The notes beneath the pieces were generated by a model. The model was not told where the DNA came from and searched no databases. It saw nothing but the letters and a program-made list of their open reading frames with translations. This document shows positions 1 to 64,000 of a DNA stretch of 64,000 bases, piece by piece (within the stretch, counting starts at the first letter, position 1; the number at the start of each line of letters is the position of its first letter). The position numbers and the translations under genes were made by a program. This stretch comes from Cognataquiflexum nitidum. GTDB lineage: Bacteria; Bacteroidota; Bacteroidia; Cytophagales; Cyclobacteriaceae. The stretch spans positions 62,001-126,000 of the forward strand of contig NZ_JAKZAM010000004.1 of NCBI RefSeq assembly GCF_022538055.1, in the 5' to 3' direction.

Positions 1-1335
1 ACAAACGATGATGTCCGAAATATCCTCCAACTAACCGCAAACGGGGATGCAGGGCCAATCCCTGGATTTGATAATGATACAGGCCATGGGATTGTAAATG
101 CGCAGGCTGCCCTGCAACTAATAAACCAACCAAATACAGTAGTGCAAAAAACTTTAACAGGTGGTACTGCTGTGCTGCACCAAGCCATGAGCCAGTGGGT
201 TTTGACAAGTGGTAGATGGGGGATTGCCGCCGGAACTTATTTTCAAGTAGACAGATATAAAATTACCAGACATGTAACCTTCGATATTCCTTTCTGTTCA
301 GTACCAAAAGTATGGATGAGAGATAGGCAGAGCAGGTCTCTGAGTTATGCAAATCCAAATTCAGGAAGACCTTTTTCCATCATTTCAAACATTTCGAAGG
401 AAGGCTTTGATGTGGAATATGTAACATATTATGTCCGAACCAATGCATCAGGGCAAACAATAAATAAATGGATACCAGAAGCTCCCGCGCAAACCCAGTT
501 TGCATATACCGCAGTAGGTCAGTTAAACCCCGCAGGCTCAGCAGGTCCGATTTCCGGTGCCGACATTGCTTGTTCAGCTTCATCTTATACGATAGCAGGT
601 TTTCCGGCCGGGGCAAGTGTCTCTTGGTCCGCCTCCCCATCAGGAATAGCAACGATATCGGGATCCGGTCAAACCATTACCCTTTCTCCGGTTTCAAATG
701 GACAAATAACGTTAACTGCTGTAATAACAGGTTCTTGTGGCCCTGCACCTTCCATTTCTAAAAATATTCAGGTTGGTCCCATAAATTCATCACAAGTTTC
801 TTTAATTGGGCAGTCTGCTGTTTGTCCTGCCAACCAATATACTTATCAGGCGGTAGTTCCGGGAGGACATAAGCCAGGATATATCTACCAATGGACTTAC
901 CCATCGGGCTGGAATGTCCAAAGCCAATCAGGCCCCAACATCACATTTTACGTGCCCAGCAATCCCAACTATGGAACAGTAAGGTTCCGAGTCAATAATG
1001 GATGCGGATTTTCAGAATACAGTGGCATTACGGTATTTCCAGGCTATAATTGCAGTGCCTTTCCTTATTCCGTTAATGTCTATCCAAATCCTGCCATTGA
1101 CCAATTTAAGTTTGAAATACAGCAACCGAAAAATTATAGGGATTTCATGGAAAGAGGAGCGGAGGAAAAGTTTGAGGTAGAATTTTATGACCAGAATGGT
1201 AATATGGTTTCATCGTTTGAGACTTTTAAATGGGAAGAAACCCTTAATTTGAGTAAGTTGGGTTCTGGTTTTTATTTTCTACAAATAAAATATAGAAATT
1301 CCGTTTTTAAAAGGCAGATTGAAATAGCAAAATGA
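1..1335 (+). CDS. Secreted S8 (subtilisin-like) peptidase, C-terminal part, with T9SS sorting domain
   Basis: The frame is open from base 1, so the gene begins upstream and only its 3' end is present; the GTG at 142 is internal. The first residues contain GHGIVNAQAAL, which fits the final helix of the subtilisin (S8) catalytic domain. A beta-rich linker follows, then two PKD/Ig-like repeats (Cys-containing segments around bases 560-780 and 790-1050). The last 90 or so residues begin with VNVYPNP and end in a KRQIEIAK strand, typical of the type A type IX secretion (T9SS) C-terminal domain of Bacteroidota. Inference: the protease crosses the outer membrane through T9SS and is released or anchored at the surface. 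The catalytic Asp, His and Ser all lie outside the window, so the peptidase call rests on the short S8 tail and overall architecture. Confidence 0.8.
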   Translation, partial: TNDDVRNILQLTANGDAGPIPGFDNDTGHGIVNAQAALQLINQPNTVVQKTLTGGTAVLHQAMSQWVLTSGRWGIAAGTYFQVDRYKITRHVTFDIPFCSVPKVWMRDRQSRSLSYANPNSGRPFSIISNISKEGFDVEYVTYYVRTNASGQTINKWIPEAPAQTQFAYTAVGQLNPAGSAGPISGADIACSASSYTIAGFPAGASVSWSASPSGIATISGSGQTITLSPVSNGQITLTAVITGSCGPAPSISKNIQVGPINSSQVSLIGQSAVCPANQYTYQAVVPGGHKPGYIYQWTYPSGWNVQSQSGPNITFYVPSNPNYGTVRFRVNNGCGFSEYSGITVFPGYNCSAFPYSVNVYPNPAIDQFKFEIQQPKNYRDFMERGAEEKFEVEFYDQNGNMVSSFETFKWEETLNLSKLGSGFYFLQIKYRNSVFKRQIEIAK

Positions 1336-1568
1336 TTATAGATCATGAAGTATTTATCAAAAAATTTAAACCAATAAATCCTACGGAAGAAAAAAAATAT
1401 GAATGGTGTTTGAACAGAAGTAGCGGTTAACGGTAAATCTTAAATATGTCAGTTTAATAGTTTTGTTCAAAATGAAGCGTTTGGATTGATCATAAGACTT
1501 TTGAAAGTGAAGAAAATATGATTTAAATCATCTGACTATTTTACCAAAATTTCAATTTTTCAAGTTGG

Positions 1569-2864
1569 CTATTTAAGATTGGTTATTTGCCCAATTCCAA
1601 ACAACGGCAGGTTGATCAGCCATTCCTCTTTTCTAAAATCTGACATGGAGGTCCTTAGGGCAAATTTTGGGTTGAACTTTTCATAAAAAAGTTTCAGACT
1701 TTTTGCTTTCAAATTCTCCTCGGCTTTAACTTCAATAGGTATAATATTTCCTTTTGACTGGATCAGAAAATCAGTTTCTGCCGTTGCATTGTCTGCAGTC
1801 CAATAATAGCACAGGATATTTTTTGCAACCAATTGTTGCAATACATATTGTTCTGTTATCGCACCCTTAAATTCCTCAAATAGCCTGTTGCCTTCCAGTA
1901 TCGTTTTGACATCAAGATCCACCATAGCACCAAGCAGCCCGACATCAAGACAAAACAATTTGAAGGCATTGAAATCTTCGTAAGCTTTTAAAGGAATCCC
2001 CGCTTTGGAGACGCGGTTGACTTTGTGGACGAGTCCACAATCAATCAGCCAAGCCAAAGCAAGTTCATAATCCTTGGCCCTTGCGCCTTGCTTGATCATT
2101 CCATAAATGAATTTTTTATTTTCTTTGGCAAGTTGGGCAGGAATAGAATTCCAAAGCATCCTTATTCTGGGAACAATCTCATTTGGAGCATGTTTTGAAA
2201 AATCCTGCACATAAGAATCCAAGATCCTCTGTTGGATCGTCCTTACCTCGCTAAAGTCTGGTTTGGTAGAAAAATTCAGTACCGCTTCAGGCATTCCTCC
2301 TATGAAATAATACTGCTTGAGCAATTGGATAAATTTCGGTTTGAAAACCTTTATCATTTCCCAATCTGCCTTTTGAAGCAAAAATAAAAGACCTGATTCT
2401 CCCATTGCCTCCAAAAATTCCTCAAAATCCAAGGGATATAAATCTAGGAATTCCACTTTTCCTACGGGAAAAGAACTGTGCTGATGCATGGAAATTCCCA
2501 ATAGCGAACCTGCAGAAACGATATGGTATTGAGGTGCATTTTCTTGGAAATATTTTAAAGATGTAAGTGCTCCGACGGATTCTTGGATTTCATCAAACAC
2601 GATCAAAGTTTCGGAATTGATGGAAATTCCTGTTTCAATTTGAATCGCCAAAATGATTCTGTCGATATCATAATCTTGTTGGAAGATATTTTTGAGGGTT
2701 TTATTATTCTCAAAATTGATATAGGCAACCTGACTGTATTGTGTATTGCCAAATTCCTTCATGAGCCATGTTTTACCTACCTGCCTAGCACCTCTTATTA
2801 CAAGAGGTTTTCTGGATTTGGAATTTTTCCATGCCAATAAACGGTCTGTCAGGTTTCTCTTCAT
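1569..2864 (-). CDS. AAA-family ATPase with DUF4143 domain
   Basis: A 431-residue protein with a Walker A motif near the N-terminus (GARQVGKTWL), a Walker B-like strand (LIVFDEIQE) and a sensor-like segment (IVSAGSLLGI), matching the AAA_14 family. The C-terminal half carries the DUF4143 nuclease-like domain, with a TETDFLI ... IPIEVKAEE motif resembling PD-(D/E)XK. I chose ATG at 2864 because the longer frame would start at a TTG at 2885 inside the first copy of a tandem repeat. The gene is isolated: a 3' spacer follows and the upstream neighbour ends at 3029. Four 32-bp repeats sit directly upstream and probably control it. The cellular role of this widespread family is not well established, so I give none. 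It is intact and of usual length. Confidence 0.85.
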   Translation of the reverse strand: MKRNLTDRLLAWKNSKSRKPLVIRGARQVGKTWLMKEFGNTQYSQVAYINFENNKTLKNIFQQDYDIDRIILAIQIETGISINSETLIVFDEIQESVGALTSLKYFQENAPQYHIVSAGSLLGISMHQHSSFPVGKVEFLDLYPLDFEEFLEAMGESGLLFLLQKADWEMIKVFKPKFIQLLKQYYFIGGMPEAVLNFSTKPDFSEVRTIQQRILDSYVQDFSKHAPNEIVPRIRMLWNSIPAQLAKENKKFIYGMIKQGARAKDYELALAWLIDCGLVHKVNRVSKAGIPLKAYEDFNAFKLFCLDVGLLGAMVDLDVKTILEGNRLFEEFKGAITEQYVLQQLVAKNILCYYWTADNATAETDFLIQSKGNIIPIEVKAEENLKAKSLKLFYEKFNPKFALRTSMSDFRKEEWLINLPLFGIGQITNLK

Positions 2865-2874
2865 TTTGGAATCA

Positions 2875-3002
2875 CACTTTTTCAAAGGAAAGAATGCTTA
2901 AATTTACACTTTTCCAAAGGAATAAATGTGATTTCACACACTTTTTCAAAGGAAAAAATGTGATTTACTACACTTTTCCTAAGGAAATCCAATTTTGGGG
3001 AT
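2875..3002. repeat. Four tandem 32-bp repeats upstream of the AAA/DUF4143 ATPase
   Basis: Units begin with CACTTTT at 2875, 2907, 2939 and 2971, an exact 32-bp period (about three helical turns). The core is CACTTTTTCAAAGGAAA followed by an ATGTG-type half, which is an imperfect dyad. The fourth unit keeps only its first half. The array lies 11 to about 138 bp upstream of the chosen ATG of the ATPase, the place for a multi-site operator or a repeated 5' leader. It is too short and has no spacers, so it is not a CRISPR array. Confidence 0.8.
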
Positions 3003-3028
3003 GAATTTTGACTTTGGATAAGTCAAAT

Positions 3029-5233
3029 TTACCTTCCTCCGGGAGGACAATATTTCTTCAGATAGTCAGTATACAGTGTAGAAAGGTGGAGGAAGGTTCC
3101 TTGTCCTTCGGAGATACTGTGTGACCTGTTGGGGTAGGGCATGACCTGAAATTGCTTGTTGTGCTTGATCAGCTCATTGATGAGCATGTCGGCGTTTTGG
3201 TAATGGACATTGTCATCGGCAGTTCCATGGATGTAGAGCAAGTTCCCCTTCAGGTTTTTGGCATGGGATAGCGGTGAACCGTTTACAAAGTCTTCCAGAT
3301 TTTCTTGTGGCAATCCCATATACCTTTCCTGGTAAATGTTATCATAAGTGAGCTGATTGGCCACGGCAGCGATGGAAATACCTGTTTTGTAAATTTCAGG
3401 ATATTGGAACATCAGGTTAAGCGTCGCACTACCTCCACCGCTCCAACCCCAAACAGCGATCCTTTCGGGATCCACAAATGACCATTTTAGGATTTCCTTT
3501 GCACCCAATGCTTGGTCGCGGATATTGATGTCACCGATTTTTCTGTAAATGGATTTGCGCCACTCCCTGCCTTTTGGTGCGGGAGTTCCGCGGTTGTCAA
3601 GAGAGATATAGATATACCCGTCTTGTCTCATGTCACCTTTATAGAGCCCGTTTCTGGAGGAACCGAATCCGTCGGCGACCGTCGCACCCCAAGGTTCGGA
3701 ATAAACATAAAATACCACCGGATACTTTTTGGATGGATCAAAGTTCGCAGGTTTTACCATCCAACCGTCCATTTCGACGCCTTCTTCCGTTGTGATTTTA
3801 AAAAACTCTGTTGTCTTTTCTACTTGCGCAGCTACGAAGTTGGCAGCGATGCTTTCTTTTTCATTCAAAGCCTGATGCTTTGGCAGGCTGACCATTTCAC
3901 CCAAAGGTCTTGTGTAGTGGTTTGAAAAACGGTGTTGCGCAAATTTTGCTGTTGGAGAAAGGTTGTAGCTGTGCGTTCCCGGAAATCCTTCAGGAGTGAC
4001 CATTTCCAATTTGCCTTTGCCATCCAATCGGCTGCGGTAAAGGTATTTTTGTGTTGCATTCTCAGGGGAGGCGATGAAATAGACAAAACCGTTTTTTTCA
4101 TCATAGGCCTTCATAGAAATCACATCATAATTTCCCGGCGTGACCAAAAGCTCTTTTTTCCCATCTGTGCTGATTCTGTACAGTTGCTTCCAACCACCTT
4201 TTTCACTTGGCCAAAGAAATTCTTTGCCACCGGCAAGCCAATGTACCGGATGTTTGAAGTCGATATCATACGTATCGTCACCCGGGCTCATGACATCTAC
4301 CCAAGCAGGGTCAGTTTCGGTATGAATAAGCGTGGCTTTTCCTGTTGCTGCATCGCAACGCAGGATTTTGCTTTCGTTTTGTTTTCGGTTCAGCTGCTGA
4401 ACAAGAAATTCATTGGTACCGGGAATAAACTCCAACCTCACGAGATAATGTTGTCTTGGATCACCTTCAATATCCATCCATTTGGTGCTGGTACTAGCAA
4501 TATCAATCACCCCGATCCGAGCTGCGGAAGGACTTTCACCGACTTTTGGATACTCTACAGGAATTATTCTGGAATATACCGAATCGGTATTGTTGATCAT
4601 GTAATAATCCCTTGTCCCCTCGGCATCCAATTGCCAAAATGCAATTGACTTGCTGTCCGGACTCCAACGGAAACCGTCACGGCAAGCAAATTCCTCCTCA
4701 TATACCCAATCAAAAGTTCCGTTGATGAATTTCCTGTTTCCGTCTTTGGTAAGCGCTGTGATGATCTGGGTCGCCAGATCTTCCAAGTAGATATTATATT
4801 CGCTGACATAGGCTACTTTGGTGCCGTCAGGGGATATTTTAGCAAACATCAGTGATGATTCAGGCCTTGATTTGCCTAATTGCTTGAGGCTATTGTTATT
4901 CAAGTCCAAAACCCAATAATCCCCGCGGGTATTGATTCTCCATACCTGTTTGGAATTGGTGAAAATAAGCAACTTGGTATTGTCATCTGAGAACGCATAC
5001 AAGTCCAATTCAAGCGGGTCACTTTTTCCGGAGGGAGTCAGTTGTTGTTTGCTGACGAGCACTTTCCTGTCGTTTGCCGGTAAGGTGTATTGGACTATCT
5101 CGTTTTGTTCGATGCTGAAATAAGCACTACCATCATTTGACCATTTGATATCGCCTTGTTGGGCTTGGGCATAGGAAATGAAAAGACAAACAAATAAAAC
5201 CAAGAACAGCTTCAGGGAATGATGGGGTTTCAT
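3029..5233 (-). CDS. S9B dipeptidyl-peptidase IV family serine peptidase
   Basis: 734 residues with an N-terminal signal peptide ending near AQAQ, so it is periplasmic or outer-membrane associated. Residues about 30-470 form the DPP IV eight-bladed propeller, including the FDWVYEEEF stretch that carries the Glu pair binding the substrate N-terminus. The C-terminal alpha/beta-hydrolase has the nucleophile motif GWSGGG, an Asp in HGTADDNVH and a His in NRSHSI, so the triad is complete. The family removes Xaa-Pro dipeptides from peptide N-termini. It lies 42 bp downstream of the phosphopantetheinyl transferase on the same strand and may be co-transcribed with the NRPS genes. A role in peptide maturation or self-protection is possible, but such peptidases are also ordinary Bacteroidota housekeeping enzymes. 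Confidence 0.92.
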   Translation of the reverse strand: MKPHHSLKLFLVLFVCLFISYAQAQQGDIKWSNDGSAYFSIEQNEIVQYTLPANDRKVLVSKQQLTPSGKSDPLELDLYAFSDDNTKLLIFTNSKQVWRINTRGDYWVLDLNNNSLKQLGKSRPESSLMFAKISPDGTKVAYVSEYNIYLEDLATQIITALTKDGNRKFINGTFDWVYEEEFACRDGFRWSPDSKSIAFWQLDAEGTRDYYMINNTDSVYSRIIPVEYPKVGESPSAARIGVIDIASTSTKWMDIEGDPRQHYLVRLEFIPGTNEFLVQQLNRKQNESKILRCDAATGKATLIHTETDPAWVDVMSPGDDTYDIDFKHPVHWLAGGKEFLWPSEKGGWKQLYRISTDGKKELLVTPGNYDVISMKAYDEKNGFVYFIASPENATQKYLYRSRLDGKGKLEMVTPEGFPGTHSYNLSPTAKFAQHRFSNHYTRPLGEMVSLPKHQALNEKESIAANFVAAQVEKTTEFFKITTEEGVEMDGWMVKPANFDPSKKYPVVFYVYSEPWGATVADGFGSSRNGLYKGDMRQDGYIYISLDNRGTPAPKGREWRKSIYRKIGDINIRDQALGAKEILKWSFVDPERIAVWGWSGGGSATLNLMFQYPEIYKTGISIAAVANQLTYDNIYQERYMGLPQENLEDFVNGSPLSHAKNLKGNLLYIHGTADDNVHYQNADMLINELIKHNKQFQVMPYPNRSHSISEGQGTFLHLSTLYTDYLKKYCPPGGR

Positions 5234-5275
5234 AGGGATTGGTTAAATTTTAAAAGAAATGGATATGGCAGATTT

Positions 5276-5992
5276 TTAGATTTCAAAGTATTTCATTTTT
5301 ACAGAAGCGTTTTTAAAACACATGCTGCACCAATAATCTCCTTCGATCAACAAGCTTTTGGTATACCAAGTATTAGTGTCGCTTGGCAATTTAGCAAAAT
5401 CTTGGAGTGTATTCAATTCATTTAGGTTATCCATCAACCCTGTTCCTTCAGCTTTTAAAATGGATTCTTTGATCGTCCATATTTTGAAGAATTGATTGAT
5501 AGGTTGTATTGATTTTTCAATAAAATCAATTTCATCAGGATGAAATGACATTTCAAATATAGATCGATAGTCAAAATCAGGATTAATTCTCTCTACATCA
5601 ATGCCACAGGGATCACCCGAAAAGGCAAAAACAAGCCAATCACCTGAATGCGAGGTATTGAAATGAATCTTTTCTTGATTCCTGATTTTTGGTTTGTTGA
5701 ATTCATTCAACTCAAACTCCACTGACTCGGGTTCATAACCGAGGTAGTATCCACAAAGGATTTTTTTCATAACGGAACTGGCAAGAAAACTGTATTTGTC
5801 CTGTTCTCTCGCAAATCTTTCTGATTTTTTTAACTCTTCGCCTGTTAATAATCCTGCATGCGGCAGGATTTTCTCCAAGTTATTAGCTATCCCAATCCGG
5901 ATTATATGAAGCTCATCCAATAGCGGAGAGGCTACGAATTTTTTCCAAACGGGATTGGTTTCTTGCCAATCAATGGATTTATTGAGGATCAT
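5276..5992 (-). CDS. 4'-phosphopantetheinyl transferase (Sfp-type)
   Basis: 238 residues. It shows the Sfp superfamily signatures: FNTSHSGDW, then CGIDVERI (magnesium-binding Asp and Glu) and the WTIKESILKAEGTG helix (W-x-x-K-E-x-x-x-K). The family moves the phosphopantetheine arm of CoA onto the conserved serine of carrier proteins. Its ATG (5990-5992) overlaps the stop codon of the thioesterase remnant upstream (5989-5991) as ATGA, implying translational coupling in the NRPS operon. The natural substrates are therefore the four PCP domains encoded upstream on the same strand. It appears intact although the preceding thioesterase is broken. Confidence 0.93.
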   Translation of the reverse strand: MILNKSIDWQETNPVWKKFVASPLLDELHIIRIGIANNLEKILPHAGLLTGEELKKSERFAREQDKYSFLASSVMKKILCGYYLGYEPESVEFELNEFNKPKIRNQEKIHFNTSHSGDWLVFAFSGDPCGIDVERINPDFDYRSIFEMSFHPDEIDFIEKSIQPINQFFKIWTIKESILKAEGTGLMDNLNELNTLQDFAKLPSDTNTWYTKSLLIEGDYWCSMCFKNASVKMKYFEI

Positions 5993-6324
5993 GAATCCGA
6001 TTTTTCATCAAGGACTTTTTGGATTTTTTCGGCTATTTCTTTCAAAATTTCAGTTTTTTTGAGAATAATGTCATGGTGTCCGCCAATATTTATCACCTTG
6101 ACTTTTTCAACAAATGAGGTCCATCCATAAAATTTTGGTTCTTCGATATAAGTTTCCATAATTTTTGCCCGTAATAAATATAAGGTGCCATAAAAATGAG
6201 GGACTAATTTATATTTATTTAATAAATAGGTATTATTTTTTGAAACTTTATTGAGGTAGTTTGTTGGTTTGTTCACTAATCGTGGATTAAACTTTGATTT
6301 AATAATGGAAAATATCAAATCCAT
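5989..6324 (-). pseudogene. C-terminal fragment of the thioesterase of the small NRPS
   Basis: 111 residues in frame with the preceding fragment (6328-6621) and separated from it by a single TGA at 6328-6330. It aligns without gaps to the last part of the intact thioesterase of the large NRPS (YLNKVSKNN against VLNRVAKNN; VEKVKVINIGGHHD against VEKVNVVHVSGHHD), and the lesion falls where the intact protein has an Arg. It keeps the C-terminal GHH motif that should supply the catalytic His. The ATG at 6324 is probably fortuitous. Its stop overlaps the start of the phosphopantetheinyl transferase. Decay or a sequencing error are both possible. Confidence 0.7.
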
Positions 6325-6327
6325 TTT

Positions 6328-6621
6328 TCATAAAAGATATCCTTTTTTCCTTCTTAAATATGCCCCAGGTTCATTTAAAAAAAAGTTTACTTTAGCTAGG
6401 ATAATATTTAAGATAAGGTTAATTTTTTCAAATGGTGAATGTTTTTCTTGGTAATCGAACGCAGCTGTATCAAATAGAATAAGTTTATTGACTTTTTTCC
6501 CCATTGATTGAAGCTGTTTGGCCATTTCATAAGCCACAATCCCCCCATAGCAATAGCCTGATAGATTATAAGGGCCATCCGGATTTTTTTCAACCATAAG
6601 TGAAATATAGTACTCAGCCAT
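6328..6621 (-). pseudogene. N-terminal/nucleophile part of the broken thioesterase, with Cys in place of the usual Ser
   Basis: The frame is open from about 6717 (YLAKFIDTEQPIYGF...) but has no start codon until 6621. It is the continuation of the small NRPS after a one-base shift near 6712. It aligns to the thioesterase of the large NRPS; the nucleophile elbow reads GYCYGG instead of GYSFGG, a Ser-to-Cys change. It ends at a TGA (6328-6330). As it stands it cannot make a complete thioesterase unless the shift and the stop are sequence errors or are recoded. Confidence 0.7.
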
Positions 6622-6710
6622 TCCTTCAAGAGATATGTCAGTTGCCTCCTTCCCATCCAGACCTTTTGGCTGAAAGCCATAAATGGGCTGTTCGGTGTCA
6701 ATGAATTTTG

Positions 6711-9395
6711 CTAAATATAATAAATAGATGCCGAGGAACCCCCACCATGAACCATATATAATGGCGGTTTGCTTCTTGAGGTTTTTACATCTAATAATGA
6801 ATTCAAACCTACCTGATTTTGGTTGATGTTCTCAATTGCATTGGCGAGTTCCGCTATACTCGGGTATTTGAATATCAGGTTAATGGTAAGTTTTAATCCA
6901 CTTTCTTTTTCCAAAGCTGACATTACTTTTACCGCCAGCAGGGAATGTCCCCCAAGGGCAAAGAAGTCATCGTGGATGCCTATCCGGTCCAAACCGAGGA
7001 TTCTCTGCCAGATCGCGGCAAGCTGTTTTTCCTGCTCATTCCTTGGTTCTGTATATCCGGCGGTCACCATATCCCCGATTCCGACATCGGGCAGTGCTTT
7101 TCTGTCGGTTTTGCCGCTGAGTGTGAGGGGTAGTTTTTCGAGCTTTACCCATAGAGCCGGCACCATGTATTCAGGTAATTTTGACCTGAGGAATGCACTG
7201 ACGGATTCTTTGTCGAAAGTCCCGTCGCAGATGACATATCCCACGAGTCTTTTGTCACCCTGTCCGTTTTCTCTTGCCATGACTACCGCCTGCTTTACAT
7301 TGGGATGGAGTACCAAGACGGATTCGATTTCACCGAGCTCGATGCGGTATCCCCTGATTTTGACTTGATCGTCCATCCTGCCCAGATACTCTAAATTACC
7401 GTCCCCTCGCCATCTGCCCAAGTCTCCAGTTCTGTATAATCGTTCCTCAGGCCTGTAGGGGTTTTCTATAAATTTCTCCCTGGTGAGCTCTTCCCGGTTT
7501 AGATATCCCCTTGCCAAACCTACTCCGCCTATGCAAATCTCCCCGACAGTACCATAAGGAACGAGGTGGTGGGTGGGATTTAAGACGTAAAGCGCTGTGT
7601 TGTCAATCGGTTTGCCTATTGGAATGCTCAGTTCCTCAGCTGTCTCACAGGCATAGTAACTCACATCTATGCTCGCTTCCGTAGGACCATAGAGATTCAT
7701 TAGACTTACAGCCGGAAGCAATTCTTTGAACCTCTTTAACTGTTCTGCTTTTAAGGCTTCTCCACTGGTATATACCTGCTTTAGACTGCTTAGCTTCAAA
7801 ATGTTTTCTGTTGAGCTGCCCAAAAATTCTAAAAAGGCTTCAAGCATACTTGGAACAAAATGTAACACCGTAACCTGTGCGGCTTCTATTGTCGAAACAA
7901 TCTTTTCGGGTTGTTTCTCTCCCCCAGGTTCCAACATACTCACAGAGGCCCCCTGCAGGGACCACCAAATCAGCTCCCATACCGATACATCGAAAGTAAA
8001 AGTGGTCTTTTGCAGGATACAATCTTTTTCTGTCAAAGCATAAGACTTCTGCATCCAAGCCAATCTGTTGACCAGGCCCCTATGCTCCAGCATACAGCCT
8101 TTGGGTTTACCCGTTGAACCTGAGGTGTAAATCACGTACATCAGGTTCTCGGGACTTATCCGGGTTACAGGATTTGTGTTTGGATAGTTGCGTTCATTTA
8201 TGGCTTTCCTGAATTCTTCCAGTTCAGCCTGATTGATAACTAATTTCAACCTCGCATCTTCTTTGATAAAATCCTTTCGCTGGTCAGGAAACTCAGGATC
8301 TATCGGTACATAGGCACCACCGGATTTGATGATCGCCAATATGCCTATCACCATCCACTCACTGCGCTCCAATTCTATTCCTATCAGATCATCGGTCTGA
8401 ATATTGTATCTTTCAATCAGATAATGTGCAAACTGGTTCGACCGTTCATTCAGCTCTTTGTAGCTTAGCTCTTTATCCCTGAACAATAATGCCACTGCAT
8501 CGGGAGTTTTATTCACCTGTTGCTCAAATAAGTCCACGATTGTCTTCTCGTGGGGGTATTCCGCTTCCGTAGCATTTAAAGTTTCTAACAGAAGTGTTCT
8601 TTCCTCAGTAGGAATAATGTTTAAGAGATCAAGGTTTTGTGAAGGTTGGGCACGAATGGATTCAAGAAATGTCACAAAATGGGATACCATCCTATTTATG
8701 GTTTTAGAGCAATAGAAATCCTTGTCAAAGGTGATACGGCCTTCAATTTTTTCTTCATTTTCTACAAAGCAGAACAGTAAATTTGAAATAAAATCCTCAA
8801 GGTTTACTTTTGAGATCAGATTTTCGATACTGAGATCTTGTTTTTTTTGATAGTCGAAAATGACGGGGAAAAGTAACCTCAAATCCTTTTCATTCTTTTT
8901 TCCTAATAAGGAAATTAGCTGATCAACAGAGATTCGATTATTGGAATTGGCTTCAGCTAAATCGATCTCTAATTTTTGAACAAACTCATCAAAATTTTGG
9001 CTGCTATCTATTTTGGAACGAATGGGAAGAAAATCCAAAAAGAAGGCTTTTTCATTCTCCGAGTTTGGATTCTCAATTACTGTTTCCTTGAAGTTGGTGC
9101 CAATACAAAAATCATTTTGACTGCTGTATCTATAAAGTAAGACCTTTAAAGCTGCCAACAGGACTAAAGGATGTGAGGGCTTTGATTCGGAAAAGTGGGA
9201 AACAATATTGTCAAGAAGAGACCTGTCTATCAGGAAATTGATGGTATTGATTTCTGTTCTATCGGTCAGAGACCTCGAATGATCCTTGGGCAGTTGTAAA
9301 TCTTCGATTCCTTCAAGCTTTTTAATCCAATAATCTTTGATTAAAAAGGGAGACTCCGTCGCTGATTGGGTGATTTGCGATTTTGTTAATAGCAT
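6711..9395 (-). CDS. Small NRPS: half condensation domain, Ser-type A domain, PCP, truncated thioesterase
   Basis: 894 residues. Residues 1 to about 265 match only the C-terminal lobe of a condensation domain, beginning at DYWIKKLEG, with no HHxxxDG motif. The A domain (about 285-760) has YTSGSTGKPKG near residue 428, the NLYGPTE, YRTGDLGRW and LSGKTDRKAL motifs, and a manually read code DVWHYSLIDK, close to the serine code DVWHFSLIDK. A PCP follows (LGGHSLLAVK near 815). The frame then enters the thioesterase (PPLYMVHGGGS) and stops at 6711, where a one-base shift breaks it. The A-domain DNA appears identical to module 2 of the large NRPS, while the N-terminus resembles module 1 and the PCP/TE resembles module 3. 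Most likely a recombined, partly decayed paralogue. Confidence 0.88.
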   Translation of the reverse strand: MLLTKSQITQSATESPFLIKDYWIKKLEGIEDLQLPKDHSRSLTDRTEINTINFLIDRSLLDNIVSHFSESKPSHPLVLLAALKVLLYRYSSQNDFCIGTNFKETVIENPNSENEKAFFLDFLPIRSKIDSSQNFDEFVQKLEIDLAEANSNNRISVDQLISLLGKKNEKDLRLLFPVIFDYQKKQDLSIENLISKVNLEDFISNLLFCFVENEEKIEGRITFDKDFYCSKTINRMVSHFVTFLESIRAQPSQNLDLLNIIPTEERTLLLETLNATEAEYPHEKTIVDLFEQQVNKTPDAVALLFRDKELSYKELNERSNQFAHYLIERYNIQTDDLIGIELERSEWMVIGILAIIKSGGAYVPIDPEFPDQRKDFIKEDARLKLVINQAELEEFRKAINERNYPNTNPVTRISPENLMYVIYTSGSTGKPKGCMLEHRGLVNRLAWMQKSYALTEKDCILQKTTFTFDVSVWELIWWSLQGASVSMLEPGGEKQPEKIVSTIEAAQVTVLHFVPSMLEAFLEFLGSSTENILKLSSLKQVYTSGEALKAEQLKRFKELLPAVSLMNLYGPTEASIDVSYYACETAEELSIPIGKPIDNTALYVLNPTHHLVPYGTVGEICIGGVGLARGYLNREELTREKFIENPYRPEERLYRTGDLGRWRGDGNLEYLGRMDDQVKIRGYRIELGEIESVLVLHPNVKQAVVMARENGQGDKRLVGYVICDGTFDKESVSAFLRSKLPEYMVPALWVKLEKLPLTLSGKTDRKALPDVGIGDMVTAGYTEPRNEQEKQLAAIWQRILGLDRIGIHDDFFALGGHSLLAVKVMSALEKESGLKLTINLIFKYPSIAELANAIENINQNQVGLNSLLDVKTSRSKPPLYMVHGGGSSASIYYI
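7018..8622. repeat. 1.6-kb near-perfect repeat, copy 1 (A domain of the small NRPS)
   Basis: This stretch matches 15226-16830 at a constant offset of 8208 bp, with no difference seen in the lines I compared. It runs from the A-PCP linker back to the start of the A domain. Flanking DNA differs at both edges (for example GATCGCGGCA against GAGGGCTGCA just before 7018), which is the pattern left by gene conversion. Confidence 0.85.
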
Positions 9396-9698
9396 GATTT
9401 ATTTTTATTTGTCACTAAAAACGTTTCAAATCTTTATTCGAAACTACTATTCGTTTGTAGGTAATATAAGCGTTTTCGATATCCGAGCCAATTTTTATGA
9501 TTCCTTTTGATAAAGCATTCCTTTTTTACCTAGAATCCAATCAATGTTTTTTGGACAACTTAAGTCTAATTGAATGAATTTCATCTGACAGTGGAATTGA
9601 ACAATTTCCAGTCCGGTGTGATCTCCTTCCATTCAATTTGAATATTTAACTTCATGATGAGGAGTTTATTTTCTAAATTCTGACTCTTAATTTTAATT
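9396..9698. other. Spacer between the oxidoreductase and the small NRPS
   Basis: About 303 bp, AT-rich, with no reading frame of note. The last bases before the small NRPS start resemble those before the large NRPS start (AAATAAATCATG), so the immediate leader was duplicated together with the gene. A separate promoter for the small NRPS may lie here, but I see no convincing Bacteroidota -33/-7 pair. Confidence 0.4.
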
Positions 9699-11027
9699 TC
9701 AAAATTTTGGAAATTCCCATGGAGTTCTGTTTGTTGGTGTAATCAATCCATTGGCTTTTTTACTGTTTGTGAACATTTGTTTTTTGTCATCCCAATCCAA
9801 AATCGGCTCATTTGTCCTTCCTGAGATATTGGGTATGTGGGCATACAATGCAGCAATTCTGCCTGTTTCGGGTGGACAAATAGGAGTCTCTCTGGATTTA
9901 ATGCAATCAATGAAATTTTTGACATGCAGGTTATGGGATTCACTTCCTTCGGTAAATAGGAACGCTTCGGCCTTTGCCTCTTTTTTGTCAGAGTCCCATT
10001 CAGGATATACCTGAAAAGATTTTCTGTCAGCTACAATTGTGGCATTTTCACCGATGAAAGCGATGCCATAAGATTTCCCATATGGCCCTTGCTGGATCCC
10101 TGCAGTCATATCCCAGTTGATTGTAAATTCTTCATTGGCGTAGATGACTGACATAGTATCAAACGTTTCCCTGCTTCTGACATCAGTTGAAGAGTTGACT
10201 GCCGTGGTTATTACTCTCAAAGGGGCTTTAGGATTTTGCATTGCCCAAATGCCCATATCCAAAAGGTGTACGCCCCAATCAGTCATCAAACCTCCACCAT
10301 AATCCCAAAAATGTCTCCAACTTCCATGAAAGCGGGTTGGATTAAAGGGGCGCTTCGGCGCAGGTCCAAGCCAAAAATCGTAATCCACACCTGAAGGAGC
10401 AAGACTGTCACCGGCCGGAATGGCACCTGTTCCATAATTGAAATTGGACCAAATATTTACTTTTCGGATTTTTCCAATATCTCCGTTTTTAATCATTCGG
10501 ACAGGCTCGCTAAAGGAATAGCCACTCCTTTGCTGTTGACCAACTTGAACAACACGCTTGTAATAGGCAGCCGCCTCAACCATGATACTGGATTCCCCGA
10601 TTGAATTTGCTAAAGGCTTTTCGACATAGACATCTTTTCCTGCAGCACATGCGGCAACCATAATGAGACAATGCCAATGGTCCGGAGTGCCAATTATGAC
10701 AGCATCTATATCTTTTTGCTCCAAAACCTTCCTGAAATCTTTGAATGGTTTTGGGTCCTGTCCAAAAGTTTCTTTGACTTCTTTGATTCTCTTAGAAAGA
10801 ACATTTTCATCCACATCACAAATCGCCACACAATTCACTCCCGGCATATTCAGATGGTGCCTCAAAATACTGAATCCATGACCATTGCAACCAATCAGAG
10901 CCACGTTGACTTGGTCACTTGGTCTCACCGTTTTTGCCCAAACTTTAGATGGTATGAAGCTGAATAAGCCAATACCTACTGTGGTAGTAAGAGTTTTCTC
11001 AATAAATTTTCTTCTCGTCGGTTTCAT
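9699..11027 (-). CDS. Tat-exported Gfo/Idh/MocA family oxidoreductase
   Basis: 442 residues. The N-terminus has a twin-arginine signal (TRRKFIEKT followed by a hydrophobic stretch to SKVWA), so the enzyme should be exported folded with its cofactor. A Rossmann motif (ALIGCNGHG) and the catalytic-loop motif VEKPLANS define the Gfo/Idh/MocA family; MTDWGVHLLDM is typical of the Bacteroidota/Planctomycete secreted branch. The family oxidises or reduces sugars and related polyols with NAD(P). It sits between two NRPS genes on the same strand, 91 bp after the large one. A periplasmic sugar oxidoreductase has no obvious place in peptide assembly, so it may be a passenger or act on an exported product. 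Confidence 0.9.
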   Translation of the reverse strand: MKPTRRKFIEKTLTTTVGIGLFSFIPSKVWAKTVRPSDQVNVALIGCNGHGFSILRHHLNMPGVNCVAICDVDENVLSKRIKEVKETFGQDPKPFKDFRKVLEQKDIDAVIIGTPDHWHCLIMVAACAAGKDVYVEKPLANSIGESSIMVEAAAYYKRVVQVGQQQRSGYSFSEPVRMIKNGDIGKIRKVNIWSNFNYGTGAIPAGDSLAPSGVDYDFWLGPAPKRPFNPTRFHGSWRHFWDYGGGLMTDWGVHLLDMGIWAMQNPKAPLRVITTAVNSSTDVRSRETFDTMSVIYANEEFTINWDMTAGIQQGPYGKSYGIAFIGENATIVADRKSFQVYPEWDSDKKEAKAEAFLFTEGSESHNLHVKNFIDCIKSRETPICPPETGRIAALYAHIPNISGRTNEPILDWDDKKQMFTNSKKANGLITPTNRTPWEFPKF

Positions 11028-11117
11028 AAATTGTTTTTCAGTATTCTAAAAGAGGGAGAGATTTATTCTTCTAAGTTGGATTACTGATCTGTTGAAAGCG
11101 ATGGTTTTTATACAGGA

Positions 11118-14100
11118 TCATGAACCGGGTTTTTCATCAAGGACCTTTTGGATTTTTTCAGCCATTTCTTTTAAAATCTCAGGTTTGTGAAAGAGGTTGT
11201 CATGGTGGCCCGAAACATGGACAACATTGACCTTTTCTACAAAAGGAACCCATCCGTAATATTTTGGCTCTTCAACATAAAACCCCTGGGTTTTTGCGCG
11301 GAATAAAACCATCGGGCCATGGTAAGGAACCAATTTATAGCTCCTTAAGATATCGGCATTATTTTTTGCGACTCTATTCAGGACGCTTCTCGAATCGTCC
11401 AAAAATTTCGGATCAGGTTTCAACTTCATTTTTACTAAAAGTTTGTCCCTTTTTCTTTTGTATGACCTTGTTTTCTTTTCCAAATAACCCTGTGGTTCAT
11501 GCAAAACAAAGTTGATCTCGTTAAGAATTATTTTTGATCTGAGTTTTAATTTATCAAAAGCAGAAAGTTTCTCGTAGGAGTCCAAAGATGATGTGTCAAA
11601 CAAAATAAGCTTCCCGACTTTTCTCCCCATAGCATGAAGTTGTTGGGCCATTTCATAAGCGACATAGCCGCCAAAGGAATAGCCGGATATATTGTATGGG
11701 CCGTATGGATTCTGATCGATCATCAGGGAAATATAATATGAGGCCATTTCTTCAAGTGAGCTGTTAGGAACTTCTTTCCCATCTAACCCTTTGGGCTGAA
11801 AACCATAAATAGGTTGGTCGTCTTCAATATATTTCGCTAGACTATAATAGATAGAAACCGCCGAACCTACTCCATGTACGATATATAATGGAGGTTTAGA
11901 ACCACTTGGTTTGATCGCCACGAGGGAATTCCAACCTGCCTGATTTTGATTGCTATTTTCAATTGCCTTTGCGAAAGCAAAAATGTTAGGAAATTTGAAT
12001 ATCAGGTTAATGGGAATTTTTGAACCAATTTCTTTTTCCAAGGCAGATATTACTTTTACAGAAAGTAAGGAATTTCCCCCAAGAGCGAAGAAGTCATCAT
12101 GTATACCTACCCTTTCCCAACTGAGGATTCTTTGCCAGATGACAGCAAGTTTTTTTTCCAGTTCAGAACGTGGTTCGATATAATCGGGTGTAACCATATC
12201 TCCAATACTTAAATCAGGAAGAGCCTTTCTGTCTATCTTTCCATTGCTGGTTAGTGGCAATTTCTCCAACTTTACATAAAAGTTCGGCACCATATATTGT
12301 GGCAGCTTTTCCATTAAGTAGGCCTTCATCTCCTCAGCCGTAGCCATTCCTGTGCTATAGGCTATCAGCTCTTTGTCTGTTGTGTTTTTTAGCAATCTGG
12401 CGAGCACTACCCCTTGTTCCACTTTTAGGTGGCTTGTCAATACCTGTTCAATCTCTCCCAATTCTATCCTGTTCCCCCTAATCTTTACTTGGTCATCCAT
12501 CCTACCCAAATACTCCAAATTACGGTCCTTGCCCCACTTACCTAAGTCTCCTGTTCTATACAACCGCTTCCCCGGCTTGTATGGATTCTCTATAAATTTC
12601 TCTTTGGTAAGATCATCTCTGTTTAGATAACCTCTTGCTATGCCAACACCTCCTAAGCAGATTTCTCCAACAACACCATAAGGAACCAAGTGTTGGGAAG
12701 AGTCTAAGAGATATATTTCTGTATTTTGTATAGGTGTGCCTATGTAAGGCTCATTGTCAACACCTATCTCTTTTACTATACATCCAACAGTTGCTTCTGT
12801 CGGGCCGTATTCATTGTATATTCTGCTACCCTCATTTTTACGCAAATATTCGATTAGTTCCTTGGTTAATGCTTCACCTCCTAATACAAATACCTTGCTC
12901 CTAGCTTCTCGCAGCGTTTGCTCCTCTATAAGTTTAATGTGTGCGGGGGTTAATTTTATCCATCCATTCTCAGGATTTAAAACTATCTCTTTTAACTGTC
13001 TTGATAAATCCTCGAATTGATTATGTACGTGTAGTGCCTTCCCTTGTGTCAGTGCACCGAATAAAGAAGTTATTGTAAAATCAAAGGATAAACTGCTGAA
13101 CAAATCGACTTTACTATAACTAATGTCTCTACTGTATTCGGATGTCCAATCCAAGTAATTATTCACCCCTCCATAATTCAATACACATCCCTTTGGATTA
13201 CCCGTTGAACCAGAGGTATAAATCACATATATTACATCAGTTAACTTTATCGTTACATTGGGTCTATCTATTGAATACAAAGTATCTTGTAATTTAAATG
13301 CATCCCATTCTTCTTCATCAATTAATAATTTACAACCGCTGTCCTGTTTAATAAAGGCAATGCGCTCTTTCGGATAGTCAATATCAATAGGCACATACGC
13401 GGCTCCAGTTTTTAAAACTCCCAAAACGCTCAAAACCATTCTAGCACTGCGTTCTAACCTTATCCCTACTAAATCCCCATTCACCACTCCGTGTTTTTCA
13501 ATCAGATAATGTGCAAACTGGTTCGACCGTTCATTCAGCTCTTTGTAGCTTAGCTTATCATCCCTGAACAATAATGCCGTTGCATCAGGAGTTTTATTCA
13601 CCTGTTCCTCAAATAAGTCCACGATTGTCTTATCTTGGGGGTATTCAGCTTCTGTAGCATTTAAAGTTTCTAACAGAAGTGTTCTTTCCTCAGTAGGAAT
13701 AATGTTTAAGAGATCAAGGTTTAAAGATGGATTTTCAACGATTGATTTCAGGAGAAGGATAAAGTGGCTTACGAAACGTTCCATTGTTTCAGGCCTATAC
13801 AGGTCTGTATTGTATTCTACAATTCCTGCAATGCCCTTTTCCATTTCTGTGAGTTCGAAAGTCAGGTCAAACTTCGAAGTGAAATTCTCGTAAGTCTCAT
13901 CCGACACCAAGACATCATCCAGACGGACCTCATTTTTGGGAACATTCTGCAAAACGAATAAAACCTGGAATACAGGATTTCTGCTCAGGTCTCTTTTTTG
14001 TCTAAGTGATTCCACCACCATTTCAAAGGGGATTTGTTGGAATTCGAAAGACTCCAGCGTAGTGGTCCGGATATCTTTAAGAAGTTCTGTAAAGGTCATG

Positions 14101-17100
14101 TCTCCCCTTAGATTGGATCGAAGAGCCAAGGTGTTGACAAAAAACCCAATGAGATCATCCGTTTCTTCGCTTTCTCTACCTGCCACAGGTGTGCCAACGC
14201 AGATATCCTCCTGACCACTATACCGATAAAGAAGTGTTTTGAATGCTGCCAGCAATGTCATAAAAAGAGTTGTCTGATGACTTTGTCCCAATTCCTTCAG
14301 TTGGGATACCACGGAATCATCGATTGAAAAACGGTAACTATTCCCGTTATTACTCTGAATCGGCGGCCTTGCAAAATCGGTAGGAAGCTGAAGTGGAGCG
14401 ACGTTCTGGAGTTTGGCTTTCCAGAAGTCAATCTTGGGCTGTATTGAATCACTGTTCAGGAAATTTCTTTGCCATATGGCATAATCAATATATTGGAGTG
14501 GCAGGGGAGAAAGCGGTATTGGTTTTCCGTTTGTGATTGCCTGATAGCATTCGGTGAGTTCTTTTCTCAAGATATTGACAGACCATCCATCAGAGGCTAT
14601 GTGGTGCATGGTGATCACCAGACAATAATCTCCTTGGGCTTTGGTGATCAGACAGGCCCTCATCATGTGGTCATGGGCGAGGTCAAAGGGTATCCTGATC
14701 AGTCTTGTGATTTCATTTTTGAGGAGTTCAGGATCAGGCAATTCCATCCTGTCCAGCCTCCAGAGACCTTTGCCGAGAACGGTTTGGCAATCGTTCCCGT
14801 CTTTCTCGGTGATGACGGTTCTGAGGACTTCATGGCGGTTGACAATGGTTTTCAGTACTTCTTCCAAGGCACGGATATCGAGCTTTCCCCGGATGTTATG
14901 GATCAGCGGAATGTGATACTGTATACTTCCTTCCAACTGATGGATAAACCAAAGACTTTGTTGATTGTAAGATAGTGGGATGGTTTCAGGCCTCGCCACA
15001 ACCATTGGTACTTGGTTGGAGAGGACATTGTCTCTGGAAATCAGGATTAGGGCAAGCTGAGCCACAGTAGGAGCAGAGAAGAAGTCCAGAATGCTGATTT
15101 CGGAACCCAGTTCTTTCCTGATTGATGCAACGGCACGCATTGCTAGCAAGGAATGTCCACCTAATGCAAAGAAATCATCGTGGATGCCTATCCGATCCAA
15201 ACCGAGGATTCTCTGCCAGAGGGCTGCAAGCTGTTTTTCCTGCTCATTCCTTGGTTCTGTATATCCGGCGGTCACCATATCCCCGATTCCGACATCGGGC
15301 AGTGCTTTTCTGTCGGTTTTGCCGCTGAGTGTGAGGGGTAGTTTTTCGAGCTTTACCCATAGAGCCGGCACCATGTATTCAGGTAATTTTGACCTGAGGA
15401 ATGCACTGACGGATTCTTTGTCGAAAGTCCCGTCGCAGATGACATATCCCACGAGTCTTTTGTCACCCTGTCCGTTTTCTCTTGCCATGACTACCGCCTG
15501 CTTTACATTGGGATGGAGTACCAAGACGGATTCGATTTCACCGAGCTCGATGCGGTATCCCCTGATTTTGACTTGATCGTCCATCCTGCCCAGATACTCT
15601 AAATTACCGTCCCCTCGCCATCTGCCCAAGTCTCCAGTTCTGTATAATCGTTCCTCAGGCCTGTAGGGGTTTTCTATAAATTTCTCCCTGGTGAGCTCTT
15701 CCCGGTTTAGATATCCCCTTGCCAAACCTACTCCGCCTATGCAAATCTCCCCGACAGTACCATAAGGAACGAGGTGGTGGGTGGGATTTAAGACGTAAAG
15801 CGCTGTGTTGTCAATCGGTTTGCCTATTGGAATGCTCAGTTCCTCAGCTGTCTCACAGGCATAGTAACTCACATCTATGCTCGCTTCCGTAGGACCATAG
15901 AGATTCATTAGACTTACAGCCGGAAGCAATTCTTTGAACCTCTTTAACTGTTCTGCTTTTAAGGCTTCTCCACTGGTATATACCTGCTTTAGACTGCTTA
16001 GCTTCAAAATGTTTTCTGTTGAGCTGCCCAAAAATTCTAAAAAGGCTTCAAGCATACTTGGAACAAAATGTAACACCGTAACCTGTGCGGCTTCTATTGT
16101 CGAAACAATCTTTTCGGGTTGTTTCTCTCCCCCAGGTTCCAACATACTCACAGAGGCCCCCTGCAGGGACCACCAAATCAGCTCCCATACCGATACATCG
16201 AAAGTAAAAGTGGTCTTTTGCAGGATACAATCTTTTTCTGTCAAAGCATAAGACTTCTGCATCCAAGCCAATCTGTTGACCAGGCCCCTATGCTCCAGCA
16301 TACAGCCTTTGGGTTTACCCGTTGAACCTGAGGTGTAAATCACGTACATCAGGTTCTCGGGACTTATCCGGGTTACAGGATTTGTGTTTGGATAGTTGCG
16401 TTCATTTATGGCTTTCCTGAATTCTTCCAGTTCAGCCTGATTGATAACTAATTTCAACCTCGCATCTTCTTTGATAAAATCCTTTCGCTGGTCAGGAAAC
16501 TCAGGATCTATCGGTACATAGGCACCACCGGATTTGATGATCGCCAATATGCCTATCACCATCCACTCACTGCGCTCCAATTCTATTCCTATCAGATCAT
16601 CGGTCTGAATATTGTATCTTTCAATCAGATAATGTGCAAACTGGTTCGACCGTTCATTCAGCTCTTTGTAGCTTAGCTCTTTATCCCTGAACAATAATGC
16701 CACTGCATCGGGAGTTTTATTCACCTGTTGCTCAAATAAGTCCACGATTGTCTTCTCGTGGGGGTATTCCGCTTCCGTAGCATTTAAAGTTTCTAACAGA
16801 AGTGTTCTTTCCTCAGTAGGAATAATGTTTATGAGATCAAGGTTTAAAGATGGATTTTCAACGATTGATTTCAGGAGAAGGATAAAGTGGCTTACGAAAC
16901 GTTCCATTGTTTCAGGCCTATACAGGTCTGTATTGTATTCTACAATTCCTGCAATGCCCTTTTCCATTTCTGTGAGTTCGAAAGTCAGGTCAAACTTCGA
17001 AGTGAAATTCTCGTAAGTCTCATCCGACACCAAGACATCATCCAGACGGACCTCATTTTTGGGAACATTCTGCAAAACGAATAAAACCTGGAATACAGGA

Positions 17101-20100
17101 TTTCTGCTCAGGTCTCTTTTTTGTCTAAGTGATTCCACCACCATTTCAAAGGGGATTTGTTGGAATTCGAAAGACTCCAGCGTAGTGGTCCGGATATCTT
17201 TAAGAAGTTCTGTAAAGGTCATGTCTCCCCTTAGATTGGATCGAAGAGCCAAGGTGTTGACAAAAAACCCAATGAGATCATCCGTTTCTTCGCTTTCTCT
17301 ACCTGCCACAGGTGTGCCAACGCAGATATCCTCCTGACCACTATACCGATAAAGAAGTGTTTTGAATGCTGCCAGCAATGTCATAAAAAGAGTTGTCTGA
17401 TGACTTTGTCCCAATTCCTTCAGTTGGGATACCACGGAATCATCGATTGAAAAACGGTAACTATTCCCGTTATTACTCTGAATCGGCGGCCTTGCAAAAT
17501 CGGTAGGAAGCTGAAGCGGAGCGACGTTCTGGAGTTTGGCTTTCCAGAAGTCGATTTTACTCTGGATTGCATCACTGTTGAGGAAATTTCTTTGCCAAAT
17601 AGCATAGTCAATGTACTGAATGGGCAGAGGGGGCAGTGAACCCTGTATTCCGTTGAAGATGGACTGATAGCATTCGGTGAGTTCCTTTTTCAGGATGTTT
17701 GCAGACCATCCGTCGGAGGAGATGTGGTGCATGGTGATCACCAGACAATAATCGCCTTTGGTTTTGGTGATCAAGCATGCCCTCATCATGTGGTCATGGG
17801 CGAGGTCGAAAGGTGTTCTTATCAGTTCGGAAATTTCATTGTCAAGTAGTTCCGGATCAGGTAAATCCCATCTGTCCAGCTTCCAGATATCTTTGCCGAG
17901 AACGGTTTGGTAATAATTGCCGTCTTTCTCTGTGATGACGGTTCTGAGGACTTCGTGGCGGTTGACAATGGTTTTAAGGGCTTCTTCCAGGGCTAGTATG
18001 TCGAGCTTCCCCTCGATTTCAAGGATCAGTGGAATATGGTATTGGATGCTTCCTTCGAGCTTATGAATGAACCAGAGGCTCTGCTGATTGTAGGAAAGGG
18101 GAATGTTTTCAGGCCTTGCCATGGGTTGCGGAGCAAAACTGGAGGCCTGGCCGCTTCGGGACTGGAGTATCAGGGCAAGCTGTTCAACCGTGGGTGCTGA
18201 GAACAGTTCACGGATCGAAAGTTCTGCCCCCAAATCTTTTCTGACTGTTGCGACGGTCCGCATCGCTAGCAGGGAATGTCCCCCAAGGGCAAAGAAGTCA
18301 TCGTGGATGCCTATCCGGTCCAAACCGAGGATTCTCTGCCAGATCGCGGCAAGCTGTTTTTCGAGGTCATTTCTTGGTTTAGTATATTCGACATTCCCCA
18401 TATCTGCGTAACCGACCTCGGGCAGTGCCTTTCTGTCGATTTTCCCGCTGAAGGTGAGGGGGAGTTTTTCGAGCTGAAGCCAAAGGGCGGGGACCATATA
18501 TTCAGGAAGTTTTGACCTGAGGAATGCACTGACGGATTCTTTGTCGAAAGTCCCGTCGCAGACCACATATCCCACGAGTCTTTTGTCACCCTGTCCGTTT
18601 TCCTTTGCTATGACCACTGCCTGCCTCACTCCGTGGTGGAGGAGCAGGACGGATTCGATTTCGCCGAGCTCGATGCGGTATCCCCTGATTTTGACTTGAT
18701 CGTCCATCCTGCCGAGGTATTCGATGTTTCCGTCGTGAAGCCACCTGGCAAGGTCACCTGTGCGGTACATCCTTCCACCGGACACGTTGCTGAAGGGATC
18801 GGGAAGGAATTTTTGGGAGGAAAGTTCAGGTCTGTTGAGGTAACCCCGTCCGACTCCTTTCCCCCCGATGCAGAGTTCACCCGGGATCCCGACAGGGTTT
18901 AGGATTCCATCTGAGGATAGGATGTAGATAGCAGTATTGTCAATGGGTTTCCCGATGGCAACCTTTTGGCCGATCTCCATTTTTTTAAAGGTTGACCAGA
19001 TAGTTGTTTCGGTTGGACCATACATGTTCCAAAGTGTGCCTATTCCCACAAGAGTATTTTTCAATTCCTCACCGAGGGCTTCTCCACCGACGAGCATTTT
19101 GATATTTTGTGGATTTTTCCATCCTGAATTGAGTAACATCTGCCAACCCGAAGGCGTTGCCTGCATGTGCGTAGGACGGACTTCTTCCAGTTTTTTGGAA
19201 AGGCTGAAGCCATCCATGGCAATTTCCCTGCTTGCCAAGAATACCCTGCCACCATTGATAAGGGGAAGAAAAAGCTCAAGATAAAAGATGTCAAAACTAA
19301 AAGTAGTGACCGAGAGTAGACTTGAATTAGCATCGAATTCTACATTTTTCGACATACTTGCCAAGAAGTTTGCCACATTCTGGTGCTCTATCATTACACC
19401 TTTGGGCTTTCCTGTAGAACCTGAGGTATAGATGATGTAGGCAAGGTTATCGGGTAATAGTGAATTTAGGATTGCTTCTGACGGCATCCTCAGGATTGAC
19501 TCCATTTCTTTGTCCACAACCACAAGGCTTATTTCACTACCGAAATTGTGTTCAGTTTTGGAAGAGCAAATGACAAAATCTGCCTTTGTATCTTGGACCA
19601 TATAATCGATCCTATCTTTGGGTAATCCAGGATCGATGGGGACATAGGCCCCACCTGATTTGAGGATTCCAAAGATGCCTATTACCATCTCCAGAGACCG
19701 GTCTATACAGATCGGAACAAGGCTTTCAGGTTGGAGTCCGTTTCTGGTCAGATAATGAGCAAGGTGATTGGATTTGATATCCAGGTCCTTGTATGAAAGC
19801 TGTTCGCCTTCAAACTCAACTGCAATTGCATATGGCGTTTTGACGACTTGGCTTTCAAATAAATCTAAGATTGTTTTGCCTTTGGGTAGAGGGGAGAAAG
19901 TATCATTAAATGATTTCAGAAGTTGGAATTCTTCCTCTATGGGAATAATGTTTAAGAGACCAATGTTTTGGGAAGCTTGGGCATGAATGGATTCAAGAAG
20001 TTTGACAAGATGAGATACCATTCTATTTATGGTTTTAGAGCAATAGAACTCCTTGTCAAAGGTGATACGGCCTTCAATTTTTTCTTCATTTTCTACAAAG

Positions 20101-20726
20101 CCAAACAATAAAGTTGAATTAAAATTTTCAAGGTTTATTTTGGATGATTGGTTAAGGTCTTCTAAATCAGTATTTTTTTGATAATCCAAAATGACTGTAA
20201 AAAGTATGCTTAAATCCCTTTTGTTCTGTATTCCTAATGAAGTAATTAATTGATCAACAGAGATTTGATTGTAGGAATTGGCTTCAGCTAAATCGATCTC
20301 TAATTTTTGAACAAACTCATCAAAATTTTGGCTGCCATCTATTTTTGAACGAATGGGAAGAAAATCCAAAAAAGAGGTTTTTACAATCTCCGAGTTTGGA
20401 TTCTCAATTACTGTTTCCTTGAAGTTGGTGCCAATACAAAAATCATTTTGACTGCTGTATCTATAAAGTAAGACCTTTAAAGCTGCCAACAGGACTAAAG
20501 GATGTGAGGGCTTTGATTCGGAAAAGTGGGAAACAATATTGTCAAGGAGAGACCTGTCTATCAGGAAATCGATGGTATTGATTTCTGTTCTATCGGTCAA
20601 AGACCTCGAATGATCCTTGGGCAGTTGTAACTCTTCGATGCCTTCAAGCTTTTTAATCCAATAATCACTGATTAATTGAGAGGAATTGGTCGCTGATTGG
20701 GTATTTGGCGATTTTGTTAATAGCAT
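11118..20726 (-). CDS. Three-module nonribosomal peptide synthetase (half C-A-PCP, C-A-PCP, C-A-PCP-TE)
   Basis: 3202 residues. Order: C-terminal lobe only of a condensation domain (about 1-270, no HHxxxDG); A1 (about 290-770); PCP1 (LGGHSLL near 815); C2 (HHISSDG near 1000); A2 (YTSGSTGKPKG near 1470); PCP2 (near 1855); C3 (HHIASDG near 2040); A3 (YTSGSTGNPKG near 2508); PCP3 (LGGNSLLS near 2878); thioesterase (GYSFGG near 3018, GHH near the end). Manual specificity codes are A1 DILQLGMIWK (glycine-like), A2 DVWHYSLIDK (serine-like) and A3 DFTKVGEVGK (Asn/Asp-like); all three keep the A10 lysine. There is no epimerisation, methylation or reductase domain. Both full C domains look like LCL type. 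Predicted product: a tripeptide Gly-Ser-Asn/Asp, released as acid or ring. The gene is first on the minus strand and probably leads an operon reaching the phosphopantetheinyl transferase. Confidence 0.93.
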   Translation of the reverse strand: MLLTKSPNTQSATNSSQLISDYWIKKLEGIEELQLPKDHSRSLTDRTEINTIDFLIDRSLLDNIVSHFSESKPSHPLVLLAALKVLLYRYSSQNDFCIGTNFKETVIENPNSEIVKTSFLDFLPIRSKIDGSQNFDEFVQKLEIDLAEANSYNQISVDQLITSLGIQNKRDLSILFTVILDYQKNTDLEDLNQSSKINLENFNSTLLFGFVENEEKIEGRITFDKEFYCSKTINRMVSHLVKLLESIHAQASQNIGLLNIIPIEEEFQLLKSFNDTFSPLPKGKTILDLFESQVVKTPYAIAVEFEGEQLSYKDLDIKSNHLAHYLTRNGLQPESLVPICIDRSLEMVIGIFGILKSGGAYVPIDPGLPKDRIDYMVQDTKADFVICSSKTEHNFGSEISLVVVDKEMESILRMPSEAILNSLLPDNLAYIIYTSGSTGKPKGVMIEHQNVANFLASMSKNVEFDANSSLLSVTTFSFDIFYLELFLPLINGGRVFLASREIAMDGFSLSKKLEEVRPTHMQATPSGWQMLLNSGWKNPQNIKMLVGGEALGEELKNTLVGIGTLWNMYGPTETTIWSTFKKMEIGQKVAIGKPIDNTAIYILSSDGILNPVGIPGELCIGGKGVGRGYLNRPELSSQKFLPDPFSNVSGGRMYRTGDLARWLHDGNIEYLGRMDDQVKIRGYRIELGEIESVLLLHHGVRQAVVIAKENGQGDKRLVGYVVCDGTFDKESVSAFLRSKLPEYMVPALWLQLEKLPLTFSGKIDRKALPEVGYADMGNVEYTKPRNDLEKQLAAIWQRILGLDRIGIHDDFFALGGHSLLAMRTVATVRKDLGAELSIRELFSAPTVEQLALILQSRSGQASSFAPQPMARPENIPLSYNQQSLWFIHKLEGSIQYHIPLILEIEGKLDILALEEALKTIVNRHEVLRTVITEKDGNYYQTVLGKDIWKLDRWDLPDPELLDNEISELIRTPFDLAHDHMMRACLITKTKGDYCLVITMHHISSDGWSANILKKELTECYQSIFNGIQGSLPPLPIQYIDYAIWQRNFLNSDAIQSKIDFWKAKLQNVAPLQLPTDFARPPIQSNNGNSYRFSIDDSVVSQLKELGQSHQTTLFMTLLAAFKTLLYRYSGQEDICVGTPVAGRESEETDDLIGFFVNTLALRSNLRGDMTFTELLKDIRTTTLESFEFQQIPFEMVVESLRQKRDLSRNPVFQVLFVLQNVPKNEVRLDDVLVSDETYENFTSKFDLTFELTEMEKGIAGIVEYNTDLYRPETMERFVSHFILLLKSIVENPSLNLDLINIIPTEERTLLLETLNATEAEYPHEKTIVDLFEQQVNKTPDAVALLFRDKELSYKELNERSNQFAHYLIERYNIQTDDLIGIELERSEWMVIGILAIIKSGGAYVPIDPEFPDQRKDFIKEDARLKLVINQAELEEFRKAINERNYPNTNPVTRISPENLMYVIYTSGSTGKPKGCMLEHRGLVNRLAWMQKSYALTEKDCILQKTTFTFDVSVWELIWWSLQGASVSMLEPGGEKQPEKIVSTIEAAQVTVLHFVPSMLEAFLEFLGSSTENILKLSSLKQVYTSGEALKAEQLKRFKELLPAVSLMNLYGPTEASIDVSYYACETAEELSIPIGKPIDNTALYVLNPTHHLVPYGTVGEICIGGVGLARGYLNREELTREKFIENPYRPEERLYRTGDLGRWRGDGNLEYLGRMDDQVKIRGYRIELGEIESVLVLHPNVKQAVVMARENGQGDKRLVGYVICDGTFDKESVSAFLRSKLPEYMVPALWVKLEKLPLTLSGKTDRKALPDVGIGDMVTAGYTEPRNEQEKQLAALWQRILGLDRIGIHDDFFALGGHSLLAMRAVASIRKELGSEISILDFFSAPTVAQLALILISRDNVLSNQVPMVVARPETIPLSYNQQSLWFIHQLEGSIQYHIPLIHNIRGKLDIRALEEVLKTIVNRHEVLRTVITEKDGNDCQTVLGKGLWRLDRMELPDPELLKNEITRLIRIPFDLAHDHMMRACLITKAQGDYCLVITMHHIASDGWSVNILRKELTECYQAITNGKPIPLSPLPLQYIDYAIWQRNFLNSDSIQPKIDFWKAKLQNVAPLQLPTDFARPPIQSNNGNSYRFSIDDSVVSQLKELGQSHQTTLFMTLLAAFKTLLYRYSGQEDICVGTPVAGRESEETDDLIGFFVNTLALRSNLRGDMTFTELLKDIRTTTLESFEFQQIPFEMVVESLRQKRDLSRNPVFQVLFVLQNVPKNEVRLDDVLVSDETYENFTSKFDLTFELTEMEKGIAGIVEYNTDLYRPETMERFVSHFILLLKSIVENPSLNLDLLNIIPTEERTLLLETLNATEAEYPQDKTIVDLFEEQVNKTPDATALLFRDDKLSYKELNERSNQFAHYLIEKHGVVNGDLVGIRLERSARMVLSVLGVLKTGAAYVPIDIDYPKERIAFIKQDSGCKLLIDEEEWDAFKLQDTLYSIDRPNVTIKLTDVIYVIYTSGSTGNPKGCVLNYGGVNNYLDWTSEYSRDISYSKVDLFSSLSFDFTITSLFGALTQGKALHVHNQFEDLSRQLKEIVLNPENGWIKLTPAHIKLIEEQTLREARSKVFVLGGEALTKELIEYLRKNEGSRIYNEYGPTEATVGCIVKEIGVDNEPYIGTPIQNTEIYLLDSSQHLVPYGVVGEICLGGVGIARGYLNRDDLTKEKFIENPYKPGKRLYRTGDLGKWGKDRNLEYLGRMDDQVKIRGNRIELGEIEQVLTSHLKVEQGVVLARLLKNTTDKELIAYSTGMATAEEMKAYLMEKLPQYMVPNFYVKLEKLPLTSNGKIDRKALPDLSIGDMVTPDYIEPRSELEKKLAVIWQRILSWERVGIHDDFFALGGNSLLSVKVISALEKEIGSKIPINLIFKFPNIFAFAKAIENSNQNQAGWNSLVAIKPSGSKPPLYIVHGVGSAVSIYYSLAKYIEDDQPIYGFQPKGLDGKEVPNSSLEEMASYYISLMIDQNPYGPYNISGYSFGGYVAYEMAQQLHAMGRKVGKLILFDTSSLDSYEKLSAFDKLKLRSKIILNEINFVLHEPQGYLEKKTRSYKRKRDKLLVKMKLKPDPKFLDDSRSVLNRVAKNNADILRSYKLVPYHGPMVLFRAKTQGFYVEEPKYYGWVPFVEKVNVVHVSGHHDNLFHKPEILKEMAEKIQKVLDEKPGS
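13710..14393. repeat. C-domain repeat, copy 1 (module 3 condensation domain)
   Basis: This matches 16833-17516 at an offset of 3123 bp, exactly 1041 codons or one C-A-PCP module. A single change at 14394 against 17517 is followed by about 30 more matching bases before divergence. It encodes the acceptor lobe and C-A linker of the condensation domain. It indicates internal homogenisation of modules 2 and 3. Confidence 0.8.
15226..16830. repeat. 1.6-kb near-perfect repeat, copy 2 (A2 of the large NRPS)
   Basis: Partner of 7018-8622. It covers module-2 A-domain coding sequence. Identity ends where the large NRPS enters the A-PCP linker on one side and the C-A linker on the other. Confidence 0.85.
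16833..17516. repeat. C-domain repeat, copy 2 (module 2 condensation domain)
   Basis: Partner of 13710-14393, one module period (3123 bp) away. The first difference on the left edge is AAG against ATG at 13709/16832. Confidence 0.8.
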
Positions 20727-20838
20727 GATTTATTTATTTTGGGTTTTAAAAAAATGATTTTTAATTTCTATTTAAAGCTAGAATTCTAAAGTTAAGAAAT
20801 AACCTTTTTTTAGAAAAAATCATTGGGCATCAAAAATC

Positions 20839-20859
20839 AATGGTTTTTTAGAAACCATT
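20839..20859. promoter_or_regulatory. Inverted repeat between the divergent NRPS and DUF2911 genes
   Basis: AATGGTTT and AAACCATT (8-bp perfect arms, 5-base gap) lie midway in the 199-bp divergent spacer. It could be an operator or a leader hairpin for the NRPS operon. On the minus strand the sequence TAACTTTA nearer the NRPS start resembles the Bacteroidota -7 element TAnnTTTG, but no clear -33 partner was found. Confidence 0.35.
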
Positions 20860-20925
20860 AAATTAACTTGAGATCCTTATCGTATCTTCACCATTCCAAT
20901 TCCATAAATCCAAATTATAAAAACT

Positions 20926-21531
20926 ATGAAAAACACCAGAATCTATTTCTTTGCATTCACCTTGATGTTGTTTTTGGCAGCTTCATTGCAGTCTCATGGA
21001 CAACTTCAGTCCCCTGCAGCCAGCCCTGCAGCCTTCGTGTCCCAAAATGTTGGTTTCACCAAAATCAGCATTGATTATTCTTCTCCTGCTGTAAAAGGAA
21101 GACAGATTTTTGGGGAAATCGAAAAGTATGGAGTTACTTGGAGAGCAGGTGCCAATGCCACCACCATCATTGAATTCAGCACAGGCGTAAGCGTTGGTGG
21201 TAAAAATCTTCGCGCCGGTAAATATTCCATTTTCATCACGCCAATGGCCTCAGGCGAGTGGACTGTTCACCTGAATGGGAAAGGCAATTCTGTGTTTGCT
21301 TATATGAAAGATGGTAAAATTGACGAGGAAGCAGTTGCCAAAGATGATGCTGCTACCATCAAAGTAACCCCAATGATGGCTGCTGATTCTCAGGAAAGAC
21401 TTTCTTATGCCATTTCTGCCGAAAACAACAAGGTAGCCAAAGTGACCATGGCTTGGGATAAAGTGAGGTTGTCATTTATGGTGGACACTCAGGTTGACCA
21501 AAAAATGGAAGGCTTCAAAGGAGCTTTTTGA
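20926..21531 (+). CDS. DUF2911 domain secreted protein
   Basis: 201 residues with a signal peptide (hydrophobic core to about residue 25, cleavage near SHG-Q). The body matches DUF2911: SPAVKGRQIFGE, TWRAGANATT, LRAGKYSIF and WTVHLNGKGN. The family is common in Bacteroidota and its function is unknown. It is transcribed divergently from the NRPS operon and ends at a strong bidirectional terminator. Nothing ties it to peptide synthesis except position. Confidence 0.9.
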   Translation: MKNTRIYFFAFTLMLFLAASLQSHGQLQSPAASPAAFVSQNVGFTKISIDYSSPAVKGRQIFGEIEKYGVTWRAGANATTIIEFSTGVSVGGKNLRAGKYSIFITPMASGEWTVHLNGKGNSVFAYMKDGKIDEEAVAKDDAATIKVTPMMAADSQERLSYAISAENNKVAKVTMAWDKVRLSFMVDTQVDQKMEGFKGAF

Positions 21532-21556
21532 TTACTCCCTCATTACATCTCAAAAT

Positions 21557-21585
21557 AAAAAAACCTCCTTTATGGAGGTTTTTTT
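21557..21585. terminator. Bidirectional rho-independent terminator
   Basis: An A-run, CCTCC, loop TTTAT, GGAGG, then a T-run. With the A/T runs the stem has 12 pairs. It separates the convergent DUF2911 gene and the Gfo/Idh gene whose stop is at 21599, and can serve both. Confidence 0.85.
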
Positions 21586-21598
21586 ATTGCCTTTAACT

Positions 21599-22759
21599 TT
21601 ACTTCTCTGTCCAATCAACGCCGGTATCCTTCCATTTTTTCTCAGCAGCCGAATCCAGAACAGCCTGACAGACTTTTTGGGTTTCGTAGGCATCTTTGAA
21701 AGTCGGTGAGCAGGGTTTTCCGGTTTCCAAGCTATGGAAAAAATCCGCTGCATGATGGATAAATGAATGCTCATACCCGATACTCGTTCCGGGAATCCAC
21801 CATCTCTTCATGTAAGGTTGCTCGCCTTCGGTGATGTGGATTTTTCTCCAACCCCTGACATGTGGATCATCTTTATGGTCAAAATATTCCAACCAGTTCA
21901 TGTCCTGTAAATCCCACCTGATTGAGGCATGTTCCCCGTTGATTTCAAAGGTATAAAGGGCCTTGTGCCCCCTAGCGTACCTTGTAGCCTCAAAAAGCCC
22001 GAGAGAACCATTGTCAAAGTGGCAATGGAAGATACAGGCATCGTCAATGCCTACTTTCTGAACCTGTCCACTTCCCTGATGAACCCTTTCTTTGACGAAA
22101 GTTTCGGTCATTGCTGATACATCTTTGATACCGCCATTAAGCCACATCGCCGTATCGATGCAATGTGCCAATAAGTCTCCGGTCACTCCCGAACCTGCAG
22201 CATCTACATCTAATCTCCAAAGCCCATCTCCACCTTGCGGCAGTTCGGGATTGATTGTCCAATCCTGAAGGAAATTGGCGCGGTAATGGAATATTTTTCC
22301 CAGTTTTCCCGAGTCAACGATTTGCTTGGCCAATGTCACAGCCGGGACTTTTCTATAGTTGTACCAAACAGTATTGGCAATGCCTGCATTTTCTGCTGCT
22401 TTGACCATTTTTTCGCCTTCCTCCAAGGTTTTGGAGAGTGGTTTTTCACAAAGGATCATCTTTCCTGCAGCTGCTGCTGCAATGGCTATTTCGGCATGAA
22501 AAGCATTGGGCGTACAAATATCCACCGCATCAATGTCGGGTCTTTCAATGATTTTCTTCCAATCTGTTTCGTAGGAGGCATAGCCCCACTGTTCAGCAAA
22601 GGCTTTGACCTTATCTTCTCTCCTTGCACATACCGCTTGCAATACAGGCAGGTATTCAAATTCAGGGAAAAAGTCAGGTATACGCTTGTAGGCGTTGGTG
22701 TGGATTCTACCCATCAACCCCGTTCCTATGAGTCCGATTCTTATATGTTTTTTGCTCAT
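21599..22759 (-). CDS. Gfo/Idh/MocA family oxidoreductase (cytoplasmic)
   Basis: 386 residues, without a signal peptide. The N-terminal Rossmann motif is [12 protein letters not shown], the catalytic loop is CEKPLSK, and a beta-sheet domain with [16 protein letters not shown] follows; these place it with NAD(P)-dependent sugar/inositol dehydrogenases. It is the last gene of a minus-strand run (DUF4432, cupin, TIM-barrel isomerase, this dehydrogenase) that looks like one sugar-catabolic operon. Inference: it oxidises a sugar, perhaps to a keto-sugar, with the neighbouring isomerase acting on the product. The substrate cannot be read from sequence. Confidence 0.92.
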
Positions 22760-22921
22760 TATTTTGGATTTAAAGATTTGAAAATTTCAAAGGGTTAGAA
22801 AGTTTAAAAGTTTCAAGGTTCAAAAGTTTTGAAGTCTTTACCGATTACCTCCCACCATTCTGTCACGTCCTGAATTTACTTGACACTTTTCACTTCCAAT
22901 TTCTGACTTTATCCGTCCCAC

Positions 22922-23953
22922 TTATCCAACCCATCCGTGTGCATTGCGCACCTCGATCATTTTGGAAAGGATGTCGTTCCAAGTTTGCTGCTTGCCCATC
23001 ACGGCATTGGGAAACATACAGCCATCCCAACAAATATGCTGGAAAGCTTTGGTCAGTTCGCCCTCAGCATTTCGTAGCCAATGGCCGGCATCCTTGGCAA
23101 TATCAAGCTTGCCATTTGGATCGTTGGCTAGGCAATGTCTTCCAGTTTTGTCATGTGAACCCGAACCGAAAACTGTCCCGTCATTTTGAGCCACATGGAA
23201 ATCTATGGTCCAAGGTCGGAGGGCTTTTGTCAATTTTTTGAATGCCTCATCCAATGTCTCCCTGTCATTCCAGTCAAAGTTCTTTGGTAGAATCCTGTCA
23301 TCAGGACTGTTGTAACCCAACATGTAAAGGAAAGTATGGGACATATCTGCCTGGAATCCGATATTGGGCCTGTTGGTTTGATCAAGGGTGTCCACCATCG
23401 CCCTCCAGCTGTGCATGCCTCCCCAGCAGATTTCACCTTCGGCAGCGAGTTTTTCTCCAAAATCCGCAGCCACATCACAGGCTTCTCTGAATGTCTGTGC
23501 AATCAGTTTGGTATTGTTGATCGGGTCCTTTGCCCAGTTTTCAACGCTGCTAGCTGAATCAATCCTTACTATTCCGTAAGGTCTCACACCAAGGTCTTTG
23601 AGTTTTTGACCGAAAACACATGATTTGCGGACCATTTCCACAAACAGCGCACGGTCTTCCTTACTTCCCATAGCAGGTCCACCCCAAATCGGAGCAACAA
23701 GGCTTCCTATATTCAGGTTGAGTTTCTGTACTTTTTCTGCCAATCTCTTGATACCGTCATCAGACATATCCAGATCAATATGTGGATCAAAAAGTCCGAT
23801 ATCAATACCGTCAAACTTTACCCCGTTGACTTCTGCGGCGGCGGTGGATTGCAGCATGTCATCAAATGAAATGATTGGCTCTGAGTCGGGGCCTTTCCCC
23901 ACAATACCCGGCCAAGTCGCATTGTGTAGTTTTGGATAGTTATTTTGGGACAT
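22922..23953 (-). CDS. TIM-barrel sugar phosphate isomerase/epimerase
   Basis: 343 residues of the AP_endonuc_2 (xylose-isomerase-like TIM barrel) fold. Likely metal ligands are spread along the chain: Glu in EGEICWGG, Asp/His in QADMSHTF and His in DFHVAQND. It is longer than the usual 270-290 residues because of an insertion around residues 230-300. It lies 162 bp upstream of the Gfo/Idh gene on the same strand; such pairs are typical of inositol and keto-sugar routes. The leader upstream has repeated AATAACCATTAACC-type sequence. Confidence 0.88.
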
Positions 23954-24030
23954 GGTTTTTTGGTTATTTGTTAATGGTTATTGGATGGATTATGGTTATT
24001 CGGTTAATGGTTATTTGGTTAACTGTTTAA
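23954..24030 (-). repeat. AATAACCATTAACC-type leader repeat upstream of the isomerase
   Basis: Read on the minus strand, the leader is made of several AATAACCATTAAC-like units ending just before the ATG. A similar C/A-rich leader occurs in the same orientation before the NTF2-like gene at 39690 and, in short form, before the cupin gene at 25404. Confidence 0.6.
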
Positions 24031-24104
24031 CTGATTTCGAAATCCGAGCTTTTCTCACTTCTCGGCGCTAGTATCTTGCCTCTTTTTCTTGATACTTTTT
24101 TTTT

Positions 24105-24183
24105 ACGTCACCCTGAACGTAGTGAAGGGTCTCCACTATAAATGAGATTCTTCACCTTCGCAGGCTACGGTTCAGAATGACGT
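24105..24183. repeat. Palindromic intergenic repeat (CGTCACCCTGAAC family)
   Basis: ACGTCACCCTGAACGTAG and, about 40 bp later, its near-complement CTACGGTTCAGAATGACGT form an imperfect stem (16 of 19 pairs). It resembles the short dispersed elements (TTCACTACGTTCAGxATGACG) common in Bacteroidota spacers; a further copy lies near 48200. Confidence 0.7.
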
Positions 24184-24192
24184 AACCAAAAT

Positions 24193-25404
24193 TCAATTTC
24201 TAAGTTTCAAATCCGGATTGCCAGGACCGAAATGCTTCAGCATGACAATTGGGTCTGTTTTTGAATGATTTGTGATTTTGACACCTGCCATAGCGGCTTT
24301 TTCGCTGACGAAATATTCGTCATGGGTCAATTGTCCAAACCGGATCAGGGCTGGTGTTTCGATATCCCAAACCCCCATTTTTCCATGGCCCTGCATCATG
24401 ATCATGCCGTAAGCGGCATTGTCGGTGATGGTTACAGTCTGACCCGGGAAAACGGTCAGTTCTTTGGCACTGTAATCGTGGGAGCGATAGCAAATCCAAG
24501 ATTCATGGTATCCTGCAGCATGCATTTTCTCAGTATCATGCACAGGCTTTGGTTCCATGTAGTGGTTGTCCATCAGGTTTGGATTGACATTCAAATCCCA
24601 GTCGATCATTTCCAACAGCAACTCATAATCTCCGATCCGGTCTTTTGGCGTGGCATTCCATAGGAGTTCATCTGGAATAATTGCCTCGTTGACCAAAGAC
24701 TGGTACATGGCAAAAATATCAGAAGCTTTTTGTGGTTCGTAAGTACACAAACTTCCCGGTGCATGCAGCATTCCTGGAGGCACATCCCAACCTGTTCCGG
24801 GCTGTAGTCTGAAGGCTTGCGAATAATTGGTGATCTTGTTGTCGCCTTTGTTGAAGTTTTTCAAACAGTCAAGGATGGTTTCCTTGGATGTCCCCGGGGC
24901 AATTCCGAAGAAAGTATAGGGAAAATCCCCACCGTGGTTATTCACCTGAGGTGGAAAATAGTAAGCTTCAGGCTTTCCGTTTTGTCCTGTCAGCGCACCG
25001 AATTCATCACTTGGATGGATATGATGCGGAAGCGGACCCATATTGTCAAAAAACTTGGAATACATTGGCCACGATTTGTATTTGTTCCATAACCTGTCAC
25101 CGATGATTTGCGCCCCGATGTCGGCTATTGCATCCTTCAACAAGAAAAGCTCGGTTTTGCCACCGTCTTCAAAAGCGATATGGCTGAGACCTTCATTTTT
25201 ACTTGTCAAGGGGCCGTTTTGGGCAGGAGTGGTCGAAGAAAACCAACGCTCGTCAATTCCTCCCCGGGCTCCACCGAGGGCATAGTAATCGTCAGGATGG
25301 AGTTTGATCCGCCTTCCCGGAACACAAAAAGAACGCGGCACCCATGTTGGGGTCAATCTCAGAATTCCTTCTCCTTGGTTTAATGCTTTTTTTGCCAAAC
25401 TCAT
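24193..25404 (-). CDS. Cupin-fold protein (mannose-6-phosphate isomerase-like)
   Basis: 403 residues without a signal peptide. Two cupin-like regions are visible: PLPHHIHPSDEFG with GWDVPPGMLHAPG (residues about 130-240) and a C-terminal part with VFPGQTVTI ... GHGKMGVWDIE. The histidines and the downstream Glu/His pattern fit a metal-binding cupin of the class I phosphomannose-isomerase type. It sits between DUF4432 and a TIM-barrel isomerase in a presumed sugar operon, so sugar isomerisation is a fair inference; the exact reaction is unknown. Confidence 0.7.
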   Translation of the reverse strand: MSLAKKALNQGEGILRLTPTWVPRSFCVPGRRIKLHPDDYYALGGARGGIDERWFSSTTPAQNGPLTSKNEGLSHIAFEDGGKTELFLLKDAIADIGAQIIGDRLWNKYKSWPMYSKFFDNMGPLPHHIHPSDEFGALTGQNGKPEAYYFPPQVNNHGGDFPYTFFGIAPGTSKETILDCLKNFNKGDNKITNYSQAFRLQPGTGWDVPPGMLHAPGSLCTYEPQKASDIFAMYQSLVNEAIIPDELLWNATPKDRIGDYELLLEMIDWDLNVNPNLMDNHYMEPKPVHDTEKMHAAGYHESWICYRSHDYSAKELTVFPGQTVTITDNAAYGMIMMQGHGKMGVWDIETPALIRFGQLTHDEYFVSEKAAMAGVKITNHSKTDPIVMLKHFGPGNPDLKLRN

Positions 25405-25546
25405 TGTTGTTATTGGTTATTGGGTTGGTGCTAAATTTATTAATCTTAATCTTTTTATTCTTTCAGATATTTATTGATACTGGATATTAATAGATATTAT
25501 TTGCGCAGCAATACTTTGAGATTTGCGTGAATTCAATACATATTTA

Positions 25547-26650
25547 TCAATTTATTTTAGTGAATTCTGCAATCTCATTATCTCTTGACAAAACCCTTAA
25601 TTCCAAGTCATAGATTCTTTTTTCTTTAGGTTCCAATAGGATCAGGGTTCCGTTTTTTCTTGCACCACTTTGCCCGATAGGTGGATTGGTAGCCGGCTCA
25701 AGGGCAGTTACATATTCCCCTTTTCCCCAATGCTGCCAGTTGATCAGCCAAGGCAATTGGTTCTTGGTGAAGGTAAGAGATAGACCTATGCCAAGGTTTT
25801 GATTGACAAATCCGCAGGTGCATTTCCCGTTTTCATCGGCTTCGGGATCAATAAAGGCAACATCTTCGCCAAATCCCGCATGGGCATCCATCGGAGCTGG
25901 GCATTTTTTGAAGTTGTTTTTTGGGTTGAAAATCCTGTTGTTCGGATCGTTGTCCATGGAATTCCATTTTCCTTCCCAAACGATTTCTGTCCCTTCATCT
26001 ATAAGCGGCCAACCGCAATTCAAATGATAGAGCAACATATGTGGTGCGGGCGTATTGCCAAGGTTGGTGATTTCATCCCTGACCTTGATAACAGGCTCGC
26101 CCAATATTCCCGAAATGGTTCTTTTCATTTCCAATGAAGGACCAAAGCAGGTAGTCTCCCGGATGATGCCGGTAATGCTCATTTCCATGTTTCCATTAAG
26201 TGGATCAGGTTGGATGATGGATGTGATTTCTGCCGGGATATTACTCGCATTACCATGTAATCCTCTATTTCCAAATTCATCCGATTCGGGACCGCCAACA
26301 TGTGAAAGCCCACAGGTGGTCAACAATCCTCCTCCAAATGTCCTCAGCCAATCTATCCCTTTATTGGAAAAAGGTTGGGGAGAAGTAACGCCTGCATGGC
26401 TGATCCAAGCAAGGCTGTGGGCATTGAAGAAGGCATCGGCAATGTCCATTCCTCTGTCTAGTACCACCTTGTATCTCAGGCCTGTTCCGGTATTGATCCA
26501 GGCGATCCGAACTCCCTTACCCAATCCATTGTCCAAAACGGATGTTTCAATCCCTCCCAATTGCATGGAGTTGGAGATTTTGTCTTTCCAATTGGACTGC
26601 TTTAGCTCGTTCAAATCGCTCATAAATCTGGTAAAATAATCAAAATTCAA
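25547..26650 (-). CDS. DUF4432 family protein (aldose 1-epimerase-like)
   Basis: 367 residues. The sequence RYKVVLDRGMDIADAFFN followed by FGGGLLTTCGLSHVGGP and GLHGNASN matches DUF4432, a galactose-mutarotase-like beta-sandwich family. It has no signal peptide. It is first in the four-gene minus-strand run ending at 21599 and divergent from the NIPSNAP gene. Known members are associated with sugar operons; here it probably interconverts anomers or binds the sugar handled by the neighbouring dehydrogenase and isomerase. Confidence 0.85.
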   Translation of the reverse strand: MNFDYFTRFMSDLNELKQSNWKDKISNSMQLGGIETSVLDNGLGKGVRIAWINTGTGLRYKVVLDRGMDIADAFFNAHSLAWISHAGVTSPQPFSNKGIDWLRTFGGGLLTTCGLSHVGGPESDEFGNRGLHGNASNIPAEITSIIQPDPLNGNMEMSITGIIRETTCFGPSLEMKRTISGILGEPVIKVRDEITNLGNTPAPHMLLYHLNCGWPLIDEGTEIVWEGKWNSMDNDPNNRIFNPKNNFKKCPAPMDAHAGFGEDVAFIDPEADENGKCTCGFVNQNLGIGLSLTFTKNQLPWLINWQHWGKGEYVTALEPATNPPIGQSGARKNGTLILLEPKEKRIYDLELRVLSRDNEIAEFTKIN

Positions 26651-26957
26651 GTTATCATCTGAAATCTATGTCGGTATCCTGTTCTGTCAGGCATGAAATT
26701 TATCTCCCTTAAAATTAGCTATTTAAAACTATCAAAAAAGCCAAGTTTAACTTTTTCCAGGCATAAAAACTTCGGATTTTCAGAATATTCCAATAGTTAT
26801 TCCGGTGGATTTTAACCAACAGAATGATGAACCAAAAAGTACATAAGACATTTTGTAAATTTTTATCCATTCATAAAATTCTCCTGCTTATTATCAATTA
26901 CTTCCCAATCCAAATGGGGATTTCAGTACATTGAAAAAGCTTTAAACCTAAAAAACC
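26651..26957. other. Divergent spacer between DUF4432 and NIPSNAP genes
   Basis: A 307-bp AT-rich spacer that must hold promoters in both directions. I see no coding frame, repeat or convincing promoter pair. Confidence 0.4.
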
Positions 26958-27743
26958 ATGAAAATCAACATATTACTTCCGGTCCTTTTTGGAATCATTT
27001 GCATCTTTCTTGTTTTGGATCTTTCTGCCCAAAGCAGTAAGAGGGATTATTACGAATTGAAGATCTATCATATAGAAAGCAAAAACCAGGAAAGCCAGAT
27101 TGATAATTACCTGCAAAATGCCTTGCTGCCCGCTTTGCATAGAAATGGAATCGAAAAAGTCGGGGTTTTCAAACCGATTGCGACCCAACCCGATGCCGGG
27201 AAAAAAATATATGTATGGATTCCCTATAAGTCCTTGAAGCAATATGCCGGCCTTCAATCCAAATTGGATAAGGATGCTGCATACCTTACCGCGGGAAAGG
27301 ACTACATCAACGCTTCCCATACTAATCCTCCGTACAAAAGAATGGAAACTGCATTTTTGCAGGCTTTTTCTAGCACACCAAGATTCACAGAATCAAATGT
27401 AGAGGGGCCTAAAAAAGACAGAATATATGAATTGAGAAGTTATGAGGCCGCTACCGAAAGATTGTATAGACAGAAAGTAAAAATGTTCAATGAGGGAGAA
27501 ATTGATATTTTTCTAAAATTGGATTTCAATCCTGTTTTTTTTGCCGAAACTTTGGTCGGTGCCCAAATGCCAAATCTGATGTACATGACTACTTTTTCCA
27601 ACATCGAAATTAGGGATGCAAAATGGAAAGCTTTTGGAACTGATCCTGATTGGGACAGGATGAAAGTGATGGAGGAATACCAAAATACGGTTTCCAAAAA
27701 TGATACTCGCTTGCTTTATCCGACTGACTATTCGGACATCTAA
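26958..27743 (+). CDS. NIPSNAP family protein, secreted
   Basis: 261 residues with a signal peptide ending near LSAQS. Two ferredoxin-like NIPSNAP repeats are visible: DYYELKIYHIES (residues about 30-120) and RIYELRSYEAATERLYRQK (about 150-255). NIPSNAP proteins are dimeric alpha/beta-barrel proteins of poorly defined function; secreted versions are frequent in Bacteroidota sugar loci. It stands alone between a divergent promoter region and a strong terminator. Confidence 0.9.
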   Translation: MKINILLPVLFGIICIFLVLDLSAQSSKRDYYELKIYHIESKNQESQIDNYLQNALLPALHRNGIEKVGVFKPIATQPDAGKKIYVWIPYKSLKQYAGLQSKLDKDAAYLTAGKDYINASHTNPPYKRMETAFLQAFSSTPRFTESNVEGPKKDRIYELRSYEAATERLYRQKVKMFNEGEIDIFLKLDFNPVFFAETLVGAQMPNLMYMTTFSNIEIRDAKWKAFGTDPDWDRMKVMEEYQNTVSKNDTRLLYPTDYSDI

Positions 27744-27761
27744 TATATTTTAATGTGAAAG

Positions 27762-27801
27762 AAAAAGGTCCAACATGTTTTATCATATTGGACCTTTTTT
27801 T
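27762..27801. terminator. Rho-independent terminator after the NIPSNAP gene
   Basis: A stem of AAAAAGGTCCAA with TTGGACCTTTTT (12 pairs), a 14-base loop, and a T-run. It lies 19 bp after the stop codon. Confidence 0.85.
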
Positions 27802-27863
27802 ATTTTATAAAAATCATGCAAGTAAAATGATAAATCATCTTAAATCATGGCAGAAGACCAAAA

Positions 27864-27955
27864 TGTCCGGTACATCCCTGCCCGACGACATGTGGGGGAC
27901 TTCCGACTTCCGTCCTGTCTAAAGAGAAATATTGGGTTCCTTTCAAAGAAGCAGA
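27864..27955. repeat. Dispersed TCCGGTACATC/ACTTCCGACTTC element, copy 1
   Basis: A diverged member of an interspersed family. It shares TCCGGTACATC, GACTTCCGACTTC and AATATTGGGT...CAAAGAA with copies near 28905, 31741 and 35919. It sits between the NIPSNAP terminator and the DUF1080 stop codon. Confidence 0.65.
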
Positions 27956-27967
27956 TGACTATGAAAC

Positions 27968-28780
27968 TTAAAGCTCCTTCAATTGGATATTCCGGAATTT
28001 GACCTGCATCGGCGGACCGACATGGACCTGAATTCCCAATAATCCCTTCATACTTCTGTTGACAGTGTCTTCATCCACCACTTCGCTGATCAGCACGCCA
28101 TTGACAAAGTGCTTCATCACATTGCCTTGAACCACAAGATGGATCATATTCCAATCTTCGCTTTTGATCAATGTCCTCAGGGAATCCGGATCTCCCAATT
28201 CTTCGGTGACGCGAAGGCCTTTCCAGGCATTTCTCTCAATGTTATCCCTCAGTTCACCTGCCGGAGTTTGTGGATCGATGGTGGTTTTTTGCCCGATATA
28301 GGCCAAAGTGGTACGTTTTCTTTCTTCGTAGTTTTGACCTGTGTAGGCATTTTTACCATCAATATCCGCCTGATAACCGCGCAATGCAAAAGGTAGCTCT
28401 GTGAATCTTTCACTTCTGTAATTGATACCTGAATTGCCGTCCTTGGTGATATTGACTTCAAGTTTGAGTTCAAAATCCGCCGGTTCACCACCTTGCCAAA
28501 TCAAAAAGGAATTTGCCTTAAGTATGGTTTCAGGTGCGATTTCACCCACAATATTCCCGTTCTCTACCCGCCAATAAGTCGAATCCCCTTCCCATCCTGA
28601 GAGACTTTTTCCATCAAAGATGGAAACGAAACCGCTTGACTCAGCAGCAATTGGCGGGACAATACCCGTTTCCCCGCTTTTCATTTCGGTATTGTGAGCA
28701 GGGTTGTTGCAGAAAGCAAATGAAAAAACTACTATGACAAATAGGATTGATTTCATCATTTGATTTTTTGGATTGGTCAT
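27968..28780 (-). CDS. DUF1080 (3-keto-disaccharide hydrolase family) secreted protein
   Basis: About 270 residues from the ATG at 28780; the longer frame starts at a TTG inside a hairpin and is unlikely, and the ATGs at 28759/28756 are alternatives. A hydrophobic leader ends at FAFCNN, so it may be a lipoprotein. The domain begins [15 protein letters not shown], the classic DUF1080 start, with GNIVGE and [10 protein letters not shown] further on: a laminin-G-like beta-sandwich. The family includes 3-keto-glycoside hydrolases. Its place among Gfo/Idh dehydrogenases, TIM-barrel isomerases and ThuA supports a keto-sugar pathway. Confidence 0.9.
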
Positions 28781-28814
28781 AGCTTTGGAGGTTTTTTGGA
28801 TATGTATTTTATTT

Positions 28815-28851
28815 AGAAGCAACTATTTGGAAATTCCAAACAGTTGCTTCT
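28815..28851. promoter_or_regulatory. Large inverted repeat upstream of the DUF1080 gene
   Basis: AGAAGCAACTATTTGGAA faces TTCCAAACAGTTGCTTCT with one A/C mismatch. On the minus strand it lies in the 5' leader, 35 bp before the preferred ATG, followed by an AT-rich stretch. It could be an operator, or a terminator/attenuator between the upstream cytochrome gene and DUF1080. Confidence 0.6.
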
Positions 28852-28904
28852 TTAATTGGGAATTTTAAAATGTTCACTAATTAAAATAAGGGAAATAGCA
28901 GATT

Positions 28905-28952
28905 TTTCCGGTACATCGGACTTCCGACTTCGGTCATCCTTCCTGTACATCA
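28905..28952. repeat. Dispersed TCCGGTACATCGG element, copy 2 (partial)
   Basis: TTCCGGTACATCGGACTTCC followed by GACTTCGGTC, then diverging. It lies in the spacer between the DUF1080 and propeller-cytochrome genes. Confidence 0.65.
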
Positions 28953-28996
28953 AAGGTTTCCCGGAAACTGGCATAATTGCCGATAACCAATAAATC

Positions 28997-31654
28997 TCAC
29001 TTATAGACTTCGTGATCTGCATTTCCGCCCGAGATCAGATAAGCCATGAGGTCTTTCAATTCTTCCTCATTGAGCCTGTTGATCATTCCCGGCATCATGA
29101 CCGAAATATCGGAAAGTTTCTTACTCTTGACGTCTTTTTTGGAGATCTCCCTGAGTATATCCGGTGCAAATGGGTTTTGGGAAATGAAATATTTGTCCGC
29201 ATCCTCATTGGTCAATTTTCCTAAAACCGAGTTGCCATCAGCCAAATAGAAAATGGTGGCGGCATATTGGTCGGAGATGGTATTGTTTGGATTGATGGTT
29301 GCATCTAGGATGTCTTTTGCTGAAAACCTCGTTCCCAACTGCGTCAAATCAGGTCCGACAATTCCTCCTTCACCCTTCATGGTGTGGCAAGATTGGCATA
29401 ATGTTGCGGCGTACATTGCTTGACCTTTGACCAAATCCCTTCCTTTGAGATCCGCCATCAATGGCAACGCTTCCTCTACAGTCCATCTTCTTCCCGGACC
29501 GACAGGCTGCACATCGCTGACGATAAGGTCATTGCCACTTCCGGTCAGCATGGAAGCTCCCGACATGTCATTGTATTTGTCAAAATCCGATTTCGATACA
29601 TGGGTCAAAGCCATTTTTCTAGCCCTATCAATGAATCCTACATAGCTTCGGCCTCCTTTATATTGAAATGCATCATGGATCCAGGTGAAATATTCCTCTC
29701 TCGATTCAGGTGTCCAACCAGTTTTGGCATTTCCCAAAACGGTAGCAAAGTAGGACTGCTGGGCCGGAGGAACACTCGCGAGCATTTCCGCAATGTCCAA
29801 TCCATATTGTGGATTTCTCAAGATCAAATCCGAAGAAGAAGTAAATGTCTTCTGATAATCTGCATCGTCTTTGGCGTTTTTCAACAATGCCAAAGTTTTG
29901 GAAACAGCATCAGGTGCATCGATGTAGACCAAGACTTTACTTAATGCCCTGTCAAGATGATTGTCATTTGAAGGGAAATTAGGATTAAGGTAAGCCACTA
30001 GCTGAGAATTTAAATCTCCAGCAGGGACGCCTTGTCTGAACAGCGTCAGTTCAAAGGCACGGATCAGGTTTTGCTTATCAGTATTGCTCAGACTCCCATA
30101 ATTTACTCCCATCATTGCCTGAAGCATCTGTGGCTGTTGGGATTTGTCGGCATGTCTAGCCATGGCAATCATGGCTTGGATTAGGATTTTTGGGTCTTTT
30201 TCAGCCAATGCTTTGTCTTTCCATTCGCTGATTGGTTGGTGCTCCAAAGCGACCCTTGCAGCATATTGGATAAACCTGTCGCCATCTTTAAGGTAAGGCC
30301 AGACAAAATCCACCGCTCCAGCTTTGGGACCGCCGGTATGGAATTCTTCCAGTATTCTTCGGGTTTGAATAGCTTCAGGAATTTCGGAAGATGCGCTGCT
30401 TACTTCGGTATCTTCATCCCCTGCGTAATACACCCGGTAAACATCGGACTCCAACCTTCTTCCTCCCGTCATAAAATACATCGCTCCGTCAGGGCCGATA
30501 GCTCCGTCGGTCAGTGCCAGCGGTGAACCTGAAATAAACTCCTCGGCTGAAGCAGAATAGGTAGCACCTGATGGCGTCAATGTAACGGCATAAATAATTC
30601 CAAAACTCCAATCAAAAGTATACAGTGCTTTTTGGTATTTTTCAGGGAATTTTGAACCTGTCCCAAACATCACATTGGTAGGTGATCCTTGTCCGATGTT
30701 CAAAGTGGCAGGCAGGTTATCAGGATAATTGGGCGACCATTTTTGGTTTCCTGTTCTCCAGCCAAACTCGCTTCCACTCGTCACATGGCAGATTCGGGTA
30801 GGTCTGTACCATGGCATTCCAAAGTCCCATTCCATATCCGAATCGTAGGTAAACAATTCTCCCGCTTCATTGAAAGCGATATCATAGGCATTTCTGAAAC
30901 CTACGCTGAACAGCTCCCAATTTTTCCCTTCAGGATCAATTTGAGCAATCCATCCTCCGGGTGCCATGCGGCTGTTGGCATGTCCACGGGGATCTTTGAT
31001 CAAAGGAAATACATTGTCTTCATTCCATACCCTTGGGATTCTATAGGAATTCATCTCGGGAACATCTACATGGTTGCCTGCCACAATAAATATAGACTTC
31101 TTGTCAGGTGACAAAATCATACTGTGCGGCCCATGTTCTCCTGGTTCCCCCTGAAGAGATTTGAGTAGGGTAATCTGCTCGTATTGGTCATCTCCATCCA
31201 GATCCTGAAGTCTATATAGCCCGGTACCTTTGTCAAATTGCTCATTGGCATTGTGGTTGACCATGACGTAAAGGCTGTTGAAAGCAAAAAGTACACCCTG
31301 GGCAAAACCCATTCCGATCTTGTCATCCGGTCCGGTACCCATCTTGAGTTTTTCTACTTTGGGTGCCAATGAGTCAGAACCGATCACCGGGATTTCCAAG
31401 CGGTATAAAGCACCATATTGGTCTGTCGCGATCATACGGCCTTTGTCATCGAAGGTCATTCCGACCCAAGATCCCTGCTCGTGTTCTCCTGGACTGTAAA
31501 TGTGTTCAGCTTTGAAGCCTTCTGGTAGCTTCAATTTGGCTACTTTTGGGTGGAGGGGTTTACTTTCTTCTTCTGTTCCTTTGCCACAGGAAAAGAGAAT
31601 TCCCGTGACCAAAAAAAGGCTGAGGAGTTTTAAGGTTAATTTGGTGTAGGACAT
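28997..31654 (-). CDS. PQQ-dehydrogenase-like propeller protein with C-terminal cytochrome c
   Basis: 885 residues; a lipoprotein signal ends at GILFSCGKG. Residues about 40-400 form a sugar/sorbosone-dehydrogenase-type beta-propeller (LPEGFKAEHIYSPGEHEQ..., then WVGMTFDDKGRM). A helical HEAT-like segment follows, then a mono-haem cytochrome c near residue 750 (LCQSCHTMKG, with a Met ligand likely nearer the C-terminus). This is the PVC-type domain set seen in secreted Bacteroidota and Planctomycetes proteins. Inference: it oxidises a sugar or alcohol and passes electrons to its own haem. The neighbouring DUF1501 and DUF1549/1553 genes lie upstream on the same strand. Confidence 0.88.
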   Translation of the reverse strand: MSYTKLTLKLLSLFLVTGILFSCGKGTEEESKPLHPKVAKLKLPEGFKAEHIYSPGEHEQGSWVGMTFDDKGRMIATDQYGALYRLEIPVIGSDSLAPKVEKLKMGTGPDDKIGMGFAQGVLFAFNSLYVMVNHNANEQFDKGTGLYRLQDLDGDDQYEQITLLKSLQGEPGEHGPHSMILSPDKKSIFIVAGNHVDVPEMNSYRIPRVWNEDNVFPLIKDPRGHANSRMAPGGWIAQIDPEGKNWELFSVGFRNAYDIAFNEAGELFTYDSDMEWDFGMPWYRPTRICHVTSGSEFGWRTGNQKWSPNYPDNLPATLNIGQGSPTNVMFGTGSKFPEKYQKALYTFDWSFGIIYAVTLTPSGATYSASAEEFISGSPLALTDGAIGPDGAMYFMTGGRRLESDVYRVYYAGDEDTEVSSASSEIPEAIQTRRILEEFHTGGPKAGAVDFVWPYLKDGDRFIQYAARVALEHQPISEWKDKALAEKDPKILIQAMIAMARHADKSQQPQMLQAMMGVNYGSLSNTDKQNLIRAFELTLFRQGVPAGDLNSQLVAYLNPNFPSNDNHLDRALSKVLVYIDAPDAVSKTLALLKNAKDDADYQKTFTSSSDLILRNPQYGLDIAEMLASVPPAQQSYFATVLGNAKTGWTPESREEYFTWIHDAFQYKGGRSYVGFIDRARKMALTHVSKSDFDKYNDMSGASMLTGSGNDLIVSDVQPVGPGRRWTVEEALPLMADLKGRDLVKGQAMYAATLCQSCHTMKGEGGIVGPDLTQLGTRFSAKDILDATINPNNTISDQYAATIFYLADGNSVLGKLTNEDADKYFISQNPFAPDILREISKKDVKSKKLSDISVMMPGMINRLNEEELKDLMAYLISGGNADHEVYK

Positions 31655-31740
31655 ATTTTTTTGGATTGAAATTGTTCGGTTGATGGTTTGATTGGTTTTT
31701 ATGGTAATGGTATATGTATGCAGTATACCAGTTTATGGTA

Positions 31741-31856
31741 TATCCATTTTAATCCTTGTCCAAAAACTTAATTGCCCGGTACCTCGGTCTTCCGACTTCG
31801 GTCTTCCGTCTCGACTGAAGAAGAAAAGAAGATTACTGGCAAAGAAGCTAATATCC
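31741..31856. repeat. Dispersed element, copy 3
   Basis: Shares TATCCATTTTAAT, CGGTCTTCCGACTTCGGTCT and GACTGAAGAAGAA with copy 4 at 35919-36035, in the same orientation. The two copies bracket the DUF1501 and DUF1549/1553 genes. Confidence 0.75.
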
Positions 31857-31943
31857 ATTAGTAGATATTTCATTTCAAGTTAGCGTTAATTGATTTTCAA
31901 GTAAAACCGTTCATGGATATACTTTTTGGAGCTTTTGGTATCA

Positions 31944-33374
31944 CTAACCCTTCAGCAATTGCATTTCCGCTTTTCCGTGTCCGTCCGGCGTGGTATAGAA
32001 AGGCCGCTGCTCGATGATGTAATTCGTGTCAGGAGCAATGCCCAGTGCATGGTAAACCGTTTGGTGGAGGTCATTTATTTTGATTGGATTTTCTATGGTT
32101 TTGCAGGGACGTTCATCGGCAGTTTTGCCAAAGACATGACCTTTTTTGATTCCTCCGCCAAACATCAATACCGAGCATCCATCTGTAAAATGCCGGTGCA
32201 TGCCGTAGTTTTTCATGTCATCGATGATTTCCGGAACTTCAACCTGATCCAAGACTTTCAGGTCAGGCCTGCCTTCAGTAAGCATATCCCTGCTGAATTC
32301 ACTCGCGACGATGACCATTGTTCGTTCCAACCTGCCGCTTTCATCCAGGTCTTTGATCAATTGGGCTATCGGTGCATCGATCATTTTCTTCATGTCCTTC
32401 AATCGGGTATGGCCATTGTCATGGGTATCCCAACCGAAAAAAGGTTCGTATTCCGTCGTCACACTGATAAATCTCGCTCCCTGATCGACCAGTCTTTTTG
32501 CCAATAGGCATCCCAATCCAAACTTCCCTGTATTGTACCTGTCGTAGCTTTCCTTGGGTTCCTGAGTCAGGTCAAAAGCCTTGGCCTCGGGAGAATTCAA
32601 CAGCATATAAGCTTGTTCCATGGATCTTTTGAGAGATTCCTTTTGGTAATCACTGCCAAATTCCCCCATCGCACTTTCCTTGATCAGGTTTTCATAGAGT
32701 TGGTTTCGGGACTCAAACCTTTTGGTAGACATTCCTACCGGAGGCCTCACGCTTTCCAGACCTGATGTTGGATCAGGAATCAGAAAAGGACCAAACTCAC
32801 TTCCAAGAAATCCCGCACTGTGAAATGCCTTAAGCTCTTCTCCTTCACCCACAGTAAATCTTTGACCGATATTGATAAATGGAGGAATGACAGGATTGAG
32901 TGGACCCAATTCTTTGGCAATCCACGATCCGAGATGGGGTACGACCACCGATTGAGGAGGTTCGTAGCAGGTATGCCAATGGTATTGGTGGCGTGTATGT
33001 AGAATATGTCCGAGGTCTGCAGCGACATAGGAGCGGATGAGGGTACCTTTGTCCATGATTTTCCCGATGGATTCCAGTCCTTCGGAAAAATGTATGCCGT
33101 CCAAAACAGTCGGAACCGATGGGAAGGTACTCAGTACTTCACTGGATTGCATGCCTTTTCGGAAAGGCGTATATTTTTTGGGATCGAAGGTTTCGGTATG
33201 GGCCATGCCTCCGGCCATAAAAAGCAAAATAACCGTGTCCGCAGTTGCGGGAATGGAGATTTTTGAATTACAAGAGGACATCAAACCTGCAAAAGGAGCA
33301 CCAGAAGCCATGGAGGCGATGGCGGCGGCGCTGGTTTTTTTCAAAAAATCCCTTCTGTTCAGGTCGTTTCTCAT
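31944..33374 (-). CDS. DUF1501 family Tat-exported protein
   Basis: 476 residues. A twin-arginine signal (LNRRDFLKKTSAAA) starts the protein and a Cys follows at SSCNS. VILLFMAGGMAHTETFDPK is the typical DUF1501 N-terminus (metal-binding alkaline-phosphatase/sulfatase-like fold) and FGWDTHDNGHTRLKDM carries further likely metal ligands. DUF1501 is almost always encoded next to DUF1549/DUF1553 genes, as here (15 bp apart), so the two are co-transcribed. The reaction is not known; expansion of the pair in Planctomycetes and some Bacteroidota is linked to glycan use. Confidence 0.92.
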   Translation of the reverse strand: MRNDLNRRDFLKKTSAAAIASMASGAPFAGLMSSCNSKISIPATADTVILLFMAGGMAHTETFDPKKYTPFRKGMQSSEVLSTFPSVPTVLDGIHFSEGLESIGKIMDKGTLIRSYVAADLGHILHTRHQYHWHTCYEPPQSVVVPHLGSWIAKELGPLNPVIPPFINIGQRFTVGEGEELKAFHSAGFLGSEFGPFLIPDPTSGLESVRPPVGMSTKRFESRNQLYENLIKESAMGEFGSDYQKESLKRSMEQAYMLLNSPEAKAFDLTQEPKESYDRYNTGKFGLGCLLAKRLVDQGARFISVTTEYEPFFGWDTHDNGHTRLKDMKKMIDAPIAQLIKDLDESGRLERTMVIVASEFSRDMLTEGRPDLKVLDQVEVPEIIDDMKNYGMHRHFTDGCSVLMFGGGIKKGHVFGKTADERPCKTIENPIKINDLHQTVYHALGIAPDTNYIIEQRPFYTTPDGHGKAEMQLLKG

Positions 33375-33389
33375 TGTTTCCTTTTCCTT

Positions 33390-35771
33390 TTAATAAATAA
33401 GCTGAAATTCAGGGAGTAGGATTACTGCCCAAAAGAAATCCTGTATCTGACCCACATCCGGAGAGTTTCCCAAAGCCGCTAAGGCGATTTCACTTTCTTT
33501 TTTGCTTGGTTTTCGGAGCAAAGCTTTGTTGTAAACCTCCTCAACAATGATGGGTCCGTCTTTGTATTTTTCTTTCCACTGCGCTGCACCTTTTTGCAAA
33601 ACTGTGTTGAGCCGCTCGCCATTGGTCAATTCCAAAGCTTGTAACAAACTCGCCTGTGAATCACGGTTGGTGGAGACAATCTCCCGGTTTGGTCTGCCCA
33701 AAGCGGTGAGAAAGCTGTTGTTGGCGACAAGGGAAGCCCGGGTAAAGTGGATATTGGAACTTTGCTCCGTAAGAAGTTGACTTGGATTGTATTTGAGGTC
33801 TTTTTCTTCAAAAACAGGACTGAAAACTTGGCTGACTGCGTCTGAAAATTGCTCGGCGGTCATTCTCCGCCTCACCATCCCGTTGAAAGTATAATCGGCG
33901 GCAACCAAAAGGTCGGCACTTTTCACCCCGGATGATTGCGATTGGTAGATTTTGGAAGTGCCAATTAGAAAGATTAATTCCTTGAGATCGTAATTGTTTT
34001 CTACAAAATCCGACGCGAGCCAATCCAACAGGTCCTGACTCCAAGGTTCATTGTCCATTTCGTCCACGGGCTCGACCATGCCGCGGCCCATCATCTGTTT
34101 CCAGATACGGTTGACGATGGTACGGTACATCCTTCCATTGGCCGGTTGGACGAGGTATTCTGATAATTGCCTCAATTTTTCTGAGCGGGTGGCGCTGCTG
34201 TCCATCTCGCCAAGCTCTTCCCAAAGGATCCTGGTACTTGCCAATTTTCCGATGGGTTTTTCGCACCTGCTGACTTCCAAAGTAGAATCCGCAAAAATAT
34301 TGGCAAATGCATAGGCTTCTTCCAATTTCCAGTCGCTGATAAAGCTGTCGTGGCATGAGGCGCATTTGAGGTTGAGTCCCAAGATTACCTGACCCACATT
34401 TTGGGCGGCCTGCATCTCAGTTCGTTGGCTTGCATTGACTGTTCCTCTCCACCTGATTCCCTCGATAAAGCCTTTGGAGGCATCGGTGGGATTCAATAAT
34501 TCTTTGACAAAAATATCATAGGATTTGTTGCTTTGGAGGGATTTGTAAAGCCAATCGGTGATGTTGTATCGGCCATTGGTGATGTATCCGGTTCCGGTGT
34601 AGTCATTTCGGAGGGCATCATTCCAGAATGTAAGCCAATGCGTGGCATAGTCATCATTTCTATCAAACAACTTCCGAAGCCAAACCGCTCTTTTGTCCGG
34701 ATTGGAATCCGCGGTAAACAATTCCAATTCTTCAGGGCTCGGAACCAATCCCACCACATCAAGGTAAATCCTGCGGAGGTAAGTTCTATCATCCACAGCA
34801 GCCTGCCATTTTAGCTCATTTTCTTCGAAATAAGCATTCACCCAAAGGTCGATGGGATTTTCAAGTCCGGTAGATAGCCGTGGTAATGCCGGTTTTCTCG
34901 GCGCCAACTCCGCTACCCGATACACGCTTTTTTGCTCAGCACCATCGGGCCATGGTGCTCCTTTTTCTATCCAAAAACCGATCAGGTCAATTTCCTCTTT
35001 GCTCAAATGCTTTCCTTTGGAAGGCATGACATCCTTGTGGTTTTTTGGCAAGTTGATCCTGCGGAAAAGCTCACTTTCATCAGGATTTCCGGGTGAAATA
35101 ACAATGCCGGATTCTCCTCCTTGAAAGACAAATTCCCTTTCATCCAACCTCAGCTCGCCTTCGGTCTTTGCGCCACTGTGACATTTGTAGCAGTTGTGCG
35201 CCAAAACAGTACGGACTTCCCCTATCAGTTGCATTTCCTTTTCCGGACTTAATCCCGAGGCACCGCTTTCGTAAGCAGCCAAGTCAAAACTGCCGGAAAC
35301 ATAAGAATTGCTGTTGTTCCAAGGGAAAGTTTCAGTCAAAAAATCTTCTCCATGGGTGAGCGAAGCTCCAAAATGTCCTGATAATCCGACTCCAAATGCG
35401 GCTATAAAAAGCACCGCCCGGTAAGCTGTGATTTTTTCGGTTTGTTTTTTCTTCCCAACCTGATTCAAAAGGTAAAGTACACCTATACTAAAAATGGCAG
35501 ATCCAATTCCCAACCATCGGTGTAAGTCAAGCAATTCACCTTCCACAGCTTCATTTGTGGCCAGCAAAAGCCCAAATACAGCCGCTATCAAGACAGATAC
35601 AGCACCTGCCAAAACCATCAGGTTGATGCCGGGACGTAATTTGGATTGGAATTTACCGATGGTGAACAATTCCAAAAAAGCTCCAAAAAGCAACAGAGCA
35701 ATAGGAAAATGCACCACCATAGGATGGAGCCTCCCCAAAAACTGCCAAAGCCAAAAGCCCTCTGAAATCAT
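33390..35771 (-). CDS. Membrane-anchored PSCyt1-DUF1549-DUF1553 protein
   Basis: 793 residues. Residues 1-140 contain four hydrophobic segments (DUF2231-like membrane domain). A planctomycete-type cytochrome c follows (NCYKCHSGAKTEGELRLDE, near 195), then DUF1549 with DDRTYLRRIYLDVVGLVPS and a second haem site CASCHDSF, and DUF1553 with RTIVNRIWKQMMGRG. The domain order matches planctomycete cytochrome proteins, with the extra membrane domain likely placing it in the inner membrane facing the periplasm. It heads the DUF1501 operon. It probably shuttles electrons in a periplasmic oxidation with the DUF1501 partner. Confidence 0.9.
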   Translation of the reverse strand: MISEGFWLWQFLGRLHPMVVHFPIALLLFGAFLELFTIGKFQSKLRPGINLMVLAGAVSVLIAAVFGLLLATNEAVEGELLDLHRWLGIGSAIFSIGVLYLLNQVGKKKQTEKITAYRAVLFIAAFGVGLSGHFGASLTHGEDFLTETFPWNNSNSYVSGSFDLAAYESGASGLSPEKEMQLIGEVRTVLAHNCYKCHSGAKTEGELRLDEREFVFQGGESGIVISPGNPDESELFRRINLPKNHKDVMPSKGKHLSKEEIDLIGFWIEKGAPWPDGAEQKSVYRVAELAPRKPALPRLSTGLENPIDLWVNAYFEENELKWQAAVDDRTYLRRIYLDVVGLVPSPEELELFTADSNPDKRAVWLRKLFDRNDDYATHWLTFWNDALRNDYTGTGYITNGRYNITDWLYKSLQSNKSYDIFVKELLNPTDASKGFIEGIRWRGTVNASQRTEMQAAQNVGQVILGLNLKCASCHDSFISDWKLEEAYAFANIFADSTLEVSRCEKPIGKLASTRILWEELGEMDSSATRSEKLRQLSEYLVQPANGRMYRTIVNRIWKQMMGRGMVEPVDEMDNEPWSQDLLDWLASDFVENNYDLKELIFLIGTSKIYQSQSSGVKSADLLVAADYTFNGMVRRRMTAEQFSDAVSQVFSPVFEEKDLKYNPSQLLTEQSSNIHFTRASLVANNSFLTALGRPNREIVSTNRDSQASLLQALELTNGERLNTVLQKGAAQWKEKYKDGPIIVEEVYNKALLRKPSKKESEIALAALGNSPDVGQIQDFFWAVILLPEFQLIY

Positions 35772-35918
35772 CTTAAAATTTAACGGAATAGATTTGATTA
35801 ATAAATCGTAATCCTAATTTTCTTCTCTTTTGGATAAAAATCCATCCTGTACCTTCACGTTTGTCTTTTTCGATGGGATAATTAATATGTATGTCCGCAA
35901 TGATGCCAATAGATAGGA

Positions 35919-36035
35919 TATCCATTTTAATTTTTTTCTGCATACTTAATTTCCCGGTGCATCGGTCTTCCGACTTCGGTCTTCCGTCCCGACTGAAGAA
36001 GAATATTGGGTAACTTGCAAAGAATCCCATATCCA
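35919..36035. repeat. Dispersed element, copy 4
   Basis: Partner of 31741-31856, with TATCCATTTTAAT at its left end and CGGTCTTCCGACTTCGGTCT in the middle. It occupies much of the 479-bp divergent spacer (35772-36250), which otherwise shows only AT-rich sequence that must hold promoters for both flanking genes. Confidence 0.75.
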
Positions 36036-36250
36036 TATATTTAAAATAGCTTTTTGCCGACTGCCAATTCCTGTTTGCTATTTGAATTCCCTCTGTATAC
36101 CTTAAAAGGAAATTCCCCAACCGGGTTCAGGCATGTAAACAGGATATGACAGGATAGAATACCGGGAAATAAAAAAAACTTTTATCATTCAAAAAAACCA
36201 CCAATGCCTGGGAGGACCATCTTGGGCAATATGTATAAAGGAAAGCATAT

Positions 36251-39200
36251 ATGATAAACCCCATCAAAAACAACGGCAAAAGATTATTAAAAATCACCTT
36301 GATTTTGTTACTATCCACCATTTTTTACCAATGTAAAAAATCCGAATCACTTGATTTCACCAAAGGTTCTCACATTATCCTGATTGGAAACAACCTTGCC
36401 TCGAGGATGATGGAATATGGGCAGTTTGAGACAGAAATGCATGTGCGCTATCCAGACAGTATGCTGTATATCAGGAATATGGGAGATGGGGGAGATACAC
36501 CGGGTTTCCGGCCACATTCGGGCAGGGAATCTCCTTGGGCTTTTCCCGGAGCAGAAGAATTCCAGACCGAATTTGCTAACAAGTCAGGTTCTGAGGGCCA
36601 TTTTGAATCTCCTGATGAGTGGCTTACAAGACATCAGGCAGATGTGATTCTGGCATTTTTTGGATATAATGAGTCCTTTCAGGGTGTCGATGGCCTTGAC
36701 AATTACAAAGGCGAACTCGATGCATTTATCAAGCATACCCTTAAGCAACAGTATAATGGGAAAGCTGCCCCCAAACTGGCCATCATTTCCCCCATAGCTT
36801 TTGAGGACCTATCTGATATCAGGGATTTGCCGAATGGCAAAAAGGAAAATGAAAACTTAGCGCTATATACCAAAGCGATGAAGGAAATTGCTGAAAGGAA
36901 TAAGGTCATGTTTGTGGATGCATTTGCGCCTTCGCAGCAATGGTATGATTCGAGTGCAGAGCCTTTGACCATTGACGGTTCTCAGCTGAATGAAGAGGGA
37001 TATAAAAAATTCGGAGTATTTCTGGCTGATGCTGTCTTTGGAGATGAAAATCCAAAAGCGGAAGAACACCGCACTTTGATCCATGACATGGTGATGGAGA
37101 AAAACTGGATGTGGCACAATGACTACAAAATCCCGAATGGGGTCCATGTTTTTGGTCGCCGGTATGCGCCGTTTGGCCCTGATAATTACCCTGCAGAATT
37201 AGAAAAAATCCGTCAGATGACTGCCATCCGTGATGAGGCAATCTGGAAAGCAGCAAAAGGGGAGAAAATGGACCTAGCCGCAGCAGACAAAAATACCAGG
37301 ACATTGCCTCCTGTAGAAACCAATTACAATCCCGAACAAAACGGAAGTACAGAATACCTCTATGGTCAGGATGCTTTGGACAAACTTACTGTTCCCGAAG
37401 GTTACAAAATCGAGCTTTTTGCTTCGGAAGTGGAATTCCCTGACTTGGCCAATCCGGTGCAGATGAGCTTTGACAACAAGGGCAGACTTTGGGTAGCCAC
37501 TGTTCCGAGTTACCCGCATTACAAGCCTGGAGATGCCAGACCAAATGACAAGCTCATCATCTTGGAAGATACCAATAATGATGGTAAAGCGGACAAGCAA
37601 ATCATTTTTGCCGACGGATTGCATCTGATAATGGGTTTCGAGATTGCACCTGAGGGGGTTTATATCTCTCAGGGCACCAACCTCAAAATACTGATTGACA
37701 CAGATGGGGATGACAAAGCTGACAAAATTGAAACACTTTTGAGCGGATTTGATGACCACGATACGCACCACGTGATTTCGGCTTTCTCTGCAGATCCCTC
37801 AGGGGCTATTTATATGGCAGAGGGAGTCTTTTTGCATACCAATGTCGAAACTTCCTATGGTCCTGTCCGGGCGACAAATGGAGGTTTTTATAGATTCAAT
37901 CCTGCCAGAAGCCATCTTGAGCGTACGGCGCAGTTGTCGATACCCAATCCTTGGGGAATTGCTTTTGACGATTGGGGGCAGAATTTCTTTGCCGAAACTT
38001 CAGGTCCCGATGTAAGGTGGATGATGCCGGGATCGGTACTGCCGAGATATGGTGAAGCTACCCACAAATCAGAAAACTTGATCGAAGAAGCGCATAAAGT
38101 CCGCCCGACTTCAGGATTGGAATTCGTCTCTAGCAGACACTTCCCGGAGGAAGTTCAGGGTGACATGCTGATAGCCAATACCATTGGGTTTTTGGGGATG
38201 AAGCAGCATCAGGTTTTGGACGAAGGGACTGGTTTTATCACCAAATTCCGACAAGACATTGTGAAAGGATCTGACCGTAATTTCCGTCCTGTGGACATGG
38301 AGTTTGCGCCTGATGGGTCGCTTTATTTTATTGATTGGCACAATGTCCTGATCGGACACATGCAGCACAATGCCCGTGACCCGCTCCGTGACCACGTACA
38401 TGGCAGGGTATATAGGGTTACCTATCCATCCCGTCCTTTGGTCACTCCGGCAAAAGTCTATGGGGCTTCTATTCCTGAATTGTTGGATAATCTGAAATTA
38501 CCTGAATTCAGGTCGCGTTACCGCACCCGCCGTGAACTCAGAGGAAGGGATCCCAAAGAAGTGCTTCCTGCCATTGAAGCTTGGGTTTCAAAGCTGGATA
38601 AAAATGACCCCAATTATGAACATTATCTTTTGGAAGGATTGTGGGTGAGTTGGGGATTGAACAAGGTCGATCAAAAATTGCTCAAGCAAATATTAAAGGC
38701 AAAGGATTTCAGGGCCAGAGCAGCTGCTGTGAGGGTACTTCGCTACTCCGGACACCAGGTAAATGAGCAAGCCAATTTGCTCATGGAAGCCGTCAAGGAT
38801 GAGAATAGCAGAGTTCGCTTGGAAGCTATCGTGGCAGCATCTTGGTTGCCAAGGGAAAAGGGACTACCGATATTGGCGGAAGCAGAAAAAATTCCTTTGG
38901 ACAAATGGTCGGTCCACGCCCATGAAGCAGCCGTAGCCCATATCAATGGCCTTTCGGTGCGAGAGAAAAAAGAGGAAACCATCAAGTCCAAGTTGACCGG
39001 TAGTGACCTCGAACTCTATAACATGGGCAAAGAAATCTATGCGAGAGACGGATTTTGCAGCACCTGTCACCAAAATGATGGCCGTGGCCTTTCCGCCTCT
39101 TTGTTTCCACCGATCGTGGGCACACCTTGGGTCTTGGGCAGTGAGGAGCGCTTGATCAAGCTTGTGCTGAAAGGATTGATGGGACCGATTACTGTATTGG

Positions 39201-39418
39201 GTAGGGAATATCCTGGACAGGTTCCGATGACACCATATGAAGGCATGCTCAATGACAATGAAATCGCCGCAGTATTAACCTATGTGAGAAACTCATTTGG
39301 CAATGAAGCTTCACCCATCCGTCCGGAACAAGTGAAAGAAGTCAGAGCCAAGGTTGCCGATAAAAAAGGTTTCTATTCACCTGCCGAATTGCTGAAGGAG
39401 CATCCGATGGAGAAGTAG
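36251..39418 (+). CDS. SGNH-like plus PVC-type propeller plus HEAT plus cytochrome c lipoprotein
   Basis: 1055 residues. The hydrophobic leader ends at FYQCKKS (probable lipoprotein). Residues about 35-265 are an SGNH-hydrolase-like domain, but the block-I Ser is absent (LIGNNLAS instead of GDS) and the block-V His is Gln (DGSQLNEEGY). From about 375 (LTVPEGYKIELFASE) a seven-bladed PVC-type dehydrogenase propeller runs to about 720, then HEAT-like helices (about 740-910), then a cytochrome c near 935 (CSTCHQNDGRG, Met in VPMTPYEG). It is divergent from the DUF1549/1553 gene and followed by a terminator. Likely a periplasmic electron-transferring sugar or alcohol oxidase component; the SGNH part may bind carbohydrate rather than hydrolyse it. 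Confidence 0.9.
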   Translation: MINPIKNNGKRLLKITLILLLSTIFYQCKKSESLDFTKGSHIILIGNNLASRMMEYGQFETEMHVRYPDSMLYIRNMGDGGDTPGFRPHSGRESPWAFPGAEEFQTEFANKSGSEGHFESPDEWLTRHQADVILAFFGYNESFQGVDGLDNYKGELDAFIKHTLKQQYNGKAAPKLAIISPIAFEDLSDIRDLPNGKKENENLALYTKAMKEIAERNKVMFVDAFAPSQQWYDSSAEPLTIDGSQLNEEGYKKFGVFLADAVFGDENPKAEEHRTLIHDMVMEKNWMWHNDYKIPNGVHVFGRRYAPFGPDNYPAELEKIRQMTAIRDEAIWKAAKGEKMDLAAADKNTRTLPPVETNYNPEQNGSTEYLYGQDALDKLTVPEGYKIELFASEVEFPDLANPVQMSFDNKGRLWVATVPSYPHYKPGDARPNDKLIILEDTNNDGKADKQIIFADGLHLIMGFEIAPEGVYISQGTNLKILIDTDGDDKADKIETLLSGFDDHDTHHVISAFSADPSGAIYMAEGVFLHTNVETSYGPVRATNGGFYRFNPARSHLERTAQLSIPNPWGIAFDDWGQNFFAETSGPDVRWMMPGSVLPRYGEATHKSENLIEEAHKVRPTSGLEFVSSRHFPEEVQGDMLIANTIGFLGMKQHQVLDEGTGFITKFRQDIVKGSDRNFRPVDMEFAPDGSLYFIDWHNVLIGHMQHNARDPLRDHVHGRVYRVTYPSRPLVTPAKVYGASIPELLDNLKLPEFRSRYRTRRELRGRDPKEVLPAIEAWVSKLDKNDPNYEHYLLEGLWVSWGLNKVDQKLLKQILKAKDFRARAAAVRVLRYSGHQVNEQANLLMEAVKDENSRVRLEAIVAASWLPREKGLPILAEAEKIPLDKWSVHAHEAAVAHINGLSVREKKEETIKSKLTGSDLELYNMGKEIYARDGFCSTCHQNDGRGLSASLFPPIVGTPWVLGSEERLIKLVLKGLMGPITVLGREYPGQVPMTPYEGMLNDNEIAAVLTYVRNSFGNEASPIRPEQVKEVRAKVADKKGFYSPAELLKEHPMEK

Positions 39419-39530
39419 GAAGTTGGGAAGTGGGATGTTAGGATGTTTGGAAGTTAGGAAGCAGGGTAGGATGGAAGTTGGATGTTAGGAAGTGGGAAGA
39501 TTGGAAGTAGGGAGCTAGGGAGAATCAAAA
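39419..39530. repeat. Low-complexity GGAAGTNGGATGTTAGGA repeats
   Basis: A purine-rich tract of degenerate GAAGTTGGGATGTTAGG units directly after the stop of the large propeller gene. Non-coding. Confidence 0.7.
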
Positions 39531-39543
39531 AGCTAGAGACAAT

Positions 39544-39579
39544 ACCTTTGAGGTTTTTTTGAACCTCGAAGGTCTTTTT
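39544..39579 (+). terminator. Rho-independent terminator
   Basis: ACCTTtGAGGTT and AACCTCgAAGGT pair around a T-rich loop, followed by CTTTTT. It lies 125 bp after the propeller-cytochrome gene. Confidence 0.75.
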
Positions 39580-39618
39580 AAGAAACCCGTGAGAAGATTG
39601 ATCCATACCGAAATCAGT

Positions 39619-39689
39619 TAGCCAAATAACCAATTAAGCATTAACCCATTAACAATAACCACTAACCAAATAACCATTAACCATCAGCC
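39619..39689 (+). repeat. AATAACCATTAACC-type leader repeat
   Basis: Degenerate tandem units AACCATTAACC/AAATAACC fill the leader immediately before the ATG at 39690. The same type of leader precedes the isomerase gene at 23953 on the other strand, in the same sense relative to the gene. Confidence 0.6.
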
Positions 39690-40142
39690 ATGAAAAAACT
39701 CGCCACAATAATATTCCTCTGCTTCCTGATTTTCCCATCAGTGGCCCAAACCCAAGATCATCAAAAACTTATCGACCTGGACCTTGGATGGGAAAAAGCC
39801 CTGTTGGAATCTGATGTTGATTTTTTGTCCAACCTACTTGCTGTCGATTTTGTGTGGGTTCACAACCATGCGAGTCTCATTGATGGACGGGAAGCGGTCG
39901 TGGCCAAGGCCAAGAGGATTCAATCTGGTCAGCCCAACGATACAAGGGGAAGGGTTTCCCGCGACCAAAAGGTGGTGGTTTTGGGAAATACCGCTGTGGT
40001 GAGCGGCTATACGGTAGTGGACCGAGGACCAAGTCCGGTCACCTACCACTTTATGCGGACCTATGTCAAAGAAAAGGGTCAGTACAAGCTTTTGGCCAAC
40101 CATACCATGGCAATCCCTGATGAGGAATTGAAGGGAAAGTGA
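39690..40142 (+). CDS. NTF2-like (DUF4440) secreted protein
   Basis: 150 residues; signal peptide of about 19 residues ending SVAQ. The remainder matches the nuclear transport factor 2-like DUF4440 fold: LIDLDLGWEKALLESDVDFLSNLLA, VWVHNHASLIDG, then VTYHFMRTYVKEKGQYKLLANH. Such proteins act as small ketosteroid-isomerase-like enzymes or binding proteins; no substrate can be inferred. It stands alone after a terminator. Confidence 0.85.
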   Translation: MKKLATIIFLCFLIFPSVAQTQDHQKLIDLDLGWEKALLESDVDFLSNLLAVDFVWVHNHASLIDGREAVVAKAKRIQSGQPNDTRGRVSRDQKVVVLGNTAVVSGYTVVDRGPSPVTYHFMRTYVKEKGQYKLLANHTMAIPDEELKGK

Positions 40143-40260
40143 GGTGTTAACTCAGAATAACAGCGCCACGTCCGTGTCTTCACGGACGTTTAACGACATT
40201 TTTTTGATTGGTAGTGAGTTGGTTTTTAACAAATTGGGAATACGTAAATATGATGTAGAA

Positions 40261-41399
40261 ATGAACTTTGAACTTTTAATAGATACAATTTCCAAAACCC
40301 ATAGCCACTTTCAGCAGCAGGCGGTCAAAGCTGTTAATGTATCGCTGACTTTAAGAAATTGGCTGATCGGGTACTATATTGTAGAGTTTGAGCAAAAGGG
40401 AGTGGATAGGGCTGCATATGGAGATAAACTTTTTGACACCTTAAGCCACCGACTCAATTTTATTAAAGGAATAGACCGCAGGTCTTTGTACCGATTTAAA
40501 GACTTTTACTTGCTTTACCCTCATGTAGGAGAATACCTGCAGTCGGAACAAAATGCTAAATCATTGCCTGATCTTCTTTCTTTTCCAATTGTGGGGACAG
40601 TGACCCCACAATTGGAAATTTCCGAAAAAGTGGGGACAGCAACCCCACAATCTGTAAATGCTTTATTGACTCCCGCCAAAAAATTAGTACATCATCTATC
40701 CTATAGCCATATTGAACAACTTTTGCAGATTGAGCAATCCCTAAAACGTACATTCTACGAACTCGAATGCATCAAAGGCACTTGGAGCGTGCGGGAACTC
40801 AAACGCCAAATCAACAGCCTGTATTACGAAAGAAGTGGCATGAGCATCAAGCCTGAAATGCTCAGCGAAATCACCCAACAAAAAGCAGAAATTGCCACTC
40901 CTTCAGATATAGTGAAATCTGTTTATGCATTTGAATTTTTGGGATTAAAGGCGAAAGATGCGGTGGAGGAAAATGATTTGGAATCAGCCTTGCTTGACCA
41001 TTTACAGGATTTTATGATGGAAATGGGACATGGTTTTTGCCTTGAAGCCCGGCAAAAGAAAATCCTGATCGGAGATGAGTATTTTTTTATTGACTTGGTA
41101 TTTTACCACCGTATCCTCAAATGCCATGTTCTGGTAGAGCTAAAAGTAGAAGACTTTAACCATCACAATATCGGGCAACTCAATACTTATGTTAACTATT
41201 ACAAAGCCAACGTAATGCAAAGTGATGATAATCCCACAGTTGGGATATTATTGGTCACCAACAAAAACACTGCGTTGGTAGAGTTCGCCACAACCGGCAT
41301 GGACAAAAATTATTCGTTTCCAAATACCTACTGGAATTGCCCAAAAAGGAAATACTTGAAGCATTTATTACCAATGAATTACAAAAATGGAACAGTTAG
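40261..41399 (+). CDS. YhcG/DUF1016-type PDDEXK nuclease, frameshifted near its C-terminus
   Basis: I start at ATG 40261 (MNFELLIDTISKTH); the open frame extends back to a GTG at 40144 right after the previous stop, but the first 39 residues do not look like the family. The N-terminal DUF1016_N domain (LRNWLIGYYIVEFEQKG...) is followed by a PD-(D/E)XK domain: EARQKKILIGDEYFFIDLVFYH and CHVLVELKVEDF. After GMDK (41301-41309) the frame drifts and runs to 41487, overlapping the next gene. The alternative frame gives LFVSKYLLELPKKEILEAF and stops at 41397-41399, the expected family ending, so one A is missing from the A5 run at 41305-41309. A repeat-coded linker (VGTVTPQ/VGTATPQ) lies in the middle. 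Confidence 0.82.
40582..40648. repeat. Two GTGGGGACAG...CCCCAC hairpins inside the YhcG-like gene
   Basis: The first has 15-bp perfect arms: TTTCCAATTGTGGGG (40582-40596) and its complement (40604-40618) around a 7-base gap. The second (40630-40648) keeps 6-bp arms GTGGGG/CCCCAC with a 7-base gap. They encode IVGTVTPQLE and KVGTATPQS in the inter-domain linker. Confidence 0.85.
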
Positions 41400-41435
41400 T
41401 CGCTTTAAAATCAATAAAACCCCAAAATTAAAACC

Positions 41436-42263
41436 ATGCAAAAACTACCATTCAAATTCGGTGCTGAGGTCTATACCTGGTATATGAACAACAACGGGGA
41501 AACCTACAAAGACCAGTTGGGACATATGATTGAGATCATTGCCAAGGCCGGATTCACCGGAATCCAACCTATTTTTTCCTGGATGGGCAAATTGTCGGAT
41601 CCGGTTTTGTTGGAGGAAAAACTCAAGGAACTGGGCATAGAACTCGCAGCAGTGGCCTTGGCTTTGGACTGGAACGGTAAAGAAGAAACTGAGGAAGAGC
41701 GGAAGGTCGCAGACAATGCGATCGATTTGCTGCAGCGTTTTCCTGGCTCGGTCCTTTGCACAGTTCAGATTCCAACCGGCAGGCATGACATCGTGCAGCG
41801 GAGAAAAAGCCTGACAGATATCGTGAACACTGTTTCCCGAAGGGCAAAAGAAAAAGGAGTAGAAAGCAGTTTCCACCCAAATTCCCCCCATACCTCCATC
41901 ACGAGGACAGAGGACGATTACAAAGTCATCCTGGAGGGACTTGACCTGTCTGCCACAGGTTGGTGTCCGGACGTCGGCCACATCATCAACGGCGGCATGG
42001 ATCCCCTTGCCAAAATGAAAGAATACCAATCTATGATCAACCATGTGCATTACAAAGATTGGGATGGAAATCCGGAGTTTGCACTGATGGGAAAAGGAAA
42101 AGTCGACCTGATCGGAATCACGCAGTGGCTCAAGGAAATCGGTTATGCAGGTTGGATCATCTGCGAAGACGAGGGAAAAGAAGCCTTGGAAGATCCTGAT
42201 TTTGTCACTTTGCACGACGGAAAATGGATTCAGGAAACGCTTGTTCCGAGTTTGAAGATTTGA
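41436..42263 (+). CDS. TIM-barrel sugar phosphate isomerase/epimerase
   Basis: 275 residues (AP_endonuc_2 family), start ATG 41436 before MQKLPFKFGAEVYTW. Candidate metal ligands are His in SSFHPNSPH, Asp/His in CPDVGHI, His in HVHYKDWDGN and Glu in IICEDEG. It matches the inosose-dehydratase/2-keto-myo-inositol isomerase-like subgroup in length, and has no signal peptide. It is separated from the sugar operon at 21-26 kb but fits the same pathway type. Confidence 0.88.
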   Translation: MQKLPFKFGAEVYTWYMNNNGETYKDQLGHMIEIIAKAGFTGIQPIFSWMGKLSDPVLLEEKLKELGIELAAVALALDWNGKEETEEERKVADNAIDLLQRFPGSVLCTVQIPTGRHDIVQRRKSLTDIVNTVSRRAKEKGVESSFHPNSPHTSITRTEDDYKVILEGLDLSATGWCPDVGHIINGGMDPLAKMKEYQSMINHVHYKDWDGNPEFALMGKGKVDLIGITQWLKEIGYAGWIICEDEGKEALEDPDFVTLHDGKWIQETLVPSLKI

Positions 42264-42642
42264 GATATGAGACGTGAGATATGAGAAGCGAGAGGCGAGA
42301 CTGGGAAAATGTCGGATGACCGATGACCGATGTCGACGAAGACATAAGAGGGGGTTAAGGTGAGTGGACCGAGAAGTGAGAGGTGAAATTTTGAATTATG
42401 AATTCAGAATTAATATTGCTGGATTCCGAATCCCGACAAAGCCAAAAATATGAATTCTCCTTTTTCACACGAACTCCTTTATTTCTCATTCAGCATTATT
42501 CATTCATAATTGTGCAATTACTATTTCTCCTGGTTAACTATATAAAACCCGGACTGATGCCAATTGCCGATGCTATGGACTATCGACTGTGATCTGTGGA
42601 CTAATTCAAAATTCCTCATTATTAACTCTAAAATCTTTTAAA
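42264..42642. other. Spacer with degenerate GAGATATGAGA and GGATGACCGATGACCGA repeats
   Basis: A 379-bp non-coding stretch. The first 120 bases are purine-rich short repeats (GAGATATGAGACGTGAG, then GATGACCGATGACCGATG); the rest is AT-rich leader of the hydrolase gene. No gene is supported. Confidence 0.55.
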
Positions 42643-43446
42643 ATGCCAACCATCACCACCAACGGAACCAATATCTACTTTGAGGAAAAAGGATCGGGAG
42701 AACCGCTGCTCCTGATCATGGGAATCACTGCCCCGGGAAGCGTCTGGGAAAAACATGTCGCCCATTGGGCGAAATCATTCCGCTGTATCCTCGTGGACAA
42801 CAGGGGAGTCGGCAAATCCGACAAGCCTGCAGGTCCATATACTTCCCTTCAGATGGCGCAGGACTGTATCGGCGTGTTGGATCACCTGGGTTTGGGTGCG
42901 GTTAAAGTTGCCGGCGTATCCATGGGAAGCATCATCGCCCAACAGATGGCGATCCATTTTCCGACAAGAGTCAAAGCCATGGTGCTGATGTGTCCCTGGG
43001 CACGCTGTGACAATGCTGCCAAGGCGATTTTCCAACACATGAAGGACTGCAAAGCAAGGTTGAAACCTGAAGAATTCAGCGTGTATATCCAGTTATTGAT
43101 TTTTTCCAAGCAATCCTGGGACAATGAGGAATTTCATGAGGGTCTGTTGGAAGACAGGAAAAATGCCGCTTTGGATCCGAATCCCCAACCGCTGATCGGA
43201 TTGGAAGGACAGGCTGCTGCTTGTGTGACACATGATGTGCTGGAGGATTTGGCAAAAGTGAACTGCCCTGTTTTTGTCTTGGGAGGCGAAGAGGATATTT
43301 TTACCCCCGTATGGATGACCAAGGAAGTGGCTGCTGCCATTCCCAGTTCGGAATTGCATATCTATGAAAAAAGCGGCCATGCTTTCCATTGGGAAAATCT
43401 GGAGGATTTTAATGTGAGGGTTGGGGATTGGTTAAAAAAGCAGTGA
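42643..43446 (+). CDS. Alpha/beta hydrolase
   Basis: 267 residues from the ATG at 42643 (MPTITTNGTNIYFEEKG), preferred over an upstream ATG at 42589 because it begins the conserved fold. The triad is visible: nucleophile in GVSMGS, Asp in GGEEDIFTP, His in KSGHAFHWEN; the oxyanion-type motif DNRGVGKSDKP is typical of the haloperoxidase/esterase-like branch. It is cytoplasmic. Substrate unknown. The gene is monocistronic, with repeat-rich spacers on both sides. Confidence 0.9.
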   Translation: MPTITTNGTNIYFEEKGSGEPLLLIMGITAPGSVWEKHVAHWAKSFRCILVDNRGVGKSDKPAGPYTSLQMAQDCIGVLDHLGLGAVKVAGVSMGSIIAQQMAIHFPTRVKAMVLMCPWARCDNAAKAIFQHMKDCKARLKPEEFSVYIQLLIFSKQSWDNEEFHEGLLEDRKNAALDPNPQPLIGLEGQAAACVTHDVLEDLAKVNCPVFVLGGEEDIFTPVWMTKEVAAAIPSSELHIYEKSGHAFHWENLEDFNVRVGDWLKKQ

Positions 43447-43731
43447 TAATTCTGTCCATAGTCCACAGTCGACAGTCCATACTTGTCCGCCGTGGCGGAG
43501 CCACAGCAATTGAACTTCAAACCAAATTATATTTAATTACCAATATTAAATCATTCCGGAAACTCAAACTCTCCTGCCACAAGTTAATTTCAACACGTTT
43601 ATCTTTCAGGATATTCAATGGATTCCCATCCAATATCCACCAATATCCAGTATCGACTAATATCTAAATTTAAGAAAATAGACTTTTGAATTTAGGAGGC
43701 GGATAAATACATATCTACTTCAAGATTAAAC

Positions 43732-44583
43732 TCAAAGCCCATGCTTTTCTCCCATTTCCCTGATAAATCGATATCCGCTTTCAGCCATTTCCCAAGGTTC
43801 TGAAAACTGCCTCCATACCCCGATTGCATTGGCAAAATCAGGATCATTTCTCGTGAATCCTTCGATGGTCAGCCAACCTTTATACTTGATGTCAGCCAAA
43901 GCAGCAAAAGTCTCATCCCAAGGCACATGCCCCGAACCCGGCGTGCCACGGTCGTTTTCACTGATATGGAAGTGGGCAAGGTAAGGTGAGATGCGGTGTA
44001 TGGCCTCTCCCAGTTTTTTCTCCTCCATATTGGCGTGGTGGGTGTCAAACATCGCCTTGACATTGGGGTGGTTGACGATCTTCAGTAAGTGAGAAAGCTG
44101 CTCCATGGTATTGCAGAGGTAGCATTCAAACCTGTTGAGCGCCTCAGGCGTCAGCAGGATTCCTGCCTGTGCGGCATAATCTCCAGCCTGATGGAGGATT
44201 TCAGCACTGCGCGCATACTCGATATCTTGAGGGGCGGCTTTGGTAAATGTAGCAAAAGCAGAATGGAAAGGTCCACAAAGCACCTGCGAACCCAAGTCAT
44301 GCGAACGATCGATGGTCCACTTGATTTTTTCGAGACCTTTTTGGCGGACATCGTTATCCGGACTGACGAGGTTTTCTTCCATACTGAGCACAAAAACCGT
44401 AGTGACCTCCAAGCCAATATTTTTGCAATGCTCCCCGATTTTTTTGTAGGCAGGGATATCGTCAGAGCCTACAAAAAACTCAGCACCATCATAGCCAATC
44501 TTTTTCAGCCTGTCCAAAATTGGTTTGAGGTCATCAGACATTGCTGCCGACCAAGCCAAAACATTAAATCCGATTTTATTCAT
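43732..44583 (-). CDS. TIM-barrel sugar epimerase (tagatose/psicose 3-epimerase or hydroxypyruvate isomerase-like)
   Basis: 283 residues with a complete Glu-Asp-His-Glu set: LLTPEALNRFE, MFDTHHANMEE, FHISENDRGTPGSGH and LTIEGFTRND. The GTPGSGHVPW segment is characteristic of D-tagatose 3-epimerase/ketose 3-epimerase relatives. It has no signal peptide. It is divergent from the TonB receptor gene by 111 bp. It is the third AP_endonuc_2 protein in this window. Confidence 0.88.
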   Translation of the reverse strand: MNKIGFNVLAWSAAMSDDLKPILDRLKKIGYDGAEFFVGSDDIPAYKKIGEHCKNIGLEVTTVFVLSMEENLVSPDNDVRQKGLEKIKWTIDRSHDLGSQVLCGPFHSAFATFTKAAPQDIEYARSAEILHQAGDYAAQAGILLTPEALNRFECYLCNTMEQLSHLLKIVNHPNVKAMFDTHHANMEEKKLGEAIHRISPYLAHFHISENDRGTPGSGHVPWDETFAALADIKYKGWLTIEGFTRNDPDFANAIGVWRQFSEPWEMAESGYRFIREMGEKHGL

Positions 44584-44694
44584 GGGTTAATAGGGTTTTG
44601 CTAAAAATAAGAAATTCAAATTACTTCTTTGTGAAAAAAAATCAACTAAAAAGCCTATATTTAATTTCAGTTCCCAAAATAAACCCAAATAAAA

Positions 44695-47250
44695 ATGCTT
44701 CGGTTTTTGATTATTTCAATTGGCCTTTTACAATTTGCTTTTTCACTCAAAGCACAAGAATCTGACAGCCTCAGGATGGAGCAAAAACCATTCAATCAGG
44801 GCTTGATTCTTTCTTTGCCGCAGGCCATACAGAGTCAGATTCCGGGACTCTTGGTCTCAAGACCGGGATCAAATCCCAATGGCAACTTTGATATGATTTA
44901 CCGTGGTTACCATACTTTTCTCGGTAGAATGCAGCCGATGTTGATGTTGGATGGAATGCCCGGTTTGGCCTGGCATATGGTAGATCCTTTTTTGATAGAT
45001 TCGATGAGTGTTCGCAGAGGGAGTCAATTGGCACAAATGGGTTTGCAAGCTGCCGCCGGAGTTTTTGATGCTACAATTTCCAATAATGGGAGGGAAGGGC
45101 TTTCGGTAACCTTTCTTCAAAATGTCAGCATGGAAAACTACCAAAGACCCTATGACAACCTAAATGCACAGGAATATAGGAATCAGGCGCCGCCGGGTAC
45201 ATTTTTTGGAAACAGCGATACGGATTGGTTGGAAGCGTTGACACAAACGGCTTGGTCAACCAATACCGGCCTGAAACTCGGATACCGGACGGGCAATTTA
45301 AATTCCAAAGTAATCCTCAGTCACCGCAATGTGGAAGGCATCCAAAAGGAGACCGGCTTCCAACAATTAAGTCTTTATGGGGCCCTCGATTATTCTTTTT
45401 TGAAAAACAAAGTCAAAGTAGGAGTTTCGACATTGGTTGTGGACAGAGATTCTGAAATTGGCAATACCGATTTTTTTCAGGCAGCGGTGGGAATGAATCC
45501 GACATTGGCATTGGATCAGCAAGTCAATACTTACACAGGGTTTAGAGGAAATCCCTGGCTGAGAATGAATGCGGATCAAAACACATTGGATTCCAAAATG
45601 GAAATGTTTCAGGCAAATATTACTGCCAATCCTTTTCCCCAATGGACAATCAGTGGAAGGATTGGCAAAGTAGGGACAATAAAAGACCAATTCTACTTTG
45701 ACGGAATCATAGGTTTGAGCAATGATGCGGGAACCTTTCAGTGGAATAAAACAAGAAAGGATGACCGTACTTACATGGAGTTTTCATCCGATTATTTAAT
45801 TCAAATTGACGACTTTACTTTCAATCCGGGTGTTCGTTTTACCTCCCAAAAGATTTCTTATGACCAATCCGGCACCAATCAAATCCGGCCATTTGAACCA
45901 GAGAATACGATCATAGAGCAAACATTGAATCCCCAAATCGGGAAATATACTCTGAATGCCTTGGGTTTTTTCGTGCAGTCCAATTGGAAGGAAAGATTGT
46001 ATTTTGACTTCCTCTACCAACCTGAAAGTTCATCTAATTTGGGTGAAAATGCGGGATGGGGGCAATTTTTCGGACTGGATCTGAAATATCGTCTCAGTCC
46101 AAAATTCCAGGTTTTTACTTCCTATTCCCATACCGGTTTGATTCCGGATCAGACCGGACTGAGCAAAACCGTTTTACAAATAGAGCCTTTTCCTCGAATC
46201 ACCCATTATGCCAACCCAGATTTGAAGTGGGAAGATACCCATCAGTGGGAAATAGGCGGGAGTGGTTCCTTTTTTCAGAATAAGCTATCTGGGGAATTGA
46301 GGTTTTTTACCAGCAGGTCTTCTGATTTTATCAATCGGATGCGGGCATATGATTGGGATTATGCGGATTGGAATGCCTATTATCCTAATACGTATCAGAA
46401 TTTTGGGGAAATCAGAAACAGGGGTACAGAGTGGGTCATTGGTTTGAATCCTGTCCGTATCGGAAATGTCTTCTATCAAAGCAGTCTCAATGCCACCTTT
46501 CTCAAATCGGAGTGGACGGATCTTGATGCAGAATTTTCCAGCCTTGAAGCTTATGATGTAGGAGTGTCAAGGGCTATTGGTGGAAATCCCCTATACAATT
46601 ACAGTACACTCAGAACTGGTGAGCAAATTGGGACCGGAAGGGCATTGGAATATTTGGGTATAGACCGTGCTACAGGACAATGGATATTTGACAAAGGTGA
46701 TAACCAAAATAATTCAAGTTTAAATTATCCTCCCCAAGGTCAAACCGTTCCTAGATGGTCGATGGGCTGGAACCATCAGGTGCAATGGAAAAAATGGCAG
46801 TTGGATGCGTTTTTCAGGGGAGTGTTTGGGCATATCAATGCCAATGAAACCAACATGAGGTATGGAGGTGTAAATTTTTTCAATCAAAATGCACTTACCT
46901 CTCATCAAATCCTAAAAGATAACGGGCTGACTGATTTTAACAGGTTCAGCAGTTACTTTATCGAAGAATCCGGATTTATTTCTCTGCATTACTTGTCAGT
47001 TTCGAGGGATTTGGATTTTTTGGTCAAAAATAAAAAAGTGTCAAGCAGAATTTCTCTGATAGCAAATAACCTGTTTTTCATCACTTCGTATTCCGCCGCA
47101 GATCCTGAAGCAAGGCTAAGCACAAGGCCTATTTGGCAATTTGATGAGCATATTGAATACTATGACAATTATTATTCATCAGGGATTGATGCGACGTCCA
47201 CTTGGTTACCTTCAAGAGCATTTACACTTTCCTATCAGGTGAATTTTTAG
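44695..47250 (+). CDS. TonB-dependent outer-membrane receptor (plug plus barrel)
   Basis: 851 residues, signal peptide ending SLKAQ. The plug domain starts near residue 30 (SLPQAIQSQIPGLLV; MLDGMPG; SMSVRRGSQLAQMGLQAAAGVFDATIS) and the rest is a long barrel rich in aromatic strands, ending in the terminal strand FTLSYQVNF. It lacks the carboxypeptidase-regulatory-like N-terminal domain of SusC proteins and no SusD partner follows, so it is an unpaired SusC-like receptor. It imports an unknown ligand using TonB energy. Its closeness to sugar isomerases hints at a sugar-derived ligand. Confidence 0.85.
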   Translation: MLRFLIISIGLLQFAFSLKAQESDSLRMEQKPFNQGLILSLPQAIQSQIPGLLVSRPGSNPNGNFDMIYRGYHTFLGRMQPMLMLDGMPGLAWHMVDPFLIDSMSVRRGSQLAQMGLQAAAGVFDATISNNGREGLSVTFLQNVSMENYQRPYDNLNAQEYRNQAPPGTFFGNSDTDWLEALTQTAWSTNTGLKLGYRTGNLNSKVILSHRNVEGIQKETGFQQLSLYGALDYSFLKNKVKVGVSTLVVDRDSEIGNTDFFQAAVGMNPTLALDQQVNTYTGFRGNPWLRMNADQNTLDSKMEMFQANITANPFPQWTISGRIGKVGTIKDQFYFDGIIGLSNDAGTFQWNKTRKDDRTYMEFSSDYLIQIDDFTFNPGVRFTSQKISYDQSGTNQIRPFEPENTIIEQTLNPQIGKYTLNALGFFVQSNWKERLYFDFLYQPESSSNLGENAGWGQFFGLDLKYRLSPKFQVFTSYSHTGLIPDQTGLSKTVLQIEPFPRITHYANPDLKWEDTHQWEIGGSGSFFQNKLSGELRFFTSRSSDFINRMRAYDWDYADWNAYYPNTYQNFGEIRNRGTEWVIGLNPVRIGNVFYQSSLNATFLKSEWTDLDAEFSSLEAYDVGVSRAIGGNPLYNYSTLRTGEQIGTGRALEYLGIDRATGQWIFDKGDNQNNSSLNYPPQGQTVPRWSMGWNHQVQWKKWQLDAFFRGVFGHINANETNMRYGGVNFFNQNALTSHQILKDNGLTDFNRFSSYFIEESGFISLHYLSVSRDLDFLVKNKKVSSRISLIANNLFFITSYSAADPEARLSTRPIWQFDEHIEYYDNYYSSGIDATSTWLPSRAFTLSYQVNF

Positions 47251-48269
47251 AAAAGATCTCTCCTTCGTCGAGATGACAAGGGAAAGTCTAATCCAATGCT
47301 TGATGTTTCTTGCAGTTTAATTGGGTAGAAAGCTTCAACTTGTCATTTCGTGAATTCAACATTATCAAAATGTTCAGAAAGGGGAATGACAATTAAACTA
47401 TTTTATTTCGGCCTCGTCCACGATAGCGATCGGGATCGGCCACCAAGGTTGTTTTTGGGAGAAGGGTTAGGAGGAAAAAGCGGCGCAGCCGCTTTTTCCT
47501 CCTAACCCTCTAAACACCGAATCTCCGGTCCCTGAGCTTGTCGAAGGGTAAATTGCTATTACGTCATTGGTAAGGAGGTACTGCCTGTTCCGTTTTCTTC
47601 GGGAACTGAAGGATTTCATTTATTAGAGACCCTTCGCTTCACTACCAATGATATCACCGGAGCTTGGGGTATCTTGATTCTAATTTCAATAAAACTTATT
47701 TTTTCGATTAAATTTCCTCCTGCTTTAGCTGGAGGGGAAATAAAAGCACCGATCTCCGCGGCTTTAGCCAAATCCTATCCACCTTCATAAATCCAATCTC
47801 ATTGTTTTGGCTAAAGCCGATTTTTTGCTCGGCATTTATTTGTGAATGGGCTTATTCCTATTGAACCTCAATATTCCAAAATGTCATTCCCCATTCTGAA
47901 CATTTGCAAATTGTTAAAAACTCAGGGTGACGCCAATCAAAATCTGTCATTGCGACCGTACGGAGAAATCTGTGGAATGCTCCTAAAAGATATCTCCTTC
48001 GTCGAGATGACAAGGATAAGTCTAATCCAAAGCTTGATGTTTTTTGCAGTTTAATTGGGCTGAGAGCTTCAACTTGTCATTTCGCCCGTGGTGAGAAATC
48101 AGTGGAATGCTCCTAAAAGATCTCTCCATCGTCGAGATGACAAGGATAAGTCTAATCCAAAGCTTGATGTTTAATTGAGCAGATGTCTTAGTTTATGGAG
48201 ATGCTTCACTACGTTCAGCATGACGCAGGTAGTCAGTCATCCTTAGACACGAAGGATCTCAATGACAAA
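47251..48269. repeat. 1-kb non-coding block of dispersed repeats
   Basis: Three copies of an element beginning AAAAGATCTCTCCTTCGTCG start at 47251, 47985 and 48115; the first two continue for about 100 bp (...GAGATGACAAGG...TTGATGTTT...CTTCAACTTGTCATTTCG). Other parts include a CCACGATAGCGATCGGGAT motif at 47417 (again at 57991 with one change) and a TTCACTACGTTCAGCATGAC element near 48205. The only frame listed in the block is repeat sequence, so no gene is called. Confidence 0.75.
47464..47508. repeat. Perfect 21-bp inverted repeat, 3-base loop
   Basis: GGGTTAGGAGGAAAAAGCGG plus one further base (47464-47484), loop GCA (47485-47487), and the exact complement at 47488-47508. It is a very stable cruciform or RNA hairpin in the repeat block. 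It lies 214 bp past the receptor stop and has no T-run, so it is not a typical terminator. Confidence 0.9.
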
Positions 48270-49313
48270 TTATTTAAAATCCTCCACTTTCATTCCTTTT
48301 CTGAATGTTCCAAAACCAAACATGGTCGGTTCGTATTTACCAACGATGGACACGTTCAGGTCAGGTGTGATTTGGTCCGACATTTCCAATCCCCAAAAGA
48401 CAGCATTGACAATCAGTCTCCTCAGGTCGTCACTTTGCAAATCCACCGAAGCTCCCATCGTGGTAGCGAATACTTTTCCTTTTTTTCCTCCTTCTACCTG
48501 ATAATCTTTGGTCCAAGCCATAGGCATCACAGATTTTTCCCAGATCAAAGGAGTATCGGGAGTCATGCCTTTGGTGGGTTGGCCATAGACGAGCACTTGC
48601 GCATCCTTAGTCAGGTTCTTTACAGTATACACATCCGAAGCCGCCCAAATATCATTGACTCCACGAAGGATAGGATGGTCTGCCAGTTGTGCGGGACCGT
48701 CTATCAGCGCACGCGCGCCTTCTTTGGCATGTTCGCCATGGTGGGCCACCCAAGTTTCTCCGAGTATTTTTTGCCCGAATCCGCCTTCCCAACCCGCACT
48801 TTTGTTTCTCCAATCATACTTGGCATAGGGACTGTTTTTGTTTTTTTCGTAATGGAAGGCATGGGTTGCCGTTCTCATACCGATGATCGGTTTGCCGGCC
48901 ATGATGAAGTCGTGGAAATATTTGGTCTGCTCATCCGGCAATTCGCGGAATCTGGTAAGCAAAATCATCAGGTCTGCTTTTGCCAAATGTTCCAAGCCGG
49001 GAATGTTGTTTTGGTAAGAAGGGACGATATTGCCGGTCTCCGGTTCGATCGGAAACAACACCGTGCAGGTAAATCCATAATGTTCAGCTAATAATTTACC
49101 TAACATGGGCATCCCTTCCTCCGATCTGTACTCATCATCGCCGCTTACAAGGACGATATGTTTTCCTTTGCCGGGACCGGATTTTCCTTCAAACTGCAAC
49201 CAGGTTTTACCCTGCTGTGCCTGACAGCTGATAGAAAATATCAGGAAAAAGGTTAGGCTTAAGAATAAATAGCTGGGAAAATACTTTGGGGAAACCACAA
49301 TTTGAGTTGACAT
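48270..49313 (-). CDS. ThuA-like domain secreted protein
   Basis: 347 residues, signal peptide to about residue 33 (SISCQAQQG; the Cys may make it a lipoprotein). The glutamine-amidotransferase-like ThuA fold is visible: KHIVLVSGDDEYRSEEGMPML, then DLMILLTRFRELP, PIIGMRTATHAF and WVAHHGEHAK. ThuA proteins take part in trehalose/keto-trehalose metabolism in rhizobia, and secreted versions are frequent in Bacteroidota glycoside loci. The gene is solitary, with a repeat block downstream. Confidence 0.82.
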   Translation of the reverse strand: MSTQIVVSPKYFPSYLFLSLTFFLIFSISCQAQQGKTWLQFEGKSGPGKGKHIVLVSGDDEYRSEEGMPMLGKLLAEHYGFTCTVLFPIEPETGNIVPSYQNNIPGLEHLAKADLMILLTRFRELPDEQTKYFHDFIMAGKPIIGMRTATHAFHYEKNKNSPYAKYDWRNKSAGWEGGFGQKILGETWVAHHGEHAKEGARALIDGPAQLADHPILRGVNDIWAASDVYTVKNLTKDAQVLVYGQPTKGMTPDTPLIWEKSVMPMAWTKDYQVEGGKKGKVFATTMGASVDLQSDDLRRLIVNAVFWGLEMSDQITPDLNVSIVGKYEPTMFGFGTFRKGMKVEDFK

Positions 49314-49452
49314 AGGTTTATTTGGTTTTATGGAAATTTCAGGATCTTTTCACTTTCCAAAAGATACTTTGAAAGTGGGTTTGAAAAAAGAAAAATTTGA
49401 TGGGAATAAAAAAATGATAGAGATTTTTTGACTTTGAAGCAAATCGGAAACC

Positions 49453-50490
49453 CTACTCAATCAATAGATATCCTCTTTTTTTGGCTACAAACAATTGCTG
49501 ACAGGCATCTGGTGAACCTATCATAAACCCACGTCCTGGCACCTGACCAAAGATTTCGTATTCTCCGGGATTGATTTTGAAAGACTCCCATACATCCACA
49601 TTTTCTCTGAGGCGGTATATGGTGACAGTTTCATCGGTTCCATTGAAGAAAAGAAAAAAAGACAATCCCGAAAAACTTCCCTCCCACTCCCGGTTCAGTT
49701 CGGAGCAGTCCAGTTTGGGAAACGGATTCATGCCGAGAGACATAAAAAATTCATCCAATTGGGCATTGGTGATTCCCTCGTTCAGACGTTTTATTTCTCC
49801 CATAATGGCCGCACGGATGGCACCCATAGACGTGATATGGGAAATCTGGTTGCCGAATTTTTTTCGAAAAAGGCTTAGCCTATTCTTGTAAAAAGGGTCT
49901 TGTAGGAAGTATTGGACTTTTTTGTCCCGGTCTTCTATTGTCGTACCGGAATACCAATCAAAATTATCAGCCATGAATTTCTCATTCCAATTGGAAAGTT
50001 CATTCAATTCCTCGGCGGATTTTTCCAAGTCATCGAGTCTTGTTTTGTATGATTTTATCAGCTTGATGAGTTGGTTATAGGAAGGATCAAAATCCCTTTC
50101 TTTTTGGAGGATAGTGATGATATTCTCATCTTGGAGCCAGGCATATTGGGTACTGTTGCCCATCAGGTCATTCAGTATTCTGTTGCGTCTGAAGTTGTCA
50201 TCCGTCAGTTTCCCATCAATCAGCAACCCCATCAAAGAATCCTGTGCATCAAACCTGCCGGTGAACCGATCAAGCAAGAACTGATTGGTTTTCAATCCTT
50301 TTTCGAGGTCGGCGATCAGCCTGACAGTCTCCGCTTTGGTTTTTTTATCATTGTTTTGGTTATTGAAATTCACAGCGATCATGATTCCTACCACTACCAA
50401 AAAAATCTCCCCAAAAGCGTAAATCAGGTATCTGGTAAACCTGTTTTCAACCAAAAGCTTTTGGCGGATATTGCGGAAGAATCTTACCAT
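49453..50490 (-). CDS. DUF6090 family membrane protein
   Basis: 345 residues from the ATG at 50490 (MVRFFRNIRQKLLVENRFTRY), preferred over the upstream ATG at 50523 because the family starts with this motif. One membrane segment follows at about residues 23-42 (YAFGEIFLVVVGIMIAV), ending in the FNNQN pattern typical of DUF6090. The remainder is helical and may reach into the periplasm. The family is frequent in Bacteroidota and has no assigned function. Confidence 0.85.
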   Translation of the reverse strand: MVRFFRNIRQKLLVENRFTRYLIYAFGEIFLVVVGIMIAVNFNNQNNDKKTKAETVRLIADLEKGLKTNQFLLDRFTGRFDAQDSLMGLLIDGKLTDDNFRRNRILNDLMGNSTQYAWLQDENIITILQKERDFDPSYNQLIKLIKSYKTRLDDLEKSAEELNELSNWNEKFMADNFDWYSGTTIEDRDKKVQYFLQDPFYKNRLSLFRKKFGNQISHITSMGAIRAAIMGEIKRLNEGITNAQLDEFFMSLGMNPFPKLDCSELNREWEGSFSGLSFFLFFNGTDETVTIYRLRENVDVWESFKINPGEYEIFGQVPGRGFMIGSPDACQQLFVAKKRGYLLIE

Positions 50491-50649
50491 AGAATAACAA
50501 TATAGCCACAAATGCAGTATCAAAAAAATCCATTTCGTATAGATTTTCTTTAATCCATTGTCATTTTTGTAAATACCTACCTAGCCATAGTCCCTAATTC
50601 TCCACTATGCTCATTATGGGTTATCAATTACAACCATATTGAATTGATC

Positions 50650-52155
50650 TTATAAAAAGTTACAAATAATAGGTTTGATACTTGGGTCAAGCTGTCCTCT
50701 TCTAAATGGCTTCAACCTTGCATCAGGTGCATTTAAGTCCTTGGGCATAAACAATGCATTTTCATACACCTTTGTCATTCTTACTTTTTGGTCAAAAGTA
50801 AAATTGTCATTACTGTTGATATAATCCATGAAGTTAGTCGAAATGAAAGGAGCGTTTGAACAGTTTGTCCTATTATTGCTCCATCTTGTGGATTGATTAG
50901 ATGGTAAAGTATGAGATGGAGTATCATCGCAATAATCTCCTGTCTGACAATCCTGGAATGTATGGTAGAGCCCAAGATAATGTCCCAATTCATGCGCCAA
51001 TACATTGTCATCGCGGTACTGACCGTTAAATAACCTAAAATCTAGAGCGATCATAATTGGATAGAATAATTCGGTATCAGGTGCTAAAATGGGCGAAAGC
51101 CCGCCTACTACAGGACTTGTCAAAAAAGGAAGGTATGCATAACCGGCTGCACCCATGCTACTTAGGTCCTCTACAAACACGTTGATATATTGGGTTGGAT
51201 CCCATAAGTTATTAAATTTCAGTTGCAGTAGTTCTCTGTCTTGGGCATCTTGAAATACTCTATTGGTAACAATTCTGTTGATACCTCTTGTTTCCATGGG
51301 GCTGCCATCAGGATTTCTGTCAGCCATTTTAAACCTAAATCCTGCATCTACTGCATTTAAATTCCTTCTGAAAGAGCTTCTTATACCTCCACTAAAAGCA
51401 ATATTAGAATTGTTTATCTGACTTTCTACAGTTTGTTGGGAAGGATTAAAGAGATTGGAAAAAACATGATACACCACCTGAAACTCTTTAATTGGAAAGG
51501 ATATATCCTCACGTGAATTGATTTTGAGAATATTGCTATTAACTCCGAATACGGAAGCTTGCACCTCCAACAATCCTATTTGAGTTATTGGGACACCTAT
51601 TAACCTGTTGCCGTTTTCATTTCCAACCTTTAAGGATAAATTTCTCCTGATTTGTTCTTCTACACCCGGAATTTCTCCATTTGGGCCAAATGCACGAAGC
51701 GTAAAGTCATACGTTTCTTTGTTGGCCAATGTATATTCATTTCGGGTCTCGTTAGAAAAATCCAAAACCAATTGAGAAATATAATCACCCTCTACTACTT
51801 CAATCTCTACCTCATTGCTGAATGTAAGTTCTCTTGTTGGGAACATTACCCTGAGTTTATATTTTCCTGGACGTGAAAGGTCCAACTTTGGTTCTTTGAT
51901 CACCGAATCACCGAGATAAATCACATAAGGAACATCAAAATTATTTAAAAAAGGCCTGTTGTCTCTGTCAAAAAAACTAACGGTGAGGTTGAAATTTTCC
52001 ACAATATTTTCTGAGAAAAATATTGTTTTCGAAGAGATTAATTGGATTCTGTTGATCTGATTGAGGTAAAATGAATTTTCAGATTCCCTGTCTGTCATAC
52101 AGGAATTGAATATCAAAAGAACCAAAAAACCGACAATTGATAGAATCTTTTTCAT
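50650..52155 (-). CDS. Zinc metalloprotease lipoprotein (M43, cytophagalysin-like)
   Basis: 501 residues; a lipoprotein signal ends at FNSCMTD. The C-terminal third holds the zinc site HELGHYLGLYHTF (extended HExxHxxGxxH) and further on SFMDY-type Met-turn residues (FMDYINSND), with a disulphide-rich loop CQTGDYCDDTP, all typical of M43/pappalysin-like enzymes. The N-terminal half is beta-rich and probably Ig-like. The start codon shares one base with the stop of the upstream barrel gene (TAATG), so the two are translationally coupled. The protease is likely displayed on the outer membrane. Confidence 0.9.
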   Translation of the reverse strand: MKKILSIVGFLVLLIFNSCMTDRESENSFYLNQINRIQLISSKTIFFSENIVENFNLTVSFFDRDNRPFLNNFDVPYVIYLGDSVIKEPKLDLSRPGKYKLRVMFPTRELTFSNEVEIEVVEGDYISQLVLDFSNETRNEYTLANKETYDFTLRAFGPNGEIPGVEEQIRRNLSLKVGNENGNRLIGVPITQIGLLEVQASVFGVNSNILKINSREDISFPIKEFQVVYHVFSNLFNPSQQTVESQINNSNIAFSGGIRSSFRRNLNAVDAGFRFKMADRNPDGSPMETRGINRIVTNRVFQDAQDRELLQLKFNNLWDPTQYINVFVEDLSSMGAAGYAYLPFLTSPVVGGLSPILAPDTELFYPIMIALDFRLFNGQYRDDNVLAHELGHYLGLYHTFQDCQTGDYCDDTPSHTLPSNQSTRWSNNRTNCSNAPFISTNFMDYINSNDNFTFDQKVRMTKVYENALFMPKDLNAPDARLKPFRRGQLDPSIKPIICNFL

Positions 52156-52799
52156 TAGAATACAAGAATGAGTTGAACCTGATTGATGCTGTTGGGAACA
52201 ACAGGATTATTTACAAAATCATTGAGAGACTGATAGTATCTAAATTCTATCAGCCTTTTTCCCAAATAAACCCCTGCTCCAAAGGAGAGACCATATTGGA
52301 GCTTGTTGACTTCAACATTGAAGTTATTTACCGAATTTCCATTTAGTGTGGTGTTTTGGGTGCTGTTCAGGATATACTTCGCAAAACCTCCCAATGATAA
52401 TGTTCCTTTGTATTTACCTCCATAGGTCAATACCAAAGGCAGTGCATCCAAACCGAAAGACAGGTTACTAAACGAAGTGATTGCCTCGAGGTCAGGATTG
52501 ATAGAGTTGTTTTTGATATTTTGGTATTCCAGATAAGGCTCTAGTCTGAAACGGTTATATTCGCTCATTTTCCAGTCAAAGGACATTCCCAATGCTGCCC
52601 CTATTTTATAATCGGAAGCCACCTGCCCAAAAGACAAATCACCATAATCAAAGGAATTAAGAGAGGGAGAAAAACGGATTCCCATCCTAAAATCATGGGT
52701 TTTCTCAGGAATGCTGTCATTGAGTATCTCTGCTTTTGCCTCAAATCCCCACATGATAAAACTAACCATGAAAAGTAGGGTAGCAAGAGATTTTTTCAT
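52155..52799 (-). CDS. Outer-membrane beta-barrel protein (PorT-like)
   Basis: About 214 residues from ATG 52799 (MKKSLATLLFMVSF); an alternative ATG lies at 52814. A signal peptide is followed by alternating beta strands (MGIRFSPSLNSFDYG, AALGMSFDWKMSEYNRFRLEPYLEYQN, YGLSFGAGVYLGKRLIEFRYYQS) and a C-terminal NQVQLILVF strand, typical of an eight-stranded barrel. It is encoded first in a two-gene operon with the M43 lipoprotein. Confidence 0.82.
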   Translation of the reverse strand: MKKSLATLLFMVSFIMWGFEAKAEILNDSIPEKTHDFRMGIRFSPSLNSFDYGDLSFGQVASDYKIGAALGMSFDWKMSEYNRFRLEPYLEYQNIKNNSINPDLEAITSFSNLSFGLDALPLVLTYGGKYKGTLSLGGFAKYILNSTQNTTLNGNSVNNFNVEVNKLQYGLSFGAGVYLGKRLIEFRYYQSLNDFVNNPVVPNSINQVQLILVF

Positions 52800-53094
52800 T
52801 TGAATACTTTTCATAAAACACCAACTTTAATCATCCCTTTATTTTTTTTCCATTTGGAAATTCCTTCCCCAAAGTCCTGGACGAATTCAAAACCAAATCC
52901 AATCTAATAGAATCCCTAAACTATTGAATTCAAATTAAAATTCCGAAATCATAACTTACTTAGTTTAAAAAATGTTAGATAATGATGATAAAATGTTTGA
53001 AAAGACATGTTTTTTGCTTCATTTTTAATTTAGGAAACGAGGTTTTATTTTTAATATCATTATCTTAAAAACCTAAAATAATCAAGACACCTCC

Positions 53095-54522
53095 ATGCGA
53101 CAAAAACCATTATCCTTCCTTGCTTTAGCCTTCTTGTTTTCTGTAAATCATATTTTGGTAGCACAGTCAGCACTTACTTTTGAAGAACCAATCAAGCAAC
53201 GGCTTTTTGTCTTAACCGACATCACCAATGAACCTGACGACCAACAGTCCTTGGTACGTTTGCTGGTATATTCCAATGAATATGACATCGAGGGAATCGT
53301 GGCCACGACATCTACCCATTTGCGAAACGGAACCCGCAAAGACAAAATCGAAGAGCTAATTAGAAATTATGGAAAAGTCAAAACCAATCTCGATAAGCAT
53401 GCTGCCGGATTTCCGACGATGGAATACCTGCTTGGTGTCACCTCTCAACACCTACCATTGTATAGCATGGATGGGGTGGGCGAGGGCAAGGATTCTCCGG
53501 GTTCGGAAATGCTGATCAAAGCTGTGGACAAAGCCGATGATAGGCCACTATGGGTTTCTGTATGGGGTGGGGCAAATTGTCTGGCACAGTCACTTTGGAA
53601 AGTTAAAAACACCAGGTCAGAAGCTGAGGTCGCAAAATTTGTTTCCAAACTCAGGGTTTATGCCATCTCCGATCAGGACTTTGCTGGTCCTTGGGTCCGA
53701 CATAATTTTCCTGGAATCTTTTATATCGTGGATGCAAGTGCGGGAGACAATTGGAGGGAATATTACAAAGCAACATGGACAGGAATAGCAGGAGACCGTT
53801 GGTACAAAAATGCCCCGATGGTGGATTTTGAGTTGGTGGATAATCCATGGTTGAATGCCAATATCAAGGAAAACCATGGTCCATTGGGAGCCAATTACCT
53901 TGATGTGATTTATATCATGGAAGGGGATACGCCTTCTTTTTTTGGTTTGATCAATAACGGCTTGGGTTGGTACAAAAGCCCCACTTATGGCGGATGGGCC
54001 GGGCGATATGAATGGTGGCAGTCTTATGGAGAAAAGGATAAAATCTGGACATCATCGATTGACACCCAAGATGAAATCACCCTGGCCGATAGCCGAAAGG
54101 AAGCCTCCAATCAGGCGACAATCTGGAGATGGAGAAAAGCCTATCAGCATGATTTTGCGGCAAGGATGGACTGGAATATCGCTGATGATTTCAAAAAAGC
54201 CAACCACAATCCTGTCGTAGTAATGAATGGAAACAAAGGAAAAGCTTTGGCATTTGGCAAAGTTGAATCTGGAAAAACAGTCAAACTTTCCGCGAAAGGA
54301 ACCACAGATCCCGACGGAGACCAAATCAGGTACAAGTGGTGGATCTACAAGGAAGCCGGCGCTTATGCCGGAGACCTGGAATTATTCGATCCGCATGCCA
54401 TGGACATTGAATTTGTCATGCCTGAATTGGGTGAAAATCAAACATTGCATATTATCCTCGAAGTAGAGGATTCAGGAAGTCCGTCTTTGGTTTCTTATAG
54501 GAGAGTGGTGTTGGGGAATTGA
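53095..54522 (+). CDS. DUF1593 domain secreted protein (nucleoside-hydrolase-like)
   Basis: 475 residues with a signal peptide ending near VAQSA. The DUF1593 region starts RLFVLTDITNEPDDQQSLVRLLVYSNEYDIEGIVA, with an Asp cluster resembling the calcium-binding motif of inosine-uridine nucleoside hydrolases, and continues to about residue 340. The C-terminal part (from DPDGDQIRYKWWIYKE) is an Ig-like sandwich found with these proteins. The family is linked to plant-polysaccharide degradation; its reaction is not firmly known. Monocistronic. Confidence 0.9.
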   Translation: MRQKPLSFLALAFLFSVNHILVAQSALTFEEPIKQRLFVLTDITNEPDDQQSLVRLLVYSNEYDIEGIVATTSTHLRNGTRKDKIEELIRNYGKVKTNLDKHAAGFPTMEYLLGVTSQHLPLYSMDGVGEGKDSPGSEMLIKAVDKADDRPLWVSVWGGANCLAQSLWKVKNTRSEAEVAKFVSKLRVYAISDQDFAGPWVRHNFPGIFYIVDASAGDNWREYYKATWTGIAGDRWYKNAPMVDFELVDNPWLNANIKENHGPLGANYLDVIYIMEGDTPSFFGLINNGLGWYKSPTYGGWAGRYEWWQSYGEKDKIWTSSIDTQDEITLADSRKEASNQATIWRWRKAYQHDFAARMDWNIADDFKKANHNPVVVMNGNKGKALAFGKVESGKTVKLSAKGTTDPDGDQIRYKWWIYKEAGAYAGDLELFDPHAMDIEFVMPELGENQTLHIILEVEDSGSPSLVSYRRVVLGN

Positions 54523-54676
54523 AATATGATTATCCGCTGGGACGTATGTAGGTTAAATTTATATTTTCCCTAGCGGATAATCGTCCATAGCAATTGGTCC
54601 ATAGACCATAGGAGCTTTTATTGTACTTCAAACCAATTGGGCTATAGTGACTTGCAATTAAAAAATAAATAAAAAA

Positions 54677-54874
54677 CTATCGGTTACGCTTCCGTAATTC
54701 ATCCAGAGAAATGTCCAAATCGACTTTCCCCTTGAAGGTAATTAGTGCTTTTCTTTTGTTCGATTTAACTAACTCCTTTAATGATTCAATGATGAGACCA
54801 TTCAAATCCTCATTGACAGAGATTTTTTTTGCTTCTTCGATGAGGTCTTTAGGGAGGTTAACAGTGATTTTCAT
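54677..54874 (-). CDS. Small ribbon-helix-helix-like protein (antitoxin-type)
   Basis: 65 residues from ATG 54874 (MKITVNLPKDLIEEAKKIS); the longer frame starts at a TTG. The N-terminal strand ITVNLPKDL followed by two helices is a classic RHH DNA-binding pattern, and the C-terminal tail (ALITFKGKVDLDISLDELRKR) looks like a toxin-binding extension. No PIN or other toxin gene lies next to it, so it is an orphan antitoxin-like protein or a remnant of a toxin-antitoxin pair. Confidence 0.75.
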   Translation of the reverse strand: MKITVNLPKDLIEEAKKISVNEDLNGLIIESLKELVKSNKRKALITFKGKVDLDISLDELRKRNR

Positions 54875-55025
54875 TTGTTTCAAAATTGAACAATAAAAAT
54901 AAACTTAAATTTTCGGATTGAAAAATTTGGATTTCGATTGATCGAATTATTTCCCTTTGTAAAAATCCGCTTAGGGTATTTAAATTTTCAGAGTAAATTG
55001 TAAGTCTTCAAAATTATCCCAAATC

Positions 55026-55922
55026 ATGAAATACCTTTTTCTTTTTTGCTTTTGTCTCATGTCACCTTTGCTTTTCTCCCAAACCGAAATGCCTTTATAT
55101 GATGGACCGATTCCCAATTCCAAGGATGTGCCCAATGTAGAAACTTCTGAGGTGAGGGATGATGGGATTTTGATCATCAGCAAAGTCACCGTCCCCACAC
55201 TGACTGCCTATCTTCCGTCCAAAGAAACGGCAACAGGCAAAGCCATCATCATTTGTCCCGGTGGCGGATATTGGTTGTTGGCGGCGGGGCATGAAGGCCA
55301 TGATGTGGCAAAGGAATTTGCCAAAAGGGGAGTGGCTGCTTTTGTATTGAAATACAGGTTGCCAAATGGATTGGCGATGGAGGACAAAAGCATCGGGCCG
55401 CTTCAGGATGCACAGCGCGCTATCCAAATGGTCCGGGAAAATGCAGCCAAATGGAATGTCAAACCGGATAAGATCGGAATCATGGGCTTCTCGGCAGGTG
55501 GACATTTGGCTTCTACTGCTGGCACGCATTTCAAAAGGGAAGTCATCGAAAACCCGAAGAAAACCAGTCTGAGGCCGGATTTTATGGTATTGGTGTATCC
55601 TGTGATCACTTTTGACAAAGAAGTGGGTCACAGCGGTTCCTCCAAAAACCTGATCGGGGAAAGACCTCCTCAAGGTATGATTGACCTGTATTCCAATGAC
55701 AAGCAAGTCACCGCCGATACGCCTCCCACCTACCTTGTCCATGCGAAAGATGATCCCGTCAGGATCGAGAACTCTTACCTTTTTGAAGCGGCGTTGAAGC
55801 AAAATAATGTTCCCGTCTCCCATACCTACTTCGAAAAAGGGGGACACGGTTATGGTATGATCAATCCCACTTCCGAAGTACGATGGATGGATGACGTAGA
55901 AAAATGGATGAAGGCTCTTTGA
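55026..55922 (+). CDS. Secreted alpha/beta hydrolase (BD-FAE/acetyl-esterase type)
   Basis: 298 residues, signal peptide of about 18 residues (LLFSQ). Oxyanion motif CPGGGYWLLA, nucleophile GFSAGGH, Asp in VHAKDDPVRIENS and His in KGGHGYGM give a complete triad. The sequence resembles feruloyl/acetyl-xylan esterases of the BD-FAE group that remove ester groups from plant polysaccharides. Monocistronic. Confidence 0.9.
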   Translation: MKYLFLFCFCLMSPLLFSQTEMPLYDGPIPNSKDVPNVETSEVRDDGILIISKVTVPTLTAYLPSKETATGKAIIICPGGGYWLLAAGHEGHDVAKEFAKRGVAAFVLKYRLPNGLAMEDKSIGPLQDAQRAIQMVRENAAKWNVKPDKIGIMGFSAGGHLASTAGTHFKREVIENPKKTSLRPDFMVLVYPVITFDKEVGHSGSSKNLIGERPPQGMIDLYSNDKQVTADTPPTYLVHAKDDPVRIENSYLFEAALKQNNVPVSHTYFEKGGHGYGMINPTSEVRWMDDVEKWMKAL

Positions 55923-56116
55923 GAGCTTTGTTTTTTCTACTCCGGAATTCCCCTATTTCAAATCCCTCAAAACTATTCCTGGAATGATTCAGATATTGGT
56001 GATATTAAGGTATAACATTCTGATTGGTAAGGATTTTTGGATTATTGGCAAATAATCATTTAACCCTAATTTTTTTCCAATAAATTCAAATCAATAATCC
56101 AAAAATTGATTTTAAT

Positions 56117-56761
56117 ATGTTGTCAGAAGAAGAAAAAGAACTTATCAGATTAAGGGAAACTTGCCGGTTTGAAGTCAGGGAAAAACTTCAAAATGAAGCT
56201 GACAAAAAGATAGGATGGGTGAAAGTGATTTATTTTTTCAACAGCAAACTCGGCCTTTGGATATTGTCTGCTGTTTTTCTCTCCGGTGGGGTGGTGGCCT
56301 ATGATGATTATAAAGAGAAAAAAGAAGACAAAAAATCCCGAACCGAATTGGTGGAAAAACTGGATTTGGAAATCAGCTACAAATTCAATCGGGTGATATA
56401 TTTTATCGATGAACTTAGCGATAAAAAAGGTGAAAATTCCCAAATTCTAGTCACGGCGAGTATAGACAATGTACGTGAAATCGCTCTTGGTTTGGACAAA
56501 TCTTATGGAAAGAGTGGCGATTACCTCAATGGGGATTTTCAGAATTGGAGCCTTTTGGCTCTGATGGTCGAGATCAGGAGGCAACTGATGAAATCGGGGA
56601 TTAAGGATGCAGAATTGGATCAGGTGATTACCCACATGACTGATCTCCCCGCGTTTTTTGAAGGCAAGAACGTTGACTATGCCAATATTCCTGCAATCAA
56701 AAAACTGATCAGGGAAAATCTTATTTTATCGAGATGGGAAAATCAGGGTTTTGATTTATAG
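56117..56761 (+). CDS. Hypothetical protein with one membrane segment
   Basis: 214 residues of unknown family. A charged N-terminal helix (SEEEKELIRLRETCRFEVREKLQ) precedes one membrane segment at about residues 46-63 (LGLWILSAVFLSGGVVAY), and a helical soluble domain follows. The last codons and the stop lie inside the left copy of a 149-bp direct repeat whose second copy is at 57836. The upstream spacer is AT-rich. No function is proposed. Confidence 0.75.
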   Translation: MLSEEEKELIRLRETCRFEVREKLQNEADKKIGWVKVIYFFNSKLGLWILSAVFLSGGVVAYDDYKEKKEDKKSRTELVEKLDLEISYKFNRVIYFIDELSDKKGENSQILVTASIDNVREIALGLDKSYGKSGDYLNGDFQNWSLLALMVEIRRQLMKSGIKDAELDQVITHMTDLPAFFEGKNVDYANIPAIKKLIRENLILSRWENQGFDL

Positions 56762-56887
56762 TGGTCTTAACTTTTCCAAAGTTTCGAACTTTGGAAAAGT
56801 TCTATAATACGGGTTTAAGTCCTGACATCGTCGTGTTGGATGATCCAAACTACGACTTGTGTGTAATTTGTAATTCCACCCTTTTTT
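56739..56887. repeat. 149-bp direct repeat, left copy (contains a 15-bp-arm palindrome)
   Basis: Matches 57836-57984 at an offset of 1097 bp with only a few changes. It includes the last codons of the 214-aa gene. The palindrome AACTTTTCCAAAGTT-TCG-AACTTTGGAAAAGTT (56769-56801) has perfect arms and recurs in the right copy. Weaker similarity continues for about 40 bases to the left. Confidence 0.9.
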
Positions 56888-57076
56888 CCTTTCCATTCAC
56901 TACAATTACGGGATCAAAATTGAAATAAGGCGCAGTTTCAAACCTACTACGATTAGCATCAACACTAAACTCGCTCAAGTGAAGAAATAAAAACGATTAA
57001 ATATTGGAAACGGATTCGGTCCACATATCACCCAAATGCCAATGTTAATCAGTGTATTTTTTCGTAAATTAGCTTG

Positions 57077-57604
57077 GTGAAATACAAGAAAAGTAAAGGA
57101 CTCGGTTTTGAAATCGACAAATTGACCAACTCTATTGAGAATGTAATTACGGGAGACAGTTTTGCCACTGATATTTCGGTATTGACAAATTAAGACTTGA
57201 AAACTATCAGCAAGAAAAAAGGTTGGCTTTTCGACTGGAAAAAAGAATTTATAAATCCCAAACGAGAGACATACAAACTGACAATTGTCCACAATCCGGA
57301 AATTATCCAAGGACTTATCAGTGTGGAGGTAAAGAGCGACCACGTTTACATGCATTTGGTCGAAAATGCTCCATTCAACAAAGGAAAATCAAAAGTATAT
57401 GCAGGTGTCGCAGGAAATTTGGTAGCCTTTGTTTGCAGACTGTCGTTCCAAAGAGGACATGAAGGCAACGTTTCGTTCATATCCAAGACCCAACTTATCG
57501 ACCATTATGAAAAGACACTTGGCGCATTCCACTTTGGAGGAAGAGTGATGATTATCGAAACAAAATCCGCATTGAAACTTATCGACAAATACTTTAAAAA
57601 CTGA
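57077..57604 (+). pseudogene. Hypothetical protein split by an in-frame TAA
   Basis: Reading from GTG 57077 (or TTG 57074) gives VKYKKSKGLGFEIDKL...SVLTN, then TAA at 57191-57193, then in the same frame DLKTISKKKGWLFDWKKEF... to the stop at 57602-57604. The downstream part alone begins at a TTG (57197) and gives 135 residues with VENAPFNKGKSKVYAGVAGN and KTLGAFHFGGRVMIIETKSA. The uninterrupted protein would be about 175 residues. The C-terminal segment recalls a GNAT-like fold, but I cannot name the family. A 58-residue gene follows 5 bp later, probably a partner. One nonsense change explains the split. Confidence 0.75.
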
Positions 57605-57609
57605 CCATT

Positions 57610-57786
57610 ATGAAGACCCGAAAGGAAGCATTGGAAGTTGATTTTATTGGTGTGCAAGACGCTTCTCTGACAAATGAAGAAGAGGCAGCGCTTCATGATT
57701 TTTTTGCCAAAAAGAAACAGGCAGCCACCAATACGAGCGAAAAGAAAAGAAAAAGTGCAGAGAAGCGGACAAAATCATTGGCATAG
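57610..57786 (+). CDS. Small hypothetical protein, partner of the upstream split gene
   Basis: 58 residues: MKTRKEALEVDFIGVQDA, an acidic middle (TNEEEAALHDFF) and a Lys/Arg-rich tail. It starts 5 bp after the stop of the split gene, so it is likely co-transcribed. An overlapping frame downstream (IIGIAIKAKKSGGK, ending MAKSGF) also reads plausibly and might mean a frameshift in the 3' part. Function unknown. Confidence 0.6.
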   Translation: MKTRKEALEVDFIGVQDASLTNEEEAALHDFFAKKKQAATNTSEKKRKSAEKRTKSLA

Positions 57787-57835
57787 CGATCAAGGCAAAA
57801 AAATCCGGCGGAAAATCTGATTTTGTCAAGATGGC

Positions 57836-57984
57836 AAAATCAGGGTTTTGATTTATAGTGGTCTTAACTTTTCCAAAGTTTCGAACTTTGGAAAAGTTCT
57901 ATAATACGGGTTTAAGTCCTAACATCGTCGTGTAGGATGATCCAAACTACGGCTTTTGTGTAATTTGTAATTCCATCCTTTTAT
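57836..57984. repeat. 149-bp direct repeat, right copy
   Basis: Second copy of 56739-56887, again with the 15-bp-arm palindrome (57866-57898). The two copies bracket the split gene and its small partner. Confidence 0.9.
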
Positions 57985-58080
57985 TTTTACCATCCACGAT
58001 AGCCATCGGGATGTAATTGGAATCATTTACCATCCCTCAGTATTCAATTGAATAAAGAATTACAAATTCATGTTAATAGG

Positions 58081-58330
58081 AAGGCGTAGTTACAAACTAC
58101 GCCTAGAGGTTACTTCTCCTTATAATGGTCAAACCAATTCAGAATCGCTGCCACACCTGGGAGTAGTCAAACGGTGAATAGTGGACTGGGAGGGATTTGT
58201 AATTCCACCCTTTTATCCTTCCAATTTGTAATTGGATTCAACCAAACACCCAAATGAAAAGTAATTTTTGGTAAAGAGAATTTCAAATTCATTTCATACA
58301 AAGGCGGAATTTGTAATTCCGCCTAGTGCC
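58081..58330. repeat. Dispersed palindromic element with an embedded S9-peptidase 3'-end scar
   Basis: An IR GGCGTAGTT-ACA-AACTACGCC (58083-58103) is followed by 58110-58153, which on the minus strand encodes AAILNWFDHYKEK plus stop, nearly the same as the C-terminus of the S9 peptidase at 60435. Then comes an element (CACCTGGGAGTAGTCAAACG ... GGATTTGTAATTCCACCC ... GGCGGAATTTGTAATTCCGCC) that is repeated at 60226-60410. The rest of the 57985-58476 spacer is AT-rich with no gene. Confidence 0.8.
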
Positions 58331-58476
58331 ATCGCCTTTATACGCCCAGACGGGGCAAACAATATTTCCCCCATAATTTTAAAAAATTGACTTCGTATGC
58401 TATTGTTTTGAAAATTGAATGAAAAAAGAAAATTATTACTTTTAACCTTGCGTTAGTCAAAATAACTAGACAGACT

Positions 58477-59043
58477 ATGAAAAAAGATAAAGCCGATAAA
58501 ATCATGTTTCGACTTAAACTTAATTTTCCTTGGATAGAGATTGCCGTTTTGATATTCTTTACATTTATAATTTACATTTCAATTTACAAACTCAAGTCGA
58601 CTGCCGACAACTCATACTATTACTCTTCAATTGCAGGGATAATTTCACTTATAGTCTTTGGACTTTTATATGATTTCACTAGAAAGACTGTACTGGTAAA
58701 GGACAATGATATAACCATTATACACTGGTTAACTAGGAGAAAGAGGATAATAAAGAAAGAAGAATTAAAAGGGTTTGAATTAAGGGAAACTTACGATAGA
58801 ACTGGGGTTATTAAGCAAATACGACTATTGACCAAGTCGGACGAAAAAATTGAATTCGTCAAAGACAATTATATAAATTATAACCGTTTGCCTAACGGAT
58901 TAAAGAAAGCTGGGATTTCTTATTTAGGGACAACAGAGCTAAATCCAAAGAATAAATATTTGATTGGACTAATTACTAAAATTTCGTTCTCCTTGATGAT
59001 TATTCTATTCTTTTTACTTCAACTATTAAAGGCCTTCAAATAA
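58477..59043 (+). CDS. Small membrane protein with PH-like middle domain
   Basis: 188 residues. Two N-terminal membrane segments (WIEIAVLIFFTFIIYISIY; SSIAGIISLIVFGLLY) and one at the C-terminus (ISFSLMIILFFLLQLL) flank a beta-rich part (TVLVKDNDITIIHWLTRRK, then IRLLTKSDEKIEFV) resembling bacterial PH domains. Very AT-rich compared with its neighbours, which suggests acquisition. No function proposed. Confidence 0.7.
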   Translation: MKKDKADKIMFRLKLNFPWIEIAVLIFFTFIIYISIYKLKSTADNSYYYSSIAGIISLIVFGLLYDFTRKTVLVKDNDITIIHWLTRRKRIIKKEELKGFELRETYDRTGVIKQIRLLTKSDEKIEFVKDNYINYNRLPNGLKKAGISYLGTTELNPKNKYLIGLITKISFSLMIILFFLLQLLKAFK

Positions 59044-59116
59044 ATCTTAAGGCAGTAAATAGGAGTTTGGCAAAAAAGAGGGTTCAGTGATTATTTGAGC
59101 ATTCTACTATCTTAAT

Positions 59117-59175
59117 CCCCACCTGGGTGTAGTCAAACGCCTGATACTAGGACTTGGTGGGATTTGTAATCCCCC
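59117..59175. repeat. Partial copy of the ACCTGGGTGTAGTCAAACG element
   Basis: ACCTGGGTGTAGTCAAACGC...GGACTTGGTGGGATTTGTAAT matches the left part of the elements near 58150 and 60226. It lies between the small membrane protein and the hicAB pair. Confidence 0.75.
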
Positions 59176-59222
59176 AGACTGGGTGTGGTTTATTTCCCAA
59201 TTTGATATATGAGGGTTAATGT

Positions 59223-59612
59223 TTATGAGGTTATGATAATTACTTCCTGCAGTTCTGTAGCCAGATGATGCAGTGTTTTTTCTATTTTTTTAGCCTGCTC
59301 GATAGAAGGGCTTTTTACTCCTGAGACATATTGTCTTAGCAGACCAGGATTCATCCCGGCATGTTCAGCTACGGTAGATATTTTCAGAAAGTCAAACTTC
59401 TGGAACAAAGCATAGATATCATATTGGTGAGTGAATTCCACATGTTCAGGAGGAATTTCTTCAAAGTCCCACAAAAGTGATTTGATTTTAGCTTCCAGTT
59501 CTGGTATCGTTTCAGCAAAGTCAGTGATAAGATTATCATTGTACACGACTCGTCCCCAAAGTTCCTTGCCACCTTGTCTTTCGATAGTCAGCGGGATTTT
59601 TACAATTTCCAT
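59223..59612 (-). CDS. hicB: HicB-type antitoxin
   Basis: 129 residues from ATG 59612 (MEIVKIPLTIERQ); the longer frame begins at a TTG. The N-terminal partial RNase-H-like fold (LWGRVVYNDNLITDFAETIPELEAKI) is followed by a C-terminal helix-turn-helix (ISTVAEHAGMNPGLLRQYVSGVKSPSIEQAKKIE), the pattern of HicB antitoxins that neutralise HicA and repress the operon. It lies directly downstream of hicA on the same strand. Confidence 0.85.
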   Translation of the reverse strand: MEIVKIPLTIERQGGKELWGRVVYNDNLITDFAETIPELEAKIKSLLWDFEEIPPEHVEFTHQYDIYALFQKFDFLKISTVAEHAGMNPGLLRQYVSGVKSPSIEQAKKIEKTLHHLATELQEVIIITS

Positions 59613-59668
59613 TTTTCCTGATTGTTGATAGTCCTGTTGTTGTATTGAGTTTTCCAAATCTAGAAGGG

Positions 59669-59851
59669 CTATTTAAGTCCTGCTTGTTTTAGAATAGAAT
59701 TTAAAGTTCCAAGTGGTACATCCCCTCCATGGATAGGGACTGTTACTTTTCCCGGCTTAGTTGGGTGGACAAGCTGGAGATGGCTTCCCTTTTGTGTTTT
59801 TTCTAACCAGCCATCTTGTTTGAGTAACTTCAGCAAGTCTTTAATCTTCAT
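59669..59851 (-). CDS. hicA: HicA-type toxin (mRNA interferase)
   Basis: 60 residues of the double-stranded-RNA-binding-like HicA fold, with the catalytic His in KGSHLQLVHP and the ending PLGTLNSILKQAGL. HicA cleaves mRNA in a translation-independent way. The order hicA-hicB is usual. The pair sits in a repeat-rich zone typical of mobile or variable DNA. Intact by length. Confidence 0.92.
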   Translation of the reverse strand: MKIKDLLKLLKQDGWLEKTQKGSHLQLVHPTKPGKVTVPIHGGDVPLGTLNSILKQAGLK

Positions 59852-60003
59852 ACGTTTAAGGTAGCAAATAAGTTACTTATTTTCAAAATAAAAAGTAGCA
59901 TTTTAGATACTTTTTTGATTAAATGAATTCAGCAGATAAGGAATTTTTCGTGTGGGGAAGCCAAACTCCATTCTAGTCCTCTGGTAAGGAAAATTCTTAC
60001 CTT

Positions 60004-60186
60004 TTAAAAAGATCCAAAAATGAAGTATAAACCTGCCAAAAGAGACACAATTCCTGCATAGTAAATGTTGACATTTCCACTATTAAAATCGCCTTTTTTA
60101 TATGCTTTGTCTTTAAATTGAATAATAAAAATAATTATTGAAATGAGAAAAAGTGAAACTCCTATAAGAAAGTTGAATACATTCAT
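60004..60186 (-). CDS. Small two-pass membrane protein
   Basis: 60 residues: hydrophobic segments FLIGVSLFLISIIIFIIQF and IYYAGIVSLLAGLYFIFGSF joined by a polar loop (KDKAYKKGDFNSGN). Unknown family. It lies between hicAB and the dispersed element at 60226. Confidence 0.6.
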   Translation of the reverse strand: MNVFNFLIGVSLFLISIIIFIIQFKDKAYKKGDFNSGNVNIYYAGIVSLLAGLYFIFGSF

Positions 60187-60225
60187 GAAATTATTTGTTT
60201 TCTTTTTTTTACTATTGTTTAACTC

Positions 60226-60410
60226 CCCACCTGGGTGTAATCAAACGCTTGATGCTAGGACTGGGTGGGATTTGTAATTCCACCCTTTTATCCTTCCAAT
60301 TTGTAATTGGATTCAACCAAACACCCAAATGAAAAGTAATTTTTGGTAAAGTGAATTGCAAATTCATTTCATACAAAGGCGTAATTTCAAATTACGCCTA
60401 GCGTTCACGC
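60226..60410. repeat. Dispersed element, full copy
   Basis: Second copy of the element at 58150-58330: CCACCTGGGTGTAATCAAAC at the left, TTGTAATTCCACCC in the middle, TCCAATTTGTAATTGGATTC further right, and the terminal IR GGCGTAATTTcAAATTACGCC. It ends 25 bp before the stop codon of the S9 peptidase. Confidence 0.85.
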
Positions 60411-60434
60411 CCATCTACACCCAGAAAACGAAAA

Positions 60435-62471
60435 TCAAGGCTTCTCTTTATAATGGTCAAACCAACTCAGAATCGCTGCCACTTTGCTCATCAGCATACT
60501 TGGCTTGTCCACCAAACCATGCGATGCATTGGGGATTCTGACCAGGGCGGTTTCTACTTCTTCTAACTTCAATGCCGCATAATATTGCTCAGATTCACCG
60601 ATGGGCGTTCTGAAATCTGATTCTCCTGTTAGCAACATGGTCGGGGTTCTGACATTGCCGACCAAGGAAATCGGAGAGCGCTTCATATAATTTTCAGTTT
60701 CTTCCCAAGGTTTTCCCGGGAACCAATACTTGGTAAAGAACGCCGGATTATCAGCATAGAGGGAATGGCTATACCAATTGATAACGGGCTTGGCAACAAC
60801 TGCAGCTTTGAAGCGGTCTGTCTTCCCGATAATCCAAGCGGTCAAAACACCCCCACCGCTTCCTCCGGTGACGAACAGATTTTTGGTATCGATGTAGCCT
60901 TTGGCAATTAACGCATCTACGCCCGACATCAAGTCATCATAGTCGTTGCTTGGGTAATTGTGGTGGATGAGGTTTCCAAATTCTTCTCCATATCCGGTGC
61001 TTCCTCTTGGATTGGTATAGAGCACGACATAGCCTGCGGCAGCCATTGATTGCAATTCATAAGTGAATGATTTGCCATACATGGTGAATGGACCGCCGTG
61101 GATTTCGAGGATCATCGGGTATTTTTTGTTTGGGTCAAAATCCGGTGGCGAGATGATCCATCCTTGTACTTTCCTTTTGTCAAAAGACGATTCCCACCAG
61201 ATTTCTTCAACATTTCCTATTTTTCTTGAATTGAATAAATCCTCATTTACCCTTGTAAGCCTGTTGGTATTTCCATCTCCCCAAGTACCCAAATCCGCCG
61301 GATGCTCTGTTCCGCCCAAGGTATAAGCAAATCTGTTGTTGGCAGATACTGTAAACTGTCCCACAACATATGGCCTTCCTAGATCCAAGCCCCCAAGTCC
61401 CTCCGTGATGGTCCGTACTTTTCCTGTCAAGGCAACATGGCCTATTTTGATATCTCCATGTTCGCCATATTGGAAATAGATTCCCCTACTGTTTCCTTCC
61501 CAAATGATATTTTCAATATCTCGGTCGAGATCCCCACCGAGCATTTTGGAATCTGTTCCGTCGGCGTTCATAACATAGAGTTTGGTCACTTGATATCCCT
61601 GAAACCTATCATCAAATCCCAAATAGGCGATTTTGCTCCCATCAGGAGACAATACTGGATTAGAATCCGGACCAAATCTTTTGGTCAAAGGAGTGATTTT
61701 TCCATCAGAAAGGGTGAGTTGGTAAACTTCGGAATTCAATGGTTCGAGCTCGTGCTTTTCGTGGAGGTTTGCAGAAAAGATGAGCGATTTTCCGTCTTTA
61801 GACCAAATTGGATTGCCATGGTTCAATTCAGAAAAAGTGAGTTGGGTAGGTTTTCCGCCGTCGATTCCCAAAATGAAAATCTGCGTATTGCCGCTTTTTA
61901 AATAACCCGCACCATCACTTTTGTAATTCATCTGATCGATGTAAATCGGCGTATCGTTCCATTTTGCTCCCTCAGGTTTGGTGGGGATTTTGAGTAATGA
62001 TGCCTTGTTTTGTTTTGGGACAAACATGGAAAAGGCCAAATGTTTGTCATCTGCTGACCACGATACCTCTCCGGGCGCAATCGCCGAGTTTGTCAAAGCG
62101 ACAGTTTCTTTGGTGTCCAGGTACATCATAAAAAGCTTCATTTTGTCATCCTGCATATTGGATTTGAATACAATCTTGCTGCCGTCATGTGACCATCTCG
62201 GCATAAAATCCCGCTGATTGCCTTGGGTCAGCGGCCTGTTTTGACTCCCATCAAAATTGACCATCCAGAGATTGGAGAGATCACTGTCAGTCATGATATC
62301 CTTGAAATTGCGGACATAAATGATCTTGCTGCCATCCGGTGATATCTGCGGATCGGAGACATATTCCAGATCAAATAGATCCAAAAGTGTCAGGTTAGAT
62401 TTTGTCTGTCCAAAAGTCTCAAAGGAAAAAAGGAGTAATAAAATGGGTAAGTGGCTTATTATGCGTTTCAT
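60435..62471 (-). CDS. S9 family (prolyl oligopeptidase/acylaminoacyl-peptidase-like) serine peptidase
   Basis: 678 residues with a signal peptide ending near TFGQT. TolB/WD40-like propeller repeats (SDPQISPDGSKIIYV; MPRWSHDGSKIVF; NPVLSPDGSKIAYL) span residues 25-400. The C-terminal alpha/beta-hydrolase carries GGSGGG, an Asp in TGESDFRTPIGES and a His in NASHGLVDK. Secreted S9C peptidase that trims oligopeptides or hydrolyses N-acyl aminoacyl peptides. A 44-bp scar at 58110 shows that a related second copy once existed nearby. Confidence 0.92.
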   Translation of the reverse strand: MKRIISHLPILLLLFSFETFGQTKSNLTLLDLFDLEYVSDPQISPDGSKIIYVRNFKDIMTDSDLSNLWMVNFDGSQNRPLTQGNQRDFMPRWSHDGSKIVFKSNMQDDKMKLFMMYLDTKETVALTNSAIAPGEVSWSADDKHLAFSMFVPKQNKASLLKIPTKPEGAKWNDTPIYIDQMNYKSDGAGYLKSGNTQIFILGIDGGKPTQLTFSELNHGNPIWSKDGKSLIFSANLHEKHELEPLNSEVYQLTLSDGKITPLTKRFGPDSNPVLSPDGSKIAYLGFDDRFQGYQVTKLYVMNADGTDSKMLGGDLDRDIENIIWEGNSRGIYFQYGEHGDIKIGHVALTGKVRTITEGLGGLDLGRPYVVGQFTVSANNRFAYTLGGTEHPADLGTWGDGNTNRLTRVNEDLFNSRKIGNVEEIWWESSFDKRKVQGWIISPPDFDPNKKYPMILEIHGGPFTMYGKSFTYELQSMAAAGYVVLYTNPRGSTGYGEEFGNLIHHNYPSNDYDDLMSGVDALIAKGYIDTKNLFVTGGSGGGVLTAWIIGKTDRFKAAVVAKPVINWYSHSLYADNPAFFTKYWFPGKPWEETENYMKRSPISLVGNVRTPTMLLTGESDFRTPIGESEQYYAALKLEEVETALVRIPNASHGLVDKPSMLMSKVAAILSWFDHYKEKP

Positions 62472-62799
62472 GAGGGGGAGTTTGGCTGGTGAATGATGAT
62501 GTTTTATTGAAATTGAATATAAGGTAAGGCATTCCTTTTTAATAGCCTAAAATGAAATATCACAACAATTGTTGAAAAAAAGAATTATAAGGTTCCTTTC
62601 AAATTCTTTGAGATAATTAAAAGAAGTACAAAATAAGCTTAATTAGGGACCATAAATGTTAAAGAAAAAATTGAGAGCTAGAGCAATATCAAAAAATATC
62701 TCAATATCAATGAGTATCTAATTGCCTTATTATTGACAAAGGTTAAGAATTGCAAGCAACCATATTTCAAAGTATATTACTTCGACAAACCAAAATGAC
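62472..62799. other. Divergent spacer between S9 peptidase and esterase genes
   Basis: 328 bp, strongly AT-rich; it must contain promoters for both divergent genes. No repeat or reading frame of note and no clear promoter pair. Confidence 0.4.
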
Positions 62800-64000
62800 A
62801 TGAATCAAAAATCAACTTTCAAACTAAACCTGCATTTCCAATTTGGAATGCTGCTTCTGCTTTGCTTTAGCATTTCTTTTGAATCTTTTTCCCAGATCCC
62901 AAGGCAGTTTCTCGAAATCTCTGTCGTCCCAGACAGGGAAGATTGGACTTATAAAACAGGTCAAAATGTGGAATTTTCTGTTTCTGTCACCCAATCAGGC
63001 CGACCGGTAGCTGTAGAAAATGTCCGCTATGTAGTCAAAGAAGAAAAAATGGATCCGATCAAAGAGGGCTCTTTGAAACTGAAAGATGGAAAGGCAACCA
63101 TCGAAAAATTCACTATGAAAAATCCCGGATTTCTCAGATGTGAAGTATTTGCAACCATAGATGGAAAGGAATACAGAGGAATCGGAACCGCAGGATTTGA
63201 ACCTGAAAAAATCAAACCAACCGTCAAAATGCCAAAGGATTTTGAGGATTTTTGGAATACAGGAAAAGCTGAACTTGCCAAAATCCCGATGGATGCCAAG
63301 ATAATCCACCAACCTGAAAGAAGCACAGACCAAGTGGATGTCTATCATGTCAATTTTCAAAATGTGCGAAACAGCCGAATTTATGGCGTCTTGACAGTAC
63401 CCAAAGGTGGCGCTAAGTATCCTGCTATTTTGTTGGTCCCCGGTGCAGGTATCAGGCCTTACTTCGGTGATGCCAACAAATCCGTCCGTGGCGCGATTAC
63501 CTTGCAGATTGGAATCCATGGAATTCCGATTGACATGAATCAGGAAGTATACAACAACCTTGGTTCTGCGGCTCTGAACGGTTATCCGACTTTTAATATT
63601 TGGGACAAAGACCTTTACTATTACAAGAGGGTTTATTTGGGATGTATCCGTGCGGTTGACTTTTTGGTTTCTCTACCTGAATATGACGGCAAAAATCTAG
63701 GTATCCAAGGCGGAAGTCAGGGTGGCGCGTTGTCAATCATTACAGCGGCGTTGGATCCCCGGATCAAATACCTCACTGCCATGTATCCGGCGATGAGTGA
63801 CATGACAGGTTATCTCGAAGGCAGGGCAGGAGGTTGGCCCCATGTTTTTGCCGGTAATAATTTACAGAAATTCAACAAGCCCGAAGTCATCGAAACCATA
63901 GGTTATTATGATGTGGTCAATTTTGCAAGGATTCTCAAAACCCCCGGATTTTACACTTGGGGATACAATGATGACACCTGTCCACCGACTTCTTACTATT
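62800..64000 (+). CDS. Acetylxylan-esterase-like (AXE1/cephalosporin-C deacetylase family) secreted protein, 5' part
   Basis: The frame is open from ATG 62800 (MNQKSTFKLNLHFQFGMLLL) to the end of the window (400 codons), so the 3' end is missing. A signal peptide ends near ESFSQ. Residues about 35-130 form a beta-sandwich (SVSVTQSGRPVAVENV). The AXE1 alpha/beta-hydrolase starts at about residue 145 (FEDFWNTGKAEL) with NSRIYGVLTVPKGG, the nucleophile in IQGGSQGGALS and ATMYPAMSDMTGY. The Asp and His of the triad should follow outside or at the window edge. Members remove acetyl groups from xylan or sugars. Confidence 0.88.
   Translation, partial: MNQKSTFKLNLHFQFGMLLLLCFSISFESFSQIPRQFLEISVVPDREDWTYKTGQNVEFSVSVTQSGRPVAVENVRYVVKEEKMDPIKEGSLKLKDGKATIEKFTMKNPGFLRCEVFATIDGKEYRGIGTAGFEPEKIKPTVKMPKDFEDFWNTGKAELAKIPMDAKIIHQPERSTDQVDVYHVNFQNVRNSRIYGVLTVPKGGAKYPAILLVPGAGIRPYFGDANKSVRGAITLQIGIHGIPIDMNQEVYNNLGSAALNGYPTFNIWDKDLYYYKRVYLGCIRAVDFLVSLPEYDGKNLGIQGGSQGGALSIITAALDPRIKYLTAMYPAMSDMTGYLEGRAGGWPHVFAGNNLQKFNKPEVIETIGYYDVVNFARILKTPGFYTWGYNDDTCPPTSYY

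Follow-up and report, generated by a model that had tools for sequence, protein, structure and literature searches.

What peptide does the large nonribosomal peptide synthetase (NRPS) of Cognataquiflexum nitidum at 11118-20726(-) release, and how did its locus come to its present form? The window, a stretch of 64,000 nucleotides of contig NZ_JAKZAM010000004.1, holds at this position a single unbroken open reading frame with an ATG start, encoding 3202 aa (NRPS1), in which Pfam recognizes Condensation, AMP-binding, AMP-binding_C and PP-binding stretches three times each and a Thioesterase domain once, in the layout halfC-A(Gly)-T-C-A(Ser)-T-C-A(Asn)-T-TE. The three-module NRPS proposed in the preliminary description is thereby confirmed, and its repeated C-A-T units with AMP-binding, PP-binding and condensation domains are those of a type I modular NRPS. 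All features given below with window coordinates lie on the minus strand. The condensation domains of module 2 (16791-18107) and module 3 (13668-14981) carry the catalytic HHxxxDG motif as HHISSDG and HHIASDG, the serine-containing carrier motifs read LGGHSL, LGGHSL and LGGNSL, and the terminal thioesterase (11121-11906, assigned by Pfam) has its Ser nucleophile in GYSFGG and a His in GHHDNL and is apparently a complete Ser-type enzyme. The named NCBIfam NRPS equivalogs among the best 25 matches all scored below their cut-offs, and the product names aureusimine, enterobactin and solanimycin were rejected on this ground. The best sequence match in the PDB is LgrA, the linear gramicidin synthetase, which has the A-T-C-A-T architecture in common with NRPS1 but which we take to differ from it in its formylated starter and long peptide product.

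The pocket codes were extracted again by aligning the A domains with GrsA (1AMU), the sequence of which was checked against PDB 1amu; residue 331, at which the MAFFT alignment has a gap in all four A domains of the window, was read from the YGPTE motif. This alignment returned exactly the codes extracted earlier, namely DILQLGMIWK for A1 (18414-19871), DVWHYSLIDK for A2 (15291-16748) and DFTKVGEVGK for A3 (12210-13625). The first is given as a Gly code in PMC12283262, and the second differs at positions 299 and 330 from the Ser codes DVWHLSLVDK and DVWHMSLVDK that appear there, which are of the same DVWH-SL-DK type. For A3 no relative with more than 53% identity was found among the best-scoring candidates per genome in 196 genomes of the family and 395 of the class, and its specificity therefore is without a close characterised anchor. 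We take its code to stand for Asn rather than Asp, presumably favoured by the Glu at position 322, and the Ser code was in part assigned by the same kind of judgement. Of the Gly-Ser-Asn(Asp) sequence predicted earlier, codes and module order are in agreement with Gly, Ser and Asn, Asn being likelier than Asp at the third position, where Asp is possible.

NRPS1 starts with a condensation domain that covers only positions 194-455 of the PF00668 profile (residues 1-272, 19911-20726), corresponding to the C-terminal lobe, and no HHxxxDG motif was found in it; the equivalent half domain of a second synthetase in the window, NRPS2, covers positions 195-455. A divergently oriented DUF2911 gene starts 200 bp upstream of NRPS1, too short a distance for a hidden N-lobe. 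Since the half domain is a C-terminal lobe lacking HHxxxDG, an N-acyl starter step is not expected. Accordingly built starter modules are known: NRPS1 does not have the complete N-terminal condensation domain with HHxxxDG of starter-C lipopeptide synthetases, but a partial one without the catalytic lobe, fused to A-T, and resembles in this the thermoactinoamide synthetase ThdA, for which an N-terminally truncated, probably inactive C* domain in the starter module is described (PMC7253712). ThdA differs in that two trimodular proteins of another lineage make a hexapeptide of hydrophobic residues (PMC7253712). A possible influence of the truncated domain on the choice of A1 is discussed in the same report, and by analogy the half domain of NRPS1 could influence the choice of its own A1.

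The half domain is found at the start of all synthetases at this locus (12 of 12, relatives included), where its sequences form two clades, and in none of six other NRPS proteins from other loci, some of which are cut by contig ends. Its dN/dS ratios of 0.28-0.41 (eight pairs) compare with 0.12 and 0.17 for full condensation domains (two pairs) and 0.09 for the thioesterase (one pair), showing that the half domain is under purifying selection and is kept, but loosely, more weakly than a full condensation domain or the thioesterase. An AlphaFold model of it has low confidence (mean pLDDT 58.8), and its Foldseek matches are condensation domains, an agreement that holds at the level of the fold only. 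Such conservation raises the question why each enzyme of the locus would start with a catalytically dead lobe.

On balance NRPS1 is probably an ordinary linear NRPS that releases free Gly-Ser-Asn and is encoded at a rapidly recombining locus. Briefly, in the order of action that we infer, the half-C lobe would pack on A1 without condensing, unacylated glycine on T1 would start synthesis, the two following condensation domains would add L-Ser and then L-Asn, and the Ser-type thioesterase would release the free linear tripeptide, presumably by hydrolysis, the carriers being armed by a phosphopantetheinyl transferase encoded further downstream. A free linear tripeptide would be the simplest product because of the half-C start and the apparently complete Ser-type thioesterase. 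As proposed earlier, the peptide may serve as a small signal or a protease inhibitor or may form a ring, uses and forms for or against which the analysis gave no argument. As an enzyme NRPS1 belongs to a known kind of NRPS, and the added interest lies in its swapped, lineage-specific locus and in the His codes of its relatives. A literature search for nonribosomal peptides of Cyclobacteriaceae surfaced, among the records returned, only a study of egg-collar microbiota, and a search for biosynthetic gene clusters of Aquiflexum found none.

NRPS1 had been described as standing alone, without tailoring domain, transporter or regulator next to it. Its isolation does not hold, as a broken sister synthetase and a phosphopantetheinyl transferase accompany it and the locus is conserved in sister species. 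The sister, NRPS2 (6711-9395, 894 aa), is by domains and code a halfC-A(Ser)-T protein that ends within the first residues of a thioesterase. A frameshift lies near 6714, and the remainder of the thioesterase (5989-6710) is a pseudogene, its Cys motif GYCYGG standing in a shifted frame that an in-frame TGA (6330-6328) interrupts. Over 1701 bp the A-T block of NRPS2 and module 2 of NRPS1 share 99.35% identity, and the two half domains are 89% identical. NRPS2 would thus be a collapsed tandem copy in which halfC-A(Ser)-T was kept, the thioesterase was lost and recent homogenisation with NRPS1 module 2 took place. The end of the thioesterase frame overlaps the start of a gene for an Sfp-type 4'-phosphopantetheinyl transferase (PF01648, 5276-5992), which has no other match in the C. 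nitidum genome at 1e-10. Ahead of NRPS2, at 9474-9655, lies a remnant of the N-terminus of such a transferase (tblastn 1.1e-9 with the transferase of Aquiflexum sp. TKW24L, G151), and a clearer remnant is found at the equivalent place in that relative. These remnants suggest a tandem duplication of an NRPS-transferase pair.

Between the two synthetases a Gfo/Idh/MocA-family oxidoreductase with a Tat-like N-terminus is encoded (9699-11027, assigned by Pfam), an insertion common to one relative. It was considered as a tailoring enzyme and rejected, since its 93% identical orthologue occurs only in Aquiflexum sp. TKW24L and elsewhere paralogues of at most 45% identity are found; it is probably a bystander. 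NRPS2, the transferase and the oxidoreductase are on the same strand as NRPS1, contrary to the earlier picture of the neighbourhood, which stands in so far as the search of neighbour genes turned up neither a transporter nor a regulator. MbtH dependence of the locus was considered and set aside, a gene for an MbtH protein being absent from all eight genomes of the three genera discussed below.

How stable is this locus among relatives? Matches to the NRPS at 1e-50 occur in 62 of 196 genomes of the family. Close matches to the half domain (at least 51% identity) are found in six other genomes, those of C. aquatile (G064), Aquiflexum sp. TKW24L, Cognataquiflexum rubidum (G172), Aquiflexum lacus (G001), Mariniradius saccharolyticus AK6 (G026) and G085. 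A GTDB-wide pattern scan gave 38 loci, six at 51-72% identity and the other 32 at 22-34%; the six close ones belong to the five named species, the scan did not return the C. nitidum genome and no match was assigned to G085. Altogether the syntenic locus is present in seven of eight genomes of the genera Aquiflexum, Cognataquiflexum and Mariniradius. The eighth, G121, has an empty site, in which the DUF2911 gene is followed 129 bp later by the transferase and the NRPS is absent (L054 16876-18327).

The peptides predicted from the codes vary from genome to genome: X-Gly-His in C. aquatile, X-Gly-His plus X-Ser in Aquiflexum sp. TKW24L and A. lacus, Gly-Ser-His plus Ser-X in G085, X-Gly-His-Gly plus a mono-module His protein in C. 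rubidum, X-Gly-His-Gly in M. saccharolyticus, and Gly-Ser-Asn plus the broken Ser protein in C. nitidum. Here X stands for the code DALQTGLITK, which has no match among the codes in the main text of PMC12283262. The four-module proteins of C. rubidum and M. saccharolyticus have an insert after the His module, which in C. rubidum reads as an E-like domain, the TIGR01720 match being below the cut-off and obtained on a cut piece. The mono-module protein of C. rubidum, built as half-C-A(His)-T-TE, has a Cys motif in its thioesterase and is encoded ahead of the four-module synthetase (L044 6247-9684).

The module 3 code of the main synthetases is DSALIAEVWK in all six relatives with the locus and the Asn code in C. 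nitidum. According to profiles of identity per 20 residues, the C. nitidum thioesterase from about residue 2920 is 70-100% identical to those of Aquiflexum sp. TKW24L and C. aquatile, A3 is mostly 10-60% identical to theirs, and up to about residue 2400 the module 3 linker between C and A shows 85-100% identity with the module 2 linker of C. nitidum itself. The difference is local and puts the replaced segment approximately at 12087-13529 (residues about 2400-2880), comprising A3 and part of T3. A donor of the Asn module was sought in the family and class genomes, with nothing above 53% identity. By parsimony, with six relatives against one, the exchange would have gone from His to Asn, placing an Asn-code module 3 where the relatives have a His-code one. 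More generally, A(-T) segments may have been exchanged between the repeated C-A linkers and carrier domains, generating the diversity of the locus. A-domain substitution has been put forward as a primary route of NRPS diversification, and as in the natural cases described, whole or partial A domains seem to be exchanged here independently of the condensation domains (PMC7486941). Unlike in those cases, the exchange concerns a single syntenic locus of Cyclobacteriaceae, at which modules have also been lost, mono-module derivatives occur and one genome has an empty site. If the codes are right, a single chromosomal site displays module exchange, loss and copying with clear boundaries and could serve as a guide for domain swapping.

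The thioesterases of the locus fall into two classes. NRPS1 and the main synthetases of the six relatives have GYSFGG, and the companions with two modules or one, i.e. those of G085, Aquiflexum sp. TKW24L, A. lacus and C. rubidum (G085b, G151b, G001b, G172s) as well as the broken NRPS2, have a Cys motif, GYCFGG or GYCYGG. The Cys thioesterases of obafluorin and sulfazecin biosynthesis form strained rings. A similar Cys region that aligns with that of the companions is present in the thioesterase of AB3403 (PDB 4zxh), a four-domain, single-module NRPS from another organism, Acinetobacter. AB3403 presumably differs from the enzymes here also in having a full condensation domain.

A free N-terminal amine together with His at position 3 constitutes the ATCUN motif, which binds Cu(II) and Ni(II). 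It could therefore be imagined, as a tentative and rather doubtful alternative, that the module-shuffling synthetases of Aquiflexum, Cognataquiflexum and Mariniradius make nonribosomal ATCUN copper or nickel ligands, X-Gly-His or Gly-Ser-His, that the companion Cys-thioesterase synthetases make Ser-containing dipeptides, and that the replacement of the His module by an Asn module left C. nitidum with a weakly binding or repurposed tripeptide. The code DSALIAEVWK, present at module 3 of all six relatives' main synthetases, is published as a His code in PMC12283262, and the half-C start throughout the relatives predicts no N-acylation, so that His as third residue after an unblocked first one is expected in six of six relatives. 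C. nitidum itself, however, carries Asn at this position, the first residue X lacks an assignment, and two relatives have in addition an E-like domain and a Gly module in fourth place. Moreover, the search of flanking genes brought up no transporter or regulator for metals, nor any other metal gene linked to the locus. Among the papers listed by a literature search on nonribosomal peptides, ATCUN and copper, none appears from its title and the beginning of its abstract to describe such a natural product. If the relatives did make X-Gly-His or Gly-Ser-His, these would be very short nonribosomal copper or nickel ligands, and if this reading were true as a whole C. nitidum would be a natural experiment in which a metallophore function was changed by one domain swap.

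Less probable still is a product other than the free tripeptide, either because the thioesterase cyclises or oligomerises it or because NRPS2 supplies a seryl-carrier in trans. The chemistry of the thioesterase is not readable from sequence, and NRPS2 retains an intact half-C-A-T with A-T nearly identical to module 2. On the other hand, both synthetases start with a non-catalytic half domain, and a thioesterase is or was part of each of them, the one of NRPS2 carrying two disabling changes; moreover, a cyclic tripeptide is strained. Decay of the locus in the C. nitidum lineage to a point where NRPS1 is no longer productive would fit the broken sister gene and the complete loss of the NRPS in G121, yet it appears improbable for a 3202-aa open frame in which the checked core motifs are present and of which the thioesterase has a dN/dS of 0.09 against Aquiflexum sp. 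TKW24L.

Just left of the window, on the NRPS strand, a complete ebo-like operon from EboA to EboF is encoded (L049 4603-11537; gene names after PMC5133447 and PMC6282210). That it exports or modifies the peptide is very unlikely. In favour of such a role, the operon shares the NRPS strand and is syntenic with it in the two nearer genera, and in Nostoc ebo is described as moving scytonemin precursors to the periplasm (PMC6282210), but G121 keeps ebo without the NRPS, and in M. saccharolyticus the NRPS is present with EboD on another contig. Neither the ebo operon nor the DPP-IV gene was retained as a cluster member, both being kept in G121. An ebo operon is also found close to an NRPS, a distant relative of about 30% identity, in G031 and G102 (L056 and L058), both from a different genus, with conserved genes for proteins of about 130, 332 and 130 aa in between; this proximity may be due to chance. 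C. nitidum has another NRPS locus on contig C36 (L050 660-11536), which encodes two proteins, one of 2225 aa with A-T and one with the domains C-A-T-TE and a Gly-like code.
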